From: Quercus robur
Lineage: Eukaryota; Streptophyta; Magnoliopsida; Fagales; Fagaceae
Length of the DNA: 64,000 bases
Assembly (NCBI RefSeq): GCF_932294415.1
Contig: NC_065539.1
Span: forward strand, 49,185,501 to 49,249,500
Direction: 5' to 3'
The notes under the pieces are model-generated. The model had not been told where the DNA came from, did no database searches, and saw nothing but the letters and a program-made list of their open reading frames with translations. This document shows positions 1 through 64,000 of this stretch, piece after piece (position 1 is the stretch's first letter; the number at the start of each line of letters is the position of its first letter). The translations under genes and the position numbers were made by a program.

Positions 1-185
1 GGGGCAGGTGCCCCCCCCCCCCCCCCAATCCCTCCGCCCTTGGATGAGACACATGAGAGTGCAAACAAACACATAGATGCTTAAACAAAACACATAGATC
101 TTCTCCTCCTTTACCCAAGCCACCCATTAAAGAAAAAAGAAAGAACTTTACGTCTAAGTGGTTTGTTGCATGATTTCCTTGCCAG
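1..185 (+). other. Partial intron of the SAC3B gene
   Basis: The stretch begins with a C homopolymer near position 10 and is AT-rich afterwards. It ends in a pyrimidine-rich acceptor whose final AG is at 184-185, directly before the first recognisable SAC3B exon. I see no coding sequence here and read it as the 3' end of an intron whose donor lies left of the window. Confidence 0.55.
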
Positions 186-3100
186 GCCTTCAATATCTCC
201 TCCTATGTTGGGCACTAGGTCGAATTTCGTTTCTACTTCAGATTCTCAAATTCATCAGAGGTTTTCACCATCTGCAATCAATCCTGTCACCGAAGTTGCA
301 GCAACGAAGCTCACCAGCTCCCCAGCTCCCAAAAGAACGAGGTCACCGCCTTTGCTTTCTAGTGATCGAGTCTTTCCTGATTATTCTGATTCCACCCAAG
401 ATGATACTGAACGGTAAAGGTGCACTGATTCCATTAATTGCTTATATTAGTCATGCTTTATATATAATAATATTGTGTTTTCTAATATTTCCATGTAATT
501 TACAGAGAAATGCAGGCCAAGGCAAAGCGATTAGCTCGTTTCAAAGTTGAATTAAATGCAAATGTGCAAGATGGTCCTGATTTTGCTGACCAAAAAGCAA
601 ATAAACATGAGCAGTCTATGGTGGAGAGGCAAAAATATGTTGGGAACCACCCTCCAGAATTGGCAGGAGATTTCACCAATGGCCACGTTTCATCTGATTA
701 TGATGCCTCAGAATCATCTACCATCATAACAGGGTCATGTCCAGATATGTGTCCCGGTGTGTCTCTTAACTTACTGATCTAGGATTGCAGTCTTTTTGTT
801 GAGTTTAGATTTCTTTTTTAATTGTTTGGCGAAGAAGAAATACAGATTTTGGAAAAATCCCATATATTTTACTTTTTAATCTTAGTTATATCAGGTTTTC
901 TAGTAACTCAAAGCAAATATCTGTCCTGTATTTATGCAGAAGTTGTAAGTGTATGAAATTTTAATTATGAGTTAGGAATTTGCTTTCTTTTCCAGAGTCA
1001 GAGAGGGCAGAACGTGAAAGAAAAGGGGATCTAGATCAATTTGAACGCTTGGATGGTGATAGAAATCAAACCAGTAAATCCCTTGCTGTTAAGAAGGTAG
1101 TCCCCTTGTATCACCTTGGACTTTTTGTATAAAGCAAATTGTTATCTGTTCTTGGATTACTTTGGGCCATACATCATTCATATGAGGTTCTTGTACTATT
1201 CTTACACAGTATACTAGGACAGCTGAGAGGGAAGCAGGTTTGATACGTCCCATGCCAATCCTGCAGAAGACGATTGATTATCTGCTCAATTTGCTAGATC
1301 AGCCTTATGATGACAAGTTTCTTGGCGTATATAACTTCTTGTGGGATAGGATGAGGGCAATCCGAATGGACCTGAGGATGCAGCACATTTTCAATCAAGG
1401 GGCTATTGTTATGCTGGAGCAGATGGTATATCCTCAATATGATATCTTTAATTTCTGGTTAATTTTATAGTCTGCAAAGGCTTTTGCATTATATTTATTT
1501 TTTGGCATATGCTTTCTGCATCACCTTTAAAATACTGTACTTCTGTCAGGGTGGAGGTCCAAAAAGGAATACTTCTTGGTTGTAGAGTGCATGTTTAGAT
1601 GCAAGCATGTGTAACTGACCTCTTTAGTTGAGTTATATGGCAACAAGCATCTACTGGATTGATAACTAAGTGACTTTTTAGCGATTCTTGTAGTGGTGGT
1701 ACATTTATTATGCATTTTGAATATATAAAGTTGTTGATTATGTATGTATGAAAGAAATCGGGAGCACCCACTATCCTCATGTTATATATGATTTTTGATG
1801 CTGTAGTTGGAGTCATGTTTGGAGAATGAAAGGCAAATTAATTTATTGTGCATTGTTTTATTGGTGGATATGCATGTGTTTGTTAATGTGCAAAGCTTCA
1901 TTGGATCATTTTCAAAACTAATCTGTTTGCCCATTGTTGTGGGTTTCAGATAAGACTTCACATAATTGCAATGCATGAATTATGTGAACACACCAAAGGA
2001 GAGGGCTTTTCTGAAGGATTCGATGCACACCTTAATATTGAACAGATGAATAAAACATCAGTTGAATTATTCCAGTTGTATGATGATCACAGAAAGAGAG
2101 GAATAAATGTACCAACAGAAAAAGAGTTCCGGGGCTATTATGCACTTCTCAAACTGGACAAGCATCCTGGCTATAAAGTAAGTCATCTGCAAATTCAGAT
2201 TGATTGTACTGGTTTCATTATATTGTCGTCTGTCAAAATAAGCTGTTCTTGCTAGGTTGAACCTGCAGAGCTCTCGCTTGATCTTGCAAAGATGACTCCA
2301 GAGATAAGACAGACTCCAGAAGTACTATTTGCCCGTGATGTTGCAAGGTTGTCACTTCACATTTGATTTGTTTTCACGTTACTGTTTTAATCACCAATCT
2401 AATAGTTGAATTGATTGGCTCTTACAGAGCTTGCAGAACAGGTAACTTTATTGCCTTCTTTCGGCTTGCGAGGAGAGCAAGTTACCTTCAAGCATGCCTA
2501 ATTCATGCTCACTTTGCAAAGGTCTGAGTAACTGTTGCTTCTGGTTTAGTGCTTACAGTAGTGAATTGCAGAGTGTTTAACCTATGAAGCATGTGTGATG
2601 ATATGTTTAGTTAGTGAAGAAACTAGTGAATTGTGTGACACATGCATGTGCTTCTGGCATATTGTTTTGGATGGAAGACACTGTATTCAAAGTAGAGTTC
2701 CTTTATTAACCACCTAAGCTGTATTATATGTGATAATTAATTACGTATTTATTTTAATATCATCATTGTTTTTGTGCTTATATATGTGATGCTGTTTTCC
2801 AGATCAGTGTACATTTGAATATAGCTCATTTGGATATGCATATATTAATGGAAAGTAAGAGAAGTCGTGAAGCACACACTATTAAGGACCACACCTCATG
2901 AATTAGAAATCTCTACTTTGTGTTGATTATATTGTTCCATGGTCTATATAATTATGCTTATGGAGGATATTAAAAAAAAAAAAAAGTTCTTTCATTTGAT
3001 TAATGGGGTATTGCACTTATCAAAAAAAAAAAGGGTATTGCAATAGAACATTCTTGGACTTCATTGCTGGAAAAGCTGGCCACAGTTCTGAAACAATGCA

Positions 3101-6100
3101 TTGTCTGCAATTCTGCAATGGCTTGCAAAAAAATATTCATAATGGCTTAGCAATAGATTAAACATATATATTCTTCTGGCTGTTAATCACAACTCATCTT
3201 TTATTTTTTAATTGTTAAGTACATGCACCTAGTAGGTTTTGAACCCTAGACCTTGCACACACATAAGACAAATATTGGTAATGCTGTCTCACGTGTTATG
3301 TTGTTTTGACCAGTTACGTACCCAGGCACTTGCTTCTCTACATTCAGGTTTACAGAATAATCAAGGTCTCCCTGTTACGCACGTTGCAAAGTGGCTTGCA
3401 ATGGAGGTACTTTCTTGGCTTGATGAATTTACATTCTATCGATTTTGCACTTTTTTTTGGGGAGGGGGTGCCGTTTCAACTTGTCTTACATTTATGCTTT
3501 GGTGATGAAATTAGGATGAGGACATAGAAAGTCTCTTACTGTATCATGGGTTCTCTATAAAAGTATTTGAAGAGCCATATATGATGAAGGAAGGCCCATT
3601 TCTCAATCTTGATAAGGACTATCCCACTAAGTGTTCTGAACTTGTTCATATAAAAAGGTCAAAAATGGTAGTTGAGGATGTTTCACCTTCAACTCAAGTT
3701 GTATCCTCGCCTGCTAAAGCTACGGAAGAGATTAAGTTTAGTAAGATACATAAGCATGACATGATCTCCACCCCATATGTTGAAAAGGAAAGTTATACCC
3801 ATAGAATTGATGAAGAAATGTCTGATCTTGACGCTATTTTATCCCCAAAAGACAGCCGACAACCTCAGCCAATAGTCATTACACCAACAGTCAGTAAACA
3901 AGTTGAAAATGACCATCAGGCAGCTGATGCCTCTATTTCACCTTGGGGTTTCTTATTATCCCACAGTTCCCCCAGACCCGAGCTCACTAAAGTTGGGATT
4001 GTGGGGAAACCAAATTCTGATGCCCTTTTCAGAAGCTCTACTGAGAGAAACATGCATTGTGACATTGGGGGAATGCCACTACAAATGGTGTCAACAACAG
4101 TTCTGCAAGAGAGAGCTTCAGGTGGTAAATATGATTATGCAGTGGAAAATTCTGGGTCTCCAAGTGTGGTTTTTAATAACTTAGAAGATGCAGAAGCAAC
4201 AGATATTCATGAAGAAAATGAAATTTGCAAAGTTGTGACCAATGATTATGATGAAGAAACTGCTGAGGCGAAACTCAAATTGATCTTAAGGTTTTCTTTC
4301 TACTTCTACTGCTCTGATTGTATGTTGAGGTTATTTTCCTACCATATGCCTTAGTCTTGCATTACTGTTGTCAGGTTATGGAAACGGCGTTCTATTAAGC
4401 GAAGGGAGGTTCGTGAACAAAGGCAGTTAGCAGCAAATGCTGCATTAGATTTGTTATCATTGGGGCCACCTATTCGACAAAACAAAGATGTAAGTTTTGG
4501 AATTTTTAAAAAATTTAGTTCATTCTTCTTCATGATTTATTTCAAGAAAATAGTTAAAGAAGAATATTCCATTGAAAGTTTATTTAGCACTCACCTTTTG
4601 GTTTCCATTTCCTTCCTCCTGTCTTGTTGAATAGAGTGGAGAAAATGATGCATGTACCGTCCATATTTTCTCATATTCCTAATTCACAAATACGTACTTT
4701 GCTGATGGTTAAAAATGAAAAAATAATAATAAAATCCTAGCACCCTGTTTCTTCTCTCCACTCCCTGTTATATGCTACTCAATTAGTTATGATCTCCTGT
4801 TATCAAAATTAAGTGCAGTTTGTATTTTTACTTGATGCACCTAACAATGAAATGTGCACCTTACATCAATTACATGAGTAAGTATAATATTGTTACCTAT
4901 AGCAAGAATTTCTCAAATATATTATTGTTAAAATAAGAGTTCATTTACTAGGCAAGTAAACGTTTTTCAATGATTCTCTCTACCTAGGTATATTTTGTTT
5001 AAGCTTTTCATTCTTCTATGTAGCAACCGAGCAATATTGGAGAGTTTGACATTGATCATGTTATGTGGGAAAGATATAAAAGGCATGTAGAATCATGGTC
5101 AAGACTTAATGTTTCAGATGTTATAGCTGGTATACTTAGCAGAAGAAATCCAGACGCCAAATGCCTGTGCTGGAAAGTTATTGTATGTTCTCTTAAATTG
5201 GAGCAGAGGAACCAAGTTGCTTGTTTGCCAGCAGGCTCATGGTTGCTTTCAAAGCTCATGCCTTTCAGCAAAGGTGATGATGATGATCTAGTAATTTCAT
5301 CTCCTGGCCTGTCAATATGGAGAAAATGGGCTAGCCAGTATGATGCTGATCCGACCTGCTGTTTGTCTATTGTTAAGGATACAGATTTTGATAATCTAGA
5401 TGAGACGGTGGCTGGTGCAAGTGCAGTTTTGTTCCTTGTATCAGATAACATCCCATGGAATCATCAAAAAGTCCAGCTCCAGAAACTTCTAATGTCAATA
5501 CCTTCTGGTTCTTGCTTGCCCCTTCTGATCTTAAGTGGCTCATGCAAGGAAGAGACTCCAGATTCATTCTCTATTATGGTCAATGAATTGGGCCTTCATG
5601 AGATTGACAAGTCACAGATTAGTAGCTTTCAGGTCTTTCCCCTTGTTTTAAACCATGAGATGGAACAATCAGACGGGTTTTTTAGTGATGAGCAATTAAG
5701 GGAGGGACTAAAGTGGCTGGCAAGCGAATCACCCCTGCAACCTGTCCTTCATAACATGAAAACACGTGAATTGGTTCTTCCTCACTTGAATTCTTCATTA
5801 GAGGTGCTTGAGAGGATTAATGATTTTGAAGTAAGTCCGAATAACTGTATCTCTGCTTTCAATAAAGCCTTGGATTGGTCTTTGGAAGAAATTGCTTCTG
5901 CTGCCAAAGCAAATCCTGCCAACTGGCCTTGTCCTGAGATTGCTTTGCTGGAGGAGTCTAGTGATGAGCATAGAGTGGTGAAGTGGTACTTGCCAACTAT
6001 AGGATGGAATTCACTGAAAAAAATTGAACCGCTCATGTGTGCACTAAGGGACTGTAAACTTCCAGCTTTTACTGATGATATATCCTGGTTGGCCAGAGGT

Positions 6101-6796
6101 TCCCATATGGGCAAAGAGATTAAGAACCAGAGACTACAACTCGAAAATTGCTTGGTCACGTACCTGACGTCAAGTAAGATGATGCGATATACTGAGGCAA
6201 TGAAAGAGGCATCCCTAATGCTACAAAAAAGTGCTCACCTTGAGCTCCATAACTCGTGTTACTGTATTGTTCCAAAGTGGGTTATGATTTTCCGCCGAAT
6301 TTTTAATTGGCGGTTAATGAATTTATCCAGTGGGTCCTTCTCTGTGGCATATGTTCTGGAGTGTCATCAAGTAGCTCCTCCAATTACAGGAGATGTTGAT
6401 ATGTTAGGGCTTGAAGACAGTGTACCTTCTCATTATTTAAATCATCCATCTCTAGATGAAATTATTGAAGGTTGTTGTAGCCTCCCTCCTTTATTGGGTG
6501 GGGATGAGTCACAGCCAGAAGCTTTTCAGCCTCTTTCAAGGATGGCCCCAAATGGTGAAGTTCATGAGGCTACTACTAACACAAATGACTTAGTGGAGGA
6601 TGAAAGAGATGTTGTACAGGATGGTAATTTGGACATCACGTACGAGATGTCTTACACGAATGTATTCGACACTACTCGTACTGAAATAGTGGTGGCTGGC
6701 AAAGCCACCCAGGAAGCTGAAAACTTAAGCAAGTTATTGGAGCAGTGTAATATAAAGCAGAACGAGCTAGATGAGACGCTGTCTATCTATTTTTGA
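186..6796 (+). CDS. SAC3B: SAC3B-like SAC3/GANP family protein (TREX-2 scaffold), 5' partial
   Basis: The gene encodes the scaffold of the nuclear-pore-associated TREX-2 complex, which couples transcription to mRNA export. Eleven exons are visible: 186-413, 506-756, 996-1096, 1210-1425, 1950-2177, 2256-2347, 2428-2521, 3314-3406, 3515-4290, 4375-4489 and 5024-6796. All have GT-AG borders and compatible phases, and they join to 1321 codons plus a TGA. The family motif CPDMCP lies at about visible residues 154-159 and spans the exon 2/3 junction. The helical SAC3/GANP domain follows to about residue 450 (for example MRAIRMDLRMQHIFNQGAIV, and ACRTGNFIAFFRLARRASYL). After that come a low-complexity region, a basic helix in the 4375-4489 exon and a 590-residue C-terminal region. 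Arabidopsis SAC3B has several hundred more residues at its N terminus, so the start lies left of the window. Every visible exon is open. SAC3A is the alternative paralogue but is shorter at the C terminus. Confidence 0.93.
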
Positions 6797-7167
6797 TCTG
6801 CTAACTGTTGTGTTTTACTAGTTTTCTTATTACAAGAAGAGGGAGAGAATTTTCTATACCTGTAAAGTTATTTGTACAAGTGAGGTAGTAACGATAGCCT
6901 TGCAATTTTGTAATTTATTCTCAAGGCTCCTGTATGTGTTCTAGACTGTCTGGCCTAACAATTTCATGGAGGAAAAGAGAGACTTTGAAATTGAAAAAAA
7001 AAAAAAAAATCATAACTCATGGGGTGCTTTTTTGAAATTGGCCCCATAGGACAGTTTACCTCCAAAAATCATATGACCTGCTAGGTGGCAATTGAAGGGA
7101 CCACCCATATATATTTTTAGTCACGTGACTTTTTTAATGGGTTATGTGATTTGATTAAAGGGTCCGG

Positions 7168-7316
7168 TTAATGTGTGCCCTAAGGGTACACATTAAGCTT
7201 TCTGTTTTTGGAAACATTTTCTTGAAAATTGAAAAAGCTGTCGTTACTTTTTCAATTCTCGAGAAATTTTTTTTCAAAAAATAGAAATTAATGTGTGCCC
7301 TAAGGGCACACATTAG
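7168..7316. mobile_element. Foldback MITE-like element with palindromic ends
   Basis: Both ends carry the same 29-bp motif (7168-7196 and 7288-7316). It is itself nearly palindromic around GTGCCCTAAGGGCACAC and begins with TTAATG. The bases between the two motifs also pair with each other: an arm ending in ATTGAAAAAG near 7230 pairs with CTTTTTCAAT near 7248. The 149-bp unit can therefore fold into one long hairpin. No clear target duplication is visible, and the superfamily is unassigned. Confidence 0.55.
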
Positions 7317-7807
7317 TAAAATCCTTGATTAAATAAATACAGTTTTTAATAAATTTAATCACCACATATAGAGTTAAAAGAGATTCTTCCATACTGGTTT
7401 GGAAGAAAGTTATATCCAAATAGATAAAACTGTGTTTTTGCACTAAAGACTATAACAATGTTATCAATTGCTTTTTAAGTATCACGTAGCAGCTAACCTA
7501 AACGGAAACTCAGTTAAAGAAATTGATCAAAGTGCAAGTTTGAGGCACTGTTTCAATTTGTCCTACCATTGGTGCCAAGGGAACGAGGGACTGTCAAACT
7601 TTCAATCTGTCATAGATAATTCTTTTGGCACCTGTTAAGTGTGAAAATATCACTAAATGTTGCCAACAAGAAGGGGTCACCATCATGGAGCACTTGTGTC
7701 TCCAGTGATTGGCTAGCCCTTTCCCATCACCCTGGACCAACAACCTAACATTTGTCTGGATGAGGAGGCTTCAGGGTGCTTGCAAAGCCACAGGCATGTG
7801 GGTCACT

Positions 7808-7985
7808 GTGGACGCCAAGGTCTTGTAAAGGCACATCTTACAAATAAAGAAGAATTATCTTATGAGAAAGAAAGTACCATGAGACTTATCTCTCTCGTAT
7901 GTGTGGACACCAAGGTCTTGTAAAGGTCTATATTATGGCAAAATTATCTTATGAGATGGCATCATGAGACTTATTTTTCTCAAAT
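7808..7985. repeat. Diverged tandem duplication, about 100-bp unit
   Basis: The block starting with GTGGACGCCAAGGTCTTGTA near 7808 recurs near 7909 with one changed base. In both copies AATTATCTTATGAGA and CATGAGACTTAT follow at similar spacing. It looks like a local non-coding duplication. Confidence 0.5.
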
Positions 7986-8399
7986 TTGTACAACCCACGT
8001 GCTATGACTGTAAGAAAGATGGTCTCATGAGATGTCATCTGCTTCGCATGATAACAATCTCACACCACTACATTTTGAATCAACTGCGACTGCAACCTAA
8101 CATTATTGATTATTCAATGAAGTACATCCCATGACTTGTTCACATCTTCAATCAATTTAAATAAAAGACTTATTACCAAATATAACAGCACAGATCCTCT
8201 ATCATTAATTAAAGATATGTATCATATGTTGTGCCTACACCATCAAATTAAATTTGCAATTTCATGCAAATTATATGGAATATCATATAGGGGATGCAAT
8301 TAACATTTTAACACCATATGTCTCCCTCTCTTACAATTTCCAGTCAGTAAATATTACGAGACAAAGGATCACAAAAGAGTATAAAATTGCACATGGTCA

Positions 8400-8921
8400 A
8401 AGCTGATCCCCTCGTAACATTTTTTCTTGAATTCATTGCAAAGAAAGATATCTTCACTTCCAAGTTCCATCATCACACAATCATAGAGTTCCAATCAGAC
8501 CTCCTTGATTTCCAATTGCTTCATATTTAGGGTTAGCAGGTGCAACTGCAGCTGGTGGGAGAACATTTTGTTCTCCTTAAGGAATATTTGCATGGTTAGA
8601 AACAGTTTTATCAGTGTCCGCTAGAACGTGTCGCCTGGAGATTAGTCACCAAGTATTATCCCATATATGCCGAACAAATTGCTTCTGCTGCTGGTAGAAC
8701 ACACGGGTAACTCACATCCTGCTACCAGCCAAAAAGAAAATGCTTCGTCAGTATCTTTAACACTGGCATTGATACTTGAGCTGAATTAATTTCTACATTC
8801 AATATGAGACCAAAAAGATGATAGAATAAAATAAAATAATACAAGTATTAGAAGGTAGATTGATACCGCCAAAGAAAAATGACAAAATGTGAGGCAGCTT
8901 CCTAAAGGCCTTTCAATCTGA
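8400..8921 (-). other. Probable 3' UTR region of the PP2C gene
   Basis: This stretch lies just downstream (minus strand) of the proposed PP2C stop. It has no long reading frame, and at about 8420-8730 it is less AT-rich than the flanking intergenic DNA. I infer that it is transcribed 3' UTR, possibly with one more non-coding exon. No poly(A) site can be placed. Confidence 0.35.
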
Positions 8922-11900
8922 TCACTGCAGTAGATAGAGAGAAAAATAAATGCTCAGTAATATGTATATATATATAAGCCATAAAACAATACAAGACACA
9001 GCTTGAAAGACCCACCAATTCCAAAGGCATCTGATGTGCCGGAGATGGAACAACAAGAGCCGGGCTTCGATTTGTTGAAACCACATGCTGAAAAGAGTGT
9101 AGGTCTGAGGATTCGCTTCTCAGTGAACAGTAGAATTCTGACCCAGAGGCAACTGATATCTCAGAATTTCCTCTTCTGGACCTTGTTGGCCTCAAACTTG
9201 TTCCACTTGATCCATCTGTAGTACCAGCACCTGACTATTGTAATTACATTAAAAATTAGATAAACAAGCCAATCAATGAAAGGAGCAGCCTTTTTCTTTT
9301 TGTGCGTGTCACTGTGTTGTGTGTTATCCCACAAGTGCCACGGGCAAAGGAAAACGTGGCAGGAACATAAAGGGGAGTTTTAAAAAATTCTCATTCATAC
9401 ATACATATATATATATCCTTTTGCCATTACTAATATTTTTATTTAAATCTCTTCTGCGTAGGAGGGCATAGATCCTTCTATGATTAAGATTACCCTGGCA
9501 AAATATAACTCTCAAGCATTCTCATCACCTACTACTACTGAAACTGAAAAAACTTAACTCAAATGACGTTCAGCCTAGAAAGGAAAAGCATAAGAAAATG
9601 TGCAGCTAGAGGAAGATTAAAAGAAACTCATACATTAGGAAAACCTTTGATGTGCACGAGGATTATCGTAATATCATCTGTCCGATTTTCGTGTTCCAAC
9701 CATATTTTGTATGATTCTCCAGCTATGGCAGCACATGCATCCTGGGGATCTGTATATCTTGCCACCTATATCAAGAAAGAAACCAAAAAATTTGTTAAGG
9801 GAACGAATGGTAAGACTGAAAGTAAAGGAAAACCAGAAACTATATAATCTAATATTTCAATTAAGGGAATATGACGTAACTAAATTTCATCTGGCTATCC
9901 ATCATGTGCCCAAAATGGACTAATCTTTGTAAACTAAAGCAAAAAAAACATAGCACCAACTGGTCGATCAATAGGGATAAGGGGGAAGCAAAGGAAGAGT
10001 GGTTGGGCCTTGACGGGGGAGCAAGAGAAGCAAAAGGTTCTCTTGGAGCCATAAGGGTGAACTGGCAAGTTGTCTTTAAATATAGAGGATCTCCTCCTGT
10101 ACACTATGGTAGAGACATTTCACTACTCCTGCACTGTCTTTCTCAGAGGCTAGGCAATGACAAATTTGTGGTGACTGGTGAGGAAGGAGATTTCAAAGCA
10201 TAAGGGTGAGACTTGAGAGCCTGCCATAGGTTTAAAAGAGAACCACGTTCTCAACCTGTCATTTTCATTAGGGAGGGAAAACCCACCCACTTGGGGTGGG
10301 GGAGACAGGGTGTAATTCTTTTGTAAAAACTATATTTTTTATTATTAAATCTAAGTAATACTTAACTAAACATGATGCATACAAAAGCTTCACCTAAAGA
10401 ATAAATGCAGAAGTCAGCCAATGCTTGAAATCTTAAAGAGAAGAAAATTGGATGCAACCAAAAGTAACCACTAATAGAATGATCTCAATAATCTAAACTT
10501 AAGCATAATCATGGAAAGCTCAATATTATTGAATGTCTTATTTCTTGCTCTAGAAGGTCCACATGATACCCAGAGGAGTAGCATTCCCTGACAATCTAAT
10601 GCCATGCTTTCGAAACAAACCTTTCAAATAGAAAAAACACAACAATAACCTTCAAGGAAACTCCCATTGAACTCCAAATAAAGAGGAGGCAGAAAGACCA
10701 CAATTCCCCAGTAATAAAACAAGTAAAAGATGTTCAATTGATTCTTCATGAGACCTACATATACGACATCAATGCACAAGAATCATTTCCTTTTGATGAG
10801 ATTATCCAATGTTAATGTCTTTCATATAGCACACATCCAAGTCAAAAAGAGAAAAAAAAAAAGTGACCTTCTTACTTCTTAGGGACTATGTTGTGTTAAA
10901 TGCTTTTCGAAAAGATTAATATCTGACTAGATCCCTTCAAGGCCTCATAAAAAGAACCAACATCAAATTTGCCATTGCACTAAGCTTCGAAATTAACTTG
11001 TCATCCCCTACTCCCATTGAGAGATGAGAACGCAGTAGATCTAACAGAGAATCTACTAATTCTAATTTCCAGTCATGAAAAGCACTAGAGACCATAAGAC
11101 TCCAGGGCAAAATTATCCCATTTTCAAGTAGCTCCAAACAAGAATGATTAGAAACATCCCTATTCTCATCTAATAGAAATAAACTGGGATAAATGTATTT
11201 TAGAGCAGCAGCAGCATCACATCACATATCATTCAAAAGTTGAACTCTTCTACTAATTCACACCATAGATCTAACAAAACCTTAAAACCTCTGCTATCAA
11301 ATGCCTTTTTTTTCCAAGAGGCTAGACACACAAGGTGGGGTGTAATTGCCATCCCTATAACTTCACTTTTCAATTTTATAAATTCTATCTAAAGGATGGA
11401 TGTCCTGTCAAGTGTTAATTTGAATGGTTCTCTTTTCCTGCACCCAATGCCCCCTTATTTGTACCTTTTAACCAGGGTATGAAAAAACGCGACACACTTA
11501 ATGAAACTGACCAACCTGAATTGACCTAGGTGGTTTCAGTTGAAGTTGAATGTTTAACATTGTAACCCGGGAATTTTCATTTAAGAATCATATTGAGATA
11601 AGCTCAACCAGAACAAACCCAGCCAACCAACATTATTTTAGTTTTCATTTCTACCATAACTATTGCACCTCCATCTTCAACCTACACCATCGCTTTCCCA
11701 CAACAAACGAAGTACTAGTTGTAGCTACGTTCAACAACTATGGTCCATAGTAACATATATCTATGAGAGCATTCATCTCTCAGTATAGAAATTATAAAAC
11801 AAGAAGTATTACCATTTTCACATCTATTCCCCAAATATGGCATTTACAATTAAATATTCTGATGAAAATTTTAAATAGGTAGCTTTGTGTATACATTTAC

Positions 11901-13056
11901 ATTTATGCTAAGTTAGAATACTAAGAAGTCTTAATTAAGTCATGAATCTCCACAAACATGAATTAATACGAAGAGCCATATAAATTATGCAAACATTCAA
12001 TACACATGCTCAAATTGATATAGCAATGAAAAGTACTTATAAAAAAAAATGATAAATCAATGAAAAATAATAAATTGAGCATCATCAAGGAAAGGAGGTA
12101 AAACTTATAATAGTAAAGCTGATCAATCCATCCTAGAATTTGGTCATGTGTCATACCGTGTTAACAACTGCTTGGCTCGAGAGGAACTCGAAAACCCCAT
12201 CACTTGCAACGACAAAGAAAAGATGATTAGCTGTAAGCTGAAACACAGAAATCTCCGGATCAGCTACAACACCAATCTTCTCAGCTGTACTATCCCCAAC
12301 ACTCCTCGTAAAAGCAGTCCCCGGATACATCCCATTCTGAACCCACAACCTCGGGGGATCACCGCCATCAGACTCTTCGTCACCCCACGCCTGAATATTC
12401 GGATCCTTAAGCCCTTCCACTTGATCAACACTCAAAACCCTGGCCCCAGCAAGCTTCACTCTCTCATACTCATCTTTCCTAAATGGGGTCTGATCTAATG
12501 ACATGTCCTGGGCTAATATACTATTCCCGTCCTTAACTGCAACCACCGCCCTCGAATCACCCGCATTTGCCACGAAAAGTGTATCCCCAATGACAAGAAC
12601 AGTAATAGCAGTGGTGCCACTCATTGAATCATCAATCCCACTATTATGTAACTCAGAATTAGTATCTGCAAACGCAGAATTAAAAGCTCTAAGAGGGTCA
12701 TCCGCTAATGTAGGGTCATCAGCTAGCTTTTCTACCAACCTATCCTTAACGAAATTGGAACACTGAGTACCAAATTGACCATGCCCATCAAACACACCAA
12801 AGAAATGGATATTTGGGTTACCTTGAATCTGGGTTTTAATGCAAAAACTGTCTTGGTTTTCTTTATCAGGTGAGTCAGGGTAGTAACCACGCTGTGTGAG
12901 AACAGAGTACTCTAAATAAAAATTGTGTGAGGGAACAGGGACTTTCTCCAAGGATCTTTGTGTGAGTATGTGTTTGGCATGCAAACTGTAATCTCGGGAG
13001 TCTCCGCCCGATGAAGGTGGATACCCGCTACAGCACTTGCCGTTGACACAGCCCAT
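8922..13056 (-). CDS. Protein phosphatase 2C, 'PP2C 35' type (metal-dependent Ser/Thr phosphatase)
   Basis: The exons (minus strand) are 13056-12154, 9765-9645 and 9230-9016, followed by a stop at 8924-8922. They join in phase to 413 codons. The ATG at 13056 is preferred because it gives MGCVNGKCC, with Gly2 as an N-myristoylation site and Cys3/Cys8/Cys9 for palmitoylation, which suggests a membrane-attached enzyme. PP2C signatures follow in order: [27 protein letters not shown] (metal-binding DG), [37 protein letters not shown], and in exon 2 [12 protein letters not shown] with the last metal-binding Asp. Exon 3 adds a Ser/Arg-rich tail that is not part of the catalytic fold. The closest relative I recall is Arabidopsis At3g06270. 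The C terminus is the least certain part: the stop falls exactly at the last acceptor, and retention of the intron after exon 2 would instead end the protein five residues past it. Confidence 0.88.
9766..12153 (-). other. Large intron of the PP2C gene (about 2.4 kb)
   Basis: On the minus strand the intron opens with GTATGAC at 12153 and closes with a pyrimidine-rich ...TATAG at 9766. It is AT-rich with scattered A and T runs, and the short open frames inside show no recognisable domain. I see no intact transposon in it. Confidence 0.6.
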
Positions 13057-14460
13057 GGTTTCAAGAAGCAAAACTTTTAACTTTAAGGACCAAAAACCAA
13101 GAAACTAAAAACTGCAGCCAAGGTGTTTGAGAAAAGTCCTAACAGAAACAGAGAATGATTGAGACTAAAAGGTTGCAGATGCATAATTCTTGGTTGAAAT
13201 GGTAAAATGGGTAACCCTGGAATTTGACATTGAGGGTCTCCATGTAGTGATTTTGGGCAAAACCCATGTTTCAGAAACAGAGATTCAGAAATAAAGGTCA
13301 AGGAACAAAGACTTCGTAGCAATTCAACCAGAAAGCTACTCTACTTGTAATGAAAGGAAAAATTAAAGTTTGAGTCATGTGGGTTTTTAATATTTCAAAG
13401 AAATGAAAATGGTTTTCTAGGAAAATTGTTAGGAAAGAAACAAGTGCTACAAGAAGAAACGAATTACTAGAACTCCATCTTTAAGAAAGCCCATAAGAAG
13501 CAAAGAAAAAAGGTTGAGACATTTTGGTTTTGTGATCAAACAAATGGCTTGGCTTCAGCTTGCTACAAAGATAACGTGTTGTGTGGGGTTTTCCCAAAAA
13601 CAATAAACAAAAAAACTTGTACCTTTTGTATTTCGGGGGCACAACACAGGATCAGGGCTCAATGAAGAACAGAACATCAGAAAGCACAAAAGAAGTGTGT
13701 TCGAGAAAAAAAAAAAAAAAAAACACTAAACTTTAAGGAAGAAAAAACAGAAGGAACAGTCCAAATTTTTCAAAAGGAAAGACACACCGATGGTGCAACA
13801 AAAGCAGAGGTTTCTTTCAAGAAAGAGAGAGAAGAGTTTAGATTTGAGATTCTATGTGTGCATGGGTGGATTTGTCTGCAAAAAGCCCATGTTCCAAGAA
13901 AAACACCCCCACCCACAACAACAGTGAGTAGGAAAGGTCAAATTTTTAAAATAAAAAAAAGCAATACTCACAGACTTAGAAAGAAAAGTAGCATTTTTTA
14001 TGATCAACATCAACGATGCTACAAAAGTACAAATACTGTAAGTTTAGCACCAAAAAAAGTACAAATACTGTATATATAAAAAAAAGTAGATACTGTAAAT
14101 TAAAAATAATAACTTGAAGAGCTATAGGTATCCTATTTGTAAGTAGGATTTATAGAGTGTCTCTTGAGCAAGTAGGATTATAGAGTACCTCTGGAGCAGG
14201 AAGTGAAATATAGTTTGGATAAAGATTTTTTATTTTTTTTTTTAAATGAGTAAGAACCAAAAGATTTAAGACATCTTTTGTTCAATCATCTTTAACAACT
14301 TTGGAGAATTAGGAACCAAACGATATTTGCAAACTATAGGCCTGATCCTAAAAAAGATGCTGATGTATTTAATAGGACTTATTCATAACGTATTGCAACT
14401 TGGACATCTCGTTTAGCATGTTTGCCCTTGAAATAGTTTCTTCTACAATTCAGTTGGATT
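13057..14460 (-). other. 5' leader and promoter region of the PP2C gene
   Basis: This stretch lies upstream of the PP2C ATG. A purine-rich + strand (a CT-rich leader on the coding strand) around 13800-13850 is typical of a plant 5' UTR. A TATATATA-containing run at about 14070-14080 is a possible but weak TATA element. The 5' UTR may contain an intron; none can be fixed. No other gene is seen. Confidence 0.35.
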
Positions 14461-14462
14461 AA

Positions 14463-14962
14463 AATAAAATTTGATGTTGCAATTAAACCTCATGCCACCG
14501 ACGCTGTTGGGAGAAATGAATTTGGAAATGTCTTATTTGTTCATTCAAATCTCTTCTCTCCTTTTGATTAAATCCTTAGAGAAACATAAGCTGCTTTTTA
14601 GACCATCAAGCTTGCAGTCTTCCACAAGTATTCTTATGTCCTCTTTGAAGGTGATTCCAGAAGGGTTATCAAGACTTTGCAGAACATCAATGTGTCTACT
14701 CCTTGTTTCCTTGTCTTTTATCTCCCAGATTTCAAAGTTGCTCTAAATTCTCTTTTGTAAGGATTTTTCTTTTGTTTCTAGGGATGTTAATTTCCTTTCT
14801 CAGAAATTGGCTCGTTAGGCTGCTTTTTATAATTAGGATGGACCCATTTCAATCTTTTCTCTTCCTCCTTGGGTATTTTTCCCCAGGAAATTGGGATGGG
14901 TTAGGTCTTTCCTTTGCTCTCTTTCTATATATTTATTCTTATTCACACAAAAAAAAGGGTGA
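14463..14962 (+). mobile_element. Decayed LINE 3' end (RNase H-like domain remnant)
   Basis: Conceptual translation with several frameshifts and stops gives KFDVAIKPHATDAV near 14468, later SLEKHKLL, and near the end RDVNFLSQKLAR (about 14782), then a stop and AAFYN. This order matches the RNase H-like C-terminal domain of plant L1-type LINEs. The fragment ends in an A-rich tail near 14950. It is non-functional. Confidence 0.6.
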
Positions 14963-15987
14963 AATATAGTTTGACTAAAAATTAGAACATTCTTATTCAT
15001 AGGATCAATTATAACAAGCCACACACTTTTATATTCTAAAAATACATTGTACCACACCCAAAAAGAGTGAGAAAAGCAATTATATGCCTGCCTAAGAATT
15101 TGAAACTTTTTTAAAGGAAAAAGTTAACAAATGTCCTAAAAATATTGATAGAATATATTTTTAGAAACATTTTATTGGGAAAAAAAAAAACAATAAATCT
15201 TTTTAACATGCTTAAATTTTCTATAAAAGTAGTTTATTAACAATTATATTGAGGGTATCCGTTAATATGACACTTTTTTTTTTTTTTAATAATAAGAGAA
15301 TTTATGTTAGACGTTACTAAACTGTAAAATGTTAAATTATACACCATGGAAAATGGGGTTTTGTTGTATTTCATTCTGGATTTTGAATATGAAGCTTTTC
15401 GCATGTTAATCAGTTGATTAGTCAAGCATGACTTTTAGTTGTAGTGGTGGCTTGCCGAACAACTGTTTGAACTTTGAACAGTTTCTTCTTTTGATTGTTG
15501 GCTTTTTGGATGCTAGTAAATTAGTAATACAACAGCCTGTGAATGAAAAAAAAAAAAAAAAAAAAGGGTTGACAGCTGAATAATAAAATTCCACTTTCGT
15601 ATGAGCAATTGCCAAGTACCATCTAAATTAAGTTTCTTTGATGTGGAGAAAGATGAATGAGAATTAGTCTTTGCTTTATTAGGGTGACAGCTATGTTAGT
15701 TATATCATTCAATTTTAAAATGCTTTTTCTTGTTCAATTATTTTGAAATGATTGGCAAATTTAATCTCCTTTTGGTACTTTAAAATTTAAAACAAGTAAT
15801 GATTAAGAAAAACATGAATAAGAAGAAAAAGGAAGCAAAGTGCTGAGTAATTTTTTCTAAACTAATGTGGAGGATTCTCTTCCAATTCATTATGTGATGG
15901 TTAATAAGAAAATCATTCATTTATATTAGATTACATAATTCATGTAAGCAAATCATGTAACTATTAAATAGGTTACATGATTAAAAG

Positions 15988-16275
15988 CAGGGGTGGAACT
16001 AGAATTTGAGGAATTGGAGAGACCAAAATAGTAATAAATATAAAATTGAACCAATTTAATAGTGTTGTACAAAAAATATGAAGAGTTTGAGAGGCTAACC
16101 ATATTTCTTTTGAAGATTTTAAGTAAATTTAGGAGTAAAAATCTAATATTTGAGAAGTTTGGGAGGTTAACCATATATATTTTTTAAAAACTTTAGGATA
16201 TTTTAGGGGTAATTTTATAATATTGGAAAAGTTTGGGAGGTCATGGCCTCCCACTCTTCTAAATGGATATGCTCT
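15988..16275. mobile_element. Small TSD-flanked insertion with AGGGGTGGA-type end
   Basis: TGATTAAAAG occurs immediately on both sides (15978-15987 and 16276-16285). The left end, AGGGGTGGAACTAG, resembles the terminal sequence of common plant hAT-related MITEs. The right end does not match it well as an inverted repeat. The element may be truncated, or the flanking match could be chance. Confidence 0.4.
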
Positions 16276-17070
16276 TGATTAAAAGTACACATAAATAATT
16301 TTTTAAGTTATAAATTGCCATGCTCACAGGCATGCCATGGCCTTGACCTTGGCCTTGGCTGCATGCCCATTTTAAGTTGACATGGCATACAATTGCATGC
16401 AAACAGGCATGTCATGGCCTTGGCTGGGTCAAAAAAAAAAAAAAAAAAAAAAAAAAAACTTTCATCTAAGTAGAGGTGCATGATAGAGAAGCATATGTCA
16501 AATACACAGTTATTCATATTCAGTGGTAAAAAGTAACATGACAAACAATTTGTTTCCAAACATAGAAGAACGTAATGGAAAGATTAATTAGAGAGAAACA
16601 CCCAAAAAGGCTTACATAATACGTACCTTAAAGGAAATAGTAAATACCTCATGAGCCTTAGCACCATCGATATTGATGGTGAATAGTGATACGTATATTT
16701 TGTGGATGAGCATGGACATACCTACATTAGGACCAAGGGACCCCCAAGAATTCAGTTGGATCAAACAGGTCACTAAAAAAATTGATATACATGGCTAGTC
16801 CATGACATCTCAAAACCCAAAAGATCGATGACTTTCAAAAAAAGTTATTTTAAAAATTGGTTACTACGTTTTTTGGTGTTTTATAAAATTAAAATTATAT
16901 AGTAAACAAAATATTTTTTTTCCTAATAATTAGAAAATTAAAGGCAAGCCAATCAATAAGAAGCTAAAAGCCAAAGGTTATTCTTTTATTTATATTCCAA
17001 GAAAGCCTCTTGCTTTTGAATATGTACATAGTGTTTTTTTTTTTCCTTAATTAATATATTTCATACTAGT

Positions 17071-17081
<11 letters not shown>

Positions 17082-17102
<21 letters not shown>
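17082..17102. repeat. (AT)n microsatellite
   Basis: This is an uninterrupted AT dinucleotide tract in intergenic DNA. Confidence 0.85.
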
Positions 17103-17734
17103 GTTTTTTGCAGTATCTCTAGAATCACTCTAATAATAGTCTACTCTCTATTAGCGAAGCTCAAGAAATTTAAAATTATACTCTAACTAAAACTCCATTA
17201 CTAAAGGTTTCTATAAATTTTAAAATAAAATTTAATATTTATTTTAATTATTTCCTTAATTTGTCATAATTTAGTGTTTTAATAATAACATTTACATATT
17301 AAATATTGTATTTGCTTCAAGTGACCCAATATTTGTTGTTGTCATATAGTTCATCATTTATTAAGATAGTAATCTACTATAGGTGAAACTCTATTTAAAT
17401 TTCAAGTGGCTTACTAATTATTTAGATAGTTTTGATAATATTAGTAAAATATTTTATGATTTAAATAAATTTTTATTTAATCATACATTGCACATGGGCT
17501 TTCTTTTGTTTGCAACAAGTGCCTACACAGACTACACTCTAATTATTATTAATATAGTTTGTCTTAGATTTAACTCTACATAAGTCTATTATCTAAGTAA
17601 AAAGATATTTAAAATTCTACTTCAATTAAAATATATTGAAAAATGTTTTAAGTAATCTAAAATAATATTTTAACTTTTATTTTAGATTCTTTTGATTATA
17701 TATCATAACTTTATGTTTTAAACAAGTGGCTCAT

Positions 17735-17935
17735 TTATTTTTTGAGCAAAATATAATGAACATTTCATTAATGAGAAGAACAATTATCAAAGTACAAAGC
17801 CTCCAAGAATGGTAGTGGTCCTGGTGGAGGTGAGTCTTCTAACCAAATAGCATTTTCATATAGATTTTTTCCAAATCTGGCTAGAGAATGGACAACACAG
17901 AGTTAATGCCTAATACAAGAGAAATGACAAACTCT
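17735..17935 (-). mobile_element. LINE 3' end fragment (RNase H-like C terminus)
   Basis: Minus-strand translation gives VHSLARFGKNLYENAIWLE followed by a Pro-rich segment and a TAA. This is the typical C terminus of the RNase H-like domain in plant LINE polyproteins. An A-rich 3' tail follows at about 17735-17750. Only the last 60 or so codons are preserved, so this is a 5'-truncated copy. Confidence 0.6.
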
Positions 17936-17939
17936 TAGC

Positions 17940-20900
17940 TCATCCACCATATGTTGGATTTAGTAATATAGTTTCAATTTATTTATATATACTTTCTAAT
18001 TAGGTTGTGCACCACAGAGTCATCATACTAATTATTTATTAATTTAGATATTTTAATAAATTATTGAGGAAATAAATTAGGTTTGTATATATATTGACCC
18101 AAAACTCTCAAAAGTGCATATTGCAACCCCTCACTTTCTTTGAGGTCATCCCAAATATATATATGTGAGGTAGATTGCTTGTACTCTTTAGGCTTGTCCA
18201 CTAGTTTTGTTTTGGAACTTCTCTTTTGTAAGCATAAAGAGAGGCGCCTCTTGGGAGTGTCCTCAACCCCAAGCATTTGCAAAATTCCAAAAAATGCTTT
18301 AAAGAAAACCCAAGATTGCTTATAAGTGTGTAGGGGACCATAAGTATGTCACGCACGCTCGAAGAATCTAGATTCTAATCTTTCCTTTTGAGCTTAAATT
18401 AATGTGTTTCTTACCTATCCTAATCTTTCACCTTTTCTTTTTAATTACAAATCATAAAAATAAAGAGAGAGAGAGAGATGCTTGTTTTTAGGATTATGAA
18501 TGAAAAAAAGAAAAAGAAAAAAAAGAGGGAGAACAAAACTAAGAATTTAGTTTTACATTCAAAACAAAAAACCCATCAACGACTATATATTTATTATATA
18601 AATGACTACATTGAGACAACGATTAGGCATCAAATAGATTGGTTAATTAAGTCTTTCAATTTTAAATTGTGTAACATCAAAACACCTATCAAGCTAAAAT
18701 TTTGTCATTTTCTTCCCATTTAATCTTCATGACATCTACCTTTTGGTTTCTTTCCATTTTCTTTTGTTTTGAAAGATGAAGTGGGTTGAAGTGATAATTC
18801 AACCATAATTTTTTGATATTTTTGGTTGTGATTTGAACACATCTCTTTTTCACACTCACTTATTATCTACCTATCTCAAAAGGGAGAAGAAAAAAAAATG
18901 GAAGTAATAGCTCACTTGGGAGGTGGGAGGGGGAAAGGATAAGAAGAAGTATTATTGTAAGAAAAAAAATTCCTACGTGTCTTGTTTGGAACAACTTATT
19001 TAGTTAAAACTGAAAACTTTTTGCTGAAAGTGTAAAAAAATGTTAAAAAATAAGCTAAATAATACAATGGGACCCATGAATAATAGCAAAAATAAGTTGA
19101 AAGTGGAGATAAGTTGAAAAATTCAGCTCATTCCAAATACATCTAGAAGAAGATTGGGATGGAATCTGTTTGACTTATTTCTTTGTCCTTTATGTAATTT
19201 TAGGTACTAGAACCGGCCGGTTTCCTCATATAAAGGAAGCTTCAATTTGCTAATCTTCCACATTTTGAGGTCAAAGTTTACAGTAATAAGTAATAAGTAA
19301 TAACCATACTAAGCTCCATTATAGGGTAGTAGATTATCTTACCAACCCCAATTTCAAAAGAATTAATTATGGCTTATTATTTAAATTAAGGAATACTTTG
19401 TTTAATCTTTCAGTGGAAGGCAATTAATCACCACTTGCTTTAAAGGGCCACATGTTGAATTACAAGAGGTTTCAGGGTTTCCCAACTAAACCAAATTACT
19501 CACCAACCAAAACAAGGATTAATATAATGATATAATCCCTAGTTAAGCACATTGCAGTAGTTGGAGTGATTTCAAGTGAGTACTCAGTAGGAAGATATTT
19601 GATTTTATTTTTCTTTAATTTATGTTTGGAGATTTTTAATATATCAATGAATTTGAAATCATCATGTGCCACGAGGTTTGGAGCATGATTTTCACAGAGC
19701 ATCATAGCTTGAAGAGACAGCTCTAATGTTTATTCAAGCTAATAATTTGGTAAGTATACATCTTTTTTTCTTTTTCTTTTTTTTTTGATTTCAAATCCTG
19801 ATGACTGAAATTTTTTTATGTTCATGAGTTTAGGCTCTTCTTACTGCAAATTTTTTTTCCCCAACAAAGTCCAAACTTTAATTTATGTGGCAACAGTCTA
19901 AAATCAATATAATCTACTATTGCTAAACCTATATATTTCTTATTTTCATGCTAGTGGCAGGGCTATGATTTTAATCAAGGAAGACAAATTTAAATACAAG
20001 ATTCAAGACAATATTAATTCAAAAAATCTTAATTAATAGTATAAGAAAATTTTTTAATTAATTGATATAGAAAATATAATACAAATGTAAGTCATAGTTT
20101 ATATTATTTGTGTCTAGTGTTATTATTATAATTATATATTGAGACTTGGTAATCATTGTATGTTTAAGCAACTTCATGACTTAGATGATTATAAAATAAT
20201 AAATACAGAGTCATTAACTGATGAAGTTAAAACTAATGGTAAGATATTTAAACAAGTCATTTTGATTACTTAAAAGTAAAAGTTTAAAAATTAAAAGTAT
20301 AATAATATACTCAACTTTTTAAAATGTTATATATATTTATATATATATATATATATATATATAAACTTTATGGTGGCTTATAGACCTTACACTGTCATAT
20401 ATATATATATATATATATATTAAAAAATAATCATTTGCAGCCTTTATGGCGACTTTTTCTTAAAAAAAAATATTATATGCAACATGAATTTGATCCAAGT
20501 CTATTTAAGGGGAAATTACTTTATGAGATTGTCTTATGTGAATTCTCTTTTATAATATGTGTGAATCCCACACACATGAATTTCATGTGCTATAATTGAA
20601 AAATCTCTTAACTCATGATATACTTTCTTCAAATTAGGATGTCAACATTTAAAACAAAATTTAATGAATAAAGCGTGGATTCCACGTTTGTTTCATTAAT
20701 GAACTTTACAAATAAAGAATTATTGGCTTATTGTACTCAATTTTTTGTTAAAAAAAAAAAAAACAGATTCTCTTTAAAAATTAAAATTTTTCTTATTTTA
20801 AAATTGGACAATTTGGATTATAGTGGGATAGTTCTGCTCTTCCAACCCCTCCCTATGGTTACCTTCTTAATTTTTTGGGTGAAGATGAAAATTGAAAATT

Positions 20901-21045
20901 CATTAAAGCAAACTAGTTACTAGTTATAGAGTCTGGGATACGAAACACTCACATATCTGCCATGATTAGACTTACAATATTAGGAGGAACAAAACACAAC
21001 ACAAAATATAGCATAAAACAATTTCTTGCCTTCACCAAAATATCC
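17940..21045. other. Intergenic AT-rich DNA
   Basis: No gene is recognised. The stretch contains a probable degraded MITE at about 18985-19140, whose ends (GTTTGGAACAACTTATTTAG on the left and ATTTGGAATGAGCTGAATTT as the right-end complement) look related. It also contains two (AT)n tracts (about 20329-20362 and 20397-20420) and several T runs. Confidence 0.45.
20329..20420. repeat. Paired (AT)n microsatellites
   Basis: Two AT dinucleotide tracts (about 20329-20362 and 20397-20420) are separated by about 35 bp of unique sequence. Confidence 0.8.
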
Positions 21046-21049
21046 GTAG

Positions 21050-22850
21050 AAAAATTTCATTCGGAGTGCTTACGCTAAGCTTTCTCAAAGGACTGGACAA
21101 GAATTCTACTACTGATTTTGCATATATTTCTATGATGATTTCTTAACAATCAAATTAGCTGCCAGTTGGAGTTCTAATCTTAGTCTCCACAACTCTATTG
21201 CAATCATGGGTGAGAGTCCAATATATTTGGAGAAGCCCATCCATTATTGCCTCTGAGTAGACCTCCCGACCCTACTTGGCATGTGTTTAATTTTACAAAT
21301 GAGCTTGCTGATTTGTTTAATTCTACTATCTTTTCGTTGTGAGGGAGTAGAAAAAGTCTAATGCTAGATTGCTAGTGCTTTAATCTCTTCATTGATGGTC
21401 TTATTGTTGAATTTAATTCCTTCTATTTCGCTTTTGTTTTAAGCTTTCCATATAGTTCAAGTGGACCAGAGGAATACTTCTTTCCAACCATTTTGGCAAT
21501 CAAAATTTAGGAAATTGATTGTTGTGTATCTTATTAGGGTAATAATGCTCGATGCTTTTATGACCATCATCAATTGAGGATAATGGTTAGTCGGCTATTT
21601 TGCCTGTATCGATTACCACATATTTAAAATGGGTATTGAATGTCGTCATTCATCGTCCATTGAATATGGATGCCTGTTACTTACATATCTATTTTGTTAA
21701 CAGTACGTACAAGGTCATTCATTAAGATGAACGATCTTATCAATTTTTCCGTACTCATTAGAAATAATGAGTTCTTATCGACTTCCAAATATCCACAACC
21801 TTATGGAAATTTCTGAAAATGTGGAGGATTGTTTCAAGTTCAACTTTACAAAAAGGAAAACTAGCTTCCTAGACGAGTTTCCTTCTTGTCAGCAAGTTCC
21901 TTGTGGGGAGCTTCTCATGGCAAGCGAGACAGAGAAACATAATAATGTGTGGAAGAGCATTTAATTTCCACAAGGACCACAACCATTTCTAGTTGCAAAG
22001 CTTTTGAGGCGAACATTCAAGATCAAAAGCCATATTGTAGGCTATAATATATCGTATCAAAGTAGCCATTCCTTGAGGGAGCCAAAAGATGCAATTGTCC
22101 TATTTTTGGGCAAATGGTTTTGGGGTTACTTTGGTGATTTTCTTGGTGCAAAATTATGTTTCTATATTCACTAATCATGTACATTTTACATGAACGGTGA
22201 ACGTAAACATATAAGGTATAAATGAGAGCCTCTCCAGCTTCCAATTTAATTAAAGGTTTCATATTTTGCACACTTTAAATGGGTCCACCCTTTGTTAAAT
22301 GGACCTTCAATATTTCCTTATATAGGACCTTGCCTAGTCTAGTAGTCATGCCAAAATTTGATGGATTTGCCATTCTTGACTAACCATCCTTTTCCTTTCT
22401 CACAAATGGGGGTTTGCTTTGCAAAAACTGTTCTAACTACTAGATTTCCTTCTAGTGGAGCTTTGGAGTAGGTGGGTATTTACTTTTTAGATTAACCTAA
22501 CCATCTCTTGATAGTAGCTAGGTCTTTTCGGCTTGGGTTCATACAAGAGGAGACAAAGATTTTGGACTAGTTTAGGTTAAGTTTTTGTCCCGATAACTTG
22601 CAGAAGGTTTTCATAGCCCTTTAGATTTTTTGGAAATTATCTTTTGCCACTTTCCCAAAAAGGTTGGACCATTTTTTGAAGCTTTGATACCTAACCAGTT
22701 CCACGAAGAAACCTCAATTTGAACAAGCTAGGCCATGTTTTCCATATAGAGAATAATTAAAAATGAAGAGAGAAATGGGATTTCCTTTACCAATTCCTCT
22801 AGAAGAAGAAAGATATATTCTAGTCTCTCCCCATGTACGATAGTCGATAG
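21050..22850 (-). mobile_element. Decayed L1-type LINE (RT, zinc-binding and RNase H remnants)
   Basis: Reading the minus strand with frameshifts recovers three LINE segments in the expected order. A reverse-transcriptase segment lies at about 22840-22440 (GIGKGNPIS, later KTFCKLSGQKLNLN and SKIFVSS). A zf-RVT segment lies at about 21960-21770 (HEKLPTRNLLTRRKLV, CKVELETILHIFRN). An RNase H-like segment lies at about 21300-21100 (GFSKYIGLSPMIAIELWRLR, LELQLAANL). Many stops and indels show that it is an old, dead copy. Its borders are approximate and no target duplication was found. Confidence 0.65.
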
Positions 22851-24888
22851 AGATGTGCCCAAGGCCACTGGTCTTTTGGATTGAGCTCAACTATATGTGG
22901 AGTATGGATTCGCCTATGCTGAACCTAATCCAAAACTTCATGTGACTCTCCCAGCTTCTAAACCCAACCCATAATATTGCCACTCACCAATTCCTAACAC
23001 AGCCTCAATATCACAGCTTGTCCAATACTCCAACATAGTGGGCCGATTTGTTAGCCCACACACTGAAAGCAATTTTAAGCCCTGAGTTTCTACAAATTGT
23101 CTAATCTAAATATATACCAAGTTATAAACCCATTTCTTTCTCCAAAAAAAAAAAAAAAAAAAAAGTTATGAACCCATTTACCGTTACTGTGAAAATTTTT
23201 ATTTTATTATAGGAAAGAAGAATAGGGTCTGGGTTGACCAATATGATTGCCAAGTCTATCTTCAGAGAAAAATATGATTTTGAAGCAATTAATTATTGGT
23301 AAAATTAAGTGGAAATAGTATGTATTATTAGGGCTAAGTGGAACGTGTGTATTGCATGTATCCCACATGAAAGGTTCTTCCTAAAAAAAGTGTGGTCTTA
23401 CTCTTAAAGGAAAACACAAAATGGTCTCATTTTTAATGCTTTGCGAATCATAGACGAAGCATGATATTAATACAAGACATTAGTGTCTAATGCATGCGTT
23501 GTCGATCAGTGATATATATAAATGGATTAGTTTTCCAATCTGTTTTTTAAGAGAAGTTTACATATTATATACCATTAGGGTGGTCGTGTCGTGTGCTATA
23601 CCTTTTCGTAGTTGGACTATGCATTTAGAACAAAATTAGTATAGGCCATGAAAGAGCTATATATATAGCATGCATGGACCTAAAATCTTGATTGTGTTTG
23701 GGCCAGTCTTGTGGAACCAAATCAAAAATATCGACAAGAAAGTGAACTAAGTACGGGGCCGAGAGAACTTTTTGCCAACAATTATAATGTCCTATGGAGT
23801 ATATGGATAAAGATGTGAAACTCTAGGCACGTTTACCATCTTTTTCAAAAACAAAATCTGTAAATTTGAATCTATATATCAAAAAATATATATACTTGTA
23901 AATTTGAAACAAGTTCTAAATTAATTGGTGAACCTTTTTTTTTTTCTTTTGTTGTTGCTAAAAGTTCTTTAATAAACAAACTAGCTAGTATTTTCTCTCA
24001 ACCCAAGGGATGTAATATATGGTATTATGGTTCTGTGCAGATTATATATGTTTTTTATTGTCACAAAGACTTGCTGGATTGGTTGTGTAAACAATCATAT
24101 GGAGGAAGAAAATGTTCATGAATGAGTATAGGAACCAACCATGCAAAAACACCTAGATACATGCACAATGGCTAAACTCAAGAACACACACACAAAAAAT
24201 TATCCAATGTTAATGTTGTAGTAGTAGTAGTAGTACTGTTTCTCTCTCTTGTACTTTTGTTGAGTTCCATCAACTTTGGCAAACAATATTATTAAACTTA
24301 GAAGTAGTGTGATAATTCAATTCTCTCTAACAATCTAGGAATAAACATAATAAGAGACAAGGAAGAGAGAGTGCAAAAAGTGAACATTAAAAAGATCTTC
24401 TCTTTTTTTATAAAAGAAATTAAAAATAAAATAAAATAAAGAAAGAAAGAAAGAAAGAATAGAACATAGAGAATGAGAAAGTTCAATATGACCTCAAACA
24501 TAGAGCACTTTTAAGTCCCCCACTACCATCTTCAAAATCTTAGGCGTGCAAGCCTAAGTGGGGTGCCTTATCATGATGAACCCAGTATCTCTCACACCAA
24601 ACCTTTTTTTTTTTTTTTTTTCTTGTCTTCTTAATTCCACGTCATCCCTCTCCTCATCTCTAATCTTTGCTCCCACTTTTTTTTTTCTCTTTCTACAACA
24701 AGTCAACCCCACATTCATCATCCCCATTATCCAATCACATTCGTCCACATCATCATCATTCCTAAAAATGTTTTCAACTAAACTCTAAACTCTCTCTCTA
24801 AACTCCTCTTTCCCTCCTATTAAACCTTCCTGACCCCTGACCCCCCATATCTACCACCACCAACACCACCAGCACCACCGCCTTCGGG
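22851..24888. other. Intergenic DNA and SAMDC 3' flank
   Basis: No gene is seen in the left part, which has A and T runs and short AT tracts. The last 350 bp or so (about 24540-24888) are CT-rich on the + strand and lie directly downstream of the minus-strand SAMDC stop. They are probably its 3' UTR. Confidence 0.4.
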
Positions 24889-25932
24889 TCACTTCCGGCG
24901 AGCCGTGAACGCTTGAAACACGACGCTCCCCGCAGCCGGAAACTCATCCATTGCACAACTCCGGCATTTGAGTCCAAGTGGCTCGAGTGCGCTAGCCACC
25001 CTTGTCCAAACTTCATGACTGGCACATGTGGTTGATACAGACATAGTTGCTGGCCTAAACACTTGCACAACCTTCTTCAAAACATTGGCAACATCATCAT
25101 GATCATCGTAAATTGACCCCACACATTCAAAGCTTGCATAACTATAACCATCCTCAGGGGTAACATGAATTGTAGAGTAACGATCACCATCAATAACCCC
25201 ATTCATTGAGTACCCACAAGGGTCAAATGCAAAGTCACAAATAAGAGCACCAGGGTTAATGTCATTAATCCCAGTAATCTCAGTCATTTCCTTCCCTGCA
25301 GTGTCACCAGTCTTGTTATCATTTGGTCGCCTAAAGAACTTTCGAGCTAGAACACGATCAAGCTCAGTCATACATATTTCTAATGTGTACAACACATCAG
25401 GAATATGAGGGTGTGTGAGAGCCATGTGAGCCTCACTAGTATTACTAGCAGTGAAAACATGCCAAGAATGAGAAGGGACTTTAGAGGGCATCACCGAAGC
25501 TTTTCTATAACAAAGATTGGAAGGAAGGGTCTCTTCCAAATAGATAACTTCTTCTTTGAAGCTAGTGTGTGGGAAAGGTTGTGCCTTTGGGAAAATAAAG
25601 CTACCTCTAGTGTAGCGGCAAGAGCAAAGAGTGAGACCAAGATGATGAGCATAGTGAAGCAATGGACGGATTGATTTGAGAAGCTGAGTGGTCCCACAAG
25701 TCTTGATGATGATCTTTGTGGGGTAAACAAAGAGGCTGGACTCAGATAACACGTAGGCATCAAAGTAGTGATTCCCTACAGCCGAGACCACAGTGCATTG
25801 GACTGCATGTAGGACTTGTTCTAGTGACTCAAACTCAAGCTGCCTTAGACCCATGTCTATAACTGCAGGATCATCACCAAAGAAATGAAGCTCTAGGCGT
25901 TTCTCAAAGCCTTCAAAACCAGATACAGCCAT
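24889..25932 (-). CDS. SAMDC4: S-adenosylmethionine decarboxylase proenzyme, SAMDC4/BUD2 type
   Basis: The enzyme decarboxylates S-adenosylmethionine to give the aminopropyl donor for spermidine, spermine and thermospermine synthesis. It is a 347-aa intronless ORF of full family length. The self-processing site is LSESSLFVY: cleavage between Glu64 and Ser65 would generate the pyruvoyl cofactor. Catalytic residues known from the human enzyme have clear counterparts: Glu7 and Glu10 in FEGFEKRLE, Cys79 in KTCGTT, Ser242 in DPCGYSMNG and His256 in STIHVTPE. The overall sequence is closer to the BUD2 (At5g18930) class than to the SAMDC1-3 class, as far as I can judge from memory. The predicted 5' leader contains no ATG, unlike SAMDC1-3 leaders, which carry conserved upstream ORFs. 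The gene is intact. Confidence 0.95.
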   Translation of the reverse strand: MAVSGFEGFEKRLELHFFGDDPAVIDMGLRQLEFESLEQVLHAVQCTVVSAVGNHYFDAYVLSESSLFVYPTKIIIKTCGTTQLLKSIRPLLHYAHHLGLTLCSCRYTRGSFIFPKAQPFPHTSFKEEVIYLEETLPSNLCYRKASVMPSKVPSHSWHVFTASNTSEAHMALTHPHIPDVLYTLEICMTELDRVLARKFFRRPNDNKTGDTAGKEMTEITGINDINPGALICDFAFDPCGYSMNGVIDGDRYSTIHVTPEDGYSYASFECVGSIYDDHDDVANVLKKVVQVFRPATMSVSTTCASHEVWTRVASALEPLGLKCRSCAMDEFPAAGSVVFQAFTARRK

Positions 25933-26049
25933 TGATGATAGTTGTGATTGTTAGAAACTGAAAGAGCTAGTAGCTAGCTAGAAGGTATAGTTATACTAGT
26001 GTAGAACAAAATAGTGAAAGAGATGTGTATAGCAAAGAAAGAGAGAAAT

Positions 26050-26092
26050 TAGATAGAGATAGAGATAGAGATAGAGACAGAGATAGTGGAGT
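26050..26092. repeat. AGATAG hexanucleotide microsatellite in the SAMDC leader
   Basis: Six or so imperfect AGATAG units lie on the + strand (CTATCT on the transcribed strand), inside the predicted SAMDC 5' UTR. Length variation here would change the leader. Confidence 0.75.
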
Positions 26093-26131
26093 TTGGGACT
26101 ACAGGTGAGAGAGAGAAGTGGGGGTAGATGG

Positions 26132-26140
26132 AATTTATAG
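26132..26140 (-). promoter_or_regulatory. Candidate TATA box of the SAMDC gene
   Basis: On the minus strand this reads CTATAAATT and lies about 200 bp upstream of the ATG. A start of transcription near 26105 would give a leader of about 170 nt. There is no experimental support. Confidence 0.5.
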
Positions 26141-27908
26141 GTGGGTGTGTGAGAGTAGAGTGGGGGTTGGGAAGTGAGTGAGAAGGGAAGGAATGGTCTG
26201 GTTTTTTGGGCATGCGGGGCTATGCAACCAAGAGTAATTATTGCAAGCATCATGAAGTATGTATAGATGATTATATGTTTTCCAAATTTTTTTGTGCCAA
26301 ATCTTTCAGCAGACAGGAACAGAGAACGGAATTTATGCCCACGCGCAATCTTGTTCTTTGTCAATGAGCTGAGCTAAGCTAAGCTCTCTCAAATTTATCT
26401 TTGGCAGCCATACTGATACTATTATCTCCCAAATAATCCAATTTTGATAAAGTTATGGCACATTTTTATTATTATCTTGGAAAGAAATGCTGTCATTTGA
26501 ATAGAGGAAGCTTTTTTGTTAAAGAGGACAGATTCAAATACTACATGTGGAAATCCACTATTTGTACACACACCAATTGATGAGATCCAAAAACGGTATT
26601 CTAATAATTTTATGTTTGAATTTTTTTTTTTTTTTTTGCACTCAAGTGTGCTATTGGCAACCACTGCCAAGAGCTCATATAATGCTTTACCTCCAAGTCT
26701 CGTTTCATGAGGTAATTGCCATTTCATTACTCATTATTTTACGTGTAAACATGGTGTTCTGCTTCAATTTTTATTTTTTTTTATTTTTTATAACACAGTC
26801 AGTGAGTACATAAAATTATATTATTAATTTTTATTTTCTTGTTTCATTTTAATTTTCATTCTCTCTTCAAGTCCTTAAACGTTGGAAGAGCAGAGTCATT
26901 CGAAATACAGGGGAGGCTTTTCATGAATCTTTTCTAATTTCATACTATCAATTTCAAGATCATTAATAATACAAACTAATTATCATAAGGATCATATGGT
27001 GTTTTTATTTGGTCAATATAATTGGTGTTCAGACTGGTACAGGAAAATGGTGGCAACCATGCATTAATGTGTTGGGACAATATTATAACCTTTGGTCGCG
27101 TTTGGCACAACAAAATTCAATCTAGCAATAGGTTTATGATTTGAGAACAGGGAAATGTATTAAGATTTGGTCAAAATTCAAGCATTTGACAAGATCAAAC
27201 TCATTTGCATGATAATTACTATGAAAACAAAAACACAATTATAGACTACTGGAACTACTTGTTCCTATGCATGACAATAATATTAACATTGCTGCTGAGG
27301 TTATTGTCGTTTATAGGGCAATCTGAAGAAAAATATAGACTAAACAGGACAAACAAAACTTTGTGAATTGAATTCTGATTGGCTTTAGTGTATGATGAAA
27401 ATTTGAACGGTGAAAAATACAGTATATTGTATAAGTAAACGACTGTGGATAGGGACAGCATTGTCGATTCTTGGGAGAGCAGGAGTTATTAATCAACAAA
27501 AGCTAGACGTGCCCAAAATATCATCAATATCTTGGGCATTGAAATAATAATTTAGTTTGTAAAAGAAAAATAAAAATAGAAAGAACAAAAGGAATCGAGC
27601 GTGGCAGGTAAATAATGAGAATATCCTTGAATTAGGGGGAGGCCCGTACGTGAAATCAAAGGGCAGTCACATCATTTTATTCTCCATGCAATTTTTTCAT
27701 GTAGCAAGGTGGCATTTATCATCATTTCATTTTTTGTATTTCCTAAAGCATGCACACTTAACTTTCTTAATCACATGCTTAATTGAAATTAAAAGGATGA
27801 GTCACAAGACTTTACTGTCAAAAAAGCTTTTGAGTTTAAGAATATTAATTAAGTAATAAGTATGATTAGGGTAATTCAATTTTTCTGTCAACAAATTTGG
27901 TTGTATAT

Positions 27909-28434
27909 ACTAAATTTCACTTTTGATCCTTAAGGTTTGGAGTAATTTTCATTTTAGTTCTTAAAGTTTGAGATTTTCATTTTGGTTCTTAAAGTTTGAT
28001 TTGATTTTTTAAATATTCATATTATCCATGCTTGTGATTAATTTGACCATTAAGAAAGTGCCACAGAGGAAAAAACAATGTCATTTTGTTACACTAAACA
28101 ACCAAATCAGTCACAAAGGAAAAAAGATTAAATTCTATAAAAACTTGGTGTAAGCCCCTCCAATAAAGACATACCAAATCATTATATTACTCAAACATAA
28201 ATACATATAATCACACATGATAACATCTTAATATATACTAGTTTTAAGTAAAAGGCTGATGTGAAAATTTTTTATTAGATGGTGTAAAACATGGGTTTTA
28301 CACTCCATCCTTACTCAATTCAAGCTCTTTTTAAAAACAGAACCAAACTTAGTAGACCAAAATGAAAACTCTCAAATGTAAATGATCAAAATGACAACAC
28401 TCCCAAATTTTTAGGTTCAAACGAGTGATTTAGT
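27909..28434. mobile_element. MITE with long (about 90-bp) diverged terminal inverted repeats
   Basis: The left end (27909-27995: ACTAAATTTCACTTTTGATC, then ...ATTTTCATTTTGGTTCTT) matches the reverse complement of the right end (about 28345-28434: ACTAAATCACTCGTTTGAAC, then ...GTTTTCATTTTGGTC) along roughly 90 bp with scattered mismatches. Long TIRs and no coding capacity suggest a Mutator-like MITE. The target duplication is not clear. Confidence 0.55.
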
Positions 28435-29966
28435 TTGAATTTTAATGTACAAACATGTGTGACCCAGCTCTATATGTTCTTCAATAAGTTGAACTTTTAA
28501 ACTGGTCGGATATAAGGGGGTAAAAAAGAGTGGAATTCACATAAGAGGTACAGTATTTTTGAAGGAAAAGGAAGCAATTAGTGGCTAGTTGGGCTTATAT
28601 AGGAAGTTACATGACCACCCTAAATAAACTACCTTCCTCATCACATTTATACCCAAAAAAAAAAAAAAAAAAATCTCATCTTGGCTTTTAATATAAGACT
28701 CATGTACAAAGATTATACCAATAATTCAACATGATCAACTCTTAGGAAAGTTCCATACAAAAGGTATTTATATATAAATATAGGTAGACAAAGACATATA
28801 AAAAGGTATATATATGAAGACAGTGGAAGATAGCTATAGGTGTATAGGATGGGAAGGCAATGATGCAAAATTGTGAGTTTAGAATCAAATTTTTGCAGTT
28901 TTAAGGGCAGGAAATGAATGATGCATAGTGTATGCGTCATGAATAATCTTATGGGTGTGGCTGGCAGCCTCCATTATGACCACATTCCCACCTCTTTGTG
29001 CTGCACGCGCAATACCAAACTTAAAAATACACTATTTCAAAGATGAACACAAAACCAAAACCAAAACCTTCTCTTTCTCTCTCTCTATCATCAAAAAATT
29101 GGTCAACCACTTCCAACTATAATGCCAAAATATTGAATCAAATCTTACTTAAAAAGTCTCAAACCAAACTCTCAAAACAAAATCCCTTTTACATCAAAAG
29201 TTGCAAAGCCATTAAATCTCTTCCACTATACTAAGGATTAAATTTTGGGTTTTGAAAACTTTGGCTAATTTGAAGGGACAAAGAAAAGGATTTTTCTTTT
29301 TTTGAAAGCCTTTGACACCCTAATCTTGAATTGGACCCACTAAGTCACCTTTTTAAACCCCTATAAGCCTGACCACAATTTGCCATCTCCTCCTACCCAA
29401 ATCATGCAGCCTTAGCTCCATGATTGGTCCCACTCATGAGCCGTATGCGCCCCCCGACAACCACCGTGGCTGGACCCACTCAGCTACACATCATCTAGCC
29501 TGTGTCCCAACTCCTTGGCACATTTGGGTCCATCCTTGTTCTAATCTTAATTCTATTTCTTTGGACAGTATGTCCCCACTTGGCCCTTTCTTGTTCCACC
29601 AATTGCATTTGTTGGTATTGCAACAATATCGACTTTCTAGTTTTAGCCGCCATACATCCTCGCACGCGTACATTCGTACCAATAGATATAAAAATTTTCT
29701 ATCTCACTTCCTGTATTTTGTTTTACCCCACTAATTATAGTATGTTATGTATTTGATATTTTCTTTTCATTTTAAATAATTAGTTGTTGGAAAAAAAAAA
29801 TGTAACGTATTAGTGAAGTATAAAGTAGAACAGTCATTAACAGTAAAGGTTTTTTATATTGTAGACACTTGCCAAAATGTCACCATAGGACTTCTAGTTT
29901 TTATTTTTGGAGCACTAATGGGCATGCCTTAGTGCTACTGTACCATGCGCACAGAATTGCCCTAAA

Positions 29967-30770
29967 TGTATGGAGCCCACAGCTCCTTATTTGGATGAGC
30001 CACAGTGATATCAGCCAGTGCCTAATCCTTAAAAAAGGCATGGGTTTCATTTTCACAGAATATCACTCTCAGTATTTTTTATTGGTTAACAGGTGCCTTT
30101 AAGTTAATTGTTAATAACTAAATTAGAAAAGTTTTAATACTATTTTCATAAAAAATATAAAAATGTTAGAAAAATTAATTGTTTTGTTAATTTCTAATAA
30201 AATATTTCTAAAAATAGTTCCTAAATTAATACTCTTAGAACATTTGTTAACATTTTTCTTCTTTTATTTATGTATTTTCTTTTAGGTCTTGCTTGATGAG
30301 TCTAAGGGCATTTGTTAACCTTTCTCTTCTTTTATTTGAGTGTGTTTTTTTAGAGGTCTTGCCTCATGAGTCTTAGGCCTATCAATTGTATGGAGCCCAC
30401 AGCTCCTTATTTGGATGAACCACAGTGATATCAGCCAGTGCCCCATCCTTAAAAAGGCAAGGGTTTCATTTTCACAGAATATCACTCTCAATCCTTTTAT
30501 CAGTTAATATGTGCCTTTAGGCCAATTGTTAATAACCAAATTAGAAAAGTTTTAATACCATTTTCACAAAAAATATAAAAAGCTGTTAGAAAAATTAATT
30601 GTTTTGTCAATTTCCAATAAAATATTTCTAAAATAGTTTTTAAATCAATACTCTTAGTATATTTGTTAACATTTTTCTTCTTTTATTTGTGTGTGTGCGT
30701 GTTTTTTTTTTTTTTTGTTTTTTGAGGTCTTGCCTGATGAGTCTTAGTCCTATCCATTGACTTCCTCTAA
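29967..30770. repeat. 420-bp tandem duplication
   Basis: The block starting TGTATGGAGCCCACAGCTCC at 29967 starts again at 30387 and stays alignable for about 380 bp with scattered substitutions and small indels (by eye close to 90% identity). Within copy 1, a 65-bp segment (CATTTGTTAACATTTTTCTT through the GGTCTTGC...GATGAGTC motif) is itself repeated at about 30241 and 30308. The duplication is non-coding. Confidence 0.8.
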
Positions 30771-32519
30771 TTTAAGCAATCTGCATTTAATTAGTGGCTG
30801 TGCAAAGCTGATATGGATGTGAATTTGGTGTGTAGTCATGGTTCGTCAGAAGCAAATCCAATAAACACTAGGCCAATATGTGTTTTCAATTGATTGATGG
30901 CAATAATGAATGCATAAAAAAAACTGTTAATAGATGTAGATGCCGATACCTTATGACTCATTGCCACTCACATCTTTTGTGGTCAAGTTAAAAAACATAA
31001 TAAAAACAACTCTCACATCAACTATATGTTTTGTTCCTGTAGAGCAAACATATTTATATTTTACTTTGTCATGTTAAATGAAATAAAAAATAAATAAAAA
31101 ATAAATAAAAAATCAACATTAGCACCCATTATGTATAAATACGAAATTTATATTTGAGATGGTTTATGACAAATTTCAATTATAAACTTAGAACTTGTCG
31201 TTTATGCATATAAAATTTACACATCAATCGTTCGCAAGAAGAATCTTAATAACTACATGCGCATAATTTATGCATCAATCGTTCATAAGAAGAATTCTAA
31301 TGATTACACGTACACAGATTTAATAAAATTCTTAAGAAGATAGGCATGCACAAACAAATCTTGAAAATTGAAAAGTAAATGCAAAAGTTAACATTCTTTC
31401 CATATAAACCCATTTAATTAATTTTCATGCTGGTTGGATTTTTTTTTTTTTTTGTTTGAACATGAACTTGGGGAATATGAATTTGGTCATTATGTCATTG
31501 AAAGGGCCTTTAATGGGCCTTGAATGGTAAAAAGGAAATGAAAGTTGAGGGGGCCTCAAAAAAAAATATTTTAAATGTGTCCTAATCTAGTTAGATGGGT
31601 GAGTGATGGCTCCCACGAGAATCATAGCTCGTTGGTGCTAAGATTTTCGAAGCAAACAAGACATGTTATAGAGATTTAAGTGGCCATAATCTTTACAAAA
31701 AGTCCCCACAAAGTCACAAACAAACTTATCAAGTCCTCTATAGATGACCAAATAACTATAAGTGATATATATTCTTTATGTCACACCTCGAGCCCTGCTA
31801 TTCCACAGCAAAATCTATCTCGAACAAATGGATAGGGCATGGGAATAGTAAGAGAGAGAAAGAGAAAGAATAAGAATCATTCCTCTCGTGCTTTGAAAAC
31901 CAACCAATGCTTCTCTTTCTTACTCACTCACTCACACTCTCACACTCTTTTCTTTTCTCTTTGTCTTTGTCCTATTTTTTTCTTTTTTCTTTTTTCTTCT
32001 AAAATCAGAATCTCTCTCGATTGCTCCACGCAAAGCATCATTTTCTTGCGTGACTTTGTGACCCTTTCTTTGCATTAAGGCCCTCAACAGTGCTTCACTG
32101 TCTTATTCGCTTCCTTTTCCCTATTTTTCAAGTCTGCTCTCAAGGGAATCCCACCCACATCATGCACTATTCCAACCCAGTTTGGAAAATTATTAATTCA
32201 ATTTTGACAAACTCATTTTCATTTTGTTCCTAGCTATTCCAACCCAGTTTGGATTTTTTTTTTTTTTTTTGGGAAAATTACTATCTTATATTCCTATTAA
32301 ATGGTTGAGACTTGAGAATAGTGTATCTATTCTTAGAAAAATACTAAAATTATTATCAATTTACGTAATAATAATATGATTAGTGACACATTAATAATGT
32401 AACAACTAAATTTCTTAGTTATTTTTTATTTTTTATTTTAAAAATGGTCACATAAATTTGCTTTGGATTGTTATTATGTATGTCCATTGTCATCATGGAC
32501 TCAAATACTAAAGAATAAG

Positions 32520-32884
32520 GGTATGTTTGATGCATGTAGATTATATTAGGAATAATAATCTTTATTATTGGAAATAAAAGACATTATAATGGAATAACTA
32601 TTACTATTCATAAGTTTGATTGTTACATATAGAAAACTTGTAAAAGATGATGTATAAGGAAACTTTATATTTTTGGAAATATATTAATTTTAAAACCTTT
32701 TTTATGCACTAAAAAATAGTTATTACATCAATTTTAAAGAGGAATAACTATTCTTCAATTTAAAGAATAGTTATTCCAATGTATAACTAATCCATGTAAT
32801 AAAGATGTAACAAAATAACCGAATTAATATTACACATAAATAACTATTCCATTACAAGAGCTATTACAGCGTACCAAATGTACC
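32520..32884. mobile_element. MITE with GGTAYRTTTGRTRC-type ends
   Basis: The left end is GGTATGTTTGATGC and the right-end complement is GGTACATTTGGTACGC. ATAAG flanks both sides (32515-32519 and 32885-32889). The interior also pairs partly (TGGAATAACTATT near 32590 against AATAGTTATTCC near 32765). There is no coding capacity. Confidence 0.55.
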
Positions 32885-34050
32885 ATAAGTGAAGTTGGAC
32901 TATTAACCTGTGGTTAATAGATATAAGGTCTTCATAATTGGATAATGTGGCTATGGGAAACATAGCAACATCATGAAATTAAGCATTTGAAGGAACAGTT
33001 TTGTCTATGGAAAAACTGCCTTAATTTGTAGATAGCTATACTAAAAGCTATATCCCCCCATATAGTTAGTTCTCTAGTGAAATTCCGAAAGATTTTATTA
33101 AGCTACTAGTCTTCTTTTTTTTTTTTTTTTTTGATGAACCAGCTACTAGTCCAACACTATTAGTGAAAGAAAAAAAAATTATATATTTCTTCGCCACTTG
33201 ACTAATATAACAATTTTTACTAATTGATTCTTGTTCTTCTAATTTTGAAATGAATCTCAACAACCTTAATGGGAGTATATGATCTTTCTAAACACTAATG
33301 ACTGACATTGGAAATTAAAGCTAATAATTAGTGGTTAGTAAAATCCACTGACTATTGATAAGAACTTTACTCAAAAATTACTGTCTAATAGACAGTGCTG
33401 CTGACATAAACATGGTGTCATTCACTATGTTCATTGTTCAGGTTGGGCCAACTCGGACTGAGTCAGTAAAATTCAGCTAATGCCAGCAAGTAATACCCAT
33501 GAGATGAGAGAGAGAAGGAACTGTGGGATAGTTTCAAGAGATTCGTAGCTCTTTTTGAAGCCATTGATAATGTGAGAGGGTCAGGCATGGATATGTAAGC
33601 ATGGAGGCCATCATGTTCCCTCTGCTCCAAACTCTCTGTCCTCTCCAAAAAGTAGTAGTAATTAATCTATGAACCCAACTTTCTACGTCCCTGACTCAAA
33701 ACCCATTTTAGATTTTAACAAAGACAAATCTCTAAGATGTTGGAAAGCTTAAAGGCTCTTACTATTTTTTCACTATTTCCAATGAGTAAGAGAACAATGT
33801 GTGATTAGGCTTTTTGGCAAATGTGGGCCAAAAGAGAGCTTGCCGACATCTTGAAACACTTAATTCACTGTTTTTTTAAGTGACTAATGCAACTAATTAG
33901 ATTCTAATTGTACACCTCCTATGATTACCTTGCATTTTAGAATTGACTCAAATAAGGATGTGGGGTGAAGCATATCACATAGTAAACTTTATTTTCTTTG
34001 TTCCTTTATTTGGTTGAACTTTGTCTAAGCTCAAAGAGGGAAGGAGAGAG

Positions 34051-34270
34051 TACTATGATCGCATTTCGATTTTCTGTATCGGTTCTTTAACAAGGAGAAA
34101 CTACTATGATCACCTTTCTATCTTTAGCATCAATTCTTTAACTAGGAGAGACTACTATGATCACCTTTCGATCTTTAACATCAGTTCTTTAACAAGCAGA
34201 GATTACTATGATCAAGTTTCGAATTTTAGCATCGGTTCTTTAACAAGTAGAGGCTACTATGATCACGTTC
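34051..34270 (+). repeat. 51-bp minisatellite encoding a 17-residue repeat
   Basis: Four full units (34051, 34102, 34153, 34204) and a partial fifth (34255-34270) are each exactly 51 bp. They lie in one open frame (34021-34287), which has no ATG at its 5' end. Each unit encodes a version of YYDHLSIFSINSLTRRD. Units differ by substitutions only, none creating a stop, and the ORF ends just beyond a GTAAGA donor-like site at 34271. It could be an exon of an unannotated gene or a chance open repeat. I do not recognise the protein. Confidence 0.7.
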
Positions 34271-35606
34271 AAGTAAGATTTCTTTAACTGCATTATAGCT
34301 TCCTACCCTTTTTGATAGAATAACAAAATAGCAATTTCATTATCTAAACAATCCCTAAAGAACTTACCTGCTAATCTTAAATAAGGTCTCTAGAAGACAA
34401 CAATCTATTACTCTTACCATTGAAAATGATATAAGGAAAAGGAGAGTGTCCTACTACATATGTAACATAATGATTGTAATGCTGATATGTTATGAGTAAC
34501 TTATGTGCATAAGCGTGACATGAATAATACATGTATTCTGGCAGGCTCTCAATTAAACTCAAAACAAATCCTCCTAAGTTAACATTAAATAATTGAACAA
34601 AGTAATCCAACTTTTTTGGCTTGCCAGGTTAGTACTTTTTGGGCAGTGTTTAGTTTAAAGAACTAGGACCCTAGCCACCATATATTGTGTCTGATTTAGA
34701 AGTTCAAATGAACCAAAAATCAGCTCATAATGAGTGTCAATGGTCCAACTGAGCATCACTATTTTAAAACAATATTTACTTTTTTTTTATTCACTCTAAA
34801 ACTTGATAGATAATGATTAAAATCATACGTCAAATTTTGTAACAAATAAAGCTCCCATTTGACATTTATATAAACTAATTAAGCTTGTAGAGATGGAAAA
34901 TTGAACATGTCTAACTGTAGGCCTAACACAACATATTGAATGGCCCTTTTCACCCCAAAAAAAAAAAAACATATTGAATGATCCTGGCCCATTGTAGGTC
35001 TAAGAGAAGTCTTGTTGGTTTGGTTACCATGCAGAATATTTGGTCCTTCATTCAAAATTAGTACAACCGAGTACTCCACACCGCCCCCCCCCCACCCCCC
35101 ACCCCCTCTTTTTTTTGTGGTCTATATTATATTTTCATTGAATTGTCCTTTTTTGTTCAAAGAAATGATTTATTGAAATAATGAGTTACCATTGATATCA
35201 ACATATATGAGATCGGAAAATATTCAAGAATTCCCCTATTCAACCCCTTTTCTTCTTATTGTTTGATATATTTTTCATACAAATATTTTCTTTGTGTCTC
35301 GAGCTTATTGTGAGTCACTGACAGAATTCAAAAAAGAAGAAGATTTAACTCACAATCTTGAGATATGAGAATGATGAATTTCAAATTAGTAAGTCTTAGG
35401 TGTTAAATTACCGATTACTGATTATTCCAAAAACTTAAACTATTGAAAATTTGTAAATTTAATTATTTAATCATATAATTCTAACATTAGACAGACTATA
35501 AAAAATTTGTGATTATCATTTAGTTTGGCAATTGGTATCTTCCTCTTCTTCTTTTCCTCCTTATTTTTACTAAGAAAGAAAATATTGCCACTATTCTATA
35601 GCATTG

Positions 35607-36051
35607 CTTAGTTATGCTACGTTTTGTATCCAAGGACAAAGTTTAGCTACAAAATTAGTTGTAACCTTAGGCTACAAACTTACTTAATATCTTTTTATTA
35701 AATGTGAATTTTGACAAATAGACCATTGGATTACATCTTCTTCTTATATCCTTCATGCTTGCAAAATTTCAAGAAAATTAAAGATTAATAGCTATGTCAT
35801 CAATAAATTTTTTAAATTGCAAGTTCTTGTAATTTAAAATTATGCACAAAATATAAGCTTATAGATCATATAGTAAATGATATCTAATTGACACAAAATT
35901 TAACATGTGTATTAAGGGCGTAAAGAACATGCAATTCAACAGTTAGATTTTCAAAATATGTTGTAGTATTTATTTTATTGAGTGAGTTTATAACCTTAAG
36001 GTACAACCAATTTTATAGCTAAACGTTGTCCATAAAAATTGCATAGTTAAG
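35607..36051. mobile_element. MITE with about 75-bp terminal inverted repeats
   Basis: The left arm 35607-35680 (CTTAGTTATGCTACG...GTTTAGCTACAAAATTAGTTG...) matches the reverse complement of 35985-36051 (CTTAACTATGCAATT...GTTTAGCTATAAAATTGGTTG...) at roughly 80% by eye. The 445-bp body has no ORF. A clean target duplication is not visible. Confidence 0.6.
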
Positions 36052-37467
36052 AAAGGATATGAAAGAAAGGATTCATTGTTGCCAGAACTGCAATACCGGG
36101 TCTGACGTAAATATGAGCCCAGCTCAAGTATGGGGAGCATCTTAGAAGCCCAATCGGCTTTCAAGTTTCACCTCATAACATTTATAATTAAAAAAAAAAA
36201 AAAGAGTGAACTTAACGATTGATTGGCCCAAAATGAATTTAATCCGTAAGATGCCAGGCCCACGAGCAGCGCCATTAATATCTATCCCATGTACCTTCTT
36301 GACTTCTTCTTTAATCTTCCATGCGCTCCACGTGTAAGAGACTCTCTTTTTTTTAGTGTAGTCTTTTAATTTTCTATTCATCACTATTTGAGATTTAAGT
36401 GTATGTTTAATCATATTATGCATTTGAAGTGAAAAAAAAAAAAAACAAAAAAACAAAAAACGAAAAACAACATAGTGAGAATAGGGAGCAAGGGAAACCG
36501 AAAATTAAAAAGAAAAAGGTAAATCTTAATAATGCGCAAAAAACAAATTGAACACATGAGTGATTGAAGGAATATAGGAGAGTTAGAGCATTTCTTTTTT
36601 AATATTGAGTTTGAAAACCATCGGGGGAGTTGTCCTATTTTGCAGGCTATGTTTTAGGTGAGAGCTAAAATTTTGGAGTTTTTAAATTAGCAATTTTTCA
36701 TATATAACCCTATTATTTAAACTTTAGGAACTAGTAAATTTAAAAGTCTTTTGGGCATCAAAATTGAGAATCTCAAACAGGAAAAACCTCTTAAATAGTA
36801 GTATAGATGATATATAGTATTAATATTATATTTTCCAATCCCATAAATCCCACCCATCACAAATAAGAAATCTTCTCAATTTGATGCAAATAATTTGGTG
36901 AAAGGAACAATTACATATCTATATCATGGAGAAGAATAATTGTTACAACATAAGTTTTCGATGAAGGATGTACAATTTGGAGAGAAAAAATAAAAGGGGG
37001 ATTTTGGTGCCAATATATGGTCATTATGATGCAAATGCCATGAATTCAAATTTGCACTTGATATGTTAATAATAAGGGTAACATGTGCTTTTCATCCTTT
37101 AAGTTTAGATTCGCTTTTAAATCAGTCTCTTGACTTTGAAAACTTGCAATTTATAGTTTTAAGTTTTATATTAATTCTAATATGTCCCTTCCATTAACAT
37201 ATGTTATAAGTTTGTAATAACCCACCCAAAATGAGCTCGTTTTGAATCAAATAAAATATGACAAAAATATAATTTATGAAAAAATTATATAAGATACAAA
37301 ATTAATAAAAATGTATTATTATTATTTACAATTGATTTGTCCCAAACTAATTTCTTGTTTTAGCCTTGAACCTAGAAGATAAACTCAAACTCCCATCAAG
37401 ACCCACAAATTACATCAAAGTCATTGTTGTCATTCCCCTCCATAAGATCAAACCTCTAAGACGTCTT

Positions 37468-37475
37468 CTCACACC
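37468..37475. repeat. Left target-site duplication of the large hAT element (CTCACACC)
   Basis: This 8-bp CTCACACC is matched exactly at 52165-52172, right after the other end of the element. An 8-bp duplication is characteristic of hAT transposition. Confidence 0.8.
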
Positions 37476-37625
37476 TAGGACTGATATTGGGTCGGGTCAG
37501 GTTTACTGTGACCCGAAACTCGACCCGATAGAAATCGGGTTTGGCTAACTGAAACCCGACCCAACTCGAAAAATCGGGTCTGTAATCAGGTCTGTTTTCT
37601 GAGTCTCGGGTCAGGTCTCAGGTTG
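37476..37625. repeat. Left subterminal repeat region of the hAT element
   Basis: About nine copies of TCGGGT/ACCCGA-type motifs lie in 150 bp in both orientations, for example GGGTCGGGTC near 37489, ACTCGACCCGATAG near 37517 and TCGGGTCAGG near 37606. The mirror region is 52030-52164. Confidence 0.7.

Positions 37626-37633
<8 letters not shown>

Positions 37634-37672
<39 letters not shown>
37634..37672. repeat. (TA)n tract followed by a T run
   Basis: This is a simple-sequence tract just inside the left subterminal region of the hAT element. Confidence 0.85.
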
Positions 37673-38297
37673 ACTGCTGCTTGTTAAATGGGAAGTTAAG
37701 GTAAGGATTGCTATTGGGTCATCTCTAGTCCAGCTCTTGGATACTTTGTTTGACTGGTTAGATTTTCCTATCCTTTTTTTTTTGGTAAACTAGACTTTCC
37801 TATCCTTGGCTAAAGCGGGTCGTTTCTTTTGAATGAATTTGCTCATTCATCAAAATAATAATAATAAATAATAAATAAATAAAAAATCATTCCTAGGTTT
37901 TAAGATTAGTATTTTCCTAAGCAAATTGGCAACAACCAAAAACGAAATTTACATATCAATAAAATTGCATGGTCCATCTCCAATTACCCATCAAGGAAAT
38001 TGCAGTGTGACTTAACACATAACACTTCATTCAGTGTTCTTGCAAAATGCATCCTCTGTATCAACTACTATGAATGGAAAACCTTGAAGCTCACAAAAAT
38101 TCACGAAAACAAAGACCAAGTCTTACATTAACAATTATACACACACACACACCTAAAATAAACAATGTCAACTACAATGCCCTACTTATTTTTATCAAAG
38201 TTCCAACTTTTGACATAAACTCCAGACTATCCAAATTTGTAAATATGGGTAATTGATTTTTTAAGCAAACTATCTATTGGTAAAAAGTCGGTGCACA

Positions 38298-38429
38298 TCA
38301 AGAATGTGATCGTGACCGAACAAAATCTTCTAGTTTTTCCCGCACATCCAACGCTGCAGTTCTATCTTGGTGTCGCTTATTCTTACTAAAGCTTCTCCCA
38401 AGTCTTTCCCAGGTTGATAATGTAAATGC
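38298..38429 (-). pseudogene. Orphan terminal coding exon, probably captured
   Basis: The minus strand has a pyrimidine-rich acceptor (ending CCTTAG) at 38430. It is followed by 43 sense codons and a TGA: starts AFTLSTWERLGRSFSK, later RTAALDVREKLEDF, ends VRSRSHS. Charge pattern and codon quality look like a genuine protein C terminus, but I do not recognise the family. It does not resemble the hAT dimerisation region. It lies inside the hAT element with no preceding exon identified, so I infer capture from a host gene. Confidence 0.45.
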
Positions 38430-39749
38430 CTAAGGTCAAGAAAATAGTAATCAAGTATTAGAAAATGTATATTGGTAATCAATACATACATATGTAATAT
38501 CAAACAACTCCAATTTGTGTATATATACACAAACAGACAAGAAAATGAAGCTCTTTATAGCATTTGTATTTTTAATTTACTGTCCCAGTAGACCACGCAA
38601 TTAAGAACTGCATTTTCAATCCCAAATTTCAAAAAATTTCAATTGAATCAACACAATCTGCTTTTACGAGTTAGAAAAAAAAAAAAAAAAAAGAGAGAGA
38701 GAGAGAAATATGGAAGCTACAAGTATAAACTAGCCTTAAAACCTTAAATCTTAAATATTCTATTTACAAATGAAATACAAAACAATATAATCTAAAATGA
38801 AAAATTTCACTTCTCATTCTGAGATTGATTGAAAATAGATACTTTATACAAAAGATTGAAACAAGCATCCAGGCCGATCCTAGGGTATCTTCATTTTTGC
38901 ATAAATAAATCTCAAAATCATTATGCAAATTATGTTGTCTCCGAAGTCCAAATCCAATAAGATCAATTATACAAATACATAATAGACAAACTGGCCAAGA
39001 TTTAGAATCAATTGTATAAACAAGTCTTCACCAACTGACCACAATGCATAAAAACCTTCCTACTACATCAGCATCCAAAGATGCAGAATGTGAAACATCA
39101 AGACAATTACGCTCATTAATCTTAATAATCATCAACATACAAACAAATATACACACATCAACAAATAACAATAAGATCTCTAAAAAATAGCCAAAACCCA
39201 GAAACAAAAACTCACAATGACCTAGTACCACACAAAACAAATCAATCATTAAACAATGCATTCATAAGTCAATTTTTGCAGCCCCATTTTGGCATAGATC
39301 AGCAAGTCCACATTTTTCTTATAAAGTAAGCAAATAAGGACAAATGAATTTCCTATTACTAATTCTCAATTCCATTGTATGACAGAGCAAACTTAGAACA
39401 CCAAAAAATAAATAAGGGACTTAGAATACATAGCTTCATCCTAGCCAAGAACATACGTAGCAAAAAATCTAACCATATCGATAATTTGGATAAATGCCTT
39501 TATTCCTGAATTATTCCTGAAAATCAAATCACATTGCATTTAACGCATGTACCTGCCCTATACAACAAGGTAACCAAGATGGATACTTTAACATAGTCAT
39601 ATGCAAAACTAAGACATGGATGAAAGGTTAGATTTAAAAATAAATAAATAAAATTTTTTTTTTATTGAAATGAAGAGAACCTCATGTACAAATGACTCAC
39701 CTAAAATTACAATTATTCAATGAACTCTACAATAGAACATGCATCAATG

Positions 39750-40356
39750 TGACCAAACCTACAGGACCACTCAAACAACGACCTTGCCCACTTATCATGC
39801 TTTAACTATATTTTTTTTGAACCATTGTAATTACAGAACATGCATCAATGTAATTACAGGCTTTGTGGATGGTAAGCACTATAGCAACAATTAAGGCATT
39901 TTACTTGATGATAGAATTAAGATTTCGAATAAGCAATAGTTTGAGTTGATGTGACTTTCATTTTTCCCTCTTTATGAAGATAACTGACAGTGTTTATCAT
40001 AGTAACAGTGTCTCATTTGTAAGAGGCCAAAATGAAATTTTAGAAGACTATTTGTGGCAAAGCCTTGAATATCTTTCTGATACATTGTTAGAAGGAATGA
40101 AGTGTGAGTGGGACTTGAGGAGAAGTCTTACTCTTAACCGGCACCTATTGGCATTGAAGAACTGGCTCAATGGAGGTTTTATTTTGAGAGTAAACTCTAC
40201 AACTAACAAGTAGCATTTTTTTGGAAAGGATCAGAAAAATACCAATCCTTTGGCTTTTGGAATAGGCATTAGAGCTAGTAGCCCACCAGATAGATTAAAA
40301 GCCAAATGTGACCAAACCTACAAGACCACTCAAACAACGACCTTGCCCACTTATCA
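39750..40356. repeat. 48-bp direct repeat flanking a 510-bp segment
   Basis: The 48-bp block starting TGACCAAACCTACA at 39750-39797 recurs at 40309-40356 with one mismatch. A 16-bp block (GAACATGCATCAATGT) directly before the first copy also recurs at 39836-39851. The pattern suggests local rearrangement inside the hAT cargo. Confidence 0.65.
39974..40213 (+). other. Unassigned 79-aa ORF inside the hAT cargo
   Basis: This ATG-started ORF lies between the two 48-bp direct repeats. Its residues (for example EILEDYLWQSLEYLSDTLL and EWDLRRSLTLNRHLLALKN) look compositionally like real protein, but no family is recognised. It could be another captured exon fragment or chance. Confidence 0.25.
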
Positions 40357-40658
40357 AACAACCATCTATATCACAAATACAAAAGCCATCCTATCAAACT
40401 TTTACAAATAACCATTCAAGTTACAACATAAATTCAAGTGAGGACGATAACACATAAAGGCTGGATCAAACAAGTAACAGACGAATAACAAAGTTCATAG
40501 ATGACCAAGCACCTAACCAATGATAAACAACAACAAAAACCCACATACCCCATCAGATCAGAGCTAAAACTGAATACAAAAACACAATAAAAAAAAATTT
40601 AAAACAAAGAAAACTCATTAAAATTATAAGAAATTAAGAACGACCCAGATCAAGAAAC

Positions 40659-40663
40659 ATGAT
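40659..40663. repeat. Left target-site duplication of the LTR element (ATGAT)
   Basis: The same five bases follow the right LTR at 51538-51542. A 5-bp duplication is typical of Ty3/Gypsy integration. Confidence 0.9.
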
Positions 40664-40794
40664 TGTGGTGGGTAAAGTCTGTCAGTGGATGTTGGGCCGT
40701 AGCTCATGTATCAAGCCCAGCCACGATAAAGAAGAAAAGGCATGGGCGTAGGATATCCCGTCCCAATCATGATGGGCTGGGCCTGCTAAGGGGC

Positions 40795-40820
40795 GTCCGA
40801 GGAGGAACACCTCCTCGGAC
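40795..40820. promoter_or_regulatory. Perfect hairpin in the LTR U3 region
   Basis: The arm GTCCGAGGAGG pairs with CCTCCTCGGAC across a four-base loop, AACA. An identical copy lies in the 3' LTR. The right arm's CTCCTCGGAC also recurs in the 81-bp array. Confidence 0.8.
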
Positions 40821-41105
40821 TCACCAAGTAAGTGTCCAATTTGCACCCCATACTTGGCGAAAGTTCACCCAATACGAAGAAACAGTGCGTGACACTCAGG
40901 AAGGGGGGGGGGGGACAATCACAACTGCCGCATTAAATGCCAAGGAACTACTTTTCCAGCCGCATTAATGTGGAAGGGACAGGAACGCAGAATGATCTTG
41001 GCCAGTGCAACTCACAGAAAGGAGGGAGGATGACCTATGGGACAGGCACTCGAGTGGAGGATCGGATGACTGACAAGTGTAGGGACATGATCTCAGGAAG
41101 GATGC

Positions 41106-41112
41106 TATATAA
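41106..41112 (+). promoter_or_regulatory. LTR TATA box
   Basis: TATATAA lies about 440 bp into the 5' LTR, in GC-moderate sequence. It would place the start of the retrotransposon transcript near 41140. The same box occurs in the 3' LTR near 51250. Confidence 0.65.
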
Positions 41113-41396
41113 GGGAAGGAGATCCCCATGGAAAAGGGATCGCAAGCAGAAAGAGGAAAAGGATAAAGAAGGAGAAAAGAGAGAGAAGTAGCATGAACAG
41201 CCTCAGGGACCGTTACTCCAGAAGTTAGAAGGAATATCCCTACGTCCAACTGGTTGCATGGCTTGGTCGTAACTTCGTTTCTCCTGTCAAAGACCTAGTT
41301 CTATAACCTACTCTCTACAAATTCATTGTTGAGGGACTTTTGGGCCAGAATCTCCCACCTGTTGGGCCTGAGCCCCAAAATTCGTCACCCTACAAT

Positions 41397-41414
41397 TGGC
41401 GCCGTCTGTGGGGA
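41397..41414 (+). other. Primer binding site (tRNA-Asp type)
   Basis: Two bases after the LTR, TGGCGCCGTC matches the complement of the 3' end of plant tRNA-Asp. The match weakens after ten bases. Confidence 0.7.
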
Positions 41415-41447
41415 GAACTTGTGTCTCGACAAGTGAAACAGCAAGGG

Positions 41448-43466
41448 ATGGAAGGATCAGGTCCGCGCCAAACCGGACGTACTGAATCTCAACGACAGGA
41501 CAACTTTGTAAACCTTGAGCGAGCAAAAGACCAAAATGATCAACGAGAGGGCAGTGTGAACACCGCTCACACGAGTAGAAGTCGCTCGAAAGGGAAAGAT
41601 CATGCGTCCCATCAGCGCAACGAGCAGAAGGCTCTGCAGCAAGAGATTGAGGATTTGAAGAAAAGGCTGCGGCGAGCCCGACAAAAACGTCCTTTGCCCA
41701 TTTCGGATACTAGCAGTGGTGAGGATGATGAATACAGACGAAGGACGAGGACCCCTCCGAGCGAGACGTTCTCCTATGAGGAAGAGAGGCCTCACAAACA
41801 CGGCCGCAAAAGCCCACCTTACCAAGGCTTAGTCAATGACGCCATGAGCAGGGCCCTGGATCGAATCTCCCAGTCGCCATTTACCCGTAGAATAGAGCGG
41901 GCGGTGCTCCCTCGACGATTTAATCAGCCAACGTTTACCCCGTACAATGGTCGAACTGACCCAGTGGAGCACGTGAGCCAGTTCAACCAAAGGATGGCCG
42001 TCCACTCCAGGGACGAGGCGTTAATGTGTAAAGTGTTTCCCTCCAGCCTGGGGCCCCTGGCCATGAGATGGTTTGATGCCCTCCCACCAAACTCTATAGA
42101 CTCCTTTAAACAGTTGACGCAGGCCTTTGGCTCCCGCTTCATCACCAGCACTAGAGTCCCTCGGCCCCTTGATTCCCTTTTATCTCTGTCCATGCGAGAA
42201 GGAGAAACGCTAAAGGCCTACTCGGACAGATATTGGGAGGTGCACAATGAGGTAGAAGGAAGTCACGATGACGTCGCCATCAGTGCCTTTAAAAGGGGCT
42301 TGCCGACAGAGCATGGCTTAAGAAAGTCTCTTACGGGAAAGCCAGCCACCAGCGTTCGACAACTCATGGACAGGATAGACAAGTATAAAAGGGTCGAAGA
42401 AGACCAGCAAACCGGGAAGGGAAAGGCGAAGTTTGTCCCTCAGGAGAGAAGGGACTCCAGGTCGGACCACTTCAGTAGCAGCAATAGGCCGAGAAGAGAT
42501 TATACGGAACAATCGAGATCCACAGGGGCTCAAGTAGTCCACGCCGTGTTCCGAGAGCCATTACACGAGATCATGGAGAAAATAAAGCATGAATCCTTTT
42601 TCCAATGGCCGAGTAAGATAGCGGGCGACTCCTCGAGACGCAATCAGAACCTATATTGTGCGTATCACCAAGAGCCTGGCCACGTTACTGACGAATGCAG
42701 GAACTTGAAAAACTATTTGGATCGGCTTGTCCGAGAGGGAAAGCTAAGACATCTGTTGCAGCGCCCTGAGCAATCAAATGTCGATACCAGGCAAAGCGCT
42801 TTGAGGCCACCAATAGGCACGATAAATGTCATTCTTGCCGCACCTGGGAGAACCGGTTCCGGCCCGTTCAGAGTAATGTCAGTGGGTAAATCCCCGGCAG
42901 AGGCAGGTGGAAGGGAGTCCAGGAGTGCTAGTGCTAGAGGGAGTGTCCCGCCATTAATTGGGTTCACGGAGGAGGACAAGGAGGGAACTATTCAGCCCCA
43001 TGACGACGCCCTAGTCGTGACGCTCAGAATAGGAGGTTATGACGTGAAGAGGGTGTTAGTTGATCAGGGTAGCGTCGTGGAGGTGATGTACCCAGACTTG
43101 TATAAGGGGCTGAATTTAAAGCAGGAAGACCTGTCTCCATACGATGCTCCCCTGCTTAGTTTTGAGGGAAAAATCGTCATCCCGAAGGGCATGATCAGGT
43201 TGCCTGTGCAGACAGACATAGAAATAGTGGAAGTGGACTTTATCGTAGTGGACGCGTACTCACCCTATACAGCTATTGTGGCACGGCCATGGCTTCATAC
43301 GCTAGGGGCTGTGACGTCTACCCTGCACCAGAAAGTGAAGTATCCGTCGGAGGGCCGAATCAAGGAGATAGTGGGGGATCAAGGAATGGCCAGGCGATGC
43401 ATGGTGTCGGCTATTGCTCGACAATTAAGCAACGTGCCCTTCACTTCAACCGGGAATACCTTATAG
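41448..43466 (+). CDS. gag: Gag with aspartic protease (Tat-lineage retrotransposon)
   Basis: This 672-codon ORF forms the capsid/nucleocapsid and carries the protease. The open frame extends upstream into the LTR, but the first in-frame ATG is 41448, downstream of the primer site. Residues 1-130 are charged and Arg/Glu-rich with a short coiled-coil stretch. The retrotransposon gag domain lies at about 160-300 (TFTPYNGRTDPVEHV, FKQLTQAFGSRF). A zinc-knuckle-like CAYHQEPGHVTDEC is at about 404-417. The protease signature VLVDQGSVVEVMYPDL lies at about 535 and reads Asp-Gln-Gly in place of the usual Asp-Thr/Ser-Gly, a variant I recall from other Tat elements. The ORF ends in UAG, in the same frame as pol. 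Confidence 0.93.
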   Translation: MEGSGPRQTGRTESQRQDNFVNLERAKDQNDQREGSVNTAHTSRSRSKGKDHASHQRNEQKALQQEIEDLKKRLRRARQKRPLPISDTSSGEDDEYRRRTRTPPSETFSYEEERPHKHGRKSPPYQGLVNDAMSRALDRISQSPFTRRIERAVLPRRFNQPTFTPYNGRTDPVEHVSQFNQRMAVHSRDEALMCKVFPSSLGPLAMRWFDALPPNSIDSFKQLTQAFGSRFITSTRVPRPLDSLLSLSMREGETLKAYSDRYWEVHNEVEGSHDDVAISAFKRGLPTEHGLRKSLTGKPATSVRQLMDRIDKYKRVEEDQQTGKGKAKFVPQERRDSRSDHFSSSNRPRRDYTEQSRSTGAQVVHAVFREPLHEIMEKIKHESFFQWPSKIAGDSSRRNQNLYCAYHQEPGHVTDECRNLKNYLDRLVREGKLRHLLQRPEQSNVDTRQSALRPPIGTINVILAAPGRTGSGPFRVMSVGKSPAEAGGRESRSASARGSVPPLIGFTEEDKEGTIQPHDDALVVTLRIGGYDVKRVLVDQGSVVEVMYPDLYKGLNLKQEDLSPYDAPLLSFEGKIVIPKGMIRLPVQTDIEIVEVDFIVVDAYSPYTAIVARPWLHTLGAVTSTLHQKVKYPSEGRIKEIVGDQGMARRCMVSAIARQLSNVPFTSTGNTL

Positions 43467-43472
43467 CAATCA
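43464..43472 (+). promoter_or_regulatory. Candidate stop-codon readthrough signal between gag and pol
   Basis: The gag stop and the next six bases read TAG CAA TCA. This fits the UAG-CAR-YYA context that promotes readthrough in tobamovirus-type messages. The same frame is open for 15 more codons and runs straight into the pol ORF without another stop. Confidence 0.55.
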
Positions 43473-43511
43473 AGAACCCCGGTCCTATCTACAGATAATG
43501 AAGGACCGGCC

Positions 43512-46500
43512 ATGGAAGTGAGCTGCGAAGAGCTGGAGAAAGTTTTCGTCGGATCAGATCCCGAGAGATTTTTCCAGATAGGCTCGGAGCTACCAGCACC
43601 GGAGAAGTCGGCAATGATTAATTTCCTGCGCCGAAATGAGGACGTATTCGCTTGGGATCCTTATGAAGCACCTGGGGTTGACTCAGACCTAATACGCCAT
43701 CACCTTAACGTTAATCCGGCCATTACCCCAAGGAAGCAGCCCCCTCGGCGCCCTTCAAGGGAGCATGCAGACGCTGTGAGGGAGGAAGTAGCAAAATTGA
43801 AAAGAGCTGAGGCTATCAAGGAAGTGTTCTACCCCGAATGGTTGGCGAACACAGTCGTGGTGAAGAAGAAGAGCGGAAAATGGCGAGTCTGTGTGGACTT
43901 CACGAACTTAAACAAGGCTTGCCCAAAGGATCCTTTCCCAATGCCGCGGATAGACCGACTGGTTGACGCAACTGTCGGGCATCCCCGAATGAGTTTCTTG
44001 GACGCTTTCCAGGGCTACCATCAGATATCCTTGGCCGCGGAAGACCAGGAAAAAACTGCCTTCGTCACCCCAACTGGTAATTACCATTACAAGGTGATGC
44101 CTTTTGGCCTGAAGAATGCCGGTTCGACCTATCAAAGGATGATGACCAGGATGTTTGAACAGCAGATGGGAAAAATTGTCGAGGTGTATATAGACGATAT
44201 GGTAGTGAAGAGTAAACTGGTGACCGAGCACATCAGGGACCTTGACGAAGTGTTTCACATTCTGAGAAGGTACAAGTTGCGACTGAACGCCTCCAAGTGC
44301 TCATTTGGAGTGGGATCGGGGAAATTCCTTGGCTACATGGTAACCCATCGGGGGATTGAGGTTAACCCCGACCAGATAAGGGCCATTCATAGTATGCAGC
44401 CTCCTCGGAATCCCAAAGAAGTCCAGAAGCTTACCGGCATGATAGCAGCTTTGAACCGTTTCATCTCCCGCTCGGCGGACAGATGCAGACCTTTTTTCCT
44501 CCTGCTACACAAGTGGAAGGGTTTCGAGTGGACGGGCGAGTGTGATGTAGCATTCCAACAGCTCAAAGAGTACCTCGCCCGACCCCCGATCATGTCCAGT
44601 CCCGAGGCCGACGAGGTGCTCTATGCATACATCGCAGTCGCCGATCATGCGGTTAGCCTAGTACTGATCCGAGAGGACAACGGCACACAACGGCCCGTGT
44701 ATTATGTAAGCAAGTCGCTACAGGAGGCAGAGACCCGGTACCTCCCCCTCGAAAAGGCAATATTGGCTGTCGTGCATGCTACAAAGAAGCTTCCGCACTA
44801 TTTTCAGGCGCATACAGTTGTTGTGCTAACCCAACTGCCATTGAAATCAGTGCTCCGTAGCGCCGACTACACTGGGAGAATAGCTAAATGGGGAACCATC
44901 TTGAGCGCCTTTGACATCAGATATATGCCACGCACCGCCGTAAAAGGTCAAGTCCTTGCCGACCTGGTAGCTGAATTTGCAGAGCCAACTTTGGAAGGGG
45001 TGGAAGTGCAGGGGTCACCGAACGACGATAGGAGATTGGTCAGTGCAATTTCTGTGCAAGAACACGATAAGTGGAAAGTATATATTGATGGTGCAGCAAA
45101 CCAAAAGGGTTCCGGAGTGGGGCTCGTTCTAATCTCGCCCGAAGGTATAACCTTGGAGAAGTCGTTGAGACTGGGATTCCCAGCAACGAATAATGAAGCT
45201 GAGTATGAGGCACTGCTGGAGGGGATGTCCATGATCCAAAAGCTGGATGGAAAATACGCGAGCATATTCTCGGATTCGAGACTCATAGTGGGGCAAGTAA
45301 ACGGGGAATTGGAGGCGAAAGATGAGAGAATGCAACGGTATCTGGCCCGAGCTAAACGCCTACGTGCCCACTTCGACGACCTCAGTTTAACGCATATACC
45401 CAGAAGTGGGAATACCCACGCCGATTCGCTGGCAACACTGGCCACATCCTCGGCTCAGCCCCTTCCGAGGGTTATTCTGGTCGAGGACCTCTGCCGCCCC
45501 ACGAAAGAGGAGGCTAACGGAATTCGGGTACACAACGTCGGTGAAGGGCCAAGCTGGATGGACCCTCTTGTCCAATTCTTGAAGAACGATTCCTTGCCGG
45601 ACGACAAAGTCGAGGCCGACAAAATCCGGAAGAGAGCTCCTCGATTCTGGTTGTCCGAGGACTCAAAGCTCTACAGGCGTTCATTCTCGGGGCCATACTT
45701 GCTGTGCGTGCACCCAGCTGCTACCGAACTCATTCTGGAGGAGTTGCACGAGGGGATTTGTGGAAGCCATACGGGGGGCCGGTCCCTCTCCCACAGGGCT
45801 ATGACGCTGGGTTACTGGTGGCCGAGCATGCATAAGGAAGCTCTGGAATATGTGAAGAAGTGTGACCAATGCCAACGGTTCGCTCCGAATATACATCAGC
45901 CGGGTGGAGTACTTAACCCATTGTCCAGCCCTTGGCCATTTGCACAATGGGGCCTAGACATATTGGGCCCGTTCCCCAAAGCTGCCGGGAACAAGAAGTT
46001 TCTTCTCGTCGGCACCGATTACTTTACGAAATGGGTTGAGGCTGAGGCGCTGGCAAACATTAGAGATGTGGATGTCATGAAGTTTATCTGGAAAAACATT
46101 GTCACCCGATTCGGCACCCCACACACCTTAATCTCGGACAATGGCCTGCAATTTGATAGCAAGGCCTTTAGGGAATACTGCAGTGAATTGGGGATTGTCA
46201 ACAGGTACTCTACTCCAGCCTATCCGCAGAGTAACGGGCAAGCCGAGGCAGTTAACAAAACCATAGTGAATGGGCTGAAGAGGAGGTTGGACGACGCGAA
46301 AGGGAGGTGGGTTGAAGAACTCGCCCATGTTTTGTGGACGTATCGCACCACGCCCCGCCGATCCACGGGAGAAACCCCCTTTTCGTTGACCTACGGGGCC
46401 GAGGCCGTCATCTCGTTAGAGATAAACTTTCCCTCCCAGAGGACTGCTACATTCGACCCTATTGTTAACAATGGGCTTCTAGAGAAAAGCTTGGACCTCC

Positions 46501-46793
46501 TCGAAGAAAGAAGGGATTGCGCGATGGTGCATCTAGTTCAGTATCAACAAAAGCTCAAGCGGGGCTATGACGCCAAGGTGAAGTCGAGACCCTTGACGCC
46601 TGGGGACCTAGTGCTGAGGAAAGTCCTGGGCAATGCGAGGAATCCTGCATGGGGAAAACTCGGGCCAAACTGGGAGGGTCCATACCGCATCACCTCTGTG
46701 GCTGGCATCGGAGCGTACTATTTGGAAGACTTGGATGAACGTGTAGTGCCACGTCCGTGGAATGTAAATAACCTGAAAAGGTACTTTTATTAA
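43512..46793 (+). CDS. pol: Pol: reverse transcriptase, two RNase H domains, integrase
   Basis: The ORF has 1093 codons from the ATG at 43512, though in-frame continuity suggests translation may enter from gag. RT lies at about residues 80-270, with PEWLANTVVVKKK, KWRVCVDFTNLNKACPKDPF, MPFGLKNAGSTYQ and the catalytic YIDDM at about 226-230. The first RNase H (about 330-470) has lost catalytic acidic residues: VLTQLPL stands where TDxxPL is usual. A second, archaeal-type RNase H (about 520-650) starts KVYIDGAANQKGSGVG and keeps NNEAEYEALLEG and FSDSRLIV. Integrase has an HHCC zinc finger (about 733-790, ending CDQCQRF) and a core with D in GLDILGPFP (about 815), D in ISDNGLQFD (about 876) and E in NGQAEAVNKT (about 911). 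No stops or frameshifts are seen, so the protein appears functional. Confidence 0.96.
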   Translation: MEVSCEELEKVFVGSDPERFFQIGSELPAPEKSAMINFLRRNEDVFAWDPYEAPGVDSDLIRHHLNVNPAITPRKQPPRRPSREHADAVREEVAKLKRAEAIKEVFYPEWLANTVVVKKKSGKWRVCVDFTNLNKACPKDPFPMPRIDRLVDATVGHPRMSFLDAFQGYHQISLAAEDQEKTAFVTPTGNYHYKVMPFGLKNAGSTYQRMMTRMFEQQMGKIVEVYIDDMVVKSKLVTEHIRDLDEVFHILRRYKLRLNASKCSFGVGSGKFLGYMVTHRGIEVNPDQIRAIHSMQPPRNPKEVQKLTGMIAALNRFISRSADRCRPFFLLLHKWKGFEWTGECDVAFQQLKEYLARPPIMSSPEADEVLYAYIAVADHAVSLVLIREDNGTQRPVYYVSKSLQEAETRYLPLEKAILAVVHATKKLPHYFQAHTVVVLTQLPLKSVLRSADYTGRIAKWGTILSAFDIRYMPRTAVKGQVLADLVAEFAEPTLEGVEVQGSPNDDRRLVSAISVQEHDKWKVYIDGAANQKGSGVGLVLISPEGITLEKSLRLGFPATNNEAEYEALLEGMSMIQKLDGKYASIFSDSRLIVGQVNGELEAKDERMQRYLARAKRLRAHFDDLSLTHIPRSGNTHADSLATLATSSAQPLPRVILVEDLCRPTKEEANGIRVHNVGEGPSWMDPLVQFLKNDSLPDDKVEADKIRKRAPRFWLSEDSKLYRRSFSGPYLLCVHPAATELILEELHEGICGSHTGGRSLSHRAMTLGYWWPSMHKEALEYVKKCDQCQRFAPNIHQPGGVLNPLSSPWPFAQWGLDILGPFPKAAGNKKFLLVGTDYFTKWVEAEALANIRDVDVMKFIWKNIVTRFGTPHTLISDNGLQFDSKAFREYCSELGIVNRYSTPAYPQSNGQAEAVNKTIVNGLKRRLDDAKGRWVEELAHVLWTYRTTPRRSTGETPFSLTYGAEAVISLEINFPSQRTATFDPIVNNGLLEKSLDLLEERRDCAMVHLVQYQQKLKRGYDAKVKSRPLTPGDLVLRKVLGNARNPAWGKLGPNWEGPYRITSVAGIGAYYLEDLDERVVPRPWNVNNLKRYFY

Positions 46794-46827
46794 TAAAGAA
46801 TATTTTACTTGATGTCGCTCTATTGTG

Positions 46828-47515
46828 CAATTTTCAACAAGCGTTAAACAGAACCCAAGTCCTGCATGGCTCCTTGGACCACAGACTTGGGGGAAATTAA
46901 CCACGCAGCAATTTTCAACAAGCGTTAAACAGAACCCAAGTCCTGCATGGCTCCTCGGACCACAGACTTGGGGGAAATTAACCACGCAGCAATTTTCAAC
47001 AAGCGTTAAACAGAACCCAAGTCCTGCACGCAGCAATTTTCAACAAGCGTTAAACAGAACCCAAGTCCTGCATGGCTCCTCGGACCACAGACTTGGGGGA
47101 AATTAACCACGCAGCAATTTTCAACAAGCGTTAAACAGAACCCAAGTCCTGCATGGCTCCTCGGACCACAGACTTGGGGGAAATTAACCACGCAGCAATT
47201 TTCAACAAGCGTTAAACAGAACCCAAGTCCTGCATGGCTCCTCGGACCACAGACTTGGGGGAAATTAACCACGCAGCAATTTTCAGTAGGTGTTAAACGG
47301 AACCCAAGTCCTGCATGGCTCCTCGGACCACAGACTTGGGGGAAATTAACCACGCAGCAATTTTCAACAAGCGTTAAACAGAGCCCAAGTCCTGCATGGC
47401 TCCTCGGACCACAGACTTGGGGGAAATTAACCACGCAGCAATTTTCAGTAGGTGTTAAACGGAACCCAAGTCCTGCATGGCTCCTCGGACCACAGACTTG
47501 GGGGAAATTAACCGC
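46828..47515. repeat. 81-bp tandem array (nine copies) downstream of pol
   Basis: Copy starts are 46828, 46909, 46990 (a 44-bp truncated copy), 47034, 47115, 47196, 47277, 47358 and 47439. The unit starts CAATTTTCAACAAGCGTTAA and includes CTCCTCGGACCACAGACTTG. Copies 7 and 9 share a variant (CAGTAGGTGTTAAACGG), so the pair 7-8/9 hints at a two-unit amplification. A strongly diverged relative continues to about 47630 (GCGTTAAAGGGAGCCCAAC). Because 81 is a multiple of 3, long frames stay open through the array; these are probably not genes. Tat-lineage elements are known to carry variable tandem repeats here. Confidence 0.95.
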
Positions 47516-47870
47516 ACAATTCTTTCATCAAGGGATAACCTTTCACGATTCGCGAAAAGCGTTAAAGGGAGCCCAACTCCTACGCGGATTCTTAGCCATG
47601 AATTTGGGAAAAATCAGCATTGTACTCGTTGTTGCTCAACTACAAAGTGTCGCAATTCTAACATCTTCATTCACTATTCTTTGACTTTAAGCAGTAAAAG
47701 GATAAGATCGGTATTCATTCATGACGAAAACAAAATAAAGCAAAGCAGCGATATATGTAGTTAAATAACTTTTGTCATAAAATGTTCAAAGTAATTCAGT
47801 TCAGAAACATTAGCAAGGATCAAACAAAACAAAGTACAAAAGGGGACAAACGAATTCCTATTCTACGTCC

Positions 47871-50316
47871 CTAAGGGCCCTGAGTTGGGGCAGGCTGATC
47901 ATCCACTGCTGGGTTTTCCGGGGCGATCTCCTGGGCCTGGGCAAGGATCTCGTTGATGCGAAGACTGTCCTCGGGTGATTGACCCTGCGTAGCTTGCTCC
48001 ATGCCTCCAGTCTCGGGAATAGGGGGATCTGCTGGAAGAGGCTCAGTGGAGGCAGCCTCCCCAGGAGTCTCACGTATCTCCGCAGGGTAAAAGATGTTCT
48101 CAGCTTTCCTGAGATCAGAATCTGCGGGGACGGCTGCTTTATCCATGGCCAGTCCCCAGGTCGAGGTGACATAGTCCCTGCAGACAGTGGCGATTTCCTC
48201 GGTCAATCTTTCCTCAGTATCGTGAACCCCACGTTTATACGAAGCCGCCACAGCCTTCTCCGCGACCTCCCTGGACAAGCGGGATTCCTCCTTTGCCCTT
48301 GCAAGCTCAGCCTTAAGCTCCGACACCGCTTGTTGCTCCGCTGACAGTTTTTCCTCAGAGTGTCGGAGCTGCTTGCGCAGCTCTTCGGTTTGCTTTTCAG
48401 CAGTCTTCAGGCCAGCCTCTGCACTCGCATTAGCCTTCTTTATTTCTTTCAGCTCATGATCCTTACGATCAAGATCTCGTTTGAGATCGCCCGCGGCCCT
48501 CTCAGCTGTAGCACGGGACTGAGCCTCCTTATGCGCATCCTCTCGAGCCTGCTTGGCCCACTCCTCAGCAACATAAATCTGTTGGGTGACCTGCACTCAA
48601 ACGGAAATAAAGACGATACCAAGATAAGACGATGAGAGGGTCCTCAACACGAAGATAAGATAGAAGATTCCACTTACCACGGCCATGTCCCTCTTCAGTG
48701 ACATGAAAAGCTCTGGTTGACGAATCTTCCTGAGGCCTTCCATATCGCGGGGCAAGAGTAGAGGCTGCTGCAACGCTTCAGCCATGAACGAAGCTTGCTC
48801 GCGCTGGGTCTCCCATAGGGTCGCATCCCAGAGGATTGGAGCGCCATCTAGCTCGATCCGAGGAGACCATGTTCGTGGTCCCCTCTGAGTGACCGCCTCA
48901 TCTCGGCTCTCAGTGGACCTGGTTCTGTTTTCTCGGGGCTCTTTTGTCTCTTTGCCTTTCTTTTTAGGCCCGGCCTTCTCGCGAGCAACCTCTCCCTCCT
49001 CTGCCTCTTCTACAGGCCTTTTTCGCTTTAGATTAGGTATAGGCTTCAGCGCCGCGCCCGACGAGGGAGGGGGAGGAAGAGCGGGGGCTTTGGAGACGAC
49101 CTGTCCTTTCGAGATCTCCTTAGAGGTCTGCCCTTTGGACCTGTTGGATAAAAGACCCCTGAGGCCAGTCCTCGGCTGGAGGTCCATTCCTTCTTCTTCC
49201 TCTGTGTCCTCGCTAAGATCAGGCTGTGCGATGACCAAACCAGTACCAGGAGCCGCTGAGGCACGGTCCAAATCAGCGTCAGAGTCGGAGATCTCTACTA
49301 CTCTAACCGAAGCCTCCCCTTCCTCAGTAAATTGGAACCGGTCTATCTGATCCTCTAAGGATGAATGCGAAGAGCCGGACTCCACCTCTGGGATAACTAC
49401 TGGGGGAAAAACGCGTTGGGGAGGTAACTGAATTGGAGGCAAGTCTGTATCAGCGAGGAACCCTGGTATGGACACGTCAATCCGTGCTAATCTCGGACTA
49501 CCGGCCCTTATAGCTTGTCCGGCTTCTACCTGGGCTCGAGTGAGCGGAGTATAATCCAAAATTAAAGGAGCCGACCGTAGTTGTCCGTCCCCGCTAACAA
49601 AAATCTCGGACCTCAGGAGGTAATTTAGAGCCGGGACATTGACTAGGCTCAGCCGAGGAGTGGTTAGCTTCTTGTCTGCAAAGGCCGTCAAACGATTTAT
49701 GTTAGTCCGAGGAGACATGCAATCAAACCAACAAATCTAAAGCAAGTAAAAGAAAAAGGGGTGGAGGAGCTTGAAACCAAAATCCTCCCCACGGCATCTA
49801 ATTCTACGACACCCCACCTGGCTTTCCCTCCCTAGTCGGACAGTGAGGGCCGTCAGACCATGGCCCGGAAACGATCAAATGGTCGTCCTTCAAGCCTTTG
49901 CTAGACTTCGAAAGGCAAGATATCAACCTCACTGCGTCAACCCTAGACTTTAGATAGTATGTGTCGCCGAGCTTATGGCATTCGTAAAGATGAACCACGT
50001 CGTGCCATGAGAGGCCGAGGTTCATCTGATCGTTCAGGGTTTCGACACACCCCAGGATCCGGAATACATTAGCGGTACATTGATGGGGGGCCAACCTATG
50101 ACCACGCAGATAGTCCCTAGTTATTTTCCCCATCGGAATAGTCATTCCTCCTTCCACGAAGGCTATCATTGGAATTGCGACTTCTTCTGTTCTCCGTTTC
50201 ATCAAAATGTCCTCCAGATGACAGTACTCTAACCCTACCTCCGGTGGGATACGATACTTCGCCCTGAAGCCCGCCATACCGGCCGGAGAATCTACCAGTT
50301 TCTCAAGCCTACCCAT
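47871..50316 (-). CDS. Spliced antisense ORF of the Tat retrotransposon (738 aa)
   Basis: Three coding exons on the strand opposite gag-pol, 50316-49818, 49675-48678 and 48590-47871, have GT-AG borders and exactly matching phases (499+998+720 nt, 739 codons with TAG). A non-coding exon ends with a strong CCC|GTAAGT donor at 50390, the acceptor is at 50328, and the first ATG after that junction is 50316 (MGRLEKLVDS). Exon 1 encodes a globular part with FRAKYRIPPEVG, IPMIAFVEGGMTIPMGKITR and VDAVRLISCLS, resembling the 'putative gypsy-type transposon' domain of plant hypothetical proteins. Exon 2 is acidic, then basic with a KRKRP-like nuclear signal. Exon 3 is a long Glu/Lys/Ala coiled coil with an acidic tail. 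Its function is unknown. Antisense extra ORFs are established for Tat elements. Confidence 0.85.
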
Positions 50317-50389
50317 CCCCTCTAATCCTAAAAACAACTTGAAGGCAGTATGATTAATGAAGAATAATGGAGAAGAAGCGCGAACTTAC

Positions 50390-50525
50390 GGGTAAGAGGT
50401 TCGAAGGAGTCTTCAAGAGAATGGCAGCGGAAGCAAGAACAGACTGAAGGAATAGGCTCTGAGAAGTTCTGAATATTGGAAAGCTCGTCAAAAATGAGAG
50501 ACGAACGCCCTCAAGACCTATTATA
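50390..50525 (-). promoter_or_regulatory. Candidate antisense promoter and leader exon
   Basis: The minus strand has TATAATA at 50525-50519. The stretch between about 50490 and the donor at 50390 has no ATG, so the first start codon of a transcript beginning here would be the antisense ORF's ATG at 50316 after splicing. This is inferred from sequence only. Confidence 0.4.
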
Positions 50526-50792
50526 CTCGGTAGAAGTCGAACAGACGCGCTCGCGTCTAAGGCATGCGAGACGCTGTCCACCGTAGATCCTACCTCCAAC
50601 CGTTGGATTGAGCGAGTGTAAAACCTCAAAAGCTGCGGTTACTTCCCCCTGAGTCACCAACTGCCCACAGCATTAATGAAGCACGTAAAGGCGTGCCTTC
50701 CCCCCTTCCACGTGTGAAGCAGTGGTTCGCCACGAGCCGTCTAGTGAGTATCAAAATCCCGCCTTTTCTCCTCGGACTCAAAAAAGGCCGGC

Positions 50793-50807
50793 ATTTTGAG
50801 GGGCTAT
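50793..50807 (+). other. Polypurine-tract region for plus-strand priming
   Basis: TTTTGAGGGGCTAT lies directly before the 3' LTR. The GAGGGG run is the likely primer; it is short and interrupted compared with canonical tracts. Confidence 0.5.
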
Positions 50808-51537
50808 TGTGGTGGGTAAAGTCTGTCAGTGGATGTTGGGCCGTAGCTCATGTATCAAGCCCAGCCACGATAAAGAAAAAAAGGCATGGGCGTAGGATAT
50901 CCCGTCCCAATCATGATGGGCTGGGCCTGCTAAGGGGCGTCCGAGGAGGAACACCTCCTCGGACTCACCAAGTAAGTGTCCAATTTGCACCCCATACTTG
51001 GCGAAAGTTCACCCAATACGAAGAAACAGTGCGTGACACTCAGGAAGGGGGGGGGGGACAATCACAACTGCCGCATTAAATGCCAAGGAACTACTTTTCC
51101 AGCCGCATTAATGTGGAAGGGACAGGAACGCAGAATGATCTTGGCCAGTGCAACTCACAGAAAGGAGGGAGGATGACCTATGGGACAGGCACTCGAGTGG
51201 AGGATCGGATGACTGACAAGTGTAGGGACATGATCTCAGGAAGGATGCTATATAAGGGAAGGAGATCCCCATGGAAAAGGGATCGCAAGCAGAAAGAGGA
51301 AAAGGATAAAGAAGGAGAAAAGAGAGAGAAGTAGCATGAACAGCCTCAGGGACCGTTACTCCAGAAGTTAGAAGGAATATCCCTACGTCCAACTGGTTGC
51401 ATGGCTTGGTCGTAACTTCGTTTCTCCTGTCAAAGACCTAGTTCTATAACCTACTCTCTACAAATTCATTGTTGAGGGACTTTTGGGCCAGAATCTCCCA
51501 CCTGTTGGGCCTGAGCCCCAAAATTCGTCACCCTACA
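50808..51537 (+). repeat. 3' LTR
   Basis: This 730-bp LTR is collinear with the 5' LTR, with one substitution and one homopolymer indel. It is followed by the second ATGAT duplication at 51538-51542. Confidence 0.97.
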
Positions 51538-51725
51538 ATGATCATAAATCAAAAAAAACTTTTAAAAAATGACTTTGATTTTAACAAATCCACAAGCAAT
51601 AACAAAAACCCAATTCCTAAAAACTGAAACAGAAGCAAACCCAGAAGCACAAACGAGTAACACTAATACATTCACTAAACAAATATATATTTACATAAAT
51701 TAATACAAGAGAGAGAGAGACAAAG

Positions 51726-51836
51726 GAGGAGGCATACAAGTCCTCTTGCGAGCAGCAACTCTTCTGAAGATGGAAATTACGGCGGCCACACCTCACACAC
51801 AGTATGTGGGTCTTGTTCCCTTACCCTATTACCCAT
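51726..51836 (-). pseudogene. Ribosomal protein eL37 gene fragment (captured, broken)
   Basis: The minus strand encodes [20 protein letters not shown], a near-perfect match to the conserved N-terminal zinc-ribbon part of eL37 (60S subunit). An ATG lies at 51836, but the segment joining it to the match is shortened and contains a stop. After LQKS about 23 nt are missing, causing a frameshift. AARKRT is then recognisable, and similarity stops at a GTATGC donor-like site. Loss of similarity at an intron-like border suggests capture of genomic DNA rather than a processed copy. The fragment lies 190 bp from the retrotransposon, inside the hAT element. It cannot make a working eL37. Confidence 0.75.
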
Positions 51837-52029
51837 TTTCAAAACACACAGAGATAAAAATATCAGACACACACAAACACAACAACACTATCATACACAC
51901 AAACATAACAACACGAGAAAGATGACTTACACAGAAATAACCGAGGCCCTGAGGGAGGCGGAGAGAGAACAACAATAGAGTTGGGTTTTTTTCAAAAGAA
52001 AAAATCAGGTTCAGACTAGTATATTTATT

Positions 52030-52164
52030 TGACTTGACGCCCGACCCAATGTCGACCCGAACCCAAAAATAACCCGAAATTAAGACCCGAATATTCTCAG
52101 ATCCACCCAAAACCTGTCGGGTCGGGTCGAGTTTTCGGGTGGGCTGGGTCTTTGCTCAGTCCTA
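52030..52164. repeat. Right subterminal repeat region of the hAT element
   Basis: ACCCGA/TCGGGT motifs are clustered, including GTCGGGTCGGGTCGAG near 52118, ahead of the terminal CAGTCCTA. The target duplication CTCACACC follows at 52165-52172. Confidence 0.7.
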
Positions 52165-52172
52165 CTCACACC

Positions 52173-52272
52173 AACCTTTAGTTGACTCATGCCATTATAA
52201 ATGTATTGAAGTTCATTAATGATCATAGTTTTAGTGTGGTTGAGTTGTTATTGGTAGGATAGGGATTTTAAA

Positions 52273-52304
<32 letters not shown>

Positions 52305-53333
52305 TTATTTTTTCAATTTTAATTTTAGATGTTAGTTATAGGTCAGCTAGAGTGGATTTTTGGCCATAAATTTTACCCACAACTAAGGATTTGAGCAAAA
52401 GGTCATTGAGCATGTTTAAGATATCAAGTAGGTCTGTGAATGGGTTACATGTTGCAACTTAGAATGGAAACGATTTGATTGGCTTTGTGATGTTTAAGAT
52501 TAAGGATGTCCATGTGTCGAGCGAAGTCAAGGCTTAATCCCTCACCCAACCCGACCACATCAAGAGAGGGAGGACGGAACCAATAGCCAACATAGTAGAA
52601 ATGGATGCTTGACAATTCGGTGGTGGTCAAATGCGGTTGAAACTGACTATGGGCAACTATGACACGAATTTAAGACATATGGCGACAAGTGAAGGAGGAG
52701 ATCTCAAGATTTTTTCCAAATCTAGATAAAGGTATTGTCAAAAATGAATGTCTTCAAATTTTGGGTTTCATAGGCCAAGTGTGTTGGATTTTAATTTAGG
52801 AACCTGACACTTGACTAGTAAGTAGTAGGTTAAGAGTTGGGTTTCGAAGCACTTAACCACCTGATTACCCCCACAACCATCAAAACTGACCAAAGTTCGA
52901 ATAATTAGGTAAATGGGTCAATTTGTGTAGGAATTTGGAGGGTCCTACTCAAGATGGTGGTTCCGATGGGTGGTTGATGTTGGCTTTTCACTAGAAGGAA
53001 CTCAATTTTTTATATATATAATTAGTTTCATATCTTTTCATAGTTATTTTATTTTTCTCTTATTTTTGGCCAAAAAAAAAAAAAAAGAGAATGATTAGGG
53101 ATTTCTCATGAGCAAATCTAACAAATCCATAGCAACAATATGTCGCACATGTTCACTTAACACATGGCACATGCATGTATTTCTCTCCTAGCTAGTCCTC
53201 TTTGTGGGACAAACTACCTTAATCTCTATAAAGAATGAGATCAAAGATTTTTTTTTTTTCTAACATTGTAAGTAGAGGATGCAATTAAACTTAATATTTA
53301 TTGTGAACATCAATCCAACCATCATGAATTAGG
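52173..53333. other. Intergenic DNA between two hAT elements
   Basis: No gene is recognised. The stretch contains a (TC)n microsatellite at 52273-52304 and A/T runs near 53072 and 53251. Confidence 0.5.
52273..52304. repeat. (TC)n microsatellite
   Basis: This is a CT dinucleotide tract with a single interruption near its left end. Confidence 0.9.
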
Positions 53334-53341
53334 TTTAAAAT

Positions 53342-54168
53342 TAGGGACGAAACTGGGTGGGACCCTAAGTGGGGCCTGAGCCCCCCTAGTCTTAAGAAAA
53401 AAAATATATATATATATATATATTTATATTACAATTTTATATTTGGACCCCCTCTTTCAAAAATTTTAGGCCCCCTCTCCTACAATTTTACATTGATTTT
53501 ATTGTAATAGCATAAGGCTCCAAATTTGTCCAATTAACCCCAAAATACACCCACATCAATCTATGTATTGTGCAAAAATACATTTGTGCTATAGTAACTG
53601 CGTAAATTTACACAATTACTGTAGCACAAATGTATTTTTGCAAATTTACACAATTATTATAGTACAAATGTATTTGTGTACAATGATACATAGAATAATG
53701 TGGGTGTATTTTCGGTTGATTGGGAAAATTTACACAATTGTAGTTGCTATATAAATGAATGTTTTAGAAATTATTTATATTGAGGACAATGGTTTTCGGT
53801 TGAAGAAGAGAGAGATGATTTGAGATAATAATAAAAAATTAATAAGGAAATAGTATTCTGATGAAATGTGGTGTACAATAAATAATAGTGAGTATATAAA
53901 ATGAAAGGTAGGTTATTATGCTAAAATAGATAGAAATTTTTGCATGAGCTAATGCAAATGCTCTAATGTAGTAAGAACCAATGAGGTTTTGTGTTTTTAT
54001 CTTTATTAGTAAATGATTGCATTATAATGTATTATGAAACAAAAATTTTGTGTTTTTATTTGTTAATATTTTGTTAATACTAAATATATGCTTATTTGAA
54101 ATTTCTTGAATTTTTTTTTTTTAACTTACAGTCTAGCCCCCTAACTCAAAATCCTGGGTCCGTCCCTA
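53342..54168. mobile_element. Non-autonomous hAT element with 8-bp TSD
   Basis: The ends are TAGGGACG and CGTCCCTA, with related inner sequence (CTGGGTGGG on the left, CCTGGGTCCG on the right). TTTAAAAT flanks both sides exactly (53334-53341 and 54169-54176). The 827-bp body has no transposase. It contains internal hairpins around 53560-53690, where CACAAATGTATTTTTGCAAA-type segments repeat. The end type resembles a hAT MITE family common in dicots. Confidence 0.8.
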
Positions 54169-54379
54169 TTTAAAATCCATCACATTGCCTCACATTAGGA
54201 TAGGGCACAATATTTCAATAGAAACATGGTACACCAAGACCTACTACCAAATATAACCATAACATTCTAATAAACCCTTAGGTATATTAGTTGGATCACA
54301 TTTATCTCATTATAAGAAAACAAAAATCCAATAATTAATAAAGACCCAATTATGTTTCCCACTTAGCTAACCATGAAGG

Positions 54380-54418
54380 TTTTTTTTTTTTTTTTTTTTT
54401 GTTGGGGGGGGGGGGGGG
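54380..54418. repeat. T-run / G-run homopolymer junction
   Basis: About 21 T are followed by GTT and about 15 G. Such tracts are prone to length errors in sequencing and assembly. Confidence 0.9.
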
Positions 54419-55349
54419 TGTAGAGAAAAATAGGAAAAGAAAATACTAGTTTTGCAAGGACTACTTTAAATTTCACTGAGACTTTTACTCGAAAATTAAA
54501 CGGAGAAATGGTAGTCAATCTGTCTTAATTCTAAATTTAAAAAACACTTTTACTTCTAGAGCCTTCTCTTTTTTCTTTTTTTGGGATTTACTTCTAGAAC
54601 CTCAGTCAAAAGAATGAGAAAAGAGTCTCAGATTGTATGCATGAGTTTTCTATTTATTAAGGAAATACAACAATAAGTCAAGTGATATGAGTTAAGCATT
54701 GGAATTTTTCATAAGTCAAACTGTTAACAATTTGACCATTTAATCATGTCTTAATTTTACCCCAAAAAAAAAAGGAAAAACATTTTAACAAAACTAGTAT
54801 ATCTCCTACAATAGCTTTTTATTTTATTTTTTCTCCCTTCCCCAAATGATAAAACTAAAAGGAACCAACATGGTTTTTTTTTTTTTTTTTTGGTTATTAT
54901 CTATATCGACCTAAGCTTTAAAGTAATGAACTTTCCAGAGGCAAAAAAAAAAGAGAAAAGAAAAAGTAATGAACTTTCCCATGCATGCAGCACCTCCTTA
55001 AAATTTCATTCAACCATCAACGCGTTATTAAAATAGGGTTTCGTTAAATTCAATTTCCCTTTCCTTATGGAACTGAAAATACTCGTAAAAAAGCAAAAGG
55101 CAAATAACTTCTTATAGTTATTTTTTTCTCGTTTTAAAAAATGTTTCTAAACTAGTAATGTATTTTTTTTTAGTTATAGTTTTAATTTATGGTAGTAGTT
55201 CCTAATAATTACTCTTAATCATATATTAAAATAACAATTGAAGAGATAAAGAATTTTACATATTGAGTTAACTAGAACCTATTTCTAAACTAGTAATGTT
55301 AGTATTAAGAAACTCCGACCTTTTTTCTCTCCCCTACAATATCTCCCTC

Positions 55350-55354
<5 letters not shown>

Positions 55355-55380
<26 letters not shown>
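55355..55380. repeat. (TC)n microsatellite in the GATL leader
   Basis: This CT dinucleotide tract lies about 150 bp upstream of the GATL ATG, probably inside the 5' UTR. Confidence 0.85.
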
Positions 55381-55531
55381 AACTTAACCATCAAACTGTC
55401 TACAATCTCTTCCTCAAGCTTCAACGCTTTCCAATATGGCTTCTTTTCTTAAATTTCATCTATGATTTAACCTTCCAAATCCCCAAAAGAAAGTTTGAAA
55501 AAAATAAAATAAAAACATTTCCAAAGGCAGG

Positions 55532-56584
55532 ATGGCCTTGAGGAGCTCCTCTTCTCTCCCACCTCTACTCTTTGGCCTCCTGTCAATCCTGCTCCTCTAC
55601 CACACCACCACCTCTCTCGCCATCCGCGTGGGCATTGTGATCAAACCCTCTCCCAACCTCCCCGTCTTCCGCGAAGCCCCGGCCTTTCGCAATGGAGACG
55701 AATGTGGTTCCGAAGACCAAAAACATATCCATGTAGCCATGACCCTTGATGCAAATTACATTCGTGGTACCATGGCTGCGGTTCTATCAATATTACAGCA
55801 CTCCACATGCCCTGAAAACCTCTCCTTCTATTTCCTCTCTGCACACTCTGAAGCTAATCTGTTTTCAGCAATTAAATCCACCTTTCCTTACCTAAACTTC
55901 AAGATATATAGGTTTGACTCAAACCTTGTTCATGGGAAAATTTCTAAGTCTATTAGGCATGCTTTGGATCAGCCTCTAAATTATGCAAGAATTTACCTTG
56001 CTGATATTATTCCGTCCAATGTGGGACGGGCTATATATTTAGATTCTGACATTGTTGTGGTGGATGATATTGCAAAGCTATGGGATGTGGACATGGAAGA
56101 TAAAGTTGTGGCTGCACCAGAATATTGCCATGCAAATTTCACACAGTATTTCACTGATGCTTTTTGGTCAGACCAAGAATTTTCAAAGACTTTTCATGGA
56201 AGAAATCCTTGTTATTTCAACACAGGAGTGATGGTGATGGATGTGGATAAATGGAGAAAAGGAGAGTATACACAGAAAGTTGAGGAATGGATGGCTGTAC
56301 AAAAGAACAAGAGGATATATCATTTGGGTTCTTTGCCACCTTTCTTGCTTGTTTTGGCTGGGAATATCAAGGCTGTTGATCATAGATGGAATCAACATGG
56401 GTTAGGTGGTGATAATTTTAAAGGGAAATGTAGGAACCTTCATCCTGGTCCTATTAGTCTCTTACATTGGAGTGGGAAAGGGAAGCCGTGGTTGAGATTA
56501 GATTCTAGGAAGCCATGTAACGTTGATCACCTTTGGAAACCGTATGATCTATACCGTTCATCTAAGCAGTCGTTAGAAGAATGA
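55532..56584 (+). CDS. GATL4: Galacturonosyltransferase-like (GATL) protein, GT8 family
   Basis: This 350-aa intronless ORF has the usual GATL length and structure. These Golgi/ER glycosyltransferases act in pectin or xylan synthesis for the cell wall. Residues 8-30 form a hydrophobic signal peptide or anchor ([12 protein letters not shown]). The GT8 fold follows: [13 protein letters not shown] at about 68-80, the DxD nucleotide-sugar/metal site in [12 protein letters not shown] (Asp171, Asp173), [16 protein letters not shown] at about 227-242, and the C-terminal [10 protein letters not shown] at 311-320, which contributes the His metal ligand and the Lys that binds the sugar nucleotide. The GATL3/GATL4 subclass is assigned from sequence memory and from its syntenic partners PP2C 35 and SAC3B. 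The acceptor specificity of this subclass is not certain. Confidence 0.9.
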
Positions 56585-59059
56585 CACAGAAGAAATTGAG
56601 ATGGGTGAAGCAGTCTTACAAGTACTTATAGATTTCACTGTTTTTTTTTTTTTATTATTTAATTCATTCGATAGTTTTGGGATGGAGGGTTTGAACCTTA
56701 GATGTTTCCGTTAACAACATTAGAATATGTCAAGTTTGAAAAACAAGGTTTCTATCTGATTGTTGTGTAGCAAAAAAACAAAAAGAAACAAAACAAAGGA
56801 GGCTTTGTTCCAAAGAGGAGGACAGAGGGCTAACTAGGAGGGGGTGTTAGGTTTCTTTCTGGCTTTGGTGTTCTTACATGGGCTCATGTAAATGAAGTTA
56901 GTCCTTCGATGGCATAGAGAAGGGAGGATAGTTTCGATGTTCAATTTTCATTCATACTTTTTTGTTTTTTGTTTTCAACGCTAGGTTTGAGTGGTGGTGT
57001 TTCGGATATTGTAAACCATGATGAAGAATTGACAAAATGGTTACTTATGTAACAATTTTACAGCTAGAATACAAACACAAACACAAACAAAGATTGTTCT
57101 TGAAAAGAGCTTCCTGGATCAGAAACGAACTTCTAACGGATCCTATTAATTTTATGACTTTGGGATTATAAAAATAGTAAAAAGGCTAATTTGGTTTCAA
57201 TTTTTTTTTTTGAAAATGGACATAAGTCCAGACTTCATTATGATTGGTACATAAGAACTTTTAGACAACAGTGGCTTTGACATGGAGAAGCTTGATTGTT
57301 TCTTTAGGACATAACTCTTGCACTTGCATATAATATTCAAGCTTTACAACTCAGGCTTTATATCTTTGCTTATGTTGCAGGATAAATATTAAGAATAATA
57401 ATTCCTTAAGTGTTATATATAAAATTGATTAAATTTAATAATGTGATTATATTCGCCAATAAACCACACAATTGAATTTAATTGTCCACATCTTATGTTG
57501 TATTGATTAACACAACCACATGATTTCATTTAACTGGTGAACCTAAGAAATTGTACTTACCAAACCTGCTACTTGGAACAATGTTCAATTTATTAAGCAT
57601 TAAATGATTTGCAAGCCACTCAAGAAGCGTGCACCAGCAAGTATTTAGCCTATAAAAGAGTGGGATTTCCACGCACCAGGCCCTTTAATTGAGCTCCCAC
57701 CATCATCACCACCACTGCACAAAGTTTCACTATTGATTGACTAACACAGTTTTACTACTTGAGTAATACAATTTCAAGGGAACAAATGAAATGCGACCTC
57801 TATCATATATTGCAGAAACCATGCTGTGAACCAAACTCAGCAAACCAACCAACTCCAGGGAATTACAGTGTTGGTAAAAGTGCAAAGCACCAAAGCTCCG
57901 GCGCTTCTCGCCTCTAAAGCTAGGTGTATTTAAAGAAGCACACTCTAGGCATGCTTTTTTTGTACTTTCTTATTTTTCAAAAAAATAAACCAAAACTTAA
58001 TTGTAGCCATAGTATCTTAACACTATTGATATAAATCATTAATTTGGTATATAAAATTCAATGTTATGGTGGGCTACTACATAAGACCAATTTGGGACCG
58101 CAATCACTCCATACTTCACCATTGATCTTATATTGGCTAATTCTTATAAATTTATACTTATTAAGTGATTAAATTATTAACTCAGATAATGTAATTAGTC
58201 ATTGCTCATTATAGTTACCTAAGATTTAAGAAAGGATATTGAAAAGAGCACTCATATTTAGCTTATCCAACAAATTAAAATGACTTGACTTGCAATATTT
58301 GTGGTAAAATTGCAAAATGATGGGCTTCTATAACTTTCATTTGAATTACAAAAATTATTTTATGTCAATTTACATGATTATTTGATTACTTGATTGTTGT
58401 ATTGTCCATTAATAATTATTTTCAAATTTATCAAACTATTTTTCTTTTTTTTAAATGTGTGCTTCACACCAACCTGGTGCGCACTTGTGCTTTGTGCCTA
58501 GGCTCCAAGAGGCATTTTCGCTTAACTGTGCCCAGCACTTTACCAACACTAAGGAGTTAATAATAGATTTCAAGTTGTATGAGTTCAAGCCATTGAATTT
58601 TACTTAAATATCAATTACATTTTTGCATTCACCCAAAACAGTATATCGAGCATAAAAATTAACAACACACGTCTATCAATACAATAAACAAACAAATAGA
58701 AGGAAGCTCATGTCAGCTTGTCTAAGTAGATTGCCCTATGTTACCACAGTTAATATCTTCAACTCATCGTGTCTCAATCCCAACATAAAACAAGGCTATT
58801 ACTAAAATGTCTGAAATTCATCCATTTCATAACAAATCAGACCAAAATCTTGACCTGTCCATCATGTTTAACTCTTCTCTCTCAATTCATCTCTAAAAAC
58901 AATGATTGAGGCTCGTTAAGCTTCAGAATGCAGCCATCAATGGACGGACATGGCAAACTAGTCTCTTGCTCAGCTCACACGAGACTTTAAAATACAAGAT
59001 CAGGCTATAGTTGATTAGAAAATGAAAACATCTTACATTTCTGAGTTGCCATCTTTTAA
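56585..59059. other. Intergenic region between convergent GATL and AP5M genes
   Basis: The first few hundred bp are the likely GATL 3' UTR. A MITE occupies 57867-58550. The remainder is AT-rich without coding signal, and its right end (about 58650-59059) is probably the AP5M 3' UTR. Confidence 0.45.
57867..58550. mobile_element. MITE with AGTGTTGGTAAA(A)GTGC ends
   Basis: The left end is AGTGTTGGTAAAAGTGC and the right-end complement is AGTGTTGGTAAAGTGC. Beyond these, both ends carry related GC-richer segments (GCAAAGCACCAAAGC, and GCACAAAGCACAAG on the complement). The 684-bp body has no ORF. No clean target duplication is seen. Confidence 0.6.
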
Positions 59060-62000
59060 CTATACTTTCTCTGCTGCAGCAGATGGGCACTTACCCAATG
59101 TGTTCCACAAAATATAATCCCCAGAAGTAACCTATTTACAAACAAATAAATGAGTGAAAATGACAGAAATACATATAACATAATCAAATTGCAAAATTAG
59201 ACAATGTCTTGCAGTTGGCATTAGCAACAAGAAACAGGGCTGGAGGAATTCATTCCAATGTTTTGGATATTTTGTAAAGAGAATTAAAACAATGCACGAT
59301 CTACCATATGAATATGCACAAGTTGAACAACAAAACCAAAAAACTGAAGGGGAGAGAGGCAAATCAAAGCTGCTATCCACAACCATAAAATTTAGAACAC
59401 CATCCATGACATGACCAATAATAACAAACTAATAAACCACCTTTGGATGAATGTTTATGCAAATAGCTTTTAATGCAACCAAAGTTGACAAGTGACTTCG
59501 GATGCAAAAATGAAAAGAGTTTGGCTAATTCATTTAGGACTTAAGTTCAATTATTTAATTTGATGAGAACCATTTAGGAACTTTTCTAAGTATACAAGCA
59601 GTTCAGTGACTCAGTGGTCTGTATCAAGGAGAGTATTGTAGAATCATATTTTATGCATGTCAAAACAAGGTCCTGAGTAAATCAAGTATAACATTTCATC
59701 AAACTTCAATGCCAAGTAAAGTGGAGAACAAATCTTCAGAAAATATTATGAGTAAATGTGGATGTCTGTGTAAGCAGGAGCTGTTACAAGGAAATTTAAG
59801 TTATACTGAAAAATAAATTTTCTGATTTGGATATTTCTCTCTTTTTTAACTCTTCAGACTTTAAGCGGCACAGCTCACTAACTCAATGCAACCTTGCTGA
59901 AAGTCAGAGAAAATAAGATCTGCTACTTTGGCCACATAACCAAGTTAATTCAGTTCACCAGTACTTTTAGCTGCTAGATGTTCTATTTAAGCTACATCCC
60001 CAATATTTTTTGGAGCAATGTAATGGGAAATCAAGAACATCTTCATAATTACAATATGACAGCTCTAATTGTATAAAAAAAACTCCAGCAAGCTTACTTA
60101 AATTATTAACCCAAAAAAATAAAATGTCCTGTCAAGCTTTAAAAGAGCACAGACAATTACTTTAAAGAGTCTGAAGAAAACACCCACCTGAGTTGAAAAT
60201 TCCGCAGGTGCTTTAACAGCTGGATAGATGCTTACCTGCATACAGCACAAACAATTATGAGAAAGGCAGAAGGGGAAAAAAGAAGCCTCCTAATATGCTA
60301 AGTAGAACCTCTTAAATATAAATACATTGACAAGAAAGGGGAATTTTTTTTGAGAGAGGTGGAAGATTAAATAGAGTTTAGAACACAAAATCGAAAGCAC
60401 ATTGAAAGCTAGTCATACATATTTAATAAATTAAAGAGAATGCATGTAAATACTTATACATAGCATTGAGGGAATGTGTGGAATCAAGTGCAGTAAAGAC
60501 TTCTTTTGAGTTAAAAAGCTTCCACAATATTCACACAGTGATAATTGACACCCTCTTTTGATAAAATAGAAGTCACTACAGACAAAGAATGACATATTTT
60601 ATGTAAGGCAACCACATATTCAATAGAAAAGCTTCATCAATGGCAAACCAGACATAGAATGTTTGCTTTTTTTTTTGGGTGGGTTACCTCAACAGGAACA
60701 ATACCAAACGCAGAAAGTAGCGTTGAAAAAATGCATTGAAAAGACTTCTATAGAATTTAAACAGAAAATCCAGGATGTTCTGATTCTCTTGTATTAGCAA
60801 AGAAAAAGGTATATGATATGGCAAAGTGAGTTTGAAAAATATAATTCAATCTGAAAATCCAGGACGCCCTGGTTTCTGTTGTAACAGCACAGGCAAGCTC
60901 TGAATATATGATATAGCAAAGGGCTTTCACCTTTCAGGTGATTTTTTTTTTTTTTTTTCTTTTTTTTGGGGGGGGGGGGGGGGGGGGTAGAGAGAGAGAG
61001 AGAGAAGAGATGAAGAAAGAAGAAGATAAATTAGAAGAACCCCAGAAGAGGAGAATAAGAGGAACCACAAACTTACTGATTTAGGATCAACTGACATCCC
61101 AGACAATGATGCCCCAGCAATCTTGAAAGATACCTGTAATCATGCATCAGCACATGCCCATTCAGGATGAAGCCAAAACTTCAGTGTGTCAAAGGACGTA
61201 CTAAACTCAACACAAAGTATAGATCTATACCATCAACCTAATTAAATGCTTCAGCAATCTTATGTATACATTTTATTTCCACATGATAAGCATGAACAAG
61301 GACCACACACATACTACAACAGGAAAATAAAAAAAAAAACAAAAAGAAGAAGAAAACATAGATCCAAATGCAGTTTTGAATAATCAAAACCACATGATTA
61401 AGGAAGTCATAAAGATCAGATGATTTTGTGGGGGGAAAAAAGAACACAAAAAAACAGGAGTCGTTACTAAGGCAGCAACAATAAAATAGAAGAATTATAA
61501 CTCCCATTTTTGGACAATTAGAACATGAGCCAAATTTCCAATAGCTTATACAAAGTATGGTAACACATATGGCATCAAAGAATCCAAAAGAGTGATAATA
61601 GAACGATAATTTCACTTTAGTATACCAAAAATGTTTTAAGCAAGATAGCCCCAGAGAAATATATTTCACAGGAAAGGACAAGTTTTTTTGGAGTTAATGC
61701 AGCTATATATGGGAGACTTGAAAATTATGATGGTAGCAGCAATATCTTTTCCAAATGGAATGAATGTGTTTCTGTGATTTGATTAAACACATTGAAGAAT
61801 GACAGTGGAATTGCCTAGGAATAAATGTAACTTTACATTACCATATTTATAAACAAAGGACACAAAGCAAAGTTCCATATGTTCATAAGATATTTATCTG
61901 TGCATTAACAATATCTCCAACTAAAAGCTAGAAGAAAGAGAAGCACATACTTTAGCATAATTGTATGCCTGCCAGCAAAATGGCTCCTCTAGATCAACTG

Positions 62001-64000
62001 GGGGAAGATCATTGATCATTTTCTCCATTATGAATTCCTCCATGTTTACCATATTATTAGAATTCTCTGTCTCAACATCACTATCTTCATCAGCTATGCT
62101 TCCCAAAAATGACCTAGAGGAAGGTAATCTTTGGGTTTGCCATGGTGCAAAATTAACAGTTCCAGGGAAGGTTGCCTCAATACTTTTCCCAGAAAGGCCA
62201 CGACCACCAGATACAATTTTCCATTCAACAGAGTGCTCTGTAGTTGACACTGTTCCAATTGAAGGAGTCCCATCAAAGGACACAACCCTTCTTCTAGAAA
62301 AAGGCATACTCACAGTACAGAACTCCATCGTAAGAGGAGACTTATAACCTTCCATAAGGCGTAACTTGAACAAAAACGCACCTTTATCCTCAGAGACCAT
62401 TGACAATTGGTAAAATCCCTTAATGGGAGGTCCATGGCCACAACTAGCCTGATAACGTAGTAAAATAAAATTACCCAAAGGAGGTGAAAACATCACAGCC
62501 TGCTTATCCGCACCATGTTCAGACACTTGAGCACAAGGATGAAATGATAAGACCTCGACATGAGCTGCGTTCAACCCTGTTAAGGGGAATGAGACATCAG
62601 GCAATCCTTCTAATTCTGCTCGACAGTTTATTTGACCAGAAACTGATATATTATCCGGAATCTCATCTCGATCGTACATGGCAGCATGAACAGTCTCATG
62701 AATTGTGAATAGCATTCTCTGCTTTCCTTTGTAAAGATATGGCTTCCATGCTGGTTGCTTAAGATCAGCTGGAGGCAGATCTAATGAAGAAAAGCCATTA
62801 ACCTTGATAGCAGATATATTGGAATAGCTAAGGTCCAAAGGTGTACCTATTTATAAGATAAAGGACATAAGAAATTAACCTGAATTAGGTAAACACAAGT
62901 TGACACACAGAAAATTATAACTAAGAAATCTGAGGTGAGAAATACCATAATAAAGAGTACCAACCAAAGGGCATTGAACTACTTATGAAAGTTCGAAGGG
63001 CATCTTTATCCAAAGGCCTTGAACCAATCTTTGGTGCATCCACTGCAACAGCTCCTGTTACAGCAGTACTTGAAGGGATGGAAGATGCAACTGGTGCGGC
63101 CACAGGTTTTGCCCGAGAGGAGATGCCAGATATCCCTATACTGCCAGTTAGTGAATCCAACAAACCTCCTACAGATGGAGATGCACTTACAAGCACCTCA
63201 GGTTCTACCACATCACCAGCAACTATGTCACCAATAGCATGTGCAACCATGAATGCCCTGTAAAATTAGAAACAAGAAACTGCTTATATACCACTTAGTT
63301 TGGTAAAAGCCAAGCATACCAAATTTGGGCTGCACCCCCTTTGGACTGTTTCTGCAAATCATTTACCCTTAAAAAAAATTGGTAAAAGCCAAGCATACCA
63401 GATTAATTTCAGAAAAAATATTCAAAACCATACACTCTCATGAGTAAACCCAAATTTTATAGGACATGTTTTCATAATTGAAAACGAAAAACAACAGATT
63501 TAGTGAAAGAAGAACCTAGAAGTGATAAAACAGAAGCTGAACGACCTCTCGTATGCACTCATTTCACCACGCATTCTAATGCTGCTTCACAAGTTAAACT
63601 CAAGAAGACCACGAATGGGAGGACTTTCCCAATAAATTCAAAATCAGTTTGAAGCTGAGGAGAATTAGCAAAAATATAATGTGAACTTCAAAATATTCGG
63701 GATGGGAGAATTGCAAGAGATTTTCTTCTAGTATGATATATTTTCCTGAACAACAATGCAAGTAACTTACCATACCCTGTGATGGACGGAAGATCAAGTA
63801 GGAGGGAAGATAAACTTTCATCTGCTCCAATGGCATTTCCACAATCAGATCTTTGACATAACCTTGCATATGCCTTCACATGCCTAGGCTCGACTAAAGG
63901 CAATACAAGAATGCAATAATTACCCTTTATGTGCAATATTAAAGGCCACAGCAGATTATTATCTCCTTCCTCTTCCTTGTTTATGTAAAGGCCTATAATG
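59060..64000 (-). CDS. AP5M: AP-5 adaptor complex subunit mu, 5' partial
   Basis: This is the medium (cargo-binding) subunit of the AP-5 adaptor complex, which acts in late-endosomal sorting. Six exons are visible on the minus strand: 64000-63776 (open at the window edge), 63257-62965, 62846-61951, 61133-61077, 60235-60188 and 59131-59060. They join in phase to 529 codons and a TAG. The N-terminal longin-like part shows LVEPRHVKAYARL. A Ser/Ala/Val-rich linker (IGISGISSRAKPVAAP) follows, then the mu-homology domain with KPYLYKGKQRMLFTIHETV, GQINCRAELEGLPDVSFPL, PPLGNFILLRYQASCG and STTEHSVEWKI, ending VTSGDYILWNTLGKCPSA. Roughly 80-90 N-terminal residues lie right of the window, judged from the Arabidopsis protein (At2g20790, about 613 aa by memory). 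The first two small terminal-domain exons (57 and 48 nt) are correctly in frame. The gene appears intact. Confidence 0.93.
60942..61010. repeat. T-run, G-run and (GA)n tract in an AP5M intron
   Basis: About 25 T (one C interruption) are followed by about 20 G and a GA-rich tract. It lies in the intron between exons 61077-61133 and 60188-60235. Confidence 0.9.

Follow-up and report, generated by a model that had tools for sequence, protein, structure and literature searches.

A predicted spliced antisense gene under purifying selection in a young Retand-type retrotransposon of Quercus robur

Antisense genes of Retand elements and the element in the window

Within the Ty3/gypsy Tat clade of LTR retrotransposons, the Ogre/Retand group is distinguished by an archaeal-type RNase H domain placed between RNase H and integrase (Neumann 2019, PMC6317226). 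In a 2025 survey, antisense open reading frames (ORFs) were reported in all Retand clusters and the Transposase_28 domain (PF04195) in 97% (Vicient 2025, PMC11963269), the figure given earlier being 23% of Retand elements (PMC6317226). The survey took its ORFs from ORF Finder, most of them 600 bp or longer, and those with Transposase_28, called TRP28, have a predicted DNA-binding surface (PMC11963269). The original prediction for the locus studied here noted that antisense extra ORFs are known from Tat elements. Antisense Transposase_28 ORFs are a published hallmark of Retand (PMC11963269). In the Grande element, the antisense gene23 has its own promoter and encodes a nuclear protein, and attention has been asked for antisense and spliced transcripts (Vicient and Casacuberta 2020, PMC7264820). 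Both the survey and this review pose the role and the origin of the Retand-lineage antisense ORFs as open questions (PMC11963269; PMC7264820).

The window, by which we mean the whole 64,000-nucleotide stretch of DNA analysed, contains an LTR retrotransposon (Table 1) whose two LTRs, over about 730 bp, have a single substitution between them and a G run that differs by one base, as befits the very young copy originally described. Both ends of the element are flanked by a 5-bp target-site duplication, ATGAT (40659-40663 and 51538-51542). By residue, the Pfam domains of pol are RT (117-276), RNase H (340-467), RVT_3 (526-643) and integrase (735-905). The RVT_3 domain is presumably the archaeal-type RNase H, and an extra RNase H between RNase H and integrase would place the element in the Ogre/Retand group of the Tat clade. 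The coordinates of the gag frame are counted from a TTG inside the LTR, so that 41340 is the limit of the frame rather than a fixed start. Between pol and the 3′ LTR lies a region of about 4.0 kb (46794 to 50807) which holds the antisense gene; the corresponding region of Retand measures 2.9-6.6 kb (PMC11963269), and a long pol-3′ LTR region with an antisense ORF is thus common to both. The gene spans 50316-47871, between the 81-bp tandem array and the 3′ LTR. It had been placed opposite gag-pol, to which it is indeed antisense, but pol ends at 46793 and the gene lies beyond it.

The 81-bp repeat is 27 codons long, which is probably why minus-strand frames of 142 aa (46608-47434) traverse the array. 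About 4 kb from the insertion, an intact plus-strand ORF of 350 residues (55532-56584) is found, which we take to resemble a galacturonosyltransferase-like host gene. At 30077-30692 there are AT-rich direct repeats, mostly about 420 bp apart and 68-90% alike.

Table 1. Features of the element and of the predicted antisense gene (positions in the window)
Feature	Position	Strand	Basis or remark
5′ LTR (TG...CA)	40664..41394	+	LTR comparison
Likely primer binding site, TGGCGCC	41397..41403	+	read from sequence
gag open frame	41340..43466	+	Retrotrans_gag E 3.2e-11
pol: RT, RNase H, second RNase H-like (RVT_3), integrase	43512..46793	+	ORF list and Pfam
81-bp tandem array	46827..47513	.	between pol and antisense gene
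Coding exon 4, predicted coiled coil (helix over exon residues 2-145), tail and stop	47871..48590	-	
Intron 3, GTAAGT...TGCAG, phase 0, 87 nt, one in-frame TGA	48591..48677	-	splice score and copy conservation
Coding exon 3, acidic/basic linker	48678..49675	-	model and dN/dS
Putative nuclear-signal-type basic clusters KRKR (383-386), KKKGK (404-408)	48951..49028	-	sequence
Intron 2, GTGGGG...GCAG, phase 1, 142 nt	49676..49817	-	model and copy conservation
Coding exon 2, start ATG 50316-50314, Transposase_28-like domain residues 1-166	49818..50327	-	model, Pfam, profile comparison
Match to Transposase_28 profile positions 3-42, below Pfam cut-off	50050..50169	-	Pfam
Intron 1 (leader), GTAAGT...TTTAG, 62 nt	50328..50389	-	model and copy conservation
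Leader exon, 5′ end inferred	50390..50490	-	ATG-free before start in 38/40 copies
TATA-like box, presumed antisense promoter	50519..50525	-	core kept in 40/40 diverged copies
3′ LTR	50808..51537	+	LTR comparison

Gene structure and its conservation among copies

When the minus-strand segments 50327-49818, 49675-48678 and 48590-47871 are joined, the predicted structure is reproduced: the three coding exons fit in frame with intron phases 1 and 0, and the spliced frame opening at ATG 50316 encodes a 738-residue protein followed by a stop. All three introns are GT-AG; two donors are GTAAGT, while the exon 2/exon 3 donor reads CAG/GTGGGG. The three longest minus-strand open frames were matched in 0 of 1000 dinucleotide shuffles, and when codon usage is taken from the element's own gag and pol, each exon scores above zero in the proposed frame alone of the six. 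We placed the presumed 5′ end of the leader by the position of the TATA-like box. ATGs upstream of the start are located at 50565 and 50673, and intron 1 lies wholly within the leader; therefore, in a transcript starting below 50565 the start codon would be the first ATG with intron 1 spliced or not. The earlier argument that splicing makes the ORF start the first ATG is correct in that the spliced leader is free of ATG, but the removal of intron 1 is not required for it.

Conservation was assessed on copies from the window's own genome (a 786-Mb, 42-contig assembly). The search with the exon-2 protein gave 5077 candidates, 150 of which, ranked by exon-2 similarity, were scored: 39 (window copy included) are at least 98% identical and 111 are 87-95% identical. 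The near set consists of 30 loci of the first class (L009-L038, where L009 is the window copy and was left out of averages) and covers part of exon 4 only; the diverged set consists of 40 of the 111 (L039-L078), hand-picked to spread identity and frame length. Five loci whose alignment is lost within or after exon 3 or 4 (L037, L049, L056, L058 and L063) were excluded from the conservation and dN/dS counts, L071 was retained despite a partly missing exon 3, and the open-frame and promoter counts use all 40 diverged loci. Every comparison was made against the window copy, and the copies share history, so that the counts given below are not independent events.

Among 36 diverged copies, intron 1 retains its donor GT in 34 and its acceptor AG in 36; the figures are 35 and 35 for intron 2, its GTGGGG-type donor included, and 36 and 35 for intron 3. 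Mean identity to the window in the intron interiors is 0.90, 0.83 and 0.79 for introns 1, 2 and 3, respectively. Within the introns, several other GT/AG pairs match the true borders in conservation, and the contrast between border and interior is clearest for intron 3. Indels occur in the exons at 0-0.63 per kb per copy, as compared with 6.6-19.5 in introns 1 and 2 (two diverged sets). In the 19 most diverged copies, the values are 0, 0.63 and 0.44 for exons 2, 3 and 4, and 19.5, 7.0 and 0 for introns 1, 2 and 3. In the same copies, 10 of the 12 indels of exon 3 are multiples of three and none of the 6 of exon 4 is; these frame-breaking indels count against the copies that carry them, as expected of decay after insertion.

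All 40 diverged copies retain both the start ATG and, about 200 nt upstream of it, the TATA core (50525-50519). In 38 of the 40 no ATG precedes the start in the spliced leader, taken from 50495, and 33 of the 40 carry an ATG within the 120 nt at 50800-50681. The spliced frame is open to the normal stop in 9 of 40; this is expected for old insertions, and it shows that most diverged copies make no full protein. In one diverged copy (L050, C1:54831103-54834703), the upstream, promoter-side region is 73% identical to that of the window although exon 2 is 94% identical, the upstream identity of the other L039-L058 loci being 88-93%; a different promoter or a rearrangement is possible in this case.

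Splice sites were scored with tables of approximate values. Intron 3 joins the best of 117 donors to the best of 224 acceptors in the region, and its score was reached in 0 of 1000 Markov sequences. On the other hand, frame-keeping introns with the score of intron 2 were present in 667 of 1000; the window sequence alone thus did not establish intron 2, whose donor is nevertheless conserved in the copies. The splice sites had been called strong, which is true of the two junctions with GTAAGT donors and overstated at intron 2, where GTGGGG is weak by score. Two other frame-keeping border pairs for this intron, 49928/49593 and 49859/49593, score slightly higher and would shorten exon 2 at its end and exon 3 at its beginning. 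In a codon-position test, the start of exon 3 displays third-position bias (differences 110, 67, 226), whereas the last 36 codons of exon 2 give 70, 106, 160 and intron 2 read in frame gives 204, 182, 311. The test favours the borders of Table 1 in part only, the end of exon 2 being not clearly apart from intron 2. We consider these exact borders to be very probable and the antisense gene model as such to be nearly certain.

Selection on the protein, retention of the introns and related proteins

Against the window copy, the dN/dS of the gene (Nei-Gojobori) has a median of 0.15 in 28 near copies, 0.19 in 17 intermediate copies and 0.18 (range 0.17-0.20) in the 19 diverged ones. The other two same-strand frames have medians of 1.26 and 1.50, and the opposite-strand frames give 1.13, 1.77 and 0.26, the low value arising because the third positions of that frame coincide with those of the gene. 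By exon, the diverged set yields 0.17, 0.16 and 0.22 for exons 2, 3 and 4, where the value for exon 2 is biased low since copies were picked by exon-2 similarity, a choice in which exons 3 and 4 had no part. For three copies pol was compared as well, and its dN/dS is 0.07, 0.04 and 0.045 (pol dS is near saturation for L080 and L081) versus 0.17, 0.18 and 0.19 for the antisense gene. These ratios show the antisense gene to be under purifying selection, weaker than that on pol. The original prediction had set a near-neutral pattern across copies against itself; the 19 most diverged copies depart from neutrality throughout, and their dN/dS of about 0.18, together with the kept splice sites and the few frame-breaking exon indels, argues for the complete spliced, protein-coding antisense gene that had been proposed for this Tat-type element. 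The gene is antisense, lies downstream of pol and is selected as a protein.

In two diverged copies, the fourfold sites of pol (L080 and L081) differ from those of the window at 0.44-0.70, and those of the antisense exons of these copies (L070 and L078) at only 0.21-0.41. This gap suggests that the 3′ region has been exchanged between element lineages; L079/L060 display no clear gap between pol and antisense divergence.

A 24-base pattern for the spliced exon 3/exon 4 junction has 0 matches in the genome at up to 3 mismatches, as against 194 matches (90 forward, 104 reverse) for the unspliced exon 3/intron 3 pattern. Of the 70 loci, 59 have exon ends that, once joined, would match the spliced pattern with no more than 3 mismatches (29 of the 30 near loci, and 18 and 12 in the two diverged sets of 20), so that spliced copies would mostly have been seen. 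The introns are thus apparently not being lost via reverse transcription of the antisense mRNA, as expected from the proposal that they persist owing to the genomic RNA being of the opposite strand. Antisense introns would then be a natural strand marker, kept through retrotransposition of the sense RNA, and a spliced genomic copy would betray reverse transcription of the antisense mRNA.

The protein had been described as a globular domain, an acidic/basic linker with a nuclear-type signal and a long coiled coil. Exon 4 has a clear heptad pattern and, modelled alone, forms a helix over residues 2-145 with a pLDDT above 90 for about the first 110; its Pfam matches, to mitotic-checkpoint (E 0.073) and Mis12 (E 1.7) families, are weak. 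Basic clusters are present in the linker. The single-sequence model of exon 2, however, is unusable (mean pLDDT 40), and DNA binding therefore rests on the prediction published for other elements. A heptad register continuous over the exon 3/exon 4 junction was considered and rejected, the exon-3 tail having no clear register of its own.

Exon 2 scores 13.5 bits and a 64-residue piece of it 16.0 bits, below the PF04195 cut-off of 26.2 bits, and PF04195 is absent from the matches listed for the whole 738-residue protein. Only 2 of 24 members of the exon-2 family match Transposase_28 with an E of 1 or less. Matches to a fibronectin model, weak in 21 of 24 members, and to PaiB (E 0.21) were taken as chance. 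Canonical Transposase_28 is abundant in the same genome, where 150 of 4149 candidates were scored and all those listed pass the cut-off. When the exon-2 family (39 rows) was aligned by hhalign with eight passing loci, the shallow alignments gave P 1.6e-4 and a probability of 50 over 107 columns, the reversed control giving P 0.22; on both sides the alignment breaks off only a few residues from the intron site, although on the window side the query itself stops there. Given these shallow alignments and the non-acceptance by Pfam, exon 2 is best called a probable remote relative, not a member. Searches of IMG/VR viral contigs for relatives of exon 2 and pol, of bacterial and archaeal genomes for exon 2, and of plasmids for the antisense region returned nothing useful.

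In a second Retand-like family, represented by these eight loci with canonical Transposase_28 (L001-L008), a coiled-coil-type frame follows the Transposase_28 frame on the same strand in 7 of 8 loci, the exception being L003. As in the window, L002 has a phase 1 intron after the domain and a phase 0 intron before the coiled coil; joining over these two introns hits stops, so that one more linker intron seems to exist. The junction ahead of the coiled coil could be read in L001, L002, L004, L005 and L006, five of the eight loci, while a pattern for it failed in L008, L007 did not fit the chosen acceptor and L003 is absent from this reading. In L002 and L006, the two of the eight that were checked, pol lies on the opposite strand and is 48% identical to the window's pol. 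Taken together, these loci point to a second family with a similar exon order and two comparable introns. In L006, the intron corresponding to intron 3 of the window is open through both exons, which form a 312-residue frame. In the window, intron 3 is a multiple of three with one stop. Isoforms that retain such an intron could gain or lose the coiled coil.

Possible function and comparison with known systems

The gene structure, the selection on the protein and the lack of spliced copies among the genome matches emerge from the comparison of copies; from there we infer transcription, nuclear entry, DNA binding and the direction of the effect, as follows. A promoter just inside the 3′ LTR of the Tat/Retand-type element would produce an antisense mRNA, from which host splicing would remove one leader intron and two coding introns. 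The resulting 738-residue accessory protein would begin with a domain resembling Transposase_28, continue through a linker that bears the nuclear-type basic clusters, and include a predicted coiled-coil helix of about 145 residues. It may enter the nucleus, multimerise and bind element DNA or chromatin in trans, and, once bound, raise or tune the expression or the integration of the element. The sense genomic RNA would be the template of retrotransposition, and the introns would pass unspliced from copy to copy. Taken as a whole, this path from a spliced antisense gene to a nuclear accessory regulator seems to us fairly probable; the identification of the product as a nuclear multimeric regulator, though the likeliest of those considered, is tentative, and we give it a little under an even chance.

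The protein could also be a negative factor, i.e., a nuclear self-limiter which represses the sense promoter or blocks integration and so controls copy number. Nothing in the present data separates activation from repression, and nuclear-type signals and a coiled coil fit either. Indeed, retroviral antisense proteins such as HBZ act on sense transcription. A strong self-limiter, however, should be easily lost from young copies that have been successful, and in-frame stops are found in exon 2 of 0 of 28 near copies and in any covered exon of 5 of 28; such a factor is, in our view, unlikely.

The antisense transcript might instead act as RNA, pairing with the genomic RNA to feed silencing or limit copy number, with the frames being incidental. 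A role of this kind, alone or beside a protein, is considered possible for antisense transcription in the review cited above (PMC7264820). Nevertheless, pairing would conserve neither amino acids nor introns, and the selection on codons, confined on this strand to the coding frame (dN/dS 0.17-0.20, with the other two frames above 1), together with the scarcity of frame-breaking exon indels and the conserved splice sites, opposes an RNA role as sole explanation, making it very improbable.

A reading as a nonsense mutation had to be weighed as well, since exons 3 and 4 lie in one frame interrupted by a single TGA within the 87-nt intron 3. The gene would then be unspliced, exon 2 encoding a small protein and exons 3 and 4 one long ORF broken by the TGA or read through it, which would agree with the lack of indels of the 87-nt stretch in the aligned copies and with the 2025 survey, where such antisense ORFs are given separately (PMC11963269). 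However, none of 2124 exonic windows is as T-rich as this stretch, and none of 710 protein windows is as hydrophobic as its translation; moreover, the stretch is 67-76% identical in 18 of the 19 most diverged copies, below both flanking exons, while its terminal GT and AG persist (36/36 and 35/36). As for intron 2, it contains stops in all three frames, and 21 of its 37 indels are not multiples of three. An unspliced arrangement is therefore scarcely credible. Finally, the recent capture of a host gene by this one element, with which antisense-oriented introns would be compatible if it took place at the DNA level, has a negligible probability, because exon 2 is present, with an identity of at least 87%, in the 150 places scored out of 5077 candidates, and a similar architecture recurs in a second family, both indicating an old, resident gene of the lineage.

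Returning to the spliced antisense gene, we find it rather likely that the Retand antisense ORFs, both those with Transposase_28 and those of Smc, Mis12 or checkpoint coiled-coil type, are exons of one ancient spliced gene. Such a gene would have a phase-1 intron following the Transposase_28 domain and a phase-0 intron preceding the coiled coil, and its product would be a nuclear factor that this plant LTR-retrotransposon lineage carries specifically for action in trans. The presence of introns suggests that the gene was acquired at the DNA level, or inherited from an ancestor that already had introns, and not copied from mRNA. The full-length gene model offers a full-length protein to express and fold and exact junctions to seek in RNA. 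It also suggests that ORF-length surveys have been counting exons, and what was mostly known as separate accessory reading frames now resembles one spliced gene. Conserved introns in Retand antisense genes were not found described in the searchable literature, outside which most subscription papers lie. Genes of this kind have already been published; the conserved intron-exon structure and the likeness in two diverged families appear to be new within the literature searched.

HBZ of HTLV-1 has a zipper and a spliced form. It is an antisense retroviral gene with a nuclear product (PMC11963269), comparable with the window gene by analogy only. The maize Grande gene23, an antisense accessory gene with its own promoter and a nuclear protein (Gomez-Orte 2013, via PMC7264820), can be likened to the window gene by description. 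Introns are also known inside the plant LTR retrotransposons Ogre, EVADE and BARE1 (PMC12786077 among the sources), but there splicing concerns the sense strand and the expression of gag-pol, whereas the introns of the window lie on the antisense strand and offer no splice sites to the genomic RNA. A close likeness is with the TRP28 ORFs of Retand, which are also antisense, lie in the pol-3′ LTR region, have a tandem array in the same region and contain a Transposase_28 domain, to which that of the window is similar; the coiled-coil-type ORFs (with Smc, Mis12 and mitotic checkpoint names) reported on the same strand are comparable with exon 4 (PMC11963269). Unlike the TRP28 ORFs, exon 2 of the window stays below the Pfam cut-off, and whereas the Retand ORFs are given separately in the survey, the main text of which contains the word intron 0 times (PMC11963269), those of the window are exons of one predicted gene.
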